From Kofleriaceae bacterium (GTDB taxonomy: Bacteria > Myxococcota_A > Polyangia > Haliangiales > Haliangiaceae): DNA of 64,000 nucleotides. Where the stretch lies: contig JAGPCY010000009.1 of assembly GCA_018057825.1 (NCBI GenBank), positions 62,001-126,000 of the forward strand, in the 5' to 3' direction. Below are positions 1-64,000 of this stretch, piece by piece; the first letter of the stretch is position 1; the number at the start of each line of letters is the position of its first letter. A model generated the notes under the pieces. That model ran no database searches and was not told the origin of the DNA. It was given only the letters and a program-made list of their open reading frames with translations. The position numbers and the translations under genes were made by a program.

Positions 1-1312
1 CGTTCAGGCGGAACAACAGATCTTGGCGGAACCGCCCGGCCGCCACCTCGAGGGCGAGATCGCGGTGAGTGGCGGCGACCAGGCGGATGTCGATCGGCCG
101 CTCGCGGTGATCGCCCAGGCGCGTGATCGTTCCGACCTCGAGGGCGCGCAGGAGCTTGGCCTGGATCGTCGGCGACAGGTCGGCGATCTCGTCGAGGAAG
201 ACGGTGCCGCCCGAGGCCGACTCGAGGAGGCCGAGGCGCTGGTTGGCGCCGGTGAAGGCGCCCCGCTCGTGGCCGAACAGCTCGGCGTCGGCTAGCGAGT
301 CGGGCAGCGCCGCGCAGTTGATCGACACGAGCGGGCCGCGCGCGCGGGTCGAGCCGTGATGGATCGCGGCCGCCGCCAGCTCCTTGCCGCTGCCGGTCTC
401 GCCGTGGATCAAGACCGGCAGCTCGCTCCGGGCCAGACGACGGATGAGCTCGTACAGTCGGCGCATCGCCGGGTCGGCGACCACCACGGTCTTGTCGCCG
501 AACCCCAAGCGCAAGACGTCGACGTCGGCGGCGGTGACCTCGCCGGTCGTGGCGGCCAGGGCTGCGGCCCGGGCGGCGCCGAGCAAGGTGTCGAGGTCGC
601 AGCCGTCGCGCGGCGCCACCGCCACGCCAGCGCGATCGCCCGCGACCGCCGCGAGCAGCGCGCGCGCCGTGGCCTGGGCCGCGCCGCCGTCGAGCTCGGG
701 CAGGATCGCGACCACCTCGTGATCGGCCAGGGCCGCGGCGGCGTCGATCGGGCGGAGGTGCGCGGCCAGGGTCGCGGCCAGGCGGCCGCGATCGATGGCG
801 GCGGCGGCGCGGATCGCGATCACGGCGACGGTGCGGCCGTAGCGCAGCGTGCGGTCGAGCTCGATCTCCAGCCGGGTCGACAGCTCGGCCGGCTCGACCA
901 CGGTCCGCACGCCGATCGCGCGGGCGCTGCGGTGGACCACCAGGACCGCGCCGCCCAGGGTCACGACGTCGCCCGACAGCAGGCGCCGCGGGCGCGCGAT
1001 CCGCTCGCCGTTGACGAAGGTGCCGTGGCGGCTGTCGAGGTCCGTGACCCGGACGCCGTCGGCGAGCGCGCTGATCACCGCGTGGCGGCGCGACACCTGG
1101 GGATCGCTCAGGCGGACGCCGCACTCGGGATCGCGGCCGATGGCCAGCTCGCCGTGGGTCGGCAACGGGATCGTGCTCGAGCTACCGTCTTCGATGCACA
1201 GCAGATAGCCGGGGCCGAGCTCGACGGTCGCGCCCTCGTGGTGGGTGCGGGTCGGCGGCGCGGGGGCGGACGGCGGGGGGGACTCCGGCATGGTGTCGGA
1301 CAAGTCGATCAC
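1..1312 (-). CDS. FHA-domain sigma-54-dependent transcriptional activator (C-terminus cut by window edge)
   Basis: Bacterial enhancer-binding protein that would remodel sigma-54 RNA polymerase in response to a phosphopeptide sensed by its FHA domain. The N-terminus reads as an FHA domain (roughly residues 35-110, with SRRHA and DSRHGTFVNG). A diverged region of about 150 residues resembling a degenerate nucleotidyl-cyclase/GGDEF fold follows, then the AAA+ domain with Walker A GETGSGKE near residue 295, the GAFTGA loop that contacts sigma-54, and FLDE Walker B. The reading runs off the left edge at FRQDLLFRLN, so the last part of the AAA+ domain and the expected Fis-type helix-turn-helix are not seen. 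The start is GTG at 1312 or in-frame ATG at 1291; neither is decided by a clear ribosome site. It shares its architecture with the regulator at 18248. Confidence 0.9.
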   Translation of the reverse strand, partial: MIDLSDTMPESPPPSAPAPPTRTHHEGATVELGPGYLLCIEDGSSSTIPLPTHGELAIGRDPECGVRLSDPQVSRRHAVISALADGVRVTDLDSRHGTFVNGERIARPRRLLSGDVVTLGGAVLVVHRSARAIGVRTVVEPAELSTRLEIELDRTLRYGRTVAVIAIRAAAAIDRGRLAATLAAHLRPIDAAAALADHEVVAILPELDGGAAQATARALLAAVAGDRAGVAVAPRDGCDLDTLLGAARAAALAATTGEVTAADVDVLRLGFGDKTVVVADPAMRRLYELIRRLARSELPVLIHGETGSGKELAAAAIHHGSTRARGPLVSINCAALPDSLADAELFGHERGAFTGANQRLGLLESASGGTVFLDEIADLSPTIQAKLLRALEVGTITRLGDHRERPIDIRLVAATHRDLALEVAAGRFRQDLLFRLN

Positions 1313-1417
1313 GCCTGCCCGGTGAGCAAGCAGTGTACCAACGAGGCGACCCGCCCGGGGGCCGTGCTCGGCGCCGACCGCGGCGACCCGATCGGATGGC
1401 GGTCTACGGCGCGGCGG

Positions 1418-3505
1418 TCACGGCGCGGCGGTGGCCTGGGAGGCCCGGCCGGTCGCCATCGCGTCGACGGTGGCCAGCAGGGTCAGCCGGTCGACCGGCT
1501 TGGCCAGGTGGCGGACCTCGGGGCGCGACAGGAACGCCGCGGCGCTCGGGTTGACCGCGCCGCCGGTGATGAACAGCAACCGCGACGCGACGTCGGGGGC
1601 CTCGGCGGCGAGGGCCTCGTAGAGCTCGATCCCCGTCATGCCGGGCATCATCAGGTCGCACAGGACGACGTCGACCTCACGGTGCGCGCGCAGGTGGGCC
1701 AAGGCGGCCCGGGCGTCGGCGAAGACGGTCACGTCGGAGCTGGCCAGGATCCGGCCCAGGGCGCGCGCGACCGCGGGCTCGTCGTCGACGATCACGAGCC
1801 GTCGCCGAGCCGGGGGCGGCGATGGCGTCCCGGTGGGCGGGGGTGCCGCTGCGGCGTCGGCGGTCGGGGCGGTCGGCGCGATCGGTGCGATCGGTTCGAT
1901 CGGTTCGCTCGGTTCGACCGAAGCCTTCGATGCGATCGGTTCGGTCGGCGCGATCGGTGCGATCGGTGCGATCGGTGCGGTCGGTTCGGTCGGCGCTGCG
2001 GCGACGACGGGCGGCTCGTCAGCGGCGACCGTCGGCACGTCACCGGGCAGCTCCGCCGGCGCGGCGGCCGGGAGGGTGACCCGCGCGGTCGTCCCGACCC
2101 CGACCTCGCTGGTGTAGTCGAGGCTGCCGCCTACCGAGGCCAGGAGCCCGCGCGCGACGAACAGCCCCAGGCCGGTGCCGCCGCGATCGACCCGCGTCGA
2201 GAAGTACGGCTCGGCCAGGCGCGCCAGGGCGGCCGCCGGGATGCCACAGCCGTTGTCGATGATCTCGACCCGGATCTGGCCGCCGTCGGCGCGGGCGCGG
2301 ATCGTGACGGCCGGGTCGGCGCGGACGACGCCGTCGAGCGCGTCGCCGGCGTTGACCATCAGGTTGACGAACACCTGCGACAGGCGGATCGGATCGCCGC
2401 GCACCGGCGGCAGCGGGCCCAGGTCCTCGGTGACCGTGGCGACATGGCGCAGGCGATGGGCTGCCAGCTTGCGCGCCGCCCGCAACACCGCGCCCAGGTC
2501 GATCAGATCGGAGCGGTTGGCGTCGGGCAGGGCGTACGCGCGCAGGTCCGCGACCACCCGGGCGATCCGCGCCGCACCGTCGAGGGCCTCGTCGATGAGC
2601 GCCGGCCCATCGTGGCCGGGCCCCGCGCGCAGGAGCTCGAGGTTGGCGCGCACTACCGTCAGCGGGTTGTTGATCTCGTGGCCGACGCTGGCCGAGAGCT
2701 GACCGAGCGCGGCCAGGCGCTCGGCGTGAGCCAGCGCGTCGCGGGCCAGATCGCGCTCGCGGGTGCGGCGCTCGACCTGGGCCCCCAGGTCGTGGCTCAG
2801 CTCGTCGAGGCGTCGGCCATCGGCGGCGACCCGGCGCACCGCGTGGACCAGCATCGTCACGACCACGACCAGGAAGCCGAGGTTGGCGGTGAACGGGAAG
2901 TCGAACGTCCGCAGCGTCACCAGCACCTCGACCAGCACGCTCGTTAGGAACACGCCGAACGCGGCGAGGTTGAGCCAGGCCGCTTCGCCGCGTCGCCGGG
3001 TGTTCCTGACCAGGCGGACCAGCACCACGATCAGCGCCGCGACGATCCACCCACCGACCAGGGTCCCGAAGCCGGTCGGGGTCAGCGCCTGGTACTGGCT
3101 GGCCAACCACGGGACCGCGAACGCCACCGCCGGATCGTCGGAGGTCATCCCCGGGATCGCCGCGATCGCGCCCAGCCCGGCCGTGGTCACGGCCAACCCA
3201 CCGCCGAACCGCCCGAGGTGCCACCAGGCCCGCCCGGGGCGCGAGAACGCCAGCACGGTCCACAGGGTCGCGTTGGCGGCGCCCAGGGCGAAGTTGACGC
3301 CGGAGCTCACCTCGATCGTGCGGCGCGAGACCTCGGGCAGCGTGAACGCGATGTCCACCGTCGAGTAGGCGGCGGCCGTGAACGCCAGGAGCGCATACAG
3401 CCGCGCCCGCGACCAGCCCGGCGCGCGCGCCAGGAGCACGAACACCACCGCGAATCCTAGCTCCAGGGCGGCGGCGGCGATGCAGACGATGGTGGCCGGA
3501 CTCAT
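1418..3505 (-). CDS. Membrane hybrid sensor histidine kinase with C-terminal receiver domain
   Basis: Two-component hybrid kinase of 695 aa. Residues 1-230 are hydrophobic with about six or seven membrane segments, resembling a 7TM-type sensor module. A short coiled coil follows, then a HisKA domain with phospho-acceptor His in GHEINNPL near residue 277 and an HATPase domain with N, G1 (DNGCGIP) and G2 (GTGLGL) boxes. A proline/isoleucine/threonine/glutamate-rich linker (about 490-560) is encoded by 9-bp repeats. A receiver domain (about 568-690) has the acidic pair DDE, phospho-acceptor Asp in LCDLMMPG, and the conserved Lys in LAKP. The chosen ATG is directly before the first membrane segment; an in-frame upstream extension of 60 residues is low-complexity and unlike a protein start. 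The signal sensed and the output are unknown because no DNA-binding domain is attached. Confidence 0.9.
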   Translation of the reverse strand: MSPATIVCIAAAALELGFAVVFVLLARAPGWSRARLYALLAFTAAAYSTVDIAFTLPEVSRRTIEVSSGVNFALGAANATLWTVLAFSRPGRAWWHLGRFGGGLAVTTAGLGAIAAIPGMTSDDPAVAFAVPWLASQYQALTPTGFGTLVGGWIVAALIVVLVRLVRNTRRRGEAAWLNLAAFGVFLTSVLVEVLVTLRTFDFPFTANLGFLVVVVTMLVHAVRRVAADGRRLDELSHDLGAQVERRTRERDLARDALAHAERLAALGQLSASVGHEINNPLTVVRANLELLRAGPGHDGPALIDEALDGAARIARVVADLRAYALPDANRSDLIDLGAVLRAARKLAAHRLRHVATVTEDLGPLPPVRGDPIRLSQVFVNLMVNAGDALDGVVRADPAVTIRARADGGQIRVEIIDNGCGIPAAALARLAEPYFSTRVDRGGTGLGLFVARGLLASVGGSLDYTSEVGVGTTARVTLPAAAPAELPGDVPTVAADEPPVVAAAPTEPTAPIAPIAPIAPTEPIASKASVEPSEPIEPIAPIAPTAPTADAAAAPPPTGTPSPPPARRRLVIVDDEPAVARALGRILASSDVTVFADARAALAHLRAHREVDVVLCDLMMPGMTGIELYEALAAEAPDVASRLLFITGGAVNPSAAAFLSRPEVRHLAKPVDRLTLLATVDAMATGRASQATAAP
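1863..1996 (-). repeat. 9-bp minisatellite within the hybrid kinase linker
   Basis: Imperfect tandem copies of a 9-base unit (plus-strand gcgatcggt and variants such as ttcgatcgg) lie inside the hybrid kinase gene. On the minus strand they encode runs of Ala-Pro-Ile and Thr-Glu-Pro between the ATPase and receiver domains. All copies stay in frame, so copy-number change would alter linker length without breaking the protein. Confidence 0.8.
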
Positions 3506-3610
3506 GGCGGTCGACGCGGTCGCACCGGCTGACCGCTCCGATCGAATCGACCATGTGCGGGAGAGTTCGAGGCTCGGTCCGACCGGGCGGGCGTGGTGTA
3601 CGGTCGCCCT

Positions 3611-4528
3611 ATGCCGGTGATCGAACGGATCGCGCCTGGGCAGTGGCGCAGCGCGCCGTGGGGCGACGATCAGGGGCTGAGCCACGAGATCGCTCGCTGG
3701 GACAACGCCGGCGTCGCACCCCTGGCCCGGGTCAGCATCGCCGAGATCGCGCGCGCCGGCGCCTTCACCTCGATGCCCGGGCGCCGCCGGTGCACGGTGG
3801 TCCTCGCCGACGGTGGCGGGCTACGCCTCGCGGTCGATGGCGTCGAGCATGCGCTCGGCGTCGGCGCGGCGCTGCGCTACGACGGCGGCGCGACGGTGAC
3901 CGCCGCGCTCGCCGGCCCAGCCCGGGTGTGGAACCTGATCGCCGGCGACGACCTGGCCTGGGACGTGACGGTGGCGACCGCGCCGATAGCCGCGAGCTGG
4001 CCGGCCGGCGCGGTGGTGCTCCTGGCCCTGGAGGCCGGCCAGGTCACCATCGACGGCGTCGCCCTCGAGGTCGCCCACGAGGACACCCTGATCGCGACGT
4101 CGTCCTTGCCGATCCGGCTCGCGGTCGCCGGCCGGGCGATCGTGGCCCACCTGGCGATCGCGCCGGCCGCGCCGCGCGGGGTCGCGGCGGTCGCGCTGGC
4201 GCCCCAGGTGGTGGTCGAGCTCGACGGCGCGGCCATGACCACCGTCGCCGGGTTTCACGCCGAGCTGGCCCGCGGCCTCGGGCTGCCGCCGTGGTACGGC
4301 GCCAACCTGGACGCGTTGATCGACTGCTTGACCTGCCTCGATGAGCCCGCCGCCGGGATGTCGACGCTCCACGCCCCGCTCGGCGGCACGGTCGTCCTGG
4401 CGGTCGCGCGCGCCGACGCGATGCCGGAGGCGCTGGCCACCGCCTTGGCCGACGCGATCGCGTTCGTCAACTTCCGCCGTCGCGAGCGCGGCCAGCCGGC
4501 GGTCGTGACCCTGGCCGCCGCGCGCTGA
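3611..4528 (+). CDS. HutD/Ves-like cupin fused to a C-terminal barstar-like domain
   Basis: A 305-aa protein with two recognisable parts. Residues 1-190 match the HutD/Ves bicupin family: RVSIAEIA, FTSMPGRRR and GPARVWNLI correspond to the conserved RvSiAev, FSxFPGxdR and GpvxdLN segments, although the usual NGGG near the N-terminus is replaced by GDDQG. Residues 205-305 match barstar (GFHAELARGLGLPPWYGANLDAL), the inhibitor fold that blocks barnase-type ribonucleases. HutD is linked to histidine-utilisation loci, but no hut genes are present here. The ATG at 3611 is preferred over a GTG six codons upstream. The gene is divergent from the hybrid kinase (105-bp gap) and convergent with the ATPase at 4542. 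The role is unclear; the barstar domain could bind a nuclease encoded elsewhere. Confidence 0.8.
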   Translation: MPVIERIAPGQWRSAPWGDDQGLSHEIARWDNAGVAPLARVSIAEIARAGAFTSMPGRRRCTVVLADGGGLRLAVDGVEHALGVGAALRYDGGATVTAALAGPARVWNLIAGDDLAWDVTVATAPIAASWPAGAVVLLALEAGQVTIDGVALEVAHEDTLIATSSLPIRLAVAGRAIVAHLAIAPAAPRGVAAVALAPQVVVELDGAAMTTVAGFHAELARGLGLPPWYGANLDALIDCLTCLDEPAAGMSTLHAPLGGTVVLAVARADAMPEALATALADAIAFVNFRRRERGQPAVVTLAAAR

Positions 4529-4541
4529 CGGGCCCGCCGAC

Positions 4542-6599
4542 TCAGGCCAGGCGGCCGCCGCTGGCCAGCGCGCCGCGGTCGCGGTACTCGCCCTCGGCGG
4601 CCTCGGTGAGATCGCGCATGGTCAACCGCCGCCCAGCGCCGGCGGCCAGGTAGGCGGCGCGCAGCGCGACGTTGCGGATGAAGCCACCCGACAGATCGTA
4701 GCGCCGCGCCAGCGCGGCGAAGTCGAGGTCGTCGGCGATCGGGGTCTGGGTCGGGATCATCCGCTGCCACAACAGCTCGCGGGTCTCGGCGTCGGGATAC
4801 GGGAACTGCAGGTGCACCGACATGCGGCGGGCGATCGCCGGATCGATCGCCGCCGCCAGGTTGGTCGTGAAGAACGCGATCCCCTCGAACTGCTCGAGCC
4901 GCGCCAGGATGAAGTTGGTCTCCATGTTGGCGTAGCGATCGTTGGACGACTTCACGTCGCCGGTGCGCTTGGCCAGGAGCGAGTCGGCCTCGTCGAACAA
5001 CAGCAGCACATGCCCGGCCTCGGCGGCGTCGAAGGCGCGCGCCAGGTTCTTCTCGGTCTCGCCCAGCCACTTCGACGCCACCTGCGACAGGTCGACGACG
5101 TAGAGATCGAGCCCGAGCTCGGCGGCCAGGAGCCCGGCGACCATCGACTTGCCGGTGCCGGGCTCGCCGGCGAACAGCACGGTCAGCCCGAGGCCCTTGC
5201 CCAGCTTGCGCGCGAAGCCCCAGTCGCCCAGGACCTGGCCGCGGTGCTGCACGCGATCGACGATGCCGCGGACGCTGCGCTCGAGGTCTTCGGGCAAGAC
5301 CAGATCGTCCCAGGTCTGCCGGACCTCGATCCGCCGCGCGATCGTCGTCAGGTCGGCGTCGAAGAGCTGGCGCACGGCATCGGCGACGTGGGTGCGATCG
5401 ATCGGCGCGCCGGCGAACTCGGCCATCGCCCGCGCGGCCTGGCTGGCGTTCCACACGCCCGACACGCCGAGGTTGTAGGTCGCCGCGATCCGCTGCAGCT
5501 CGGCCTCGGCCAGCGCGGTCGCCGGCCCCAGGTGGTGCCGCCACAGGTCGAGGCGGTCCGGCACCGGCGGCACCCGCACCCGCACCGCGATCGTCGAGCG
5601 CATGGCGGCCAGCGCCGGGATGCTGTCGCGGGCACCGATGATCGCGACGGTGTCGGGGTGGACCGCCAGGCTGGCGCGAAACGCCGCCAGGGCGTCGCCG
5701 GCCAGGGCGTCGTCACCGTCGGTGAAGGCCAGGAGCGCGCCCCACAGTCCGGCCTCGCGGAACGCCGTCACCATGCGGTCGGCGCCCAGGCCGCGGCCGG
5801 TCACGACCAGGAGCGGTCGCCCGACGGCGTGGGCGGCGTGGCGCGCCACCAGCTCGCGCCCGCTCTGCCGCGGCCCCTGCAGATCGAGCAGCCGGCCGCC
5901 CGCGGCGAAGGCCGCCACGGCGGCGCTGATCAGGGCCGGATCGATCGCGGCCGCCGGTGGCTCGTCGCTCGGGAACAGCCGCACGTAGGGCGCCAGCTCG
6001 GGATCGATCGCGTCGCCGCCGAGCAGCCACGCGGCGACCCGGCCGTCGAGGCGCACGCCCTGGGCCAGGGCCACCCGCTGGGCCGCGCCGTCGAGGACGA
6101 CGTAGCGCAGCCGGCGCAGCGGTCGATCGGGCGCCAGGTCGCGGAAGATCGCGGCGGCGGCGTCGCCCTGGCGCGGGTGGCGCGCGCGGTAGACGATCTC
6201 GAGGAGCAACTCGAAGGTGAGCGCCAGCGGCGCCTGGTTGCCGCCGAGGTAGGTCGCCAGGCGCGCCGCGCGCGGATCGCTGTCACAGGCCAGGAGCACC
6301 GCGAGCAGATCGAGCTCGCTGGCGGCCAGCCCCAGGCGCCGGCCGAGGATCGCCAGCGGTCGGTCGGGCGCGTAGGGATGGTCGTCGAGGCGGATGCTCG
6401 GCCCGGGCGCGGACGTCATCAGGCGCTCGACGTCGGGCGCGCCGAGGTACGCGGTGAAGACGCCGTCGGCGTCCTTGGTGAGCAGGCCCTCGGCCCAGCG
6501 CCGGCGGATCGCCAGCTCGAGGAGCGCGCGGGTGCGGACCAGGTAGTCGTCCTCGGCGGCGGGCGGCGACGTGGCCGCGAGGAGGGCGCTAGTCGTCAT
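4542..6599 (-). CDS. AAA+ ATPase of the type found with eCIS/phage-tail-like loci
   Basis: A 685-aa cytoplasmic ATPase. The N-terminal 200 residues are helical and typical of ATPases that accompany phage-tail-like contractile injection systems (Afp15-type). A degenerate AAA module (about 215-380) carries GPRQSGRE in place of a good Walker A. A canonical AAA module (about 430-640) has Walker A GEPGTGKS near residue 478, Walker [10 protein letters not shown], an arginine-rich sensor region (AIARRMS) and sensor-2 [10 protein letters not shown]. The ATG at 6599 overlaps the 3' end of the DUF4157-aldo/keto reductase gene by 11 bp, so the two are probably translated from one message. Family membership is clear. 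The eCIS role is inferred from the N-terminal type and the coupled DUF4157 gene; no sheath, tube or baseplate genes are in the window. Confidence 0.85.
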
Positions 6600-8916
6600 C
6601 GGGGTCGACCGTCGCGGTCACGGTGCCGGCCCCGAGGTCGATCGCGGTCACGGTCACGCCGACCGATTGCCCCAGGTACTGCACGCTGTAGACCCTGCCG
6701 ACCACCATCTCCGCCAGCGGGGTGAGCGCGTAGGTCTCCATGTCGCAGATCTGGCCGACGTTGGCGACCGTGAGCGTCAGCGACTGTCCGACCTGGGGCG
6801 CCACCTGCTGGCCCCCGCCTAGAACGATCGGCGCCGGCTGATTGTCACGGCCGGTCTGCGTGATCGGCCGGGTCGGCACGTACTCCTCGCTGATGATCTG
6901 CTCGATGTCCTGCATCGCGTTCTGCGCGTGGCCGCCCAGCTCGGAGTTCTTGCACGCCCACTCGATGCACAGGTCGCGGATCGCGTCGGACTCGCCGCCG
7001 GCGGCGAACGCCAGCGCGGCCCACTGCTCCTTCATCACCTCGTGCCACTTCTTCTCGCGCCGGTTGGCTGGCGACTGCAGGTCGGCCGCGAAGCGCATGA
7101 GGTTAAGCGCGAAGTTGCGCAGGGCCTCGCGCTGGTCGCCGGGATCGGGGTTGCGCAGGACGATCTGGTTGGCCAGATCGTCGAGGAGCGCCGCCCCACC
7201 GGTCACCTTGGCCAGCTCGTCCATGAGGTGCCAGGCGGTCGGATCGAGGAGCGCCGCGTACAGCTTGGCCAGGCCGGCCTTGCCGCCGAAGTCGCGGTCC
7301 GAGGTCTTGGGCGGCGTGGTCAGGAGCGCATCGAGCTCGTCCATCACGGTCTGCGACAGCGGGGTCCGCGACGCCGCGAGGTTGTCCTCGGAGCGCTTCT
7401 GGCCGCTGCCGGTGAAGGTCACCGCGCTCACGCCCTTCTGGTGGGTCCACGACAGGAGCATCGAGCCGGCGTTCAGGTTGTGTCGCTCGGCGAGGGCCAA
7501 CACCCGCGGGTCCTGCATCGGCACGAGGTACTGCCGGGGATCGCCCTGGCCGTCCTCGTGACACACGCCCTTCTGGGCGCTGCCCAGCACGCTGTAGCCC
7601 AGGTACTGGATGCCGTGGGTGTCGCAGAACTGCCGGACCTCGGCGTCCTGGTGGTACGGATTGAACCGGTTCTGCACCACCTTGATCGGCACGCCCTGCT
7701 GGACCGAGTACTCGTACAGCGGCTCGAGGAAGGGCAGCGAGACGTTGCTGACGCCGACCGCCTTGCCCTTCTTGTTCTTGACCAGGGTGATGAGCTTCCC
7801 GAGGTCGACCTTGCCGGCCTCGAGGTCGGTGACCTCGTGCAGCACCAACGTGTCGGGGAACTGGCTGAGCGTCTCGCCGGCCTGCTCGACCTGGTCCTCG
7901 ATCTCGTCGTCGACCCCGCGCTCGTGATCCGGCGGCATGACCTTGTAGAGGACGTGCAGCTCGTCGGGGCGGACCCCGACCTGCTGGGCGGCTTCGGCCA
8001 GCGCGATCAGGCTGCAATCGCCGAGGCCCAGCTTGTAGAAGGTCGCGGTGTCGAAGTGGCGGAAGCCGGCCTTGAGGGCGGCCTTGAAGTTCTCGATCGC
8101 GTCCTCCTTCGAGGCATTGATCGAGACGTCGGTGCCGTAGTGCGCGGAGGTCCCGACCATGTGCCCCGAGCTCAGGCGGCGGTCGAGCTCGTGGCGCAGG
8201 CTGACGAAGTTGTGGAAGCCGGTGTCGGTGTCGCAGAGCTGCTTCAGGTGGAAGCGCAGCTCGTCCTCGGGCGCGGTCGAGAAGGTCGAGCGCAGCGCGA
8301 GGTACGCGTCCTCCGGGGTGTCGTACCGGAGCTGCTCCTTGCCGACCGTGATCTTGCGCTGGACCGCGGCGCCGCCGGCGCTGCCCGGGCTGGCGTCGAG
8401 GAGCGCCTCGGCCGAGCCGCCGGCGACCACCTGATCGGCGACCAGGTCGGCGTGGCGCTCGTAGACGTCGCCCTCGGCGCCGACGCCGCCGGCGAGCTGG
8501 ACCCCGCCGCGCTGCTGGACGACGTGGGCGGCCTCGTGGGCCGCGGTGTGGAGCGTCGGCGCCCCGGCGAAGGCGACGTCGCGCCCGGTGGCGAAGGCCT
8601 CGGCGCCCATGGCCTGGGCGCCGGCCGCGGCGTCGGCGTCGGTGTGCGCGACGACGTCGGACACGTCGTGGCGACCGAAGGCCTGGGCGATCGTGTCGGC
8701 GAAGGGCAGCGGTCCACCGGGGCCGCGGGTGCCGAGCTCGGCGGCGGCGGTCAGATCGTCGTCGCGGGTGGCCGCGGCGTCGGCGCGGCGCTGGAGCGCG
8801 CGGCGCTGGATGCGGCGCTGGAGAGCGGGGTTCGTGGCCACGCCGGGGAGGTCGGTGGCGGCAGGCTCACGTCGGCGCCCGGGCTCGTCGATCAGATAGG
8901 GCTTCCGCTCAGACAT
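6589..8916 (-). CDS. DUF4157 (eCIS-core) protein carrying an aldo/keto reductase domain
   Basis: A 775-aa protein with no signal peptide. Residues about 75-150 form the DUF4157/eCIS-core domain with the zinc-protease-like motif HEAAH near residue 127, followed by VVQQ. An aldo/keto reductase barrel then spans about 240-520. All four catalytic residues of that family can be placed: Asp and Tyr in HFDTATFYK (about 288), Lys in VLYKV (about 323) and His in LVLHEV (about 356). The last 250 residues are a helical region plus a Gly/Val-rich beta tail that I do not recognise. DUF4157 is known as a domain of proteins associated with extracellular contractile injection systems, so this is probably a payload whose reductase acts in a target cell or during loading. 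The start ATG follows CAGAGA. The ATPase gene begins within its last codons. Confidence 0.85.
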
Positions 8917-9009
8917 TCTCTGAATGTACCCTGGGATGGCAGGAAGCGGCAGGGATTTCGTGGTGCTGACGAAGTTCCTGAAATGGACCGACCAGGCGGA
9001 TCGGAGGCG

Positions 9010-9228
9010 GGGACCGAGACCGAGGCCGAGACCGAGGCCGAGACCGAGGCCGAGGCGGAGGCGGAGACCGAGACCGAGGCCGAGGCCGAGGCCGAGACCG
9101 AGGCGGAGACCGACCCCGACCCCGACCCCGAACCCGAACCCGAACCCGAACCCGAACCCGAACCCGACCCCGAACCCGAACCCGAACCCGAGACCGAGGC
9201 CGAACCCGACCCCGAGACCGAGGCCGAT
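9010..9228. repeat. Hexanucleotide simple-sequence repeat between convergent reading directions
   Basis: This fills most of the 317-bp gap between the DUF4157 gene start (8916) and the permease stop (9234). It is about 36 near-perfect hexamers in blocks: GAGACC/GAGGCC, then GACCCC, then GAACCC. On the plus strand an ATG at 8983 opens an 82-codon frame that spans the whole repeat and stops at 9231, encoding alternating Glu-Thr, Glu-Ala, Asp-Pro and Glu-Pro. On the minus strand the same repeat is open in the DUF4157 frame as Gly-Leu/Gly-Phe but contains no start codon. No ribosome-binding site was seen for the plus-strand frame. It is recorded as a repeat rather than a gene. Confidence 0.85.
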
Positions 9229-9233
9229 TGACG

Positions 9234-10027
9234 TTACCGGCTGAGAGACCGGTAGCGGCGCACCGCCAGTGGGGCGAAGAGCGCGAGCAGGACGACGGTC
9301 CAGCCCAGGGTGACCGCGACCGGGTGCTCGGCCGGCACGCCGTCGGCCAGGAACGGGTTGGGGTTGCCCCACAGGTCGCGCAGCGCTGCGGTCAGCGTGC
9401 TGACCGGGTTCCACGCGGCGACCGGCTGCAGCCAGCCCGGCAGCGTCGACGGCGGCACGAAGATGTTGGACAGGAAGGTCACCGGGAACAGCACCATGAA
9501 CCCGACCTGATTGGCGACCTCGACCGACGGCACGTGCAGGCCGATCCACACGCCGAGCCACGACATCGCGAAGGTCACGACCAGCATGAGCCCGGCGCCG
9601 CCGAGGAACTCGAGGAGCGAGCCGTGGACCCGCCAGCCGACCACCAGCCCCGTCAGCATGAGCACGATCAGGATGCCGCTGTTGTAGACCAGATCGGCCA
9701 CGGTCCGGCCGGCCAAGACCGCCGAGCGCGCCATCGGCAACGAGCGGAAGCGATCGACGATGCCCTTGTTGACGTCGTCGGTCATGCCGATCGCGGTCGT
9801 CACGCTGGCGAAGAACACCGTCTGCACGAAGATGCCGGGCATCAGGAACTCGCGGTACGAGCCGCCGCCGGGCAGCGGGATCGCGCCGCCGAAGACGAAC
9901 GCGAACAACAGCACGAAGATGATCGACTGGATCACCGCGAAGATCGCCATCTCGGGGATGCGCGGCACTCGGCGCAGGTTGCGCCCGGCGATCAAGAGCG
10001 CGTCGCCCACCGCCTGACCGAGCGAGG

Positions 10028-10031
<4 letters not shown>
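9234..10031 (-). CDS. ABC-2 type transporter permease (DrrB-like)
   Basis: A 265-aa integral membrane protein with six predicted membrane helices, the ABC2_membrane fold and a conserved region ([17 protein letters not shown]) matching DrrB-like exporters. It would form the membrane pore for efflux of a hydrophobic compound or lipid with the ATPase encoded just upstream. Its GTG start overlaps the ATPase stop codon in a GTGA tetranucleotide, so translation is coupled. The substrate cannot be told from sequence; daunorubicin resistance is only the family's name. Confidence 0.92.
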
Positions 10032-11023
<992 letters not shown>

Positions 11024-11055
11024 GGCGGCAGGATGCCTCAGGCGTAGGTCGCTGG

Positions 11056-13860
11056 CTACGGCGTCGCGCTGCCGTCCCAGTAGCGGCCGGCGTGGGCGTA
11101 GGCGGCCAGGCCGACGTCGTGGCCGGTGCGGCGACCATCGAAGTCGTCCGGCAGGATGTGGATGCCGCCGTACAAGCGCGACTGCCCGGCCTGATCGGCG
11201 GCGTCGTAGTAGGTCGCCCACTGCAGGGTCACGTCGACCGACGGGCCGTCCTCGAACACCAGGTAGCTCCCGGCGCGCGCGGTGAACGTGCCGAGGCCCC
11301 CGGGGAAGTACGGGCTGCCGGTGATCTCGGTCAGGACCTCGGCGGCGGCGCGGCTGAAGGTGCTGTGCCCCGACAGATAGCCGGGGAAGGCCGGCGTCAC
11401 GAAGGTCCGGCGCTGGTACGGGATCCAGTCGAGGGCGCGGATCCATCCCACGCCACCGACCTCGGCGCCGCGCTCGCCGGGCTCGCCGCGCCAGCTCCGC
11501 ACGGCGACCTTGCCCACGTGGCGCGCCAGGTGGGCGTGGCGCTGGCCGGGCGCCGACGACGCCGGCGTGATCAGCTCGATCAGGTCGGGGACCAGCGGCA
11601 GCCCGCCGGGATCGTACGACGGCGCGCCGGGGTCGCTCGACTGGCCGCGCCCCGCCATGTAGCGGATGAGCGTGATCGGCCGCGCGGCGAGGTGTTCGCG
11701 CTTCTGCTCCCACGCGGCGATCGCGGCGTCGTGGACCGCGCCGTTGAGCGCGAGGTACAGGTGGACGTCCCAGGCCAGCGGATCGAGCTCGGGGCCGACG
11801 CCGCCGAGACGGCGGGCGAAGCCGGCGCTGTCGGAGACCTGATTGGCCAGCACGTTCCAGTGGCCGGGTGGGGTCTCGGACTTCGGGCCGTCGGCCCAGA
11901 ACTCGGCCAGCACGCGGCCGAAGTCGCCGCGCGGCACGACGTTGGCCGGGTACGGTTGACCGGTGGTCGGGTTCTGCGGGTGACCGGGGTTGTCGTCGGC
12001 GCCGAGTGGGTTGTTGCCGTAGCGGCCGGGGGAGATGTCGAGGGTCGCGCCGTCTTCGTGATCGAGCTCGGCGGTGCGGCGGATCACCTGCGTGACCCAG
12101 GCCTTCATCTCGGGCTGATCCCAGGTCGGCGGTGGACCCCAGTCGAAGTACGGCGCGCCGCCGACCCGGCGCAGCGCGAAGGGCGTGACCGCGCGCCAGT
12201 TCGCGCCGATGTAGCCCTGCACGCCCGATGGCAGGACGATGCCGTTTTGGGTCTCCGCGGCGGCGAGGTTGAGCGGCTGATACGCCGACGGGTCGACGCA
12301 CACGGTGCCCGGGCGATCGACCACCAGCGGCGGGTTGACCGAGGTCCAACCCGTGGTGTCGGCGTAGTCGGCGCCCTCGTTGGCGCCGTCGTCGGCGAAG
12401 GCGGCGATCACCGCGGCGCCGATGCGGTTGCCGACCGCGCGCGGGCCATCGCCGGCGGTGGTGGTGTCGGTGGTCGGGTAGCCGAGCCTGGCCATGAAGC
12501 CGTCGAAGCAGGCCTGGCTGACCGGACCGCCGATCGCGCGACCGTAGCGGTGGCTGAGCACGCGATAGGCGGCGTAGCTGAGCGCTTCCTGGCGCGCCGC
12601 GGCCAGATCGCTCGGCGGCGCGACGCGGGTCGTCGAGACGTAGCCGTCGGCGGTGGCGTCGTAGCTGGCCCACGCGTCCCACAGCGCGACCGACAGGTGG
12701 AACAGGTTGCGCGCGTGGACCCCGGGCCGCGGCACATCGCGACGGATCGCGCCGAGGAGCTGCTCGTTCCAGCGCCGCGCGATCGAGCCGGCCGGAACGG
12801 GATCGACCTCGGCGGCCGGACAGCTCGGGGTCGGCGGCGGCGGCGGTGCGGTCGCGGCGTAGCGCGGGATCGTCGGCACGCCGCGATAGAGGATCGCGCC
12901 GTTGTCGAGGCCGGCGGTCACGACGTCGCCGCCGACCGCCCACACGCCGCCGTCGGGATCGATCCACGTCGCGTGCAGCGACTCGACGTCGAGGCCGAGG
13001 TCGTGAGGGGCCGGGCGCCAACCGTCGTCGCCGCGGCGGTACATCGCGCCGCCGGCGCCGCTGGCCCAGCCGTCGCCATCGGCGGTGACCCACACGCCCT
13101 GCAGGAGGCGCGCGCCGGCCGGCGTGCGATCGACGAAGGCGCCGTCGCCGGTGCGCTCGACGAGCGCGCCGCTGGTGCCGCCGCCGACGGCGACCACCAG
13201 CTCGCCGGCCTGATGGACCGTGAACAAGGTGTCGTCGGCCGGCGTCGGGACCGGCTGCAGCGCGGCGCCGTCCCAGCGCAGCGCCGTGCCGCGGCCGCCG
13301 ACCACCCACGGCCGACCGTCGGGGCCGCCCCAGACCTTGAAGAACCCGACGGCGTCGCCGAAGTCGTCGACCGCCGGCACCGTCAGCGGCACCGGCACGT
13401 CGCGCCAGGCCACGCCGTCGTAGCGCCACACGAAGCCGGCGCGCCCGGCGACGCTGCCGACCGCCCAGACCTCGTCGGCCGCCGCCGCCCACAGGCCGTA
13501 GATCGTGTGGGCGGCCAGACCCGGCGTGGCCATCCGGGTGAAGGTCGCGCCGTCGTAGCGGAGGATCGTGGCGTCCTTGCCGGCCAGGTAGGTCGGCCCG
13601 CCGGGCACCGGCGCGATCCACCACAGATCGCCGCGGGTGCCGGTGGCGAGGCGCTGCCAGCCGTCGCCGTCGTAGTGCAAGACCAGCGGGCCGCGCCCGC
13701 GATCGGCGCCGACCGCCCACACGTCATCGCTGGCGGTGCCGCCGACGGCGAGGAGCGCCTCGTCGAGGTCGCGGGCAACGGCCTGGAAGCGCGGCGGGTC
13801 GTCGCAGGCGGCGGTGACGGTGGCGACGAGCGAGGCGAGGAGCAAGGAGGCGGCGCGCAC
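11056..13860 (-). CDS. Lipoprotein with N-terminal propeller-like repeats and C-terminal vanadium haloperoxidase-like domain
   Basis: A 934-aa exported lipoprotein. The GTG start gives a signal sequence ending at the lipobox TAAC, so it should be lipidated at that cysteine. Residues 25-325 contain six or so blade-like repeats with recurring DVWAVG, GVWAVGG and FVWRYDG motifs, suggesting a beta-propeller. A Pro-rich hinge leads to a vanadium-dependent haloperoxidase/PAP2-like domain (about 345-934) with the acid-phosphatase signature GYLSGHSTFSR near residue 830 and GGIHILPDDFDGRRTGHD near 900, which supply the vanadate-binding Arg and His residues of the family. The activity could be halide oxidation or phosphatase. 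Further upstream in-frame codons exist but precede the clear signal peptide and are rejected. Confidence 0.85.
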   Translation of the reverse strand: MRAASLLLASLVATVTAACDDPPRFQAVARDLDEALLAVGGTASDDVWAVGADRGRGPLVLHYDGDGWQRLATGTRGDLWWIAPVPGGPTYLAGKDATILRYDGATFTRMATPGLAAHTIYGLWAAAADEVWAVGSVAGRAGFVWRYDGVAWRDVPVPLTVPAVDDFGDAVGFFKVWGGPDGRPWVVGGRGTALRWDGAALQPVPTPADDTLFTVHQAGELVVAVGGGTSGALVERTGDGAFVDRTPAGARLLQGVWVTADGDGWASGAGGAMYRRGDDGWRPAPHDLGLDVESLHATWIDPDGGVWAVGGDVVTAGLDNGAILYRGVPTIPRYAATAPPPPPTPSCPAAEVDPVPAGSIARRWNEQLLGAIRRDVPRPGVHARNLFHLSVALWDAWASYDATADGYVSTTRVAPPSDLAAARQEALSYAAYRVLSHRYGRAIGGPVSQACFDGFMARLGYPTTDTTTAGDGPRAVGNRIGAAVIAAFADDGANEGADYADTTGWTSVNPPLVVDRPGTVCVDPSAYQPLNLAAAETQNGIVLPSGVQGYIGANWRAVTPFALRRVGGAPYFDWGPPPTWDQPEMKAWVTQVIRRTAELDHEDGATLDISPGRYGNNPLGADDNPGHPQNPTTGQPYPANVVPRGDFGRVLAEFWADGPKSETPPGHWNVLANQVSDSAGFARRLGGVGPELDPLAWDVHLYLALNGAVHDAAIAAWEQKREHLAARPITLIRYMAGRGQSSDPGAPSYDPGGLPLVPDLIELITPASSAPGQRHAHLARHVGKVAVRSWRGEPGERGAEVGGVGWIRALDWIPYQRRTFVTPAFPGYLSGHSTFSRAAAEVLTEITGSPYFPGGLGTFTARAGSYLVFEDGPSVDVTLQWATYYDAADQAGQSRLYGGIHILPDDFDGRRTGHDVGLAAYAHAGRYWDGSATP

Positions 13861-13976
13861 GCGACGATGCTCGCACGGACGCGCGGTCGGTCGGCCGCGC
13901 GTGGCCGCGGTTGGCGGTCGCATCGTGGGCGCGATCACGCCCGATGGCGGCGGTGCCGGCGCGACGGCGCGTCGAG

Positions 13977-14525
13977 TTACGGCGCGTCGACGTCGCCGTC
14001 GACCCCGGCGTCGATCGTCCCGACCGCGTCGGCCCACACCACCACGCTCACGCTCTGATCTTCGACCTGGGCGCGCAGGCGGACCTGGTTCGCGACCGGG
14101 CCGTAGTAGACGAGGTACATCTCGCCGCCGAGCCAGACCCCGGGGCCGATCGGCGTGGTCTCGATCCCGGCCTCGAGGCTCGAGATGTCCAGTCCCTCGA
14201 GGCGCTCGAGGTGGGTCTCCTGGGCCAGGCACGCGGGCACGCCGGTGCCGCGGATGCGGAGCTGGGCGACGATCATCGGCGCGCCCTGGCCGCCGTAGAC
14301 CACGGGCGCGATCGCGCCGTCGGTGAACGGCGTGAACTGGCCGTTCACGACCTGACCGATCTCGACCGAGGTGATCGCGCCGTCGGCGACCGGCCCCGGC
14401 AGGTCGCAGGTCTCGGGGGTCGGCGGCGGCGGCCCGCAGCTCATGCCGAGGTTGCCGGCGGCCAGAAACAGCGCCGCGATCGGCGCGAGCCGGCGCGGCC
14501 ATCGACGGGGAATGCGGACGATCAT
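13977..14525 (-). CDS. Putative lipoprotein of unknown function
   Basis: A 182-aa exported protein. The N-terminus is Arg-rich, then hydrophobic, then LGMSCG, which reads as a lipobox. The mature part begins with a Pro-rich stretch (CGPPPPTPETC) and contains alternating beta-type segments and a few cysteines. I recognise no family. It lies 116 bp downstream of the haloperoxidase lipoprotein's start and 98 bp from the VIT-domain gene's stop, all on the minus strand, but the spacing gives no strong sign of an operon. The C-terminal tail is Asp-rich (DAGVDGDVDAP), a common end for secreted myxobacterial lipoproteins. Confidence 0.7.
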   Translation of the reverse strand: MIVRIPRRWPRRLAPIAALFLAAGNLGMSCGPPPPTPETCDLPGPVADGAITSVEIGQVVNGQFTPFTDGAIAPVVYGGQGAPMIVAQLRIRGTGVPACLAQETHLERLEGLDISSLEAGIETTPIGPGVWLGGEMYLVYYGPVANQVRLRAQVEDQSVSVVVWADAVGTIDAGVDGDVDAP

Positions 14526-14623
14526 GACTCGGCGATCGTCGCACGCCCGCCTCGCTGGGCCCACGTCCGGCCGCCGCGATCCACCGCCGCCGTGACCGCC
14601 ACCACGCCAGGGCCTCGCGACGC

Positions 14624-17600
14624 CTACTGCACCTGGCCCAGGTCGACCATCGCGCCGTCGTTCATGATCACGAACGGGCGATCGTCGAGGGTCAGGCGGC
14701 GGCCGTCGAAGCGGATCACGTGGAGGACCCCCATGCCGAAGCCCATCGGGCCGCGCGCGTAGTAGTGCGCGGCCAGGTGGTACGGGCCGGCCTTTGGCGC
14801 GCCGGGGATGGTGAAGCACTCGGGGCCGTAGCCGGTGGTGACGTCGGCGTAGAGCGCGCCGCCCGACGGCAGGGCCGGGCTCGAGTAATACGCGTGGTCG
14901 CCGTGGCGGTCGCGGACGTGGAGGTCGACGTCGTTGCCGTCGGTCTCCCACGACAGGACGAAGCGGGTCGAGGGGCCGTCGGCCAGGGTCAGGCCGCGGC
15001 GGGTCAGCGCGTCGACGACGCGAGCGCGCGGGCCGCCGGCGGCGAGCCACGCGGCGCCGATCAGGCCGGCGTCCTCGCCGAGCACCTGGGCGCCCCCGGC
15101 GAAGCGGCCGTCGCGGCGCGGTTGGTCGACCCCGGCCACGATCGCGTCGAAGGCGCCGGCGAGATCGCCGGTGCGGACCAGCGCGTAGGCCAGGAGGCGA
15201 TGACCGGTCAGGTGGTCGGGACGGTCGGCGACGGCGCGGCGCAGGCTGTCGACGGCGAGGTCGCGTCCAGCGGCGAGGTGGCCGAGGCGCTCGGCGGCGT
15301 GGCGGCGCAGATCGGCGCGACCCGGGAACAGCTCGATGAGCGAGCCGTAGGCGCGCGCGGCCTGGGACGGCTCGCGGTGGGCCTCGAGGGCGCGGCCCAG
15401 CGCCACCCAGGCCAGGACGTCGTCGGGGGCGCGGGCCTGCCAGGCGCGGGCGCGGGCCACGGCTTGAGTCACCTGCCCGGCGGCGAGGGCGCGATCGATC
15501 TCGGCGAAGGTGCCGGTGAGCGCCGGCGGACCATCGGCCAGCGCGGTGGCGACCGGGTCGGGGTCGGGCGGCGGCGGCGCTGGCGGTGGGGCGATGAGCG
15601 GGCCGGTCGCCGCGGGCGCGGTCGCGAGATCGGGCGGCGCGGTGCCGGCGGGATGGAAGGCGAGCGGGTAGGTCACCTGGACGACGCCGCCGCTCGGTAC
15701 CGCCGGGAACCGCAGCCCGACCAGCACGCTGACGAGACACGCGTCGGCGTCGGGGGTCAGGCCGGCCGCGGTCGCGCCGCTGACCCGACCGTCGGGGCTG
15801 ATCGTGAAGCGCGTCGAGACCGCGTCGCGCAGGCGCTGGTCGGTGATGAGCGCGCGCTCGTAGCAGTATGTGAGCTGCGGCATGGCGCGGCGCACGTAGC
15901 GGCGGATGATGTCGCGATGGAGCTCGCCGACGACGGTCGGCCGACCGATCTGCACCGTCGGCGCGCGCGCGATCCGGCCGCGTAGACCACCGCGCCCAGC
16001 GCCGACGCCGTAGCCGGTGCCGCCTGCGGAGCCGCGGCCGAGGGTCCCCGCGGCGCCGACGCCGATCGTGCCCCAGCCCGAGCCGCCGCCGCCTAGCCCG
16101 AGGCTGCCGTCCGACGGCGCGGGGGCGCGGCTCGCCACCGTCGGCTCGGCGCGCTCGTCGGCGACGGGGGCGTCGACCGCGAGGTCGTCCGCGACCTCGA
16201 TCGGCGGCGGCGCGTCGGTCGGGACGCCGTCGTCATGGCCCTCCAAGAGCGGGGTCAAGAGCGAGACCTCTTGACCGGGGCGCGGCGGTACGACGGGCAG
16301 CGGGTTGGTCGGCTGGATCGCGCGCAGCCCGGCGTCGTCGAGGGTCAGCACCACGCGCCGCGCGCGATCGATGCCGTAGCGCGCGTAGTCGGCCTCGGTC
16401 TCGAGGACCAGGTACGAGGTCTGGCTCGACAGCACCCGGGCGGCGATCGAGCGCTCGATCACCGCGGCCCGCAGCGCCTCGGCCTCGGTCGGTGCGGCGG
16501 TCGCGAGGCGAGCCTCGAGGTCGGTCAGCTCGGCGCCAGCGACCGCGCGCTCGACCAGGGCCGGCGGGGCGGCGATCGGGCGCACCGTCTGACCGACCGC
16601 GCCGATCGTGATCTCGAGGGGGCGGGTGGCGTCGGCGACCCGGGCGTAGATCATGACCGGGCGGCCCGGGCGCGCGACGGTCAGCCGCGCCGGCGACACC
16701 CAGCGCGCGCCGGCGATCGCGACCGCCTGGTCGACCGCGACGGGCTCGCCCAGCCCCGCCAGCACCGCGTCGATGCCGTCGTCGAGGTCGTGGACGTCGC
16801 CGGCCCGGGTCCCGGCCCGGGTCATCGCGGCCGCCGCCGACGCATCGCGCAGCCCGCCGGTGAGGACGACGTCGACCCGACCCAGGCCGAGGCGGCCCAG
16901 CGCCGCCGTCGTCTCGGCCAGCGGCGGACCAGCGGTCCACACCCCGTCGGTGACGAGCACGAGCTGACCGCCGGGCGAAGCGCCGGCCAGGGCCGCGAGC
17001 AGCGGCGCCAGGTTCGACGCGCCGGCCGCGCCACGCTCGACCAAGGCCGCCGTCTGGGCGCCGCCGAAGCCGGCGGCGGGCCCGCGGTAGATCGTCTGCG
17101 CCTCCTGGTCGAAGGCCACCACGCGGAGCGGCAGCGCGGCGCCGTGGCGCGCCTCGAGCCCGTCGATCAGCGCCGCCGCCGCGCCCACCTGGGCGGCGAA
17201 GCCGAGGGCGCGCGACGCGCTGGTGTCGATCGCGATCATCACCTGGGGCGGGGCCGGCTCGGGGGGCAGCGCGGTCGCCGGCACCGCCACCGTGGCCACC
17301 ACCAGCTCGCCCGCCGCGACCGCGGCCGCGCCGCCGCCGGCGATCACCACGTCGCGGTCTGGTCGCCAGGCGCGCTCGCGCACCCGGTGGTGCGTCACCG
17401 CGCCATCGGCGCCGCGCACATCGACCGCGACGTCGACAGCGCCGATCGCCGGCAGGCCGCGCAGCGGCAGCGTGTACGGTCGGTCGCCGAGCGGCTGCGA
17501 GAACGCGACGATCAGGTGCTTGGTCGCCGCGGCGGGGATCGGGAAGACCCGCGCCGTGAACTGGTTGCCCGCGGCTTGCTCGAGGAGCGCCGGGTCCTGT

Positions 17601-18034
17601 CGGCGATGCAGGAAGTCGTCGTAGGCCCGGCGCGCCAGCGGCCGCGCCACCACCTCGGCCTCTTGCCAGCGATCGCCGATCGCCATCGCGAACCGCGCGA
17701 TGGTCGCGCCGGGTGGCAAGGTGATCGCGAAGGTGCCCTCGCGGACCCGGTCCTCGGGGTTGTGGAAGTCGAGGCGCAGCTCGGTGAAGGCCAGGGGACC
17801 CTCGATCGTCGCGCGGCCGGTGAGCCCGGTGAGCGTCAGGCCGCTGCCGTCGCTGGCGGTGAGCGCGAGCGGCGCCGCACGCTCGAGCGCGTCGAGGGGC
17901 GCGGTGGTCACCGGCAGGGGTGCGGCCGGCCCGGGCCGGTCGCGTGGCAAGAGCGGCGCGGCGGGCCCGGCGCGATCACAGGCCACGAGCACAACGACGA
18001 GCGATGAGCACCACGAGGCCACGGACCAGCGCAT
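14624..18034 (-). CDS. VIT-VWA-AgmX-TPR-DUF2135 mosaic lipoprotein
   Basis: A 1136-aa envelope protein. The start is followed by a lipoprotein signal ending VVVLVAC. The domains in order are: VIT (about 55-190, with ARRAYDDFLHRRQDPALLEQ); von Willebrand A (about 265-420, MIDAS DTSAS and VTDG); a Gly-rich spacer; an AgmX/PglI C-terminal domain (about 695-790, HRDIIRRYVRRAMPQLTYCYERAL) known from Myxococcus gliding-associated proteins; a Pro-rich linker; TPR-like helices (about 860-960); and a C-terminal YfaP/DUF2135-like domain (DGNDVDLHVRDRHGDHAYYSS). VIT/VWA proteins usually mediate protein-protein adhesion. Combining these modules in one chain suggests a surface scaffold, possibly in motility or envelope dynamics. 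It is divergent from the FHA regulator at 18248, which may control it. Confidence 0.88.
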   Translation of the reverse strand: MRWSVASWCSSLVVVLVACDRAGPAAPLLPRDRPGPAAPLPVTTAPLDALERAAPLALTASDGSGLTLTGLTGRATIEGPLAFTELRLDFHNPEDRVREGTFAITLPPGATIARFAMAIGDRWQEAEVVARPLARRAYDDFLHRRQDPALLEQAAGNQFTARVFPIPAAATKHLIVAFSQPLGDRPYTLPLRGLPAIGAVDVAVDVRGADGAVTHHRVRERAWRPDRDVVIAGGGAAAVAAGELVVATVAVPATALPPEPAPPQVMIAIDTSASRALGFAAQVGAAAALIDGLEARHGAALPLRVVAFDQEAQTIYRGPAAGFGGAQTAALVERGAAGASNLAPLLAALAGASPGGQLVLVTDGVWTAGPPLAETTAALGRLGLGRVDVVLTGGLRDASAAAAMTRAGTRAGDVHDLDDGIDAVLAGLGEPVAVDQAVAIAGARWVSPARLTVARPGRPVMIYARVADATRPLEITIGAVGQTVRPIAAPPALVERAVAGAELTDLEARLATAAPTEAEALRAAVIERSIAARVLSSQTSYLVLETEADYARYGIDRARRVVLTLDDAGLRAIQPTNPLPVVPPRPGQEVSLLTPLLEGHDDGVPTDAPPPIEVADDLAVDAPVADERAEPTVASRAPAPSDGSLGLGGGGSGWGTIGVGAAGTLGRGSAGGTGYGVGAGRGGLRGRIARAPTVQIGRPTVVGELHRDIIRRYVRRAMPQLTYCYERALITDQRLRDAVSTRFTISPDGRVSGATAAGLTPDADACLVSVLVGLRFPAVPSGGVVQVTYPLAFHPAGTAPPDLATAPAATGPLIAPPPAPPPPDPDPVATALADGPPALTGTFAEIDRALAAGQVTQAVARARAWQARAPDDVLAWVALGRALEAHREPSQAARAYGSLIELFPGRADLRRHAAERLGHLAAGRDLAVDSLRRAVADRPDHLTGHRLLAYALVRTGDLAGAFDAIVAGVDQPRRDGRFAGGAQVLGEDAGLIGAAWLAAGGPRARVVDALTRRGLTLADGPSTRFVLSWETDGNDVDLHVRDRHGDHAYYSSPALPSGGALYADVTTGYGPECFTIPGAPKAGPYHLAAHYYARGPMGFGMGVLHVIRFDGRRLTLDDRPFVIMNDGAMVDLGQVQ

Positions 18035-18247
18035 GACGACTCCACGTCGCGCCTGGCTCGGGCCCTACGCCCGAGGCCGCGCGCCGACGGCGACCGCGGC
18101 GCGGTCGACCGCGCAGCTCGGCGCGCTCGCGACGAACCTTCGACATCGCCGGTCGCTGCCGGTTGCAGAAATCTGCGCGCTCGCGGCGGCGCGCTCCGGC
18201 GTCCGCGGAATCATCGGCCGGGCCACGGTGTTGTAGCCTCGATCGCG
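18035..18247. promoter_or_regulatory. Divergent intergenic region between VIT lipoprotein and FHA-sigma-54 regulator
   Basis: This 213-bp gap between divergent start codons must hold the promoters for both. It includes a slightly AT-richer stretch around 18160-18180. No sigma-54 GG-N10-GC element with correct spacing was found by eye, and no clear -35/-10 pair. The placement is inference from gene orientation only. Confidence 0.4.
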
Positions 18248-19926
18248 GTGAGGAACCCCGGCTCGCGCACGCCCGCGCCCCCGACGCCGTCGCTCGCCGA
18301 GGTCGCGAGTCGCCCGCGCCTGGTCGTCCTGGGCGGCGCCGGTGGGCTCGCCACGTTCGCGCTGCCGACGGCCGGCGCGGTCATGATCGGGCGCGACCCG
18401 GGCTGCGCGATCTGCGTCGACGAGCCGTCGCTGTCGCGCCGCCACGCGCGCCTCGAGGTCGGCGAGGTGCTGACGATCACCGATCTCGGCTCGCGCCATG
18501 GCACGACCGTGCGCGGCGCGCGCCTGGCCCCCGAGACGCCGAGCGCGATCGCGATCGACGAGGCGGTCGGGCTGGGGCGGCTCACCGTGCTGGTGCAGCG
18601 GCGGATGCCGGTGGCGGCGACCCGGACGCTGTGGGGCCATGGCTACTTCGAGCTGCGGCTGGCCGAGGAGTGCGTGCGCGCCCAGCGGGCCCGCGCCGGC
18701 TTCGCCCTGCTCCGGGTCCGCTCGCCGGCCGGCGACGCCGCCGATCGGCTGGCCGCCGCGGTCCGCGAGGTCGACATCGTCGGCTGCTATGCGCCTGGCG
18801 AGTGGGAGATCCTGGCCCCCGACCTCGACGAGGCTGGCGCGGCGACGCTGGCCAGCGCGCTCGGCGCCGCGGTGCCCGGCGCGGCGGTGGCGGTGGCCTG
18901 CTTCCCGGGCGACGGCGCCGACGCCTGGAGCTTGGGCGCGGCGGTCGCGGCGCGCCTCGGTCGGGCGCCGGCGATCGCCCCGGCGCCAGCGCCTCGCGCG
19001 ATCGGGCCGATGGCGGCGGTCCTGGCCCTGGTCGAGCGGATCGCGGTCGGCGAGATCAGCGTGCTGGTGTGCGGCGAGACCGGCGTCGGCAAGGAGGTGC
19101 TGGCCGAGCACCTGCACGCTCGGTCGCGGCGCGCCACGCGACCGCTGGTCCGGCTCAACTGCGCGGCCCTGCCCGAGCAGCTCCTCGAGAGCGAGCTGTT
19201 CGGCCACGAGAAGGGCGCGTTCACCGGCGCGACCGCCGCCAAGCCCGGGCTCCTCGAGCAGGCCGACGGTGGCACGGTGCTGCTCGACGAGGTCGGCGAG
19301 CTGCCGCTGGCGCTCCAGGCCAAGCTCTTGCGCGTCCTCGAGCAGCGCGAGCTCTTGCGGGTCGGCGGGCTGCGCCCCCGTCGGGTCGACCTGCGCTTCG
19401 TCTCGGCCACCCACCGCGATCTGATCGCCGACGTCACCGCCGGTCGGTTCCGCGAGGACCTGTACTTCCGGATCGCGGGCGTGACGATCGAGGTGCCGCC
19501 GCTGCGCGAGCGCCCGGACGAGCTGCGGACGTTGATGCCGCGGTTCATCGCCGACGCAGCGCGCGCGCTCGGCCGGCCGGTCCCCGGGCTGGCGCCCGAC
19601 GCCGAGGCCGCGCTCCTGGCCTATCGCTGGCCGGGCAACCTGCGCGAGCTGCGCAACGTCCTCGAGCGCGCGACGCTGTTGTGCGACGACGTCATCACCT
19701 GCGCCGACCTGCCCGAGGACCGGATGGGACGGCCCCTCGCCGGCGCGCCAGCCTCGGCCCTCGACCGCGTGCGCCGTCAGCGCGACGACGCCGAGCGCGC
19801 GGCGATCGCCGACGCCCTGGCCCAGACCGGCGGTGATCAGGGGCGCGCCGCCGAGCTGCTCGGCGTGTCGCGTCGGACCCTGACCAACAAGCTCAACCGC
19901 TACGGGTTCGAGCGCCCGCGCAAGCG

Positions 19927-19930
<4 letters not shown>
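18248..19930 (+). CDS. FHA-domain sigma-54-dependent Fis-family activator
   Basis: A complete 560-aa enhancer-binding protein. The FHA domain is at about 30-110 ([19 protein letters not shown]). The middle region (about 125-235) resembles a degenerate GGDEF/cyclase fold with no intact signature. The AAA+ domain runs about 255-480 with Walker A GETGVGKE near 276, GAFTGA near 323, Walker [10 protein letters not shown] and the R-finger region [11 protein letters not shown]. The C-terminal Fis helix-turn-helix reads [21 protein letters not shown]. The start is GTG. Its stop overlaps the next start in ATGA, so it is translated with the dual kinase, whose phosphorylation products the FHA domain could recognise. 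That makes kinase and regulator a likely signalling pair. Confidence 0.92.
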
Positions 19931-23766
<3,836 letters not shown>

Positions 23767-23919
23767 CGGCGCCCGGCCGGCGCGCGCGTCGCGCCGTCCA
23801 CTTGGGAAGCCGCTTGCCATGGCTCGGGCAACCGGTTGCCCATCGGCCCCGGCGCGACCCGGTCAGGACGCGCCAGCGCGGTCACGCGCGCTGGCACGGG
23901 CGGTGCTCGGTGGGTGGCC

Positions 23920-26226
23920 ATGCTCCAACGTCGCCGCTTTGTCTTCCTCGCCGCCCTCGCGGCGATCGCGGTGGTGTGGCTGTGGCAGGCCCGCAGCCCG
24001 CGCTCCACTTCGACCGCGTCGTCTCCACCGCCTGCCGACCTCGCCTGGGTCGGTGAGATCCGCTCGGCGGCCGGCGGACCGGTCGCCGCCGCCACCGTCA
24101 CCGCGATCGCGATCGCCGGCGATGAGGCGCCGCGGATCGTCGCCACCGCGACCACCACCAGCGACGGCGGCTACCGCCTGGCCCGAGCCGCCGACCTCGC
24201 CGACGGCGTCGTCCTGCTCCAGGTCCGCCACGCCGCCCACGCCGCCAGCGGCCGCCGCATCGACCCGACCCAGGCGCGCCACGACTTCGTCCTCGAGCCC
24301 CGCGGCGCCGATCTCCGGATCGTGGTCGTCGACGACGCGCGGCGACCGGTCGCCGGGGCCCAGGTCGAGATCGGGGTCGAGCCGGAACACGGCGACGCCG
24401 ACAGCGTCGTGTGGCTGGCGCTGACCGCCGACGCCAGCGGCCGCGCGCTCGCGCCGAGCATCACCGCCGGGGCCGCGACGATCCACTGGCACGCGCGCGC
24501 CCCGGGCCACGGCCGCGCGGTCGGGGTCCACGGCAAGCCGGTCGGCGGTGGCGCGATCGAGCTCACCGCGGTCCTCACGCCCGGCGTCCCGGTGGTCGGC
24601 CAGGTCGTCGATGAGACCGGCGCCACCGTGCCCGAGGTCGCGCTCACCCTGGTCGAGCACGACGGCCCGTGGCGGGCGGACGTGCACAGCGACGGCGACG
24701 GCCGCTTCGCGATCGACGACGCGCCGCCCGGGATCGCGGCCCGCGTCACGGTCAGCGGCGACTACGTCGCGCGCGGCGGCTACGAGGCGGTGGCCGTGAC
24801 CTTGCCGACCGCGGCCGGCCCCGCGCTGCGGATCGAGGTCGAGCCGGCGTCGGCGATCGCCGGCGTGGTCACCGACGCCGCCGGTCGTCCCATCGCCGGG
24901 GCCACGATCGCCGCCGAGCCGCTCGACGGTCGCCACGGCTCGACGCGCACCGTCACGAGCGGGCGCGACGGAGGCTTCCGAGTGGCGGGCCTGCGCGCCG
25001 GCACGCCGTGGACGGTCGCGGTCCGCCATGCCGAGTTCGCGCCGACGTTCGTCGACGAGGTCGCCGCCGGTGACGACGCCCTGGCGGTGGTCCTGGTGGC
25101 CGGCGGCGGGCTGGCCGGTCGGGTCGTCGACGGTGACGGCGCGCCGGTCGCCGAGGCCGAGATCTACGTCCATCGGACCCGGCGCGATGGCGCCGCCATC
25201 GTCGGCCTGGCCGAGCACACCACCGCCACCACCGGCGCCGACGGTCGCTGGGCGCTGGCCCACCTGTCGCCGGGCGAGTTCCGGGTCGAGCTGCGCCCGC
25301 GCCACCGCATGCAGTATGCGCCGCTGGCCGCCGCCCTGCGCGAGGTCGTGGTGGTCGAGGGCGAGGTCCAGACTGTCGACGATCTGATCGCCGAGCGGCC
25401 CGGCGCCCTGGCGCTCGCGGTCCGCGCCGACCGCGACCTGGCCGGGGCCCGCGGCGTCGCCATGCTCCTGCCGGCTGGCCGCGGCGGCGCGCCCCACCGC
25501 GTCGAGGTCCAGCTCGGGGCCGACGGCGAGGTCACCCTCGACGGCGTCGCGCCCGGCACCTACCGCGCGGGCCTGTACCTTCCGGGCCATGGTTTCGTCA
25601 CCACCGACAGCCTCACCGTCGATGGCGGCGGCCGCGCTCGCGCCGAGCTGGCGTTCGGTGCGCGCTTCGCGGTCACGGGCACGGTCCGGAAGCCGGACGG
25701 CTCACCCGCGGTCGGCGCGCTGGTCGAGGGGTTTCGCCTCGATGGCGGCGGCCAGTCGAGCCACGGCCTGCCCGGGCGCGCTCCCGACAACTGGAGCGGC
25801 GACCAGACCCGCACCGACGAGCGCGGCCAGTTCCGCCTGGCCGGCCTGACCCCCGGCCGCTACCGGGTGCGGGCGGTCGGTCCAGATAGCGCCGCCGCGC
25901 CGGTCATCCGCGACCTCGAGCTGTCGTCCGCCGCCGACCTCGAGCTGGCCCTGGCCCCCGCCGGCGACCTCGAGATCCAGGTCGTCGACGCCGCCGGCGA
26001 GGCCGCGCCAGGCAAGGCGGTGGTCGTCGAGGCCGACGGCGGACGGATGTTCTCCGCCGCGGTCCGCACCGACGCCGCGGGCGTGGCGCGGGTCGGCGGC
26101 CTGGCGGCGCTCACCTACCAGATCACCGCCGCCGTCGAGGGTCAGCCGCGGCTGGCCCTGGCGCTGCCGGCCGGCACGCGCCGCACCGTCGTGCTGCGCG
26201 CTCAACCCCAGGGAGGCACTCCATGA
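23920..26226 (+). CDS. Membrane-anchored protein of repeated carboxypeptidase-regulatory-like (CnaB-type) domains
   Basis: A 768-aa protein with an N-terminal signal anchor (RRRFVFLAALAAIAVVWLW) and then seven or eight beta-sandwich repeats of about 80-100 residues. Each shows the carboxypeptidase-regulatory-like pattern G-x-V-x-D-x-x-G-x-P-(I/V)-A-G-A followed by T-x-x-D-G-x-(Y/F)-x-(L/V). The ATG at 23920 sits just before the hydrophobic segment; an upstream ATG at 23836 would add 28 residues and bury the signal. Such domains usually act as surface stalks or adhesins. Its stop codon overlaps the start of the WSC-repeat gene in ATGA, so the two exported proteins are probably made together. 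No catalytic domain is visible. Confidence 0.82.
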   Translation: MLQRRRFVFLAALAAIAVVWLWQARSPRSTSTASSPPPADLAWVGEIRSAAGGPVAAATVTAIAIAGDEAPRIVATATTTSDGGYRLARAADLADGVVLLQVRHAAHAASGRRIDPTQARHDFVLEPRGADLRIVVVDDARRPVAGAQVEIGVEPEHGDADSVVWLALTADASGRALAPSITAGAATIHWHARAPGHGRAVGVHGKPVGGGAIELTAVLTPGVPVVGQVVDETGATVPEVALTLVEHDGPWRADVHSDGDGRFAIDDAPPGIAARVTVSGDYVARGGYEAVAVTLPTAAGPALRIEVEPASAIAGVVTDAAGRPIAGATIAAEPLDGRHGSTRTVTSGRDGGFRVAGLRAGTPWTVAVRHAEFAPTFVDEVAAGDDALAVVLVAGGGLAGRVVDGDGAPVAEAEIYVHRTRRDGAAIVGLAEHTTATTGADGRWALAHLSPGEFRVELRPRHRMQYAPLAAALREVVVVEGEVQTVDDLIAERPGALALAVRADRDLAGARGVAMLLPAGRGGAPHRVEVQLGADGEVTLDGVAPGTYRAGLYLPGHGFVTTDSLTVDGGGRARAELAFGARFAVTGTVRKPDGSPAVGALVEGFRLDGGGQSSHGLPGRAPDNWSGDQTRTDERGQFRLAGLTPGRYRVRAVGPDSAAAPVIRDLELSSAADLELALAPAGDLEIQVVDAAGEAAPGKAVVVEADGGRMFSAAVRTDAAGVARVGGLAALTYQITAAVEGQPRLALALPAGTRRTVVLRAQPQGGTP

Positions 26227-29200
26227 AACGCTATCTCGCACTCTTCGTCATCGCCGTCGCAGCGGTCGTGGCGGTCCCGACCCGGACCGCCCACGCCCAG
26301 TCCTATCAGGGTTGCTACTACGACGATGGCAGTCGCGCCCTCGACGCCTGGCTCGGCGACAACCACACCGTCGAGAGCTGCATCGCCGCGGCGCGCAGCG
26401 CCGGTCACGCCTACGCCGGCCTGCAGTGGTACGGCCAGTGTTTCGGCGGCAGCGCCCCCGGTTACTGGCAGACCGCTGCGTCGGAGTGCAACACCCCGTG
26501 CAGCGCCGCACCGTCGCAGATCTGCGGCGGTAGCTGGCGCAACTCGATCTACGCGACCGGTAGCGCCGGTCCGGCGCCGACCTATTGCCTGAAGAATGGC
26601 ACCTACCAGTCGTGCAGCGGGCTGACCTGCGGCGTGAGCGCCTGTTACGACCAGAACTGGAGCTGGATGACCTGCCCGGCGGATCTCACCGATAGCTGCC
26701 AGTCGGCGACCTGGTGCCTGAAGGACGGCACCTACCAGTCGTGCACCGGCCTGACCTGCGGCGTGAGCGCCTGCTACGACCAGAACTGGGGCTGGATGAC
26801 CTGCCCCGCGGATCTCACCGATAGCTGCCAGACGGCGACCTGGTGCCTGAAGAATGGCACCTATCAGTCGTGCAGCGGACTGACCTGCGGCGTGAGCGCC
26901 TGTTACGACCAGAACTGGGGGTGGATGACGTGCCCCGCGGATCTGACCGACACCTGCCAGACCGCGACCTGGTGCCTGAAGAATGGCACCTACCAGTCGT
27001 GCAGCGGGCTGACCTGCGGCGTGAGCGCCTGTTACGACCAGAACTGGAGCTGGATGACCTGCCCCGCGGATCTGACCGACACCTGTCAGACGGCGACCTG
27101 GTGCCTGAAGGACGGCACCTACCAGTCGTGCAGCGGGCTGACCTGCGGCGTGACCGGCTGCTACGACCAGAACTGGTGGGCGATGACCTGCCCGGCGGAT
27201 CTGACCGACACCTGCCAGACCGCAACCTGGTGCTTGAAGGACGGCAGCTATCAGTCGTGTGCTGGCCAGACCTGCGGCGTGACCGCCTGCTACGACCAGA
27301 ACTGGGGAGGCATGACCTGCCCGACCGACCTCACCGACACCTGCCCGCTGTCGTACGAGGGCTACCTCGACGTCGTCACCTGCAGCCAAGTTGCAGGCTG
27401 GGTGTGGTCGCCGTCGCTGCCCAACACTCCCCTCACGGTCGAGGTGCTCGAGGGCGGCGTAGTGATCGCCACGACCGAGGCCAACCAGTATCGGGCCGAC
27501 GTCCACGCCGCTGGCAAGGGCAACGGCTGGCACGCCTTCAGCTACGCGCTGCCGACCCGGACCGGCACCCGCAACCTCGGCGTCCGCGTCAACGGCACGA
27601 CCTACCACCTCTATGGCTCGCCGCGCGACGTGACCTGCGCCGCCGTCGCCGCCGCCGAGCCGCTGTGTGGTGGTGGCACCGCGACCGCCGCCAGCCTGCC
27701 CAGCGTCTCGCAGATGGTGTGCGACGTCGGCGTCGCCAACGACCAGCTCGCGATCCGCTTCCTCGGCCAGTGGTTCGCGGTCAACTGGAGCGGCGCCGAC
27801 TTCTCGGTCGCCAACAACGTCGCGGCGTCGTCGATCTACGCGACGCCGTCGGATAGCACCCAGACCGTCTACGCCGACACCGGCTACGTCCAGACCCGCC
27901 AGGAGCAGCTCGAGCGTCAGGCCGCGTCGGGCACGCCCAACACCGTGCACCAGCGCCGCACCTACAACGTGTCGGTCGGCGGCCGCACGTACAACGTCGT
28001 CGCCGAGCAGGTCGTCTACGACACCCGCTACGGCATCGCCGGCGACGGTCTCGAGATCGCCGGTGATCTGGTGTTCCAGGTCACGATGAACGATCCGAGC
28101 GGCGGCACCTGGACCGTGACCGTCAACCCGCGCCGGGCCCAGCTCAACGACAGCGTCGGCGCCGAAGGCGACCAGACCGCCGCCGAGTCCCTCGAGAGCT
28201 GGAGTGGCGAGCAGCTCGGCTCGCCCGGCGCGCTCTTCACCCAGCGCGACGTCCGCTACCTGCCGGAGGTCGAGCTAGGGTCGGCGGTCAAGGTCGCCGG
28301 CTCCGGGCAGACCGAGTTCTCGGTTGGCGCCAACCCAGCGGTCGGCGCGGCCCTCGAGCAGCTCGTGCAGACCGGCCCGTACCAGTCGTTCAGCGAGGCC
28401 GGCGCGGTCACCGCGACCGGCGGCCTCGACAGCCTGACGAGCACCGAGACCTCGGACACCGTGCTCGCCGATCTCCATCGCGCGACGCAGTTCTACCTCG
28501 ACTCGCGCAACGGCGCGGGCTTCACCAACCCCGGCTACGACCAGCCGCTCCTGTCGCTGTCCCCGATCAACTGGAAGTTCCGCCACACGCTGTTCGAGCA
28601 CACCCAGCGCTGGCCGTTCCTGGCCGGGCTCTGCGGCCTCGAGGTCCACGCCCGCTCGTACATGGACGGCGCGATGCAGAACAGCCGGGCCTGCTTCGAC
28701 GGTCGCTACGTGTTCGCCAACCTGACCGGTCACCTGCAGATCGGCCTCACCGCCGGCGGCGGCTTCGGCTGCGGCGTGCCGTTTATCGCCTCGGCCTCGG
28801 CGGGCCTGCAGGGGCGGGTCGTCGGGCGGGTCGACGTCGCCAGCACGGTCGCGTCCAACCAGCTCACCGCCGCGGTCCGGCTGTACTCCGAGGTGTCGTA
28901 CGACGCGTACTTCTCGACCCGTGTCCTGTTCTGGCGCAAGTCGTGGGAGAAGCGGCTCGGCACGCTGGTGCGGTTCAACCGCGAGTACCAGCACACCGTC
29001 GGCGCCGACGTCGCGAGCAACACCTGTCCGACCATCGAGACCAACTGTCAGGACGGCGGCGACGACGACGGCGACGGTCTGTCCGACGGCTCCGACTCCG
29101 ATTGTTACGCGCCCCAGAGCCAACCCACGGTCAATAGCGAGCTCAACCAGCAGCGCAACGCGCTCTTGCAGAAGCTGGCGAACAAGCCGGGGAACGGAGG

Positions 29201-29894
29201 CAACAACTGCACGCTGTGGCGGAGCTGGACCCAGGATCAACGCGAGGTGTTCGCGACCATGACCGATCGCCTGTACCAGGCGCGGCTGTCGACCACCGGC
29301 CGGAGCGTGCTGTCACACCTCGACGACCTGTATGCGGTCAAGGGGCGCGACGGCTCGTCCTGTGGTGGCAGTGAGTACAATCGCGCGTTCTTCTCGATGG
29401 ACGACACGCTGGCGACCGCGGTTCGGCAGATCGCCCAGCGGCGCGCCGACGCGCCGACGATCTCCGACGTGCTCAGCGGGGTCGGAACCTGGCGCGGGAG
29501 CTGCGATCCCAACGCCCACATCCCGTTCGCCAACGGCGCCAACTTCGGCAGCCTCGACACTCACCGCGGCGGCACGACCACCAACCCGTGCCCGATCTTG
29601 GGCCACTCCGACGCCTATCCCTCGGGGCAGATCCACTTCTTCCCGGACCCGACCGCGGCCCGCGCCAACCAGCCCATCGGTCGCCCTGGCCTCGACCGGA
29701 CGTTGGTGGACCCCAACGCCCTCGAGATGGATCACGACTACGACCTGTTCCACAACAGCGCGACGCAGTGCTACAGCCGCGGCGGCGCGCCGTGTGGACC
29801 GCTGTCGTTCTTCGGGTTGTGCAAGAAGAACCTCGACAACTACCGCACGACCTTCAACCGCGACGTGATGGCCTTCGTCCCGACGGGGTGCTGA
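26223..29894 (+). CDS. Secreted WSC-domain protein with six near-identical cysteine-rich repeats
   Basis: A 1223-aa secreted protein. The signal peptide is residues 1-25 (cleavage after AHA). A WSC carbohydrate-binding-like domain follows (about 27-115, with YQGCYYDD and QICGGSWRNSIYA). Six 43-residue Cys-rich repeats occupy about 120-377, each TWCLK-G-YQSC-G-TCGV-CYDQNW-MTCP-DLTD-C. A beta-rich domain follows (about 378-480, WVWSPSLPNTPLTVEV), then a long unassigned region, a calcium-binding-like Asp stretch (DGGDDDGDGLSDGSDSDC, about 942-960) and a Cys-containing C-terminal domain of about 250 residues with conserved-looking His and Asp (ALEMDHDYDLFHN). The ribosome site AGGGAGG lies 8 nt before the ATG, inside the upstream gene. 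Probably a surface glycan-binding protein; an enzymatic C-terminus is possible but not recognised. Confidence 0.85.
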   Translation: MKRYLALFVIAVAAVVAVPTRTAHAQSYQGCYYDDGSRALDAWLGDNHTVESCIAAARSAGHAYAGLQWYGQCFGGSAPGYWQTAASECNTPCSAAPSQICGGSWRNSIYATGSAGPAPTYCLKNGTYQSCSGLTCGVSACYDQNWSWMTCPADLTDSCQSATWCLKDGTYQSCTGLTCGVSACYDQNWGWMTCPADLTDSCQTATWCLKNGTYQSCSGLTCGVSACYDQNWGWMTCPADLTDTCQTATWCLKNGTYQSCSGLTCGVSACYDQNWSWMTCPADLTDTCQTATWCLKDGTYQSCSGLTCGVTGCYDQNWWAMTCPADLTDTCQTATWCLKDGSYQSCAGQTCGVTACYDQNWGGMTCPTDLTDTCPLSYEGYLDVVTCSQVAGWVWSPSLPNTPLTVEVLEGGVVIATTEANQYRADVHAAGKGNGWHAFSYALPTRTGTRNLGVRVNGTTYHLYGSPRDVTCAAVAAAEPLCGGGTATAASLPSVSQMVCDVGVANDQLAIRFLGQWFAVNWSGADFSVANNVAASSIYATPSDSTQTVYADTGYVQTRQEQLERQAASGTPNTVHQRRTYNVSVGGRTYNVVAEQVVYDTRYGIAGDGLEIAGDLVFQVTMNDPSGGTWTVTVNPRRAQLNDSVGAEGDQTAAESLESWSGEQLGSPGALFTQRDVRYLPEVELGSAVKVAGSGQTEFSVGANPAVGAALEQLVQTGPYQSFSEAGAVTATGGLDSLTSTETSDTVLADLHRATQFYLDSRNGAGFTNPGYDQPLLSLSPINWKFRHTLFEHTQRWPFLAGLCGLEVHARSYMDGAMQNSRACFDGRYVFANLTGHLQIGLTAGGGFGCGVPFIASASAGLQGRVVGRVDVASTVASNQLTAAVRLYSEVSYDAYFSTRVLFWRKSWEKRLGTLVRFNREYQHTVGADVASNTCPTIETNCQDGGDDDGDGLSDGSDSDCYAPQSQPTVNSELNQQRNALLQKLANKPGNGGNNCTLWRSWTQDQREVFATMTDRLYQARLSTTGRSVLSHLDDLYAVKGRDGSSCGGSEYNRAFFSMDDTLATAVRQIAQRRADAPTISDVLSGVGTWRGSCDPNAHIPFANGANFGSLDTHRGGTTTNPCPILGHSDAYPSGQIHFFPDPTAARANQPIGRPGLDRTLVDPNALEMDHDYDLFHNSATQCYSRGGAPCGPLSFFGLCKKNLDNYRTTFNRDVMAFVPTGC
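26580..27353 (+). repeat. Six in-frame 129-bp tandem repeats
   Basis: Six consecutive units of exactly 129 bp (43 codons) within the WSC-protein gene. Units 2-4 are nearly identical at DNA level, and units 1, 5 and 6 show a few substitutions. Each unit encodes six cysteines (the first unit has a Tyr where the others have Trp next to the first Cys), suggesting a small disulfide-stabilised module. The DNA identity implies recent duplication or ongoing recombination. Confidence 0.95.
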
Positions 29895-29904
29895 GCTCCG
29901 GGGC

Positions 29905-30483
29905 TCACCGACCGAGCGCCACCACCGCGGCGCGGATCTCGGCGGACCAGGCCGAGAACGAGCGCGCGCTGGCGTCCCAGAACAAGGTGCGCGTGCCGGT
30001 GCGGTCGAACACGAAGGTATCGTGCTTCACCGCGCCGGCCTCCATCTCGGCCCAGGCGACGCGCCCGCCGCTGGGGTCGCGGAAGATCGGCACCGTCACC
30101 AGGGTCGCGAAGTCGGTGGCGTTGACGTCGGACAGCACGACGAACTGCACGTCGTACCCTTCGGCGGTCAGCGCGTCGGACAGGGTGGCGAGGGCCCCAG
30201 CCTGGGACCGGCAGGCGCTTCAAAACCCTTCCAGGAGCGACACCACGATCACCCGGTTGGTGAAGGTGTCGACGCCGTAGGTCTGGCCGACCCGGGGGCT
30301 CGCCGGCTGGACGTCCTCGAGGCGCCAGGTGGGAAGCCGGCGCACGCCGTCGCTGGCGTCGCCGCCGAGCGTGGCGTCGTTGCCGACCGCCGAGTCGACC
30401 GTGGCGTTGCCGGGGCCGGTGTCACCGGCGCAGGCCACCAGGGCGAGGGAGAGCGCGAGGGCGAGGGGCGTGCGTGCGATCAC
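29905..30483 (-). CDS. Candidate selenoprotein: thioredoxin-like lipoprotein with UxxC motif (in-frame TGA at 30220-30222)
   Basis: Read as one 192-residue protein with selenocysteine at position 88. GTG at 30483 starts a lipoprotein signal ending LVAC. The frame continues through a low-complexity tether into a redoxin-like strand NRVIVVSLLEGF, meets TGA, then continues without another stop as SACRSQAGALATLSDAL and VQFVVLSDVNATDFATL to a natural stop at 29905. The TGA occupies the first Cys position of the thioredoxin CxxC after the central beta strand, giving U-S-A-C. Sequence on both sides of the TGA keeps redoxin-fold character and the frame is unchanged, which argues against a frameshift pseudogene. 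A hairpin of bacterial-SECIS type follows the TGA. The start overlaps the stop of the upstream gene in GTGA. A standard annotation would report a truncated 87-residue lipoprotein. Selenocysteine insertion is an inference. Confidence 0.75.
30181..30204 (-). promoter_or_regulatory. Putative bacterial SECIS hairpin after the lipoprotein UGA
   Basis: Starting 16 nt after the TGA, CAGGCUGG can pair with CCACCCUG (seven pairs with one C-C mismatch) around an 8-nt loop that begins with GG, 24 nt from the codon. This fits the loose bSECIS rules: loop 16-37 nt downstream and a G in the first two loop bases. A competing nearer hairpin, GCCUG/CAGGC, displays GGUC in its loop as in E. coli fdhF, but sits closer than usual. 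Folding was done by eye. Confidence 0.5.
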
Positions 30484-31856
30484 GGTGACTCCTGAGCCGG
30501 CGCGGCCGGCGCGGTCGGTGGGGTGCCCATGGGGGCCGCCAGGGGAGAGGTCAGTGGCGAGAGGCCATTGGAGCTGCCGCGGCGCGCCGCGCGGAGCCGA
30601 TCGACGACCGCGACCACGTCGAGGGCGTCGGGACCGAGCAAGAGGGCCACGCGCTTGCCGTCGGGCCCGAACACCTCGACCACCGGGAGCCCGCGGGCCT
30701 CGACTGGCAGCTCGACCGCGCCGTCCTCGGTGGCGTCGAGGCGGCGGATCACGACGTCGGGCCAGCGCGGCGCCGCGGCCGAGAGGCGCGCGTCGATCTC
30801 GCCGCACGGCGCGCACCACGAGGCCCAGTAGTCGACCACCGTGATCGTGCCGACCGCGGGCGCCGGGGCCGCGAGCGGCGGCGGCGGGCGCCGACGCGGG
30901 GCGGGTGGGGCATAGGTCAGCCCGACGAAGCCGCCGACGCTGGGGACGAGCTGGTTGCCGACCACGTCAGCCACCAGCGGGATCCGCAGGCCCAGGCTGG
31001 CGCTGACGCCGCGGCCGAGCGTGGCCGACACCGACGGCACCGCCGTCCACTGCCAGCCGCCGACGTTGGCGCTGGCGATGCGCCCGCCGGCGAACGGATC
31101 GGGCTCGCTGGCCCCGCCGCGCCACTGCAGATCGGAGATCGCGACCGCCGCCAGCCACGGCTTGGCCGCCACCCGCACGCCGACCGTGGTCCGAACCTCG
31201 GGCCCCCAGGCGAAGCCGTCGTCGGCCTGGCCGAGGGGCCCGCGGGCGCTGAGCTGGGCGAGGGCCGAAACTCGCCGCGCGATCGCCCAGCGGCCGTCGG
31301 CCTCGAGGAGCCACCACGGCACGCCGCGGCCGAGCGTCAGCGCGATCGACTCCGGCGGCAAGTTGGCGGCGCCGCTGCGGGCGACGTAGGGACCGGTCGG
31401 GACCACCGCGCCGAGGGCGAGCGCGCCAGCGAACGCCGCGTCCGGCCACCACCGCGATCCGTCCTGGCGCAGCCGCAGCTCGAGGTCCCCGACGCTGTCG
31501 TCGGTCCGCTCGCCCATGATCGACCGGGTCACGACCGCGCCGGCCGGGAGCTGGACGTCGAGGGAGGTCGCGGTGGGCGCGGTCGCGATCACCTGGAGCG
31601 TGGCCAGGTGGACATCGATCGCGAGCTGGCTCGGGTTGGGCGCGATGGATCGGCCCTGCCACAGCTCGCGGTACGGCACGAAGGCGTAGCCGAGGCGGAC
31701 CGAGGTCGACCATCGGCCGCCTCCGGCCGCGGCGCTACCGTCGCTCGCTCCACCCGGGAGCGCGGGGTTCACTCACGTCGTGCATTGCGCGGCGCTGGGC
31801 CGCGCGGCGAGGAGCAGCAGGCCGGCGACGGCAGCGAGGGAGCGCACAGCGACCAT
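30480..31856 (-). CDS. Candidate selenoprotein: CxxU beta-barrel-like envelope protein with C-terminal thioredoxin domain (in-frame TGA at 31773-31775)
   Basis: Read as a 458-residue protein with selenocysteine at position 28. ATG at 31856 encodes a good signal peptide (LAAVAGLLLLAARPSAAQ), then C-T-T-TGA, then VNPALPGGASDG and on without interruption. The mature N-terminus would carry a CxxU motif just before NPALP, which recalls CxxC-x-NPNLP starts of myxobacterial outer-membrane proteins (from memory). Residues 50-310 alternate in a beta-barrel-like pattern (VRLGYAFVPY, LELRLRQD). After a Pro-rich linker, a thioredoxin domain (about 335-430) has WASWCAPC and cis-Pro GLPVVEV. Starting instead at the GTG after the TGA would give an outer-membrane-like protein without a signal peptide, whereas the signal peptide lies in frame directly before the TGA. 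A perfect 6-bp hairpin follows the TGA. It overlaps the next gene by GTGA. Confidence 0.75.
31746..31762 (-). promoter_or_regulatory. Putative bacterial SECIS hairpin after the CxxU UGA
   Basis: Eleven nt after the TGA, CGCUCC pairs perfectly with GGAGCG around the 5-nt loop CGGGU. The loop begins 17 nt after the codon and its second base is G. All three features (stem of at least 4 bp, loop 16-37 nt downstream, G in the first two loop bases) match the published consensus for bacterial SECIS elements. Folding was done by eye. Confidence 0.6.
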
Positions 31857-31872
31857 GGCGTACGGTACGCCA
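31856..31872. promoter_or_regulatory. Perfect 17-bp palindrome at the start codon of the CxxU gene
   Basis: TGGCGTAC-G-GTACGCCA is an 8+8 inverted repeat with a single central base. It covers the first base of the start codon and the 16 bases before it, where a ribosome-binding site would lie; no Shine-Dalgarno sequence is visible. It could be an operator for a dimeric repressor of the two-gene redox operon, or a translation-blocking structure in the mRNA. Confidence 0.45.
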
Positions 31873-31930
31873 GGTCGTGGCGGCGGTTACCGGGATTCGC
31901 GCCCGCCGCGACCCGCGCGGGCCGCCGGCG

Positions 31931-32908
31931 TCATCGCAGCCAGCCGCTGGCGTCGAACGCGGCGATCGTGGTGGCGAGCGCGTCGGGCAGCGGCGTGAAC
32001 GCGAGCGCCAGCTCCTGGGCCGCGCGCGTGGCGTCGGGGTGGACGTCCTCGAGGAGGAACTGGAGCTGGCCGGCCGGGATGAGCGGTGGCCGCCCGGTCA
32101 GCTTGGCCATCCGCTCGCCGGACCAGCTCACGGTGCGCGCGAGCCAGGTCGGCAGAACCCGCGGCACGCGGCCGCGCCCAGCGGCGGCGACCACGGCCTG
32201 GGCCAGCTCCACCAGCGTCACGAAGCGATCGTGGAGGATGTAGCGCGCGCCGATCGCGGCGCGCTCGGCCAGCAGGTGACCGCGCGCGACGTCCGGGGCG
32301 AACACCACCGGGATGCCCCCCGGCAAGAGCATGGGGATCTGCCCCTTCACGAGCCGCACCAGCAGCTCGTTGAGGCCTGGGTTCTGGACCGGCGCCGGAC
32401 CGAACACCGCGGATGGGTGGGTGTAGCGGACCGGCAGCCCGCGCGCCTGGAGCGCGACGATCGCGCGATCGGCGTCCTGCTTGGAGCGCTCGTAGGGTGA
32501 GCCCTTGGGCTCGTCGGCGAGCTGGTCCTCGTTGAACCGCTCGCCGCGCCGCCACGCGAACACGTCGATCGTGCTGGTATAGACGAAGCTGTCGACGCCG
32601 GCCGCCAGCGCGGCCTCGCCGACCAACCGCGAGCCATCGCAGTTCACCGCGGTGAAGCGTCGGGGATCGCGCAGCCACTGCTCCGGCAGGCCGGCGGTGT
32701 GGAAGACCGCGCGCACTCCCCTCATCGCCCGCGCGATCGACGCGCCATCGGTCACGTCGCCGGCCACCAGCTCGACCGCGCTGGGCACCAACGGCCGGGC
32801 GCGATCGATGTCGCGCACCACGGCGCGCACCGCGCGGCCTGCGGCGAGCAGCTCGGCGACGACGGCGGCGCCAACCGTACCAGTCGCGCCGGTGATCAAG
32901 GTCGTCAC
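31931..32908 (-). CDS. NAD(P)-dependent epimerase/dihydroflavonol-reductase-like SDR
   Basis: A 325-aa extended short-chain dehydrogenase. The N-terminal Rossmann motif is TGATGTVG, GDVTD contacts the cofactor, and the catalytic pair is in SPYERSK (Tyr and Lys), preceded by YTSTIDVF. The family includes sugar epimerases, 3-beta-hydroxysteroid dehydrogenases and flavonol reductases, and the substrate is not predictable. GTG at 32908 places the Rossmann motif at residue 7; upstream in-frame codons encode Arg/Ala-rich sequence without homology. The gene ends 74 bp before the selenoprotein operon on the same strand, but the palindrome between them suggests separate control. Confidence 0.9.
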   Translation of the reverse strand: MTTLITGATGTVGAAVVAELLAAGRAVRAVVRDIDRARPLVPSAVELVAGDVTDGASIARAMRGVRAVFHTAGLPEQWLRDPRRFTAVNCDGSRLVGEAALAAGVDSFVYTSTIDVFAWRRGERFNEDQLADEPKGSPYERSKQDADRAIVALQARGLPVRYTHPSAVFGPAPVQNPGLNELLVRLVKGQIPMLLPGGIPVVFAPDVARGHLLAERAAIGARYILHDRFVTLVELAQAVVAAAGRGRVPRVLPTWLARTVSWSGERMAKLTGRPPLIPAGQLQFLLEDVHPDATRAAQELALAFTPLPDALATTIAAFDASGWLR

Positions 32909-33090
32909 GGCGTCGACGCTAGCACCGGCGACGGCGCGGCGGCTATCCCCGCGGCGCGCTCGGCGTCGCACTCGGCGACGGGTCGCGCGGCGACGCCGGC
33001 CACCACCCGATCGCGAGACGGGTGCCGATCCGTGCCGGAGTCCGCCGTCGCCTGCCGGGGAAGCTCGGGCGAGGGGTGCGTCGCGCGCCC

Positions 33091-36000
33091 ATGCCTGATG
33101 CCGCCTCTCTCCACCTATCTTCGTCGTCGCGCGCCCGACGGCCCTGGCGCTCGCCGGGCCGTCGCTGGTCGCTGCCCCTGGTCGCCGCCGCCCTGATCGA
33201 GGCGGTGGTCGTCCCGCCGGGCCGCGCCTGGGCCGCGCTGCCCGCGCCCCTCGAGCTCGCCCAGCACCGCGCCGGCGGTAGCGCCTCGCCGCCGTTGGTG
33301 AGCAGCGACGGACAGACCGGCGACGCGACCTTCGCGCACGACCTGGCGCTGCCGCCGGGACGCGACGGGCTGACGCCGCGCCTCGGGCTGCACTACCGCT
33401 CGAGCGGTGGCAACTCCGACGTCGGCCGCGGTTGGAGCCTCGTCGGAGTTAGCTGGATCGAGCGCGACACCCGGGTCGCCGCGCCCAAGCTGTCGTCGGC
33501 GGACCGCTTCGTCCTGCGCACGCCGACCTCGACGCAGACCCTGGTCCGCATCGGCACCCTGAGCGGCTTCGCGGCCAGCGGCGTCGCGTTCGAGTACCGC
33601 CTGGCCGACGACAGCGACGATCTGCAGTTCATCTTCCTCGAGGCGTCCAACCAGTGGCGCATCCGCGCCCGGACCGGCGAGGATCAGTTCTTCCAGGCCG
33701 CGGTCGTCCACTCCCCGGGCGCGCCGCCGTCGTGGCTGCCCGGGACCACCGCTCCGGTTGGCACCGCCGCCCAGACCCTGGCCTGGAACCTGACCCGGAC
33801 CCGCGACGCCAACGGCAACACGATCGACTACCGCTACGACGTCCCGACTCGCCTCGGCAACCACGTGAACGCCAGCGGCCCGATCCAGGGGCGCCACGCC
33901 GAGACGCCGCGCCTGGTCGAGATCCAGTACGGCGGCAACGATGGCTCGCAGGTCGCGGCGGCGGCGATGCCGCACCTGTTCCGGATCTCCTTGGCCCGGC
34001 ACGGCATGACGACGCCCGCGGTGCTCGCCGCCCACGCGCCGCCGGCCCGCGATCCGGCGTGCTACCCGACCAACGACGGCGTGGTCGGCGGTCGCTACGA
34101 GGCGGTGTCGCTGCGGGCCGGCGGTGCCCTCCACGACACCGGCGAAGGCGTGGCGGTGTGGGGCATCGCGGTCGAGGCGGTCGCGCCCGGCACCACCGAC
34201 GGCGCCCAGCGCGAGTTCGCGTCGCGGCTGGCCAGCGTGACCCGCTTGACCTACAACCTCGACGAGGTCGGCTGCGGCAACGCCGACGAGCTGCACCCGA
34301 CGCTCAAGCGCATCGACACCTACGGCGTCGCCGAAGACGGCACGCTCACCGAGGCGCCACCGCTCACCTTCCACTACTACGGCTGGGACCGCCGGTTCGT
34401 CGCCACCGACCTGGCGATGCCGGCCGTTCATCGCTACGACGCGCCGAACCTCGACACCTGGCTGTGGCGCGGCTTCGGCGCCACCATCACCGCCGAGCAG
34501 CGCGGCCAGCTCCAGCTCGGCCTGGGCGGCGCCGGCCGGGCCAGCGCGTCCGGGTTGTTCCGCACCAGCGCCGCCGTCGAGCAGGCCTTCGCCGATCTCG
34601 ACGGCGACACCGTCCCCGACTTCGTCGACCACGGTCGCAGCGCGGCCTGCTATCCGGGCGAGAGCTTCGCCACCGGGGCCTGGATCCGCGGCAGCGCCGG
34701 CGGCTGGCTCGACCCGCCAGCCGCGTTGCCGTTCGGCCCGGTCGAGCGGCGCGGCGGCGCCAAGATCTGCGGCACGACCACCTTCGAGGCCGCGACCGTC
34801 CACTGTACCGTCGACTACGACCACCGCGCCGGGTTCCCGTACGCCCACGCCGATCGCCTCGACCTCGATCTCGACAGCGACGGCTACGCCGATCTGCTCG
34901 AGGCGAGCGACGAGTTCGATCCGGCCCGCCCGCTGTGGCACCCGTACCAGAGCTGGCCGACCGGCGCGCGCTGGACCTGGCGGCGCAACACGCTGGCGGA
35001 CACCGGCGTGGTCGGCTACGGCGCGGCCCAGCCCCTGCCGGTCTTTCCCTGGGTCCTGCCGACGACGCTGGTCAACGGCGCCGCGGTCGCCGCGCAGGGG
35101 TTCTACGGCGCCGCCACGATGGATGGCCGGCGCTTCAACATGTTCGACGACGACGGCTGCCACGGGCCCGGCAACCCCGAGGTCAACGGCAGCTACGGCT
35201 GGAACGTCGACGGCCCGATGCAGCGCCTGGTCAACGACGGTCGCCGGGTCCTGGTCGGCAACTACAGCGAGCACGCCCAGCGCATGACCGCGTCGGGCAG
35301 CCCGCTCGGCGAGGACACCGTCGCCTACTCGCAGGCCACGACCGACAGCCGCGCTGGCTCGCTCCTCGACATCACCGGCGATGGCCTGCTCGACCGCGTG
35401 GTCGCCACCAGCTTCGTCGATCAACGCTTCGCCGCGGGCGATCTCCGCCGCAACTCCGATGGCGCGCTCGTGGTGTACCGCGGCACCGGTCCCGGGCAGT
35501 TCGGACCGGCCGAGCTGTGGGCGCTGCCCGGCGTGACCGCGGCGGCGCGGGCGCGCGAGGCCCGCTACCCGCTGGTCACCCATCGCACGATGACCTTGTC
35601 GGCGCGTCGCGATCTGCTGCCGGCGCGGCGCACCTTCACCACCGACGCGGTGACCGACGTCAACGGCGACGGCCTGCCCGATCTGCTGACCGTGCGGCCC
35701 GACGTCGAGACCCACACCGGCGCGGTCGCGACGCGGTTCGAGCCGATGACGTGGATGCTCAACCACCGCCTCGGGCTGGCCGGCTGGGGCGGCGGCCGCT
35801 CGGGCGCGGCCTTGCCGCAGGCGATCTCTCAGGACGACCTCGACGCGATCGCCACCGACACCCAGGCGCGGCGCAGCCGCACGCGCTACCAGCTCTTCGA
35901 CTACAACGGCGATGGCCTGCCCGACTTCGTCGGCGAGGGTTGGATCCAGTACGGCACCGGCGCCGGCTTCACCGCTCCCCTCGAGCTCGCCGCGGCGGCG

Positions 36001-39000
36001 ATCGGCCTCGACGATCCCTTCCGCCCCGGCCTGGCGTTCACCGAGCGCGCGTGGCACGAGGCCGGCTCCCAGGTGGTGCGGCCCGAGCGCGTGATCCTGG
36101 ACGTCACCGGCGACGGTCGGCCCGAGCTGATCGTCCACGACGAGTACAGCGGCGACGGCGCTGCGCGGGTCTACACCGACGCCGATCCCGGCGCCGCGCC
36201 GGGACGGCTGCGCGTCGTCGACAACGGTCGCGGCGCCCGCACCGAGCTGCGCTACCAGACCCAGGTCGCGGCGCTCGCGCCGGGCGATCGCGCGGTCCCG
36301 ATCAAGCGCTGGGTCCTGGCGTCGAGCCAGACCACCGACGGCTCGGCCCGGGTCCTGACCACGCAGTACCGCTACGCCGGCCCGGTGCTCAAGAAGACCA
36401 GCGAGCTGGTCGGAGGCCAGCCGCTGACGCCGGCGGCGGGGTTTCACGGCTTCCGTCGGGTCGCGGTCTGTCATCCCGACGGGACCCAGACCGAGACCCA
36501 CCACGACTTCGCCGGACGCCTCGACGGTCGGGTCGCCAAGGTCACCCAGTTCGGCGATGATCCGTCGACCGACAAGTGCGAGTTCATCGACGACGAGTCG
36601 CCGGGCGGGCGGATCCGCGCGCGCACCAGCTACGAGTACGAGAGCTCGAGCCTGCCGGCGGCCGGCGGCGCCGAGGTCGTGACCCAGCTCCGGCCGCGTC
36701 GCACCGTCGCCACGACCTTCTTGCCCGGCCAGAGCCTGACCAGCACGCGCGAGTCCGTCACCACGTGGAGCCAGGTCAACGGGCGCTGGGTCGCGACCGC
36801 GACCGTGTCGCGCAGCGTGCCCGAGGTCCCGGCCGAGACCATCTCGACCCGCGTGTCCTATGCCGCCAACCTGCGCACCAGCGCCAGCAGCTATCGGGTC
36901 GTGACCACTGAGCGCGCGACCTCGGGGCCGACCTACGGCGACGTCGAGCGGACCCGCTACTTCTACGATGGCTCGACGACCTTCGGCGGGTTCACGCGCG
37001 GCAATCTGACCCGCGTGCAGCGCTTCACCGGCGCGACGACCAGCGTCAACACCGACCTCACCCTCGACGCTCTCGGCCACGTCGTGACCGAACGCTCACC
37101 GCTCGGGTTCCTCAGCCGGACGTGCTGGGACGGCAAGGGCCTGTATCCGGTGGCGCAGCAAGACCCGGCCGGCCTGGTCACGACCCATGTCACCGCCTAC
37201 GCCACTGGTCAGGTCCTCGAGCAGGCCGGGCCGATCGGCTATCCGTCGACCGCGCTGTCGTGCGCCGCGGCGGCGTCCAGCGGCGGCCTGTCGTCGCGCG
37301 TGACGCCGGCGGCGCCGCCGTGGAAGTTCAAGCGCGCGCTCCAGCCGTCGACGACCACCAGCCACCCGACGGTCGCGCTCTTGCCCAGCGACGCCGCCAG
37401 CTCGACCGCGGGCTCGGCGTCGCGCTACTGGGCGTCGCTCAGCGCCGGCTGGGCGCCGATGGAGCGCGTGGTGGCCGGCCTCGAGCCGATCATCCCGCGG
37501 CCCTACGTCGGCCTCGCGGTCGGCGGCGCGGCGATGGCCAGCGGCACGCTCGGGGCCGCTCCGCCGGCCTGGTTCTCCGATGCGCCGCCGACCACCGCGG
37601 TGCCGACCACGCGCTACCGCTACGACGGCCTGGGACGGCTGCTCGCGACCTACGGCCCGCGCGGTCGCGGCACCGATGGTCGGTTCGCGATCGGCCAGCG
37701 CACGCTGGCCGAGCACAACCAGCCCGGGACGCTGTCGCAGCAGTGGGTCGGCCTCGACGACGCCGCGGTGATCGACAAGCTGCGCGCGCCGCAGGTCGAG
37801 ACCGCGGTCGACGGCCTCGGGCGGACGCAGTATCGCGCGCGCATCGTCGAGCGCACCGCCGCCGCGCCGTGGGGGCGCTACGTGACGACCTCGTTCGGCT
37901 ACGACCTGGCCGGCCGCCCATGGACAGCCTGTGGCCCGACGCCCGACGACGCCGGCGACTGCGCCGAGGTCGTGGCCCGCGACAACCTGGGCGCGGTGCT
38001 GGCGGTCCGCGCCGCCGGGGGCGCGACCTCGTCGGTGAGCTACGGCTTCGAACCCGCCGGCGCGGCGGTCCGGCTGGTCGCGACCAGCACCGCCCCGACC
38101 GGTGAGACCACGACCCAGCTCTACGACTCGCTCGGTCGGCTGGTCGCGACCCGTCAGGCCAGCGGCCTCGGCGGCACCGTCACGACCGCGCAGGAGTACG
38201 ACGCCGCCGGTCGGGTCCGGGTCGCGACCGATGGCCTGGGCGCGGTGATCGCGACGAGCTACGACCTCGCGGGGCGCACCACCTCGGTCCGACGCTACGC
38301 CGCGCGCGCCGTCCTCGATCTCGGCCAGCCGCCGCTCCGCGGTCAGACCTCCACCTACGATAGCGACGGCAAGGTCCTCACCACCGTCGAGACCGCGATC
38401 GGCGAGGCCAGCCGGACCACCACTCTCGGCTACGACACCAAGGGTCGCCTGCGGACCGTCACGCCGCCGGCCGCGCCCGGCCTGCCCAACCACGGCGTCA
38501 CGACCTACGTCTACGACGACGTCACGACCTCGAACGGCTACGGTCGGGTGGTTCGGGTGTCGTCGCCGGCCGAAGATCTCGACCTCACCTACGACGGCCG
38601 CGGGCTCATGGTCCGCGAGAAGCGCAGCTACCACGTCGCCCTCGGCGGTCGCGTCCTGAGCGACGCCCTCGAGGTCGGCTACCGCTACGATCTGGCCGGT
38701 CAGCCGGTGGCGCTCACGGTCTACCCGACGCCCGGCGGCGCCGGTCAGACCTACACCTTGCGCCGCGATCCCGACGGCGTCGCCACCGAACTCTACGACG
38801 AGACCCGGGCCCGCACGCTGGTCGGGTTCGGATGGAACGACGCCGGCGCGCTCCGTCGCGCCACCGATCTCCACGGCGGCAAGGAGGAGTTCACCTACGA
38901 CGCCGACGGTCCGGTGCGGACGCACACGGTCGAGCTCGGCGGCACCGTCTGGCACGAGGTGACCGAGCGCGACGCCAGCGGTCGTCCGACCTTGGTCACC

Positions 39001-40653
39001 ACCACCGACAGCGGGTTCTCGACCTTGGGCACGGCGATGCTCGGCTTCGGCTACGACGGGCTGGGGCGGATCTCGTCGACCGCCGGCAGCTTCGCGGATG
39101 GCTCGGTGATCAGCTCGTACTACGAGGGCATCGACCACGACCGCACCCGCATCGCCGGGATGTACTCGACGGTGCCCGGCCACGCTGACCGCAACCTCAC
39201 CTACCGCTACGCCGGCGCCGATCCGGCCCAGCTCACCAAGATCGAGCGCGCCGATGGCGGTCTCCAGTACCAGGCCGGATACAACGGGTTCGGCGCCCTG
39301 CGCACGCGCCACGGCGAGGCCTACATCCTCGACCCCGGCGATCGCGTGCGCGAGGACGCCAGCGCGTACTACGCCTACGGCGCCGACGGCGCCCGCACCC
39401 ACGCCTACGACAAGACCTCGGGCGAGGTGGTGGCGACCCTCGGTGGCCTGTGGGAGGTGAGCTACACGCCGAGCGGCGCCGGCTTCGCGAGGGTCGGCGC
39501 CCACGTCCAGCTCGGCACCGCCCGCATCGACGTCGGCACCGGGGCCACGTCGTTCGTCCACCGCGACTACCAGGGCTCGGCGGCGCTGGCTCGCGGCGCG
39601 ATCGGCGACGCCGCGACCCGGCGGGCCTTCACGCCCTACGGCGAGCCGGTGTTCGCCTCGGGGCCGGGCGCGAGCTGGCTCGGCTTCCAGGGCGGGGTTC
39701 GGTCGAACACCGGTGGGCCTCTCCTGCGCTTCGGCGCGCGCGACTACGATCCGATGGTCAAGCTGTGGACCAGTCAGGATCCGGTGATCGGCAATCCGGC
39801 CTACGGGTTCAACTTCGACAACCCGGCGGCGATGATCGATCCGACGGGGCTCGATCCCGAGGTGTACTGCACCAACTGCAAGGGTGTCGACATGGTGTTC
39901 TCGCTGGATCGGCCGGCCGGTCCGACGCTCCCTATGCCGCGCCGATCGATGGACGACTACCATCCGATCCCCCGACCAGGGCATGGTGCGACGGGCCCCT
40001 TCGGTGAGCACGACTGGCTTGAGACCGCGATCCCGGTGGCGATGGTCGCGGTCCCTGTCGTCTACACGCTGGTTCGGGCTCCGGCCGCGGTCGGCCGGGT
40101 CTCGACGTGGGCGGCCAACCTGCTGGAGGGCACCCCCGCCGCGCCACGCGTCGTGAGCTGGATCGCCCAGAACTCAGCCGCGCGCGACAGCCTGTTCGGG
40201 TTCGGCCAGCAGTTCATCGCTGCGCGGGCGGGGGGTCGCGACCTGGCCCCGTCGACGGGCCTCGGTGTGTGGGGCGCGGTCACCGGGGTGATCGGGGGAC
40301 GCGCGGCGGGTTGGCTCTACGCCCCGGCGCGCTTCGGCTGGGACGCCACGCGCACGTTCGCGAACAACATGGGCCGCTTCATGATCACGCAGCCGGCATG
40401 GTTCGGCTGGGGCCTGGCGGTCGGCTACGGCAACTCCGTGATCGCGGGCACGCCCTTCGGTGTCGAGACGGTCAACGCCGCCGGTCGCACTGTGGGGCTG
40501 GGTTCGGCGGCCTACGGATGGAACCGCATGCTGAACTCCCCCGAGGGCGCGACGGTGTTCCCTGGCGGCTACCAGAACGGGAACTACCGGGGCTTCAACA
40601 CGCTCATCAACCAGGGGATCGGGTTCGGGCTCCGGTTGCTCCTGCGGCCGTAG
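33091..40653 (+). CDS. Giant secreted SpvB/FG-GAP/Rhs-repeat protein with variable C-terminus
   Basis: A 2520-aa protein. The signal peptide is SLPLVAAALIEAVVV through GRAWA, followed by an SpvB-type N-terminal domain (about 55-300, with GLTPRLGLHYRSSGGNSDVGRGWSL). Six FG-GAP/VCBS calcium-binding motifs follow (DLDGDTVPDF, DLDSDGYADL, DITGDGLLD, DVNGDGLPD, DYNGDGLPD, DVTGDGRPE). Many YD/Rhs repeats occupy about 1250-2240 (YDGLGRL, YDAAGRV, YDLAGRT), ending in the conserved Rhs core terminus and DPTGL near residue 2250. The last 270 residues are unlike the core: a short cysteine pair (CTNC), then Gly- and Ala-rich partly hydrophobic segments. In Rhs/TcB-type proteins the core forms a shell around a C-terminal toxin. 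No immunity gene follows; the next gene is on the other strand 11 bp away. Confidence 0.9.
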   Translation: MPDAASLHLSSSSRARRPWRSPGRRWSLPLVAAALIEAVVVPPGRAWAALPAPLELAQHRAGGSASPPLVSSDGQTGDATFAHDLALPPGRDGLTPRLGLHYRSSGGNSDVGRGWSLVGVSWIERDTRVAAPKLSSADRFVLRTPTSTQTLVRIGTLSGFAASGVAFEYRLADDSDDLQFIFLEASNQWRIRARTGEDQFFQAAVVHSPGAPPSWLPGTTAPVGTAAQTLAWNLTRTRDANGNTIDYRYDVPTRLGNHVNASGPIQGRHAETPRLVEIQYGGNDGSQVAAAAMPHLFRISLARHGMTTPAVLAAHAPPARDPACYPTNDGVVGGRYEAVSLRAGGALHDTGEGVAVWGIAVEAVAPGTTDGAQREFASRLASVTRLTYNLDEVGCGNADELHPTLKRIDTYGVAEDGTLTEAPPLTFHYYGWDRRFVATDLAMPAVHRYDAPNLDTWLWRGFGATITAEQRGQLQLGLGGAGRASASGLFRTSAAVEQAFADLDGDTVPDFVDHGRSAACYPGESFATGAWIRGSAGGWLDPPAALPFGPVERRGGAKICGTTTFEAATVHCTVDYDHRAGFPYAHADRLDLDLDSDGYADLLEASDEFDPARPLWHPYQSWPTGARWTWRRNTLADTGVVGYGAAQPLPVFPWVLPTTLVNGAAVAAQGFYGAATMDGRRFNMFDDDGCHGPGNPEVNGSYGWNVDGPMQRLVNDGRRVLVGNYSEHAQRMTASGSPLGEDTVAYSQATTDSRAGSLLDITGDGLLDRVVATSFVDQRFAAGDLRRNSDGALVVYRGTGPGQFGPAELWALPGVTAAARAREARYPLVTHRTMTLSARRDLLPARRTFTTDAVTDVNGDGLPDLLTVRPDVETHTGAVATRFEPMTWMLNHRLGLAGWGGGRSGAALPQAISQDDLDAIATDTQARRSRTRYQLFDYNGDGLPDFVGEGWIQYGTGAGFTAPLELAAAAIGLDDPFRPGLAFTERAWHEAGSQVVRPERVILDVTGDGRPELIVHDEYSGDGAARVYTDADPGAAPGRLRVVDNGRGARTELRYQTQVAALAPGDRAVPIKRWVLASSQTTDGSARVLTTQYRYAGPVLKKTSELVGGQPLTPAAGFHGFRRVAVCHPDGTQTETHHDFAGRLDGRVAKVTQFGDDPSTDKCEFIDDESPGGRIRARTSYEYESSSLPAAGGAEVVTQLRPRRTVATTFLPGQSLTSTRESVTTWSQVNGRWVATATVSRSVPEVPAETISTRVSYAANLRTSASSYRVVTTERATSGPTYGDVERTRYFYDGSTTFGGFTRGNLTRVQRFTGATTSVNTDLTLDALGHVVTERSPLGFLSRTCWDGKGLYPVAQQDPAGLVTTHVTAYATGQVLEQAGPIGYPSTALSCAAAASSGGLSSRVTPAAPPWKFKRALQPSTTTSHPTVALLPSDAASSTAGSASRYWASLSAGWAPMERVVAGLEPIIPRPYVGLAVGGAAMASGTLGAAPPAWFSDAPPTTAVPTTRYRYDGLGRLLATYGPRGRGTDGRFAIGQRTLAEHNQPGTLSQQWVGLDDAAVIDKLRAPQVETAVDGLGRTQYRARIVERTAAAPWGRYVTTSFGYDLAGRPWTACGPTPDDAGDCAEVVARDNLGAVLAVRAAGGATSSVSYGFEPAGAAVRLVATSTAPTGETTTQLYDSLGRLVATRQASGLGGTVTTAQEYDAAGRVRVATDGLGAVIATSYDLAGRTTSVRRYAARAVLDLGQPPLRGQTSTYDSDGKVLTTVETAIGEASRTTTLGYDTKGRLRTVTPPAAPGLPNHGVTTYVYDDVTTSNGYGRVVRVSSPAEDLDLTYDGRGLMVREKRSYHVALGGRVLSDALEVGYRYDLAGQPVALTVYPTPGGAGQTYTLRRDPDGVATELYDETRARTLVGFGWNDAGALRRATDLHGGKEEFTYDADGPVRTHTVELGGTVWHEVTERDASGRPTLVTTTDSGFSTLGTAMLGFGYDGLGRISSTAGSFADGSVISSYYEGIDHDRTRIAGMYSTVPGHADRNLTYRYAGADPAQLTKIERADGGLQYQAGYNGFGALRTRHGEAYILDPGDRVREDASAYYAYGADGARTHAYDKTSGEVVATLGGLWEVSYTPSGAGFARVGAHVQLGTARIDVGTGATSFVHRDYQGSAALARGAIGDAATRRAFTPYGEPVFASGPGASWLGFQGGVRSNTGGPLLRFGARDYDPMVKLWTSQDPVIGNPAYGFNFDNPAAMIDPTGLDPEVYCTNCKGVDMVFSLDRPAGPTLPMPRRSMDDYHPIPRPGHGATGPFGEHDWLETAIPVAMVAVPVVYTLVRAPAAVGRVSTWAANLLEGTPAAPRVVSWIAQNSAARDSLFGFGQQFIAARAGGRDLAPSTGLGVWGAVTGVIGGRAAGWLYAPARFGWDATRTFANNMGRFMITQPAWFGWGLAVGYGNSVIAGTPFGVETVNAAGRTVGLGSAAYGWNRMLNSPEGATVFPGGYQNGNYRGFNTLINQGIGFGLRLLLRP

Positions 40654-40664
40654 CGCGTCCTCGC

Positions 40665-43544
<2,880 letters not shown>

Positions 43545-43615
43545 GCTGCTTCCTACCGAGTCGCGGCGATCCGCGCAACCGCGCCGACCGCCGAGTCTCG
43601 TGCTAGCGTGCCTCC

Positions 43616-44191
43616 ATGACCGCGGGGGACACGGCGCCCACGGCCAACCCAGACGACGACGACATCGCGCTCATGACCGCGATGGCGAACGGCGATCGCG
43701 CGGCCTTGGCGGCGCTGTACGACCGCCACGCCCCGACGCTCCTGGCGCTCGGTCTGCGCATCGTCAAGCACCGCGGCGAGGCCGAGGATCTGCTGCACGA
43801 CGTCTTCCTCGAGGCCTGGCGCAACGCGAAATCCTACGATCTGAACCGCGGTCGGGTTCGTACCTGGCTCGTGATCCGCATGCGGTCGCGCGCCCTCGAC
43901 GTCCTCAAGTCGGCCCGGGTCTCCCGGCGGACCGACGACGAGCGCGTCGCCGAGCGGGTGGTCGGCGACGACGACCCCAGCGCCAGCCCCGATCAGCGCC
44001 GGGTCCGGGCCGCCCTGGCGGAGGTCCCGCCCGACCAGCGGGCCATCCTCGAGCTGGCCTACTTCGAGGGCCTGTCGTGCTCGGATATCGCGACCCGGCT
44101 CACGATCCCGATCGGCACCGTCAAGTCGCGCCTGGCTGCCGCGCTGACCAAACTGCGCAATACTCTCGGGGTCGCGCGCGCCGCCCCTTGA
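43616..44191 (+). CDS. ECF-type RNA polymerase sigma factor
   Basis: A 191-aa sigma-70-family factor. Region 2 (about 25-95) reads [38 protein letters not shown], and region 4 (about 125-180) reads [40 protein letters not shown], ending in the DNA-recognition helix. It is 18 bp upstream of a ChrR-like cupin anti-sigma gene, so it probably belongs to the RpoE-ChrR type, where oxidative or photo-oxidative stress releases the sigma factor. Confidence 0.95.
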
Positions 44192-44209
44192 CCTCCCACC
44201 TCGCCTGCC

Positions 44210-44827
44210 ATGGACCTCGCCGAACTTCTGCCGCTGTACGCCCTGGGCGCCCTCGATGACGCCGAGGCGGCCGAGGTCGCGCGCGCGGTGGCCGCCGACC
44301 CGGCCCTGGCCGCCGAGCTAAAGACCCTGCTCACCGCGAGCGTCGACCTGGCGGCCGCCGCCCCGGGGCTGGCGCCGTCGCCGGCGGTCCGCGACCGGCT
44401 CCTGGCCTCGGTCGACACCCGGTTCGAGCGCTTCGTCGCGCGCATGTCCGAGCTGTTCGACGTCGCCGCCGATCGCGCGCGCGAGCTGTTCCGGCTGATC
44501 GACCGCAAGGACGCCTGGGAGCCCGGACCGACCCCGGGCTCGTGGCTCATCCACTTCACGGCCGGCCCGGCCCTCGCCGGCGCCGACACCGGGTTCGTGC
44601 GCCTGGCGCCGGGCGAGCGCTTCGCCTGGCACCGCCACACCGGCGACGAGCAGAACCTGGTCCTGGCCGGCGTCGCCGACGACTCCCTGTCCGGCCGCCT
44701 CACCCCCGGCGCCGAGGCCTTCGCCCCCGCCGGCACCGAGCACGACTTCGTCAACGTCGGCGACGAGGACTTCGTCTTCGCGGTCTGGGTCTGGGGCGTC
44801 GACTTCGACACCCCGCGCCCGCGCTGA
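44210..44827 (+). CDS. ChrR-like cupin anti-sigma factor without an N-terminal zinc motif
   Basis: A 205-aa probable inhibitor of the sigma factor encoded just upstream. The N-terminal 80 residues form the helical anti-sigma domain (LLPLYALGALDDAEAAEVARAVAADP). Residues 110-200 are a cupin with metal ligands WHRHTGDEQN and GTEHDF. In classical ChrR the anti-sigma domain carries a His/Cys zinc site; here no HxxxCxxC is present and the protein has no cysteine, so any redox sensing must go through the cupin metal. Short spacing makes a two-gene operon very likely. Confidence 0.88.
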   Translation: MDLAELLPLYALGALDDAEAAEVARAVAADPALAAELKTLLTASVDLAAAAPGLAPSPAVRDRLLASVDTRFERFVARMSELFDVAADRARELFRLIDRKDAWEPGPTPGSWLIHFTAGPALAGADTGFVRLAPGERFAWHRHTGDEQNLVLAGVADDSLSGRLTPGAEAFAPAGTEHDFVNVGDEDFVFAVWVWGVDFDTPRPR

Positions 44828-44848
44828 GCGCCGCGGGTCCCGGCGCGC

Positions 44849-45475
44849 CTACCGCCGAGGCAGGTACTCCGGCTTGTCCTCCGCGCCAAGCTCGGTGCGG
44901 TACACCTCGGCCGTCGTCGGCACAAAGACCGCGATGCGCGCGATCGACCGATCGAGCTCGCGGACGTACAGCGCCAGCCCGCGGTCGGGGTACACCCACT
45001 GGGTCGCGTCGGCGTGATGGCCAGCGCCCTGTGGCAGCTTGAACGGCGGCGGACCGAGCGCTGCAAGGACCGCCGCCGGGTCGGCCACGCGCGGGGCCAC
45101 GATCCAGATCAGGCGTGGTCGATCCTCGGCATCGAACCAGGCCATCGCGGGGTACGCCTGTCCTGGGATCTGGTAGCGCCGAAACCGCGTTGGACGATGG
45201 GACAGTCGACCGTGCCCGGCCTCCCCGCCGCCATCCCAGGCGCGACCGAGTTCATCTGCCGAGCATCGCGGGAGTCCGTGCCACGTGGTGAGTTCCATCG
45301 CGGTCAGCCGGGCGAGCGCGTCGGCGCACGTGTCCTCAGTCGTGGTGGTCATGACGTCCTTTGTCGGCTGGCATGCGACGACCACGACGCATCCGAGGAC
45401 GAGGGTGACCAGCGGCGCCGCGGGCGGCCGGCTCGGTGACCCGGGATGACCTTCGGTGGGCGACCTCGCCGTCAC
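44849..45475 (-). CDS. Putative lipoprotein of unknown function
   Basis: A 208-aa protein with a hydrophobic segment ending VVVVACQPT, a convincing lipobox, preceded by 22 residues of Pro/Ser-rich sequence that make GTG at 45475 a slightly long start. The mature part has two cysteines (EDTCADALARLTAMELTTWHGLPRCS) and mixed alpha/beta character. I recognise no family. It is convergent with the cupin anti-sigma gene (21-bp gap) and lies 10 bp downstream of the MiaE gene on the same strand, so it may be co-transcribed with miaE. Confidence 0.7.
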   Translation of the reverse strand: MTARSPTEGHPGSPSRPPAAPLVTLVLGCVVVVACQPTKDVMTTTTEDTCADALARLTAMELTTWHGLPRCSADELGRAWDGGGEAGHGRLSHRPTRFRRYQIPGQAYPAMAWFDAEDRPRLIWIVAPRVADPAAVLAALGPPPFKLPQGAGHHADATQWVYPDRGLALYVRELDRSIARIAVFVPTTAEVYRTELGAEDKPEYLPRR

Positions 45476-45485
45476 GCCGCCGCGC

Positions 45486-46064
45486 TCAGTGGATCCGGGC
45501 GCGCACCGGCAGCCGCGCGATGATCTCGGCCTCGGCGCGGGCCAGGATCTCGAGGCGGGCGCGCCACTCGGCGGGCGCGGCGTCGGCCGCCAGCTCGAGG
45601 AAGGTGTCGCGGTGGCGGACCTCGGCGACGGCGAGGGCCCGGTACAGCGCGGCGCTCGCCGGATCGGTCAGGGCGTCGGCCAGGAGGCCCAGACGCTCGG
45701 CCGAGCGGGCCTCGATCAGCGCGAACACCAGCAGGCGATCGAGCAGCCGACCGGGCTCGCCGCGCCGGACCAGCTCGCGCAGCGCCGCCGCGTACTCGTC
45801 GCCGAAGTCGAGGGTCGGCGTCACGCCGCGGCGCCCGAGGAGCTGGGTGACCTGGACGACGTGGGCGGTCTCCTCGTGGGCCAGCCGCGACACCGCCAGC
45901 ACCAGCTCGGCGCGCTCGGGATAGCTGCGCACCAGCGACAGCGCCGACTGCGCGGCCTTGCGCTCGCAGTGCAGGTGGTCCTGGTGGACGGTGTCGAGGT
46001 CGGCCAGCGCCACCGCCAGCCAGGTCGGCGACGTCGGCGTGAGCGGCAGGGGCAGGGCGTCCAC
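45486..46064 (-). CDS. miaE: tRNA 2-methylthio-N6-isopentenyladenosine-37 hydroxylase (MiaE-like)
   Basis: A 192-aa ferritin-like diiron monooxygenase that hydroxylates the isopentenyl group of ms2i6A37 in tRNA. Diiron ligands are visible as HCERKAA, the two ExxH motifs HEETAH and EVRH, and IEARSAERL. The helical spacing and short length match MiaE. The start is GTG in VDALPLPLTP, followed by the family's typical start of helix 1 (WLAVALADLDTVHQDHLHCERKA); an ATG nearby is in another frame. Its presence implies MiaA and MiaB elsewhere. Confidence 0.9.
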   Translation of the reverse strand: MDALPLPLTPTSPTWLAVALADLDTVHQDHLHCERKAAQSALSLVRSYPERAELVLAVSRLAHEETAHVVQVTQLLGRRGVTPTLDFGDEYAAALRELVRRGEPGRLLDRLLVFALIEARSAERLGLLADALTDPASAALYRALAVAEVRHRDTFLELAADAAPAEWRARLEILARAEAEIIARLPVRARIH

Positions 46065-46138
46065 GCGCGCATCCTGGCCGCGGCGTCGACGGCGGTCAAG
46101 CCGTGATCGGCCCGGCGCGCCCATGCTAAGACGCGGCG

Positions 46139-48169
46139 ATGCGCCCCCCGATGGCCCCCCGCCGGATCCTGGCCGCTGCCGCCGCGATGCTCGGCGCGAT
46201 CGCCGCCTGCAAGGGTGGTGGCGCCCGCAAGGAGAAGCCCCCCGCCATGTCCGATGCCGCCGCTCCCGTCGCGCCGTCCGCCGCCCAGACCTTCCAGACC
46301 GCGTGTCAGGCCGACCTCGCGCGCGCCCAGGCCGCGCTGCCCGCCCTGCTCGCCGTCACCGGCGAGCGCACCGTGGCCAACACCCTCGAGCCGTTCAACC
46401 AGCTCCTGATCTCGCTGGCCAACGCCGCCGCCAGCGCCAGCCTGTTCTCCGAGGTCCACCCCGACACCGCGGTCCAGGCCGCGGCCCGGTCGTGTGAGCA
46501 AGCCAGCTCGAGCTTCCGCACCGAGCTGATGCTCGACCGCGGGCTGTACGACGCCCTGGCCGCGGTCAAGCTCGACGGCGTCGACCCCAACACCGCGCGC
46601 TTCGCCCGGATCATGCTGCGCGACTTCCGGCGCGCGGGGGTCGATCAAGATGACGCGACCCGGGCCCGGCTGAAGCAGATCGACGACGAGCTGACCCGCC
46701 TGGGCCAGGAGTTCTCGAAGAACATCGCCGGCGACGTCCGCGCGATCGCGGTCGCGCCCGCGGCCTTGGCCGGCCTGCCCGAGGACTACGTCGCGGCCCA
46801 CCCGCCGGGCCCCGACGGCAAGGTCAAGATCACCACCGACTACCCCGACTACCTGCCGTTCGCGACCTACGCCGAGGACGACGCCGCGCGCCGCGAGCTG
46901 TACATCAAGTTCCGCGCGCGCGGCGACGCCGCCAACGAGGCGCTCCTGGCCCAGGTCCTGACGCTCCGCGCCGAGAAGGCCAAGCGGCTCGGCTACGCCA
47001 ACTGGGCCGACTACATCACCGAGGACAAGATGATCAAGTCGGGGCAGGCCGCCGCCGACTTCATCGCCCGGGTCGCGGCCCTCGCCAAGCGCCGAGCCGC
47101 CGCCGACTACGCCGAGCTCCTCAAGGAGGCCCGCACGATCGACCCCAAGGCCGAGCGCGTCGAGGACTGGCAGAAGGCCTACCTCGAGAACCGGGTCAAG
47201 AAGGCGACCTACGACGTCGACTCGAAGGAGGTCCGCCCGTACTTCCCGTACCGCCAGACCCTGCGCGGGCTGCTCGACATCACCGGCGCGGTCTACGACC
47301 TGACCTACGTCGCGGTGACCGACGCGCCGGTCTGGCACGCCGACGTCGTGGTCTACGACGTCACCCGCGGCGGCACCAAGCTCGGGCGTATCTACCTCGA
47401 CATGCACCCACGCGAGCACAAGTACAAGCACGCCGCGCAGTTCACGCTCAAGGACGGCGTCGCCGGGGTCCAGCTCCCCGAGGGCGTGCTGGTGTGCAAC
47501 TTCGCGAGCGGCGACGAGCTGATGGAGCACGACGACGTCGTCACGATGTTCCACGAGTTCGGCCACCTGATGCACCACGTCCTCGGCGGACAGCAGCGCT
47601 GGATCACCCAGTCGGGCGTCGCCACCGAGCACGACTTCGTCGAGGCGCCGTCGCAGATGTTCGAGGAGTGGGCGTGGAGCCACGAGACCCTGGCGCGCTT
47701 CGCCAAGGACGCCACCGGCAAGGTCATCCCGGCCGAGCTGGTCGCGCGCATGCGCAAGGCCGACACCTTCGGCCTCGGCACCCAGACCGTGCAGCAGATG
47801 CTCTACGCCGCGATCTCGCTCGAGTTCCACCAGGCCGATCCGGCCGCGCTCGATCAGCTCGCCAAGGTCAAGGAGCTGCAGGCCCGCTACACGCCGTTCC
47901 GCTTCGTCGAAGGCACCCGCTTCCACGCCAGCTTCGGCCACCTCATCGGTTACTCGGCGGTCTACTACACGTATATGTGGTCGCTGGTCATCGCCAAGGA
48001 CATGCTGTCGGCGTTCGCCGGCAAGAGCCTGATGGACACCGCGCTCACCTACCGCTATCGCGACGCGGTGCTGGCGGCCGGTGGCACCGATGACGCCGCG
48101 GTCTTGGTCAAGAACTTCCTCGGGCGCGACTACGACTTCGCGGCGTTCGAGAAGTTCCTGGCCGAGTGA
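46139..48169 (+). CDS. M3-family zinc metallopeptidase (thimet-oligopeptidase-like), exported lipoprotein
   Basis: A 676-aa oligopeptidase. The N-terminal signal ends in GAIAAC, predicting a lipoprotein. The helical M3 fold follows, with the catalytic motif MFHEFGHLMHH near residue 470 (HExxH with downstream Glu in the FVEAPSQMFEEW segment) and the conserved YSAVYYTYMWSLVIAKDM near the C-terminus. M3 enzymes cleave short peptides; an envelope-anchored form would digest peptides outside the cytoplasm. An in-frame ATG four codons downstream (46151) is an equally possible start. Confidence 0.92.
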   Translation: MRPPMAPRRILAAAAAMLGAIAACKGGGARKEKPPAMSDAAAPVAPSAAQTFQTACQADLARAQAALPALLAVTGERTVANTLEPFNQLLISLANAAASASLFSEVHPDTAVQAAARSCEQASSSFRTELMLDRGLYDALAAVKLDGVDPNTARFARIMLRDFRRAGVDQDDATRARLKQIDDELTRLGQEFSKNIAGDVRAIAVAPAALAGLPEDYVAAHPPGPDGKVKITTDYPDYLPFATYAEDDAARRELYIKFRARGDAANEALLAQVLTLRAEKAKRLGYANWADYITEDKMIKSGQAAADFIARVAALAKRRAAADYAELLKEARTIDPKAERVEDWQKAYLENRVKKATYDVDSKEVRPYFPYRQTLRGLLDITGAVYDLTYVAVTDAPVWHADVVVYDVTRGGTKLGRIYLDMHPREHKYKHAAQFTLKDGVAGVQLPEGVLVCNFASGDELMEHDDVVTMFHEFGHLMHHVLGGQQRWITQSGVATEHDFVEAPSQMFEEWAWSHETLARFAKDATGKVIPAELVARMRKADTFGLGTQTVQQMLYAAISLEFHQADPAALDQLAKVKELQARYTPFRFVEGTRFHASFGHLIGYSAVYYTYMWSLVIAKDMLSAFAGKSLMDTALTYRYRDAVLAAGGTDDAAVLVKNFLGRDYDFAAFEKFLAE

Positions 48170-48193
48170 GCCGGGCGCGCGCGGCGCCCTCGG

Positions 48194-50872
48194 TCACCGG
48201 CCGAGGACGGTCGCCAGGGCCGGGACGATCCGGGCCCGCTCCTCGGCGCAGGCGCGGATCGCGACCAGGGTTGGGGCCAGCTCGACCGCCAGCCGCGGCT
48301 CGGCGGCGGCGCGCGGCGTGAAGAACGCCTCGACCTCGGCCGCGGCCTCGGACGAGCAGCGGGCCGCGGCCGCCGCGACCAGCTCGCCGCGCGCGAAGGT
48401 CGACAGCCGGGCGGCGATCGCGTCGTAGTGCGCGGTCAGGTCGCGCCAGGTCTCGGCGTCGACGTCGGTGCCGAGCCCGCCGGTCACCAGGCCGAGGCCG
48501 TCGACCGGCTCGACCGCGCCGGTCAGGTAGAGCGCGCGGTTGGCGGCCCGGTCGGCGGCGCCGCGCAGCCGGCTCAGCCCGTCGAGCAAGACCGCCCGCG
48601 CCTCGCGATCGCCGGTCACCGCCAGGGTCTCGGCCAGGCGGGCCTGCAACCCGCTCGGGGCGCCGGCCACCGCCGCCGGCAGAAGCCTCGCCCGATCGTC
48701 GGTCGCGGCCGCGCCGTCGCGCAGCCAGGCTTCGACCCGGGCCCGGGCCAGACGGCCGATCCCGGGCTCGGCGCCGTCGACGCCGACCAGCTCGAGCAGG
48801 TGGGCCCGGACCGTCAGCGCCGCGGCGGTGTCGTCGGTGCGCCCGCGCAGGCCGGCGCGCATCGCGATCCCGGCGAAGCGGGCTCGCACCCAGCGCTGCC
48901 AGCGCTTGCGCTCGGCCGGGCCGACGTGATCGGCCAGCACCCGCGCCAGCTCGACGGCGCCGTAGTGATCGTGGCGCGCGCCCTGGGCCAGGAGTCCGTC
49001 GATCCACGGCGCCACCGCGTCGGGCGGCGCCACCCCGGCGCGGACCTGGGCCGCCAGGTCGAGGGCCCGGGTCAGGCGGTCGGCGATCGCGACGTCGGTC
49101 AGGTGGGTCCGCAGCGCGGCGTCGAGGGGCGGGGCGTAGCTGACGCGGAAGTAGCCGCGGCCGTCGGGGTTGGCGACCAGCCAGGCCGGACAGCTCGGCA
49201 ACGGCAGGCGGGCCGCGCCGTCGATCAGCCAGCCACAGGCCTCGCCCCACCCGGCCCGTCCGTCCGGAAACCGGACACAGAGCGGCAGGGTCCAGCGCGT
49301 CGGGTCGGCGCTGGTCACGGTCGCGACCGCCGCCGGTTGGTCGTCGCACGCCAGCTCGACCGCGACGGTCGGCGCACCCGGGCGATCGAGGAAGCCGGCC
49401 AGCGTGGCGCCGGCGTTGGCGTCGACCGCGGTCAGCGCGGCGACCAGATCGTCGGCGCGGGCGTGGCCGTCGGCGTGGGCCGCGAGGTACGCGCCGAGCG
49501 CGCCCTGGAACCGGCTGGCGCCGAGGTGGCGCTCGAGCATGGTCAGGATCGCCGCGCCCTTGTCGTAGGTGGTGGCGTCGAAGCTGGCGTCGACGTCGAG
49601 CCCGCCGACCAGCCGGCGACGCAGCGGCTGGGCGTCGGCGCGGGCGTCGGCGGCCAGGGCGCGCTCGCGGGCGGTCAGGGCGTCGAGCAACGCGTCGTCG
49701 TGGCCCTCGACCGCGCGGGCGGTGCGCTCGCCCAGCCACGACGCCAGCGCCTCGCTCAGCCAGAGATCGTCCCACCACGCCGGGGTCACCAGGTTGCCGA
49801 ACCACTGGTGGGCCAGCTCGTGGGCCACGGTCTGGCGGAGCTGACGCCGGCCGGCGAAGCTGGGCCGGGCCGGATCCTCGAGGAGGATCTCGGCGGCGAA
49901 GGTCACGAGCCCTGGGTGCTCCATCGCCCCGAACAGGGTCGGCGCCGCCACCAGATCGAGCTTGGTCAACGGCAGCGGCCGCCCGAGGTAGGCCTCGAGG
50001 GCGGCCACCGCGCGGGGCGTGAAGCGGGCCGCGGCCGCGGCCTCGGCGGCGCGGCCGACTGGCGTCGCGATCCGGGTCGGCACCGCGGCCTGCCCGACCG
50101 GGCCGACGTCGACCAGCTCGAACGGGCCGACCGCGAGCGCGACCAGGTAGCTCGGCAGCGGGGCGGTCGGCGCGAACCCGACCACCTGGCGCCCGTCGAC
50201 GAGCTCGGTGCGCACCGCGGCGGTGTTGCCCAGGACGACCAGCCCCGCCGGCGCGGTGACCTCGACCAGCCACGGCGTCTTCCAGCCCGGCTCGTCGAAG
50301 CACGGCGCCGCGCGGCGGGCGTAGTTGGCCTGGAACTGGGTGAACAGGTAGGTCCGGCCCTCGACCTCCTGGCGGAACACCCCGACCGCGTCGTCGTCGG
50401 TGACCTCGCCGCGATAGGCGAGCGACACGGTGGCCGGCCCGGCCGCCAGCGGGGTCGGCACCACCACGCCGATCCGCTCGTGGGCGGCGTCGTCGACGAT
50501 GGTGGCCGGTTGGGTCGCGCCACCCGCGACGATCGACGCCGAGGCGATCGTCAACGCCGCGGCGTGGAGCCAGATCACGCGGGTCGGCGCCGCGATCGCC
50601 AGCTCGATCTCGACCTCGCCGGTGAAGTGATCGGCGGCCGGGTCGACGGCGAGCGCCAGGCGGTACGCGGTCGGCGCGACCCCGGCCGGCAGGCGCCAGC
50701 CCGACGGCGGCGTCGGCGGTGGCAGGGCATCGGGCACCGCGGCGCCGGTCGGGGCCGGGCCCGGCGCCGTCGGGGCCTCGGGGGCGGGCGGGCGCGAACG
50801 ACAGCTCGCGACCGCGGCGAGCGTAAGCGCGAGGGCGAGCGCGAACGCCGGTCGAGCAGGGCCACAGCGCAT
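48194..50872 (-). CDS. M1-family aminopeptidase N-like lipoprotein with GAMEH variant
   Basis: An 892-aa zinc aminopeptidase. The signal sequence ends LAAVASC (lipobox). The N-terminal beta domain precedes the catalytic domain with HELAHQ near residue 349 and the third ligand Glu in LWLSEALASWLGE. The exopeptidase motif normally written GAMEN reads GAMEHPG here; the Asn that contacts the substrate N-terminus in the family is His. The C-terminal half is helical (ERAP/ARM-like). It is convergent with the M3 peptidase gene (24-bp gap), so two envelope peptidases sit side by side. Most likely an active aminopeptidase, but the altered motif could change specificity. Confidence 0.9.
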   Translation of the reverse strand: MRCGPARPAFALALALTLAAVASCRSRPPAPEAPTAPGPAPTGAAVPDALPPPTPPSGWRLPAGVAPTAYRLALAVDPAADHFTGEVEIELAIAAPTRVIWLHAAALTIASASIVAGGATQPATIVDDAAHERIGVVVPTPLAAGPATVSLAYRGEVTDDDAVGVFRQEVEGRTYLFTQFQANYARRAAPCFDEPGWKTPWLVEVTAPAGLVVLGNTAAVRTELVDGRQVVGFAPTAPLPSYLVALAVGPFELVDVGPVGQAAVPTRIATPVGRAAEAAAAARFTPRAVAALEAYLGRPLPLTKLDLVAAPTLFGAMEHPGLVTFAAEILLEDPARPSFAGRRQLRQTVAHELAHQWFGNLVTPAWWDDLWLSEALASWLGERTARAVEGHDDALLDALTARERALAADARADAQPLRRRLVGGLDVDASFDATTYDKGAAILTMLERHLGASRFQGALGAYLAAHADGHARADDLVAALTAVDANAGATLAGFLDRPGAPTVAVELACDDQPAAVATVTSADPTRWTLPLCVRFPDGRAGWGEACGWLIDGAARLPLPSCPAWLVANPDGRGYFRVSYAPPLDAALRTHLTDVAIADRLTRALDLAAQVRAGVAPPDAVAPWIDGLLAQGARHDHYGAVELARVLADHVGPAERKRWQRWVRARFAGIAMRAGLRGRTDDTAAALTVRAHLLELVGVDGAEPGIGRLARARVEAWLRDGAAATDDRARLLPAAVAGAPSGLQARLAETLAVTGDREARAVLLDGLSRLRGAADRAANRALYLTGAVEPVDGLGLVTGGLGTDVDAETWRDLTAHYDAIAARLSTFARGELVAAAAARCSSEAAAEVEAFFTPRAAAEPRLAVELAPTLVAIRACAEERARIVPALATVLGR

Positions 50873-50904
50873 GGCGCGAGCTTGCCGCGCCGGCTCGCCG
50901 GTCG

Positions 50905-52893
<1,989 letters not shown>

Positions 52894-52943
52894 CGGGAAC
52901 TCGGGGGCTCGAGAGGCGAGGCGGGGTGGCGACGGCGAGGCGG

Positions 52944-54557
<1,614 letters not shown>

Positions 54558-54648
54558 CGGCGCCGCGCCATCGTAGCAAGAACCCGCGGTGGTCCCGGCG
54601 CGGCCACGCGCTTACCTGCGCTTTCGTCGCCGGGCGCTCCCTCGCCGT

Positions 54649-56013
54649 TCAGCTGAGCGCCCGCGCGGCCGGCAGCTCGATCTCGGGCTCGAGGCGCAGT
54701 GCCCAGCCGGTCTTGTGGCACAGCCGCGCGATGGTCAGGAGCGCGACCACGTTGGCGACCGCGATCACCACGGTCAGGACCAGGAACTCACCGACGCTGG
54801 GCACCTTGGCGAGCATCCCGTGCTGGAGCGCCAGGGACACCGCGGTGGCGACCACAAAGCCGACAGCGGCCCCGACGACCGCGCCGTCGTCGAGGCGCCG
54901 GTGCCGGCGGATCGCGCTGGTCGCCGACAGGAGCAGGAGCATCGCGCCGACCGCGAGGGTCGGGGTGAGGTAGGGCAGGGCGGCGGCCGCGGCCGCGAGA
55001 CGTTCGCGATCGAAGACGTCGAGCGAGCGCTCGCCATCCCAGCTCGCGCGCGCGATCCGGAACGCGGCGATCGACCGCATCGCCTGCGCCGTCGCCACCC
55101 ACAGGGTCAGGGCGCCGGCTGCGATCAGGCGGCGCGGCGCGAGCTGTCCGCGGGCCGCGCTGAAGGTGCCGGACACCTGGATCGCCGTCACGATCACCAG
55201 CGCGATCGGGACGATCGTGACGACCACCTTCATCAGGCCCGGCGACTTGGCGCCGAAGGCCATGAGGGTCAACGCCGCGGTCCCGACGGCGATCATCACT
55301 TGGCCGATCAGCGCCGAGCCGGTCTGTTCGAGGCCGCGCGCGGTGGCCTCCATCGATGGCGCCGGCGGCGCGGTGGAGCGGACGATCGTCCCCAACGTCG
55401 CCGCCAGGGCCGCGAAGTACCCGAGGCGCACGACCGTGAAGAACACGGGGTTCCAGGCGCGCGCGGCGGTGCTGCTCCCCTCCACCGTGAGCGGCTCCAG
55501 GATCAGTGGCGTCGGGAAGGCGAACACGGTGAGCACGACCAGCGCCGTGCCGGCGATCGCGCCACGGCGTCCACGCGCGCCGGCGATCGTGGCCAGGGCG
55601 GTGGCCAGCGTGAGCCACCCGAACAGCTCGAGTCGCGGTGACCAGCGGTAGTAGGTGGCGGCGTTGGCCGGCCCGAGCTGGTCGACGTAGGCCAGGTATA
55701 GATCGGCGAGGGCTGGCACGATCAGCGCTAGCGCCGCGCCGACGGCCACCGCCGCGCGCACGGCCTCCCGTCCGGTCAGTCGGCCTCGCACGTCACGCAG
55801 CGCCAGGGTCAGCAGCACCGGGATGACGAGCCACGCGGAGAGGAACCCGAGATTGTGGCGGGCCCGCCCGGCCAGCGAAAGCCCGTGGCCGAAGTCGTTC
55901 ATAGCGAGCTGGAGGAAGGCCACGGTCACAGCGACGACGCCGGTCGCGATCACGACCACCACCGTGGCCGGCATCGTCTCCCACCAGGTTCGCGGTTCGC
56001 TTGCCTCGCGCAT
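54649..56013 (-). CDS. Multi-pass membrane protein of unknown function (about 12 helices)
   Basis: A 454-aa hydrophobic protein in which I count about twelve transmembrane segments, beginning with PATVVVVIATGVVAVTVAFL and ending with GEFLVLTVVIAVANVVALLTIA. No transporter signature is evident. The start ATG overlaps the stop of the acyl-CoA dehydrogenase gene (TGATG), so it is likely translationally coupled to it, and the carboxylase genes follow 91 bp downstream. Its position inside a catabolic block raises the possibility of a substrate-uptake or electron-transfer role, but nothing in the sequence proves it. Confidence 0.75.
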   Translation of the reverse strand: MREASEPRTWWETMPATVVVVIATGVVAVTVAFLQLAMNDFGHGLSLAGRARHNLGFLSAWLVIPVLLTLALRDVRGRLTGREAVRAAVAVGAALALIVPALADLYLAYVDQLGPANAATYYRWSPRLELFGWLTLATALATIAGARGRRGAIAGTALVVLTVFAFPTPLILEPLTVEGSSTAARAWNPVFFTVVRLGYFAALAATLGTIVRSTAPPAPSMEATARGLEQTGSALIGQVMIAVGTAALTLMAFGAKSPGLMKVVVTIVPIALVIVTAIQVSGTFSAARGQLAPRRLIAAGALTLWVATAQAMRSIAAFRIARASWDGERSLDVFDRERLAAAAAALPYLTPTLAVGAMLLLLSATSAIRRHRRLDDGAVVGAAVGFVVATAVSLALQHGMLAKVPSVGEFLVLTVVIAVANVVALLTIARLCHKTGWALRLEPEIELPAARALS

Positions 56014-57155
56014 CAGTAGCCCTCCGTCTTGGTGATGATCTCGTTCATGATCTCGCGCGTGCCGCCGCCGATCGGGTACAGCCGGGCGTCGCGGTACAGC
56101 CGCTCGACGACGGTCTCGCGCAGGTAGCCGGCGCCGCCGAAGATCTGGACCGCGGCGTCGCACACCGCGGTCACCATGTCGGTCGCGGCGTTCTTGGCCA
56201 TCGCGCACAGCCCGGGCGCGAACTCGCCGCGCAGCACCCGGGTCGCGGCCTCGCCGGTCAGGGCGCGGGCGGCGGCGAGCTGGGTCGCCATGTCGGCCAG
56301 CTTGTGGCGGATGACCTGGAAGCCGGCGATCGGCTTGCCGAAGGCGATGCGCTCCTTGGCGTAGCGCCGGGCCTCGCGGTAGGCGAGCTCGGCGATGGCC
56401 ACGCATTGCCCGGCCAGCATCAGCCGCTCGTTGGCGAAGTTGGCGGTGATCATCGAGAACGCGCCGTGCTCGAGGCCGATGCGATTGCCGACCGGCACCC
56501 GGCAATGATCGAAGGCCAGCTCGGCGGTGTCCGAGGCCCACCAGCCGGTCTTCTTGAGCTGCTTCGAGACGTGGAAGCCCTCGGTGCCGCGCTCGATGAC
56601 GAGGAACGAGATGCCGCCGTGGCCGGGGCCGCCGGTGCGCACCGCGGCCAGCACCCAGTCGGCGCGCACGCCCGAGGTGATGAAGGTCTTGGCGCCGGTC
56701 ACGACGTAATGATCGCCGTCTCGCACCGCGCGCGTGGTGAGGCCGGCGACGTCGGAGCCACCGCCCGGCTCGGTGATCGCCAGCGCGCAGATCTGCCGCC
56801 CGGCCAGGACCGGCGCCACCCAGCGCGCCCGTTGCTCGGCGGTGCCGAACTTGACGATCGGCGGCGCCGCGATGCCGTGGCTGCCCAGGCCGACCACCGC
56901 GCCGACCGAGGTCCCGGCCACCACCAGCTCCTCCGACACCGCCAGGACGTGGCCGAGGTCGCCGCCGGCGCCGCCGACCTCCTCGGGGTAGCCGACGCCC
57001 ATGAGGCCCGCGGCCGCCAGCTCGCCGTACAGCGCGCGCGGGAACTCGCCGGCCTCGTCCCAGGCGTGGGCGTGGGGCGCCAGCGTCGCCTGGGCGAACC
57101 GCCGGGCCTGAGCGCGCAGGGCGGCGTGCTCGTCGGTCTCGAACAGGTACGTCAT
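56013..57155 (-). CDS. Acyl-CoA dehydrogenase with isovaleryl/long-chain-type catalytic site
   Basis: A 380-aa FAD flavoenzyme oxidising an acyl-CoA to the 2-enoyl-CoA. Family motifs are ALAITEPGGGSDVAGL, FITSG and FGGAGYLRE near the C-terminus. The position of the medium-chain catalytic Glu (in YxIYEGT) is Gly here (YPIGGGT), while a Glu occurs in ANERLMLAG, where isovaleryl-CoA and long-chain dehydrogenases keep theirs. That supports a branched or long-chain substrate. An ATG three codons upstream (57164) is also possible. It is the first gene of a minus-strand series that includes the carboxylase. Confidence 0.92.
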   Translation of the reverse strand: MTYLFETDEHAALRAQARRFAQATLAPHAHAWDEAGEFPRALYGELAAAGLMGVGYPEEVGGAGGDLGHVLAVSEELVVAGTSVGAVVGLGSHGIAAPPIVKFGTAEQRARWVAPVLAGRQICALAITEPGGGSDVAGLTTRAVRDGDHYVVTGAKTFITSGVRADWVLAAVRTGGPGHGGISFLVIERGTEGFHVSKQLKKTGWWASDTAELAFDHCRVPVGNRIGLEHGAFSMITANFANERLMLAGQCVAIAELAYREARRYAKERIAFGKPIAGFQVIRHKLADMATQLAAARALTGEAATRVLRGEFAPGLCAMAKNAATDMVTAVCDAAVQIFGGAGYLRETVVERLYRDARLYPIGGGTREIMNEIITKTEGY

Positions 57156-57206
57156 CGCGCGCATGGTACCGCGGTCGCCGCGCGCGCGCCGTGATACCAA
57201 CGGGCC

Positions 57207-58886
57207 GTGGCCGCCTCGCCTGACGTCCTTCGCCGCTCCGCGCACCTGTCGACGTTCGCCCACCAGGGCGCGGTCTATCTGTTCCACGATCTCTACGGCT
57301 ACCTCCTGCAGATGTCGCCCGACCTGGTCGAGTTCCTCGCCGAGTTCGCGGCCCCGCGCAAGGTCGCCGACGTGGTCGCCGCGTGCGCCGATCGCTTCGA
57401 GGGCCAGGCCCAGCAGTTCGTCGACGTGTTCTATCAGCAGGCGTGCTTGATCGAGCCCGACGACGACGAGCGCGCCGGCATCTGGCCGATGATCGCCATC
57501 AAGGGCAAGTGGAACGTGTGGCGGCGCCAGGGCGACCGCGTGACCATCTACACCGCGTGGGGCGAGCGCCCGATCCAGCGCCTCGAGCTCGACCCGATCG
57601 ACACCGCGATGTGGGACGCGATGGACGGCGAGATCCGGTTGAACGAGCTGCGCGCCAAGCACGATCCCAAGCGCCTGGCCGCGCTGGTCCACCGCCTGAC
57701 CCACTCCGACGTCCAGGCGCTCAAGCTGTCGGCGTTCCCGCTGTCGATGTACGCCAAGCGCCCGAGCCTGACGCCGAGCTATCTGATCTCGACCATGCCG
57801 TATCCGGCGTGGGCCCCGGGGCAGCCCCTCGAGGCCGCGCCCAAGGACGTCGACACCGAGGCCTACTACCAGCAGGTCGGCGACGCCGACGCCCAGTTCG
57901 AGCACACCGAGACCACGCTGTCGCACCTGTTTCGCGTCCCGCACCCGGCGCTGGCCGGTCGCACCTACGGCGCGGCGCTGGTCGACGGCCTGGCCGCGAC
58001 CAAGCGCTTGCCGTCGCGGGCCATCCGCGTCCTCGAGATCGGCGGCGGCCTGGGCTACGTCGCGCGCGCGGTGTGCGAGGCCCTCGCCGCGCGCGGGCTC
58101 GCGGTCACGTACACGATCCAGGAGATGTCGCCGCGCCTCGCCGAGGCCCAGCGCGCCCGGACCGCCGGGCTGCCGGTCACCGTGGTCGTCGGCGACGTCC
58201 TCGCCGCCGAGCACCCGGCCGACGCCTACGATCTGATCTTGTCCAACGAGATGGTCGGCGATCTGCCCGCGGTCCAGCTCTCGCGCGTCGACGTCGGCCT
58301 GACCACCGACGGCGGCGGCGATGTCGACGACGCCATGGTCGCCGCCCTCGGGCGCCCCGGCGAGCTGGTCCAGACCCTGGGCATCCGCCTCGAGGACGCC
58401 ACTGAGCCGTTCTACCTGCTCACCGGCGCCTTCGAGCTCGTCATCCGCATCGCCCGCTGGTTGGCCCCCGAGGGCACCGCCGTCGTCACCGAGTTCGGCG
58501 AGCGCGCGATGTGGCCCAAGCTGTCGTCGCACCTCGATCACCCCGAGCTGTCGACCCACTTCGGTCACCTGCAGCAGGCCGCGATCGCGTCGGGCCTCGA
58601 GGCCAAGATCGACTTCGTCATGGATCTGATCGATCTCGATCGCTCGCTCGAGGGCCTGGCCACCACGCGCTCGCACTTCCGCGCGCTCCAGGCCGTGTGC
58701 GCCGACGCCGGCGTGACCTTGCCCAAGCTCGGCTACACCCGCGACCTCCTGGCCGCCACCGTCGGCGACAAGCTCGATCTCACCACCATCGGCGAGCTGC
58801 GCTGGGATCGCATCGAAGATCGCCTCATGGGCCTGGTCCCCCACGAGTTCAAGGCCCTCGTCTGCCGCAAGCCTGGCGGAAACTAG
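57207..58886 (+). CDS. SAM-dependent methyltransferase with N-terminal PqqD-like region
   Basis: A 559-aa protein starting at GTG 57207. The C-terminal part (about 265-555) is a class I methyltransferase with motif I VLEIGGGLGYVA near residue 275, IQEMSPRLAE and VVVGDVL, and it resembles the large NDUFAF7/MidA-type group (YDLILSNEMVGDLPAV, VVTEFGERAMWPK). Residues 1-200 show two segments resembling PqqD-type peptide-binding folds (LFHDLYGYLLQMSPDLVEFL and ELDPIDTAMWDAMDGEIRLNEL). A peptide or protein substrate is therefore possible. It is divergent from the acyl-CoA dehydrogenase and followed by a hairpin and the repeat array. Confidence 0.82.
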   Translation: MAASPDVLRRSAHLSTFAHQGAVYLFHDLYGYLLQMSPDLVEFLAEFAAPRKVADVVAACADRFEGQAQQFVDVFYQQACLIEPDDDERAGIWPMIAIKGKWNVWRRQGDRVTIYTAWGERPIQRLELDPIDTAMWDAMDGEIRLNELRAKHDPKRLAALVHRLTHSDVQALKLSAFPLSMYAKRPSLTPSYLISTMPYPAWAPGQPLEAAPKDVDTEAYYQQVGDADAQFEHTETTLSHLFRVPHPALAGRTYGAALVDGLAATKRLPSRAIRVLEIGGGLGYVARAVCEALAARGLAVTYTIQEMSPRLAEAQRARTAGLPVTVVVGDVLAAEHPADAYDLILSNEMVGDLPAVQLSRVDVGLTTDGGGDVDDAMVAALGRPGELVQTLGIRLEDATEPFYLLTGAFELVIRIARWLAPEGTAVVTEFGERAMWPKLSSHLDHPELSTHFGHLQQAAIASGLEAKIDFVMDLIDLDRSLEGLATTRSHFRALQAVCADAGVTLPKLGYTRDLLAATVGDKLDLTTIGELRWDRIEDRLMGLVPHEFKALVCRKPGGN

Positions 58887-58900
58887 CCATTTCTTTGGGG

Positions 58901-58918
58901 AGGTTTGTCGCCAAACCT
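58901..58918 (+). other. Hairpin just after the methyltransferase gene
   Basis: AGGTTTG-TCGC-CAAACCT forms a perfect 7-bp stem 14 bp after the stop codon. No T-run follows, so it is not a standard intrinsic terminator. A longer relative with the same core occurs at 59082. Confidence 0.5.
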
Positions 58919-58997
58919 AGGTGGAGGCAGGGGGGCACGCCACGTTACAGCCGGCACCAAGGTTGGAGGGGGAGGTTGATGGTGTGTGCACGGGGCC

Positions 58998-59420
58998 AGG
59001 TCCCCGACGAGCCTCCCCTCCGAGACGCGCGCCTCTGGCGCGTTGGAGGTTCAGCGCAGGGTGGGGTGACCACCAATTTTTGGAGGGTTTGTCACCAAAC
59101 CCTCCCCCGCCGGGGTCACGCCCCCGGCGGGTCCCCCACCCGAGACGCGTCCCTCCGGTCCGCAGCGAGACGTGCTGCGCGAGGGTGAGGTGACCACCGG
59201 GCCCTCCCCCGCCGGGGCCAGGTCCCCGGCGGGTCCCCCACCCGAGACGCGTCCCTCCGGTCCGCAGCGAGACGTGCTGCGCGAGGGTGAGGTGACCACC
59301 GGGCCCTCCCCGCCGGGGCCAGGTCCCCGGCGGGTCCCCCACCCGAGCACCCGAGACGCCTCCCTCCGGTCGGCAGCGAGACGTGCTGCGCGAGGGTGAG
59401 GTGACCACCGGGCCACCGGG
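58998..59420. repeat. About four tandem copies of a ~102-bp unit, each able to form two hairpins
   Basis: Together with flanking hairpins this fills the 633-bp non-coding gap 58887-59519. Copies are spaced 124, 102 and 109 bp apart (measured at gggtg-ggtgaccacc); the first copy is degenerate. Each later copy carries CCCGCCGGGG...CCCCGGCGGG, a perfect 10-bp inverted repeat (59106-59131, 59208-59233, 59309-59334) with a variable 6-base loop, and CGCAGC...GCTGCG, a 6-bp stem (imperfect in the last copy). The stem is conserved while one loop differs, suggesting selection on structure. Open frames through it are Gly/Arg/Pro-rich and judged non-coding. Confidence 0.8.
59082..59105. other. Perfect 10-bp hairpin at the head of the repeat array
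   Basis: GGAGGGTTTG-TCAC-CAAACCCTCC is a perfect 10-bp inverted repeat with a tetraloop, preceded by five T on the plus strand (five A on the minus strand after the stem). It shares its core with the smaller hairpin at 58901, suggesting a duplicated element. Confidence 0.6.
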
Positions 59421-59519
59421 GCCTCCCTCGTCGGGGCGCTGGTGATTCGGCGCGGCGCTTGGCGTCGTACGTCGACAGGCCGCGAAGGGCCGCCAGCGCC
59501 CCGACCTTCCGATGTCCCG

Positions 59520-59798
59520 CTACGAATCGCTGCTCGCATAGGGGAGTGTCATGCCACGAGCCTGAAGCACCGCTTCAAAGTACCTCCGATACGACTCGAC
59601 CGTCTCTGTTAGGTATGCAAGGTCTTCTTCGACGGGGGCGCCAGAACGGGCGGCGGCCAGGAGCTCTCTGATGGCGCATACGAGGGAGTAGAAGGTATCT
59701 CCTTGTATTGCGATTCCGGGATGGTGCCTGTGTGGGAGCTGCACGACAGATACGTTTCCACCACGGTCGAGCAGCTCGGCCTTGTCACTGTCTTCCAT
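59520..59798 (-). CDS. Small low-GC protein, possibly DUF6959-like
   Basis: A 92-aa acidic cytoplasmic protein (MEDSDKAELLDRGGNVSVVQLPHRHHPGIAIQ is its N-terminal region in pieces: MEDSDKAELLDRGG, then VSVVQLPHRHHPGIAIQGD). The core, VVQLPxRxxPGxxIQGD followed by a helical C-terminus, recalls the DUF6959 family of small proteins (recall only). ATG at 59798 is preceded by AGGA at 10-nt spacing. Three 60-base lines across this gene are 55-57% GC, against about 72% in the next gene, which suggests recent acquisition. It lies 85 bp downstream of the DUF4157/CHAP-like gene on the same strand, a common place for an immunity gene; that role is inference. Confidence 0.65.
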   Translation of the reverse strand: MEDSDKAELLDRGGNVSVVQLPHRHHPGIAIQGDTFYSLVCAIRELLAAARSGAPVEEDLAYLTETVESYRRYFEAVLQARGMTLPYASSDS

Positions 59799-59883
59799 GC
59801 GCTCTAGTTCCTGAATGGAAGAAGTGTAGTGAACGGCCTGAGGCGGTGCCACGCGACGCGAGGGCGAAGGCCGTGGTCGTTCG

Positions 59884-61428
59884 TCAGTCGTCGACCTGCT
59901 TGTAGAACGCGCGGAACTCGCCGCGGGTGCGGGTCTTGGTGGCGACGGCGCCGTCGCCACCCGAGGCGCCGTCGAAGGAGTTGCCGTCGATAGTCTCGAT
60001 GCTGTCGCCGTTGACGGCGGCGATGATGCAGTAGTGGTTGTTCTTCTCGAAGTTGCCGACGTCGCCGGGCTTGGGATCCTTGGTCAGCTTCTTGAACGCG
60101 TCGACGCGGTTGCTCGATTGCCAGCCGCCGGAGTTGCCGCCGCCCGTCATCACGGCCCAGGTGGCGAAGATGCCGCACCAGCTCGGGAGACCGTTGGGGT
60201 TGGAGGCGTCGCTGTTCTTGCCGTACTTCAGGTACTTCACGACCTGGGGCGGGAAGTTGGGTAGGGCGACGCCGAAGATCTCTTGCAGGTGCTCCCAGCC
60301 CTTGCGCACCTTCTCGCCGGTCTCGTCGACGCCGCCCGACTGATTCGAGAAGATGAGGCCGAGCTTGCTGCGCGCCGCCGACACGATCGCGGAGCGCGCG
60401 CCGCCGACGTCTCCACCGGCCGCGGGGGCCGGCGCGTCGGTCGCGCCCTCGGGCGCGGGGCTCGGGCCCAGGTTCGAGCTCGGGGTCGCGGCAGGCGCCT
60501 CGGCCGGGCTCGACGCGCCGCTGGTCGCCGGCGCGGTCGCGGCCGGGGCGGGGGCGCTCGGCGTCGCGGCAGGCGTCGCGGCGCCGCTGTCACCGCCGGC
60601 GGCCGGCGCGCCGTCGAGGGCGCCCCAGGTCATGGGCCCGACGATGCCGTCAGGGGTGAGGCCATGGCTCGACTGGAACGCGACCACGGCGGCGCGGGTC
60701 GCCGGGCCAAAGGCGCCGTCGGCGGTGATGCCCAGGCGCCGCTGCAGCTCCTCGACGGCGGCGCCGCGCGAGCCGACGCGCAACATCGGACGGGGGCCGC
60801 TGGCCGGGGCCGGTCCGCCGGCGGCGGGGGCAGCCGGCGCGGTGTCGGCGCCGATGTCGGTGCCGGCCTCGCCGAGGCCGAAGCGATGGACCATCCGCGC
60901 CGCCATCGGCGCGCTGGCGGTGACCTGGGCGGGCTCGCCGCGGGTCATCGCGTCGGCCGCGCGATCGGCCTCGACCTCGAGGGCGTCGCCCGGCTCGCTG
61001 ACCTCGAGCTTGGTCTGCGCGCCACCGCCGCCGCTGCCTTGCTGCACCGTGTGCGCGACCTCGTGGCCGAGCAGGTGCACGCCGAAGGGATCATCGGGGC
61101 GGTACTCGCCGGCGCCGAAGTGGATGTCCTGACCGGTCGTGAAGGCGCGGGCCCCGAGGTCGGCCGCCGCCGCCGCCGAGTCGGCGCCGGTGTGAACCCG
61201 CACGCCGCCCAGGTCGGTGCCGAGGCTGGCCTCGAAGCCGCCGCGGACGCCGTCGGGGAGGGCCTGGCCGGTCGAGCCGGCGACGCTGGCGACGGCCTCA
61301 TCGGCCGACGCGCGCGCGCCACCGCTGGCCTTGCGTTGAAGGCGTCCGGTCCGACTGGCCTTGCCGGCCGCGGTCGACGAGTCGAGATCGGAGAGGCTGG
61401 TCAGGTCGCGTTCGCTGTGTTCGCGCAT
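59884..61428 (-). CDS. DUF4157 (eCIS-core) protein with peptidoglycan-binding and CHAP-like hydrolase domains
   Basis: A 514-aa protein without a signal peptide. The DUF4157 domain (about 60-140) has HEVAH near residue 122 followed by TVQQ, and an upstream VRVHTGADSAAAAADLGARAFTTG segment typical of the family. A peptidoglycan_binding_1 domain (about 213-275) reads LRVGSRGAAVEELQRRLGI and DGIVGPMTWGAL. A long Ala/Pro linker leads to a C-terminal CHAP/NlpC-like amidase (about 350-514) with candidate catalytic Cys in LPSWCGIFATW (about 417) and His in NNHYCII (about 465). DUF4157 links it to contractile injection systems, so it may be a delivered wall-degrading payload. Its neighbour at 59520 could protect the producer. 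Confidence 0.85.
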   Translation of the reverse strand: MREHSERDLTSLSDLDSSTAAGKASRTGRLQRKASGGARASADEAVASVAGSTGQALPDGVRGGFEASLGTDLGGVRVHTGADSAAAAADLGARAFTTGQDIHFGAGEYRPDDPFGVHLLGHEVAHTVQQGSGGGGAQTKLEVSEPGDALEVEADRAADAMTRGEPAQVTASAPMAARMVHRFGLGEAGTDIGADTAPAAPAAGGPAPASGPRPMLRVGSRGAAVEELQRRLGITADGAFGPATRAAVVAFQSSHGLTPDGIVGPMTWGALDGAPAAGGDSGAATPAATPSAPAPAATAPATSGASSPAEAPAATPSSNLGPSPAPEGATDAPAPAAGGDVGGARSAIVSAARSKLGLIFSNQSGGVDETGEKVRKGWEHLQEIFGVALPNFPPQVVKYLKYGKNSDASNPNGLPSWCGIFATWAVMTGGGNSGGWQSSNRVDAFKKLTKDPKPGDVGNFEKNNHYCIIAAVNGDSIETIDGNSFDGASGGDGAVATKTRTRGEFRAFYKQVDD

Positions 61429-61557
61429 GGCTCCACCTGGGCAGAGTCTCGCACGGCGAGTTGTGACCGCGCGTCACGACTTTTTTCGAGATCGTCGACG
61501 AGCCGCGCAGGCGACCCGGGCAATGGCTCGACCATCGGACGCTCGTCGGCCCGCCGC

Positions 61558-62886
61558 TCAGCCGACGACCGAGCGTCGGGGCGGAGCGAGGCGCGGCGCC
61601 GCGGCGCTGGCGTGGACCAGCTCGGCGACCGCGTGACCGAGCTGGGGGCCGCTGGCGAGCATGCGCGCGCCGAACTGCTCGAACAGCGCGTGATCGCCGC
61701 GGCTGACGTCGCCGAACACGACCAGCGTCGACTGCGCGGTGTCCTCGAGGCCGCGCGCGAACATGACCAGCTCGAGGGCGTTCATGCCGGTGCTCGCGAG
61801 CCCGAGGCGGGCGTCGATCAGGACCACGTCGGGGCGATCGCGCGTGAGCTTGCCGGCCGCCTCGCGGCCGTCGCGGGCGGCGTCGACCTGGGCGCGGGCG
61901 TTGGCCCGGCGCACCGCGCTCCAGATCCCGCGCACGCGATCGCCGTCGTCATCGACGACCAGCACCCGGATCGCGCGTCGCGCCATGGCCACGCGCTCGG
62001 CGATGATCTCGAGCTGATCGACCACCACGCTCGCCGACGGCGGTCGTGCGTCGGGGTGCTTGGCGCACAGCTCGGCCAGCAGGTCCGCCAGCTCGGCGGG
62101 ACCGTCCGTCACCGCAGGCGCCGGGGTCCGGGCGTGGGCCGCCAGCAGGGCCTCGGTGGTCGCGCCCGCGAACGGTGCCCGGCCCAGCGCCAGCTCGAGG
62201 CACAGGCAGCCCAGGCCGTAGAGATCGATCGCGATCGCGGCCGTCGGATCCGACGGCGAGACCCGCCCGCTCACGACCTCGGGGGCGAGGCACAGCCCGG
62301 TCGGGCCCACCGCCGCGAGCTGCCCGAGCGTGAACCGCCCGAACACGACCCGCCGCGCGCCGATCGTCCCGATGGTCTCAGCCGCCAGGTCGCCGATCGT
62401 GAAGCCGGCGCCGTGGATGTCCGCCACCGCTCGGGCCAGGCGCAAGAGCAGGCCGACCAGCTCGTCGGTGGCCAGGCGGGCCCCGGCCGCGGCGTAGGCC
62501 GCGAGCTGGTCGCGCAGCGAGGTCGCCGGCAGGAACTCGCCGACCAGCACCTCGGCGCCGCGATGGTGGCCCATGCTGTAGATCGCGGCCGCGGCGTCGC
62601 TCGCCACCCCGGCGCAGCGTCGGCCCTCGGCCAGGAGCGACGGCGACCCCGGGTCGCGCCACGCCAGCTTGAGCACCACCGTCCGCTCGAGGACCATGTC
62701 CCAGGCCTCGAACAGCGCGCCGCTGTCGGTCCGCGCCAGCTCGCGCCGCGCGCTGTACTGCGACGCCACCACCTCGCCCGGCGACAGCGCGGGGTCGGGA
62801 CTGTTGCGGAAGCCCGCGGGTGCGTTGAACGTGCGCGAAGGCCCACTACCGCCACCGCCGTCCGGGAGCTTGCCACGCGCGCTCAT
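61558..62886 (-). CDS. Degenerate Ser/Thr kinase fused to a response-regulator receiver domain
   Basis: A 442-aa protein. Residues 40-300 follow the kinase fold: the ATP-binding Lys is present (VVLKLAW), but the catalytic loop reads FTIGDLAAET where active kinases have HRDLKPxN, and the DFG Asp is absent (VVFGRFTLG). APEVVSGRVS and the C-lobe (LYGLGCLCLELALGRAPF) are retained. A receiver domain follows (about 312-430) with acidic VVDDDGD, phospho-acceptor Asp in VVLIDARLG, but no clear conserved Lys (VVFGDVSRGDH). It is probably a pseudokinase scaffold or sensor whose receiver is phosphorylated by a histidine kinase. No output domain is attached. Confidence 0.8.
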   Translation of the reverse strand: MSARGKLPDGGGGSGPSRTFNAPAGFRNSPDPALSPGEVVASQYSARRELARTDSGALFEAWDMVLERTVVLKLAWRDPGSPSLLAEGRRCAGVASDAAAAIYSMGHHRGAEVLVGEFLPATSLRDQLAAYAAAGARLATDELVGLLLRLARAVADIHGAGFTIGDLAAETIGTIGARRVVFGRFTLGQLAAVGPTGLCLAPEVVSGRVSPSDPTAAIAIDLYGLGCLCLELALGRAPFAGATTEALLAAHARTPAPAVTDGPAELADLLAELCAKHPDARPPSASVVVDQLEIIAERVAMARRAIRVLVVDDDGDRVRGIWSAVRRANARAQVDAARDGREAAGKLTRDRPDVVLIDARLGLASTGMNALELVMFARGLEDTAQSTLVVFGDVSRGDHALFEQFGARMLASGPQLGHAVAELVHASAAAPRLAPPRRSVVG

Positions 62887-62980
62887 CGCTTTAGGGTGAG
62901 TACCACGGCGCCGCGCGACCCGGGTGTCGGGACAGGTACCGGTGACGGTGCGGTCGGTCGCCCACGTCGCCGACCGTCGC

Positions 62981-63604
62981 TCAGGCCCGCGAATCCTCGA
63001 GCGACCGCCACATGTACCAGGCGGCCAGCGATCGATACGGCCGCCAGCGCTGGGCCAGCGCGACCAGGCGCGCGCCTTCGGCCGGCTTGCGCAGGCGCAG
63101 GAACCGCGCGAGCCCCAGGCGCACGCCCAGGTCTCCGACGGGCCAGACGTCGGCCCGGCCCAGGCCGAACATGAGGAACATGTCGACCGACCACGGCCCG
63201 ATCCCGCGCACCGGCAGGAGCAGCGCAGACACCGCGGCGTCGTCGCCGGTCAGGAGCGCGCGCGGCGTGAGGCGGCGGTCGGCGAAGTGCGCGGCCAGAT
63301 CGAGGATGGCCAGCGCCTTGGCCTGCGAGAGCCCGGCCGAGCGCAAACGCGGCAGCGGGGTCGCCGCCACCGTCGCCGGCCGCGGAAACCGCCGGCCGTA
63401 GAGCGCGACGAACCGCCCGTGGATCGTCTTGGCCGCAGCGCCGGCGAGCTGCTGATGGATGATCGCGCTGGCCAGGCTCGCGAACGGATCGCGGGTCGGC
63501 GTGATCGTCGGCGTGCCGTGGCGGGCGTGGAGCGGTGCGAACCGCGGCTCGGCCGCGCACAGGTGGTCGACGGCGGCCGCGACGTCGTAGGTCACGGTCG
63601 GCAT
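62981..63604 (-). CDS. DNA-3-methyladenine glycosylase II-like (HhH-GPD, AlkA family)
   Basis: A 207-aa base-excision repair enzyme removing alkylated bases. The helix-hairpin-helix motif LPVRGIGPWSVDMFLMF is followed by the catalytic Asp in VWPVGDLGVR. There is no catalytic Lys in the hairpin, so it should be a monofunctional glycosylase. The protein lacks the N-terminal AlkA beta domain, as in compact Mag/MPG-II homologues. The start ATG (MPTVTYD) is favoured over an upstream in-frame codon. It is divergent from the EamA transporter (34-bp gap). Confidence 0.9.
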   Translation of the reverse strand: MPTVTYDVAAAVDHLCAAEPRFAPLHARHGTPTITPTRDPFASLASAIIHQQLAGAAAKTIHGRFVALYGRRFPRPATVAATPLPRLRSAGLSQAKALAILDLAAHFADRRLTPRALLTGDDAAVSALLLPVRGIGPWSVDMFLMFGLGRADVWPVGDLGVRLGLARFLRLRKPAEGARLVALAQRWRPYRSLAAWYMWRSLEDSRA

Positions 63605-63638
63605 AGTGCCACGGCGCCACGCCTGGTACACCCGCGCC

Positions 63639-64000
63639 GTGCTCGGCTACGCGCTGGTCCTCGGCTCGGCGCTCCTCCACGCGAGCTGGAACGCCTTGGC
63701 CAAGCGCAGCCGCGATCCGGCCGCCGCGGTCAACGCCATCGTCGCGATCGCCGGCGTGCTCACCGCGGTGGTCGCCGTCGGCGAGTGGGCGCTCGGCGGT
63801 CGCGGCGGCTCGCCGCGCGCCCTCGGCCTGGCCGCGATCACCGGGCTCCTCGAGGCCGGCTACTTCTACGCCCTGGGGCGCGCCCTCACCCTCGGACCTC
63901 TCGGTCCGGTCTACACGATCTCGCGCGGCGGCGCGGCGCTGCTCGTCTGGCCGATCTCGATGCTGACCCTCGGCGAGCGCGTGACCCCGGTCGGGGCCTT
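63639..64000 (+). CDS. EamA/DMT-family transporter, 5' part only
   Basis: The first 120 residues of a drug/metabolite transporter. GTG at 63639 is followed by LGYALVLGSALLHASWNALAK, the usual EamA first helix, then three further hydrophobic segments and LGERVTPVGA, typical of the loop before the next helix. The frame stays open to the right edge of the window. The substrate is unknown. Confidence 0.82.
   Translation, partial: MLGYALVLGSALLHASWNALAKRSRDPAAAVNAIVAIAGVLTAVVAVGEWALGGRGGSPRALGLAAITGLLEAGYFYALGRALTLGPLGPVYTISRGGAALLVWPISMLTLGERVTPVGA

What the first reader, a model, noticed from the sequence alone, without database searches (positions are those of the whole stretch)
30480..31856. 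Second selenoprotein directly upstream: signal peptide, CTTU, barrel, thioredoxin
A clear signal peptide (residues 1-24) reads in frame into C-T-T-TGA and then into a 430-residue beta-rich protein ending in a CAPC thioredoxin domain. If started after the TGA, the protein would have no export signal although its barrel-like region and neighbour are envelope proteins. A perfect 6-bp stem with CGGGU loop starts 11 nt after the TGA. CxxU at the mature N-terminus plus a C-terminal CxxC in one chain would be an unusual two-centre redox protein.
Basis: partly seen in the sequence, partly recalled or inferred. Interest (0 to 1): 0.93.

Follow-up and report, generated by a model that had tools for sequence, protein, structure and literature searches.

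The report
Selenium-tipped outer-membrane channel with thioredoxin
This Myxococcota gene carries a conserved in-frame stop codon that is very likely read as selenocysteine, giving a predicted outer-membrane barrel protein with a Cys-Sec pair at one end and a thioredoxin domain at the other; the same design, often with two likely selenocysteines, recurs across the phylum and is absent from the selenoprotein table I could check.

Summary
On the minus strand (31856-30480) a signal peptide runs in frame through A-Q-C-T-T-TGA into V-N-P-A-L-P-G-G, a predicted 12-strand barrel and a thioredoxin domain (CAPC). In 36 full-length relatives the site is TGA in 31 and Cys in 5; the two states switched at least twice on the tree. 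The hairpin core after the TGA is intact in 31 of 31 TGA members and broken in 5 of 5 Cys members; its codons are the most synonymously constrained in the gene. The genome has tRNA-Sec, SelA, SelB and SelD. None of 120 listed database proteins (one is the window's own) reaches upstream of the TGA. The fold matches COG4313 channels, whose N-terminus plugs the barrel, so the Cys-Sec pair may sit at the plug tip, facing the same side as the thioredoxin (inferred). A sister family, also in this genome, mostly carries two TGAs (UxxU, 28 of 35 read) with a covarying hairpin. A second likely selenoprotein, a redoxin lipoprotein, overlaps the stop codon. Substrate and electron direction are untested. 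No such family is in the 119-entry 2026 table, nor as a Pfam or NCBIfam match.

The parts
31788..31856 (-). signal peptide, residues 1-23 (by eye; A-x-A before Q24)
   Evidence: a start codon and a hydrophobic run (by eye) before [AG]-Q-C in 36 of 36 relatives; no signal-peptide program was available
31773..31784 (-). redox dyad C25-T-T-U28; TGA (31775-31773) very likely read as selenocysteine
   Evidence: TGA in 31 and TGC/TGT in 5 of 36
31746..31762 (-). SECIS-like hairpin CGCTCC-CGGGT-GGAGCG
   Evidence: four core pairs intact in 31 of 31 TGA members, in 0 of 5 Cys members
30912..31709 (-). predicted 12-strand outer-membrane barrel, residues 50-315
30564..30845 (-). thioredoxin domain, residues 338-431, C348-A-P-C351
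   Evidence: PF00085 33.3 bits, cut-off 23.5; 22 of 22 members of A1 match at E<=0.01
29905..30483 (-). partner gene: lipoprotein (by eye) with a redoxin fold and GF-U-SACR; GTG start overlaps the stop of the first gene (GTGA); its own in-frame TGA at 30222-30220
   Evidence: next to the barrel gene, with the TGA, in own genome and all 10 named loci

Best explanation
The gene at 31856-30480 (minus strand) keeps one in-frame TGA that is replaced by a cysteine codon in natural relatives, so it very likely encodes a selenoprotein: a predicted outer-membrane 12-strand barrel whose N-terminal Cys-x-x-Sec pair would be re-reduced by the thioredoxin domain at its own C-terminus. Steps shown by sequence comparison: TGA/Cys pairing, the conserved hairpin, the thioredoxin domain, a complete set of Sec genes, and a linked redoxin gene with its own TGA. 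Steps predicted: the signal peptide, and the 12-strand barrel of the COG4313/FapF kind, which with an even strand number has both ends on the periplasmic side. Steps inferred: after cleavage the chain starts Q24-C25-T-T-U28, so the pair sits at the very tip of the N-terminal segment that plugs the barrel in a COG4313 channel; Sec28 attacks an oxidised or electrophilic solute entering the barrel, C25 resolves it as a selenenylsulfide, C348/C351 reset it, and the lipoprotein UxxC redoxin and ultimately a DsbD-like protein supply electrons. The reaction may at the same time open or close the plug.
Against: No protein or selenium measurement. The N-terminal segment has pLDDT under 50 (residues 17-38), so its place in the lumen comes from the 4rl8 analogy only. 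Contact between the dyad and the thioredoxin was not tested (no coordinates available). The minimum-energy fold shows the hairpin core in 19 of 31 TGA members; Rfam gives no match. One TGA carrier, G144 (84% complete), shows no tRNA-Sec. The five genomes with Cys forms keep tRNA-Sec, so the switch is not explained by loss of the machinery. The redoxin partner was found in only 5 of 15 regions of the second family. Substrate unknown; the gene is patchy (11 of 30 family genomes at 1e-30). Sister proteins with conserved His point to metals instead.
Confidence: 0.5

Rival explanations
1. The Cys-x-x-Sec pair is mainly a soft-metal or metalloid ligand at a channel mouth; the thioredoxin keeps it reduced. 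The barrel would take up or exclude copper, mercury, selenite or the like.
For: Sister proteins have invariant His (H70, H91, H145, H146, H199, H201 in the 17 rows of A5), His-rich linkers (10-18 His in 60 residues in the ten CxxU/UxxU members) and in L021 a C-terminal Cupredoxin_1 domain (40.7 bits, cut-off 27). The porin-like ExtI of Geobacter is implicated in selenite/tellurite reduction (PMC5877670, passages).
Against: The window family itself has no invariant His and at most 1-4 His per 60 residues; its immediate neighbours in the window are an epimerase-like gene and the redoxin. Wider neighbourhoods of the window family were not searched for metal genes.
Confidence: 0.25
2. The pair serves oxidative folding, assembly or quality control of the barrel itself (a structural selenenylsulfide), as proposed for the N-terminal CXXC of MtrB (recalled; my searches and the passages did not show it).
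For: N-terminal CxxC directly after the signal peptide of a barrel would be the same layout; Cys forms exist.
Against: A structural bond would not obviously need Sec, nor a thioredoxin domain in the same chain in all 36 members. Against that, 19 of 27 sister proteins read have no thioredoxin motif in frame.
Confidence: 0.12
3. The TGA is a true stop; the protein starts at the GTG after it and stays in the cytoplasm, as gene callers annotate it.
For: 63 of 120 listed database proteins are called from exactly that codon and 57 from further downstream.
Against: Full-length Cys homologues with signal peptide; Q24 and C25 invariant while their third bases vary (CAG 30, CAA 6; TGC 32, TGT 4); hairpin core intact only with TGA; a barrel needs export.
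Confidence: 0.01

Closest known systems
COG4313 channels (Pput2725, PDB 4rl8) / PF13557 Phenol_MetA_deg; FapF (5o65)
   Different: the words cysteine and disulfide do not occur in the 4rl8 paper; no thioredoxin domain in the solved chains matched; P0001 itself is not a Pfam hit to PF13557
TonB-dependent receptor, FCYXU type (NF049945) and GSU2204/MtrB-PioB barrel (NF041027) selenoproteins
   Same: outer-membrane barrels listed as containing Sec (PMC13188914, section 7 with Table 1 read whole; PMC12013277, section 7 read, which names the TonB-dependent receptor)
   Different: no NCBIfam match of our proteins to either; no thioredoxin fusion described in what I read
Prx-like 2 / SelP_N-like and TUGYCR redoxin selenoproteins
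   Same: the partner gene P0002: UxxC redoxin fold, weak SelP_N and NF053656 hits (PMC2398784 passage)
   Different: NF053656 38.2 bits against a cut-off of 100; SelP_N 18.7 against 23.2
Diselenide UxxU protein (SelL)
   Same: two Sec in one redox motif, as in the sister family (seen only as a reference title in PMC2398784; the name SelL is recalled)
   Different: SelL is a thioredoxin-like protein (recalled); here UxxU lies on a barrel N-terminus

Membership tests
Bacterial selenoprotein | in-frame TGA conserved among homologues and aligned with Cys in others | tested here: met
   31 TGA, 5 Cys of 36
Bacterial selenoprotein | hairpin shortly after the TGA under selection as RNA | tested here: met
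   stronger covariation in the sister family. No match in Rfam; core in the minimum-energy fold in 19 of 31
Bacterial selenoprotein | Sec machinery in the same genome | tested here: met
Bacterial selenoprotein | selenium in the protein | not testable with these tools
   needs 75Se labelling or mass spectrometry
COG4313 / PF13557 barrel | Pfam match above cut-off | tested here: not met
   P0001 has no PF13557 match at E<=1; 4 of 22 members of A1 match at E<=0.01, best 5.9e-4; sister L019 36 bits, cut-off 22
COG4313 / PF13557 barrel | 12-strand barrel fold | tested here: met
   predicted models only
COG4313 / PF13557 barrel | N-terminus folded into the lumen | tested here: inconclusive
   residues 17-38 pLDDT <50
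Thioredoxin domain PF00085 | profile match, CxxC and cis-Pro | tested here: met
   33.3 bits against 23.5; C348, C351, P391 invariant in 36; cis geometry of P391 not checked
TonB receptor FCYXU NF049945 / GSU2204 NF041027 | NCBIfam match | tested here: not met
   no such row for the proteins given
TUGYCR redoxin NF053656 (partner gene) | score above cut-off | tested here: not met
   38.2 bits, cut-off 100

The most novel reading that the evidence does not exclude
Myxococcota own an unlisted superfamily of outer-membrane channels whose N-terminal plug is tipped with a Cys-Sec or Sec-Sec (diselenide) pair: a redox-controlled gate that reduces solutes as they cross the outer membrane, wired in the window gene to a built-in thioredoxin and a second selenoprotein lipoprotein. 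In the UxxU members a single hairpin would drive insertion of two selenocysteines three codons apart.
Probability: 0.35. Interest if true: 0.92.

Novelty: new variant of a known kind. Interest (0 to 1): 0.83.

Why it matters
It puts selenium chemistry at a predicted outer-membrane pore, in one chain with a thioredoxin, in a phylum whose name does not occur in the main text of the 2026 selenoproteome review. None of the 120 listed database proteins found with the window protein reaches upstream of the TGA, so their annotations miss the Sec and the export signal. The sister family gives natural UxxU, CxxU and CxxC forms of one site, which lets Sec function, diselenide chemistry and double Sec insertion with one hairpin be tested directly.

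Tried and rejected
Rejected: true stop with restart at GTG (Cys homologues are full length). Rejected: lipoprotein start at C25 (Q at -1, no lipobox; by eye). Led nowhere: Rfam scan of 29500-32200 (no match); neighbours of the sister genes in six of nine fetched regions (eight neighbour proteins scanned: TPR, Bestrophin-like, DUF362, Hint or nothing; nothing shared); the epimerase-like gene 31931-32971 upstream of the window gene has no tblastn match in the 30 regions; PDB sequence search with the barrel-only sister alignment A5 (0 matches), and with A1 (306 matches, the 60 shown lie at the thioredoxin end). VIA-align rows span residues 23-319 only, so the thioredoxin end was tested by sequence. 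A third protein search with A2 brought almost only proteins already seen. Literature: ten searches, seven on selenoproteins and three on barrels; no paper on this family appeared in the listings; the library holds open-licence papers only.

Rows dropped: of 37 loci taken for the family table, L091 (match begins at residue 68, at the end of its locus) has no N-terminus. The pattern asked for [AG]QCxx[UC] and WCxxC; no other locus failed it. Of 38 rows, 8 had no locus and were not read. Of 51 rows, 30 had a locus; 3 of these 30 gave no motif (L133, L149, L151). L015 and L016 (only one Cys, at the Sec position) are left out of the 28/3/4 count; L126 and L128 are left out there as duplicates of L003 and L028. 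Ten of the 35 fell outside the hairpin register counted (4 CxxC, 6 UxxU with another loop). A5 holds 17 of the 19 thioredoxin-free sister proteins (L150 and L154 left out).

Full report
What is in the sequence. The gene lies on the minus strand, ATG 31856 to TGA 30482-30480. Read with TGA as a residue it gives 458 residues: signal peptide (by eye), A23-Q24-C25-T-T-U28-V-N-P-A-L-P-G-G, a beta-rich part, a Pro-rich linker and a thioredoxin domain with C348-A-P-C351. The TGA is at 31775-31773 and the hairpin CGCTCC-CGGGT-GGAGCG at 31762-31746. The window is from an 8.9-Mb assembly in 84 contigs; the named records with relatives are MAGs called Kofleriaceae, Myxococcales or Deltaproteobacteria.

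Is the TGA selenocysteine? Seven relatives in 36 genomes, three more in the 30 family genomes and a second, far clade (family f27, 29-36% identical to the window protein in alignment A2) in 377 phylum genomes (23 of 377 genomes match at 1e-20, 4 of the own family and 19 of f27) were read. Of 37 loci, 36 are full length: 31 have TGA and 5 have TGC or TGT at the same codon, with [AG]-Q-C before and a thioredoxin after. The pattern used asked for these residues; the only locus that failed, L091, lacks the N-terminus. On a tree made without the site the two states need two changes, forced by supported branches. Upstream of the TGA the amino acids Q and C are invariant while their third bases vary (CAG 30, CAA 6; TGC 32, TGT 4), as expected of translated codons. 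Of the 21 proteins found with a Cys form (one is nearly the query itself), 7 keep AQCxxC and the full N-terminus.

The hairpin. Among 52 columns that are at least 26/31 conserved and four- or six-fold degenerate, the least varied codons are residues 33 (CTC 31 of 31), 34 (CCG 31 of 31) and 36 (GGA 28, GGG 3), entropy 0, 0 and 0.46 against a median of 1.46; the five Cys forms have TTC/TTT/CTG/TTG, TCG/AAC/ACG and GGC/GAC there. This ignores relatedness, so it is a strong hint rather than a p-value. The four core pairs hold in 31 of 31 TGA members and in none of the five Cys members, which keep 3, 3, 1, 1 and 2 of the four. The next pair is G-C in 11, U-A in 11 and G/A in 9, of which 7 can pair one base further along with a bulged A. 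Formal counts: 84.5% of cells paired, covariation 0.113 against 0.067 in shuffles, 1 of 500 as high. Against it: the minimum-energy fold of the 47 nt after the TGA contains the core in 19 of 31 only, and Rfam has no match.

Machinery. tRNA-Sec 75.4 bits, SelB 276 (cut-off 242), SelA 524 and SelD 305, itself with one in-frame TGA. In the second family 18 of 19 genomes have tRNA-Sec, including all five with Cys forms; G144, a TGA carrier of 84% completeness, shows none.

Partner gene. A GTG overlapping the stop (GTGA) starts a lipoprotein (lipobox L-V-A-C by eye) with a redoxin fold and G-F-U-S-A-C-R. It lies downstream, with its TGA, in own genome and in 10 of 10 named loci. In 5 of 15 fetched regions of the second family a longer lipoprotein with W-C-x-x-C takes its place, once beside a Cys-form barrel (L109); in the other 10 none was found at 1e-4. 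One DsbD_TM protein is a possible electron source.

A sister family with two selenocysteines. A paralogue in the same genome (G000:C43:57605-59164, 520 aa from a TTG) reads G-G-A-U-A-G-U-S-N-P-N-L-P-V-G after its signal peptide, with a His-rich linker and a thioredoxin. A phylum search finds matches in 45 of 377 genomes at 1e-25; 30 of the 51 match rows show exactly two TGAs and four more show two or three with or without another stop. Of 35 N-termini read, 28 are UxxU, 3 CxxU and 4 CxxC; 19 of the 27 read have no thioredoxin motif in frame. The hairpin in the 25 members of one register pairs the third base of Leu with the third base of Gly: C-G 10, G-C 10, U-A 4, U-G 1; covariation 0.253 against 0.105, 0 of 500 shuffles as high. 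In the 4 CxxC forms the GTC-GGN of that register is gone. Profile comparison of the window family with 17 thioredoxin-free sister barrels gives probability 99.0, E 6.6e-18 over 295 columns, dyad on dyad. The sister barrels have six invariant His, and L021 carries a Cupredoxin_1 domain, which points to metals for that branch.

Mechanism. The dyad and the thioredoxin cysteines go together in all 36 members, and both ends of a 12-strand barrel should face the periplasm. I therefore propose that Sec28, with C25 as resolving residue, reduces or traps something that enters through the barrel and is reset by the thioredoxin domain. The substrate, the direction of electrons and any gating are inferred. 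Metal binding is the main rival.

Known or not. The 119-entry table of PMC13188914 (section 7 read whole) lists no such family; it lists a FCYXU TonB receptor and an MtrB/PioB barrel, which our proteins do not match in NCBIfam. Pfam gives the window protein only its thioredoxin part above cut-off. Seven literature searches on selenoproteins (listed in Tried and rejected) showed no paper on it. Selenoproteins, COG4313-type barrels and UxxU motifs are known kinds; their combination here is new as far as these searches reach.

Noticed in passing
G000:C43:57605-59164 (L003, L126), minus: Paralogue in the same genome with two in-frame TGAs (U-A-G-U) after the signal peptide, His-rich linker and thioredoxin; member of a phylum-wide UxxU/CxxU/CxxC family.
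   Followed up: yes
window 29905-30483, minus: Partner redoxin lipoprotein with GFUSACR and its own hairpin-like stretch (GGTCCCAGGCTGGGGCC) after the TGA; start codon overlaps the stop of the window gene.
   Followed up: partly
L021 (G018:C94): Sister protein of 678 aa: barrel, His-rich linker, thioredoxin and a C-terminal Cupredoxin_1 domain.
   Followed up: partly
L015, L016: Sister proteins with a single Cys at the Sec position (ATC-SNP) and no first Cys, suggesting that position 28 is the essential one.
   Followed up: no
A5 alignment (17 sister barrels): Six invariant His (including IHH and HQH) in barrels without thioredoxin: possible metal sites.
   Followed up: no
G000:C18:293-1237 (L115): SelD of this genome has an in-frame TGA, so it is probably a selenoprotein itself.
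   Followed up: no
window 26223-29894, plus: Large protein with a likely signal peptide and six near-identical Cys-rich repeats (CLKxGxYQSC...), convergent to the selenoprotein pair.
   Followed up: no
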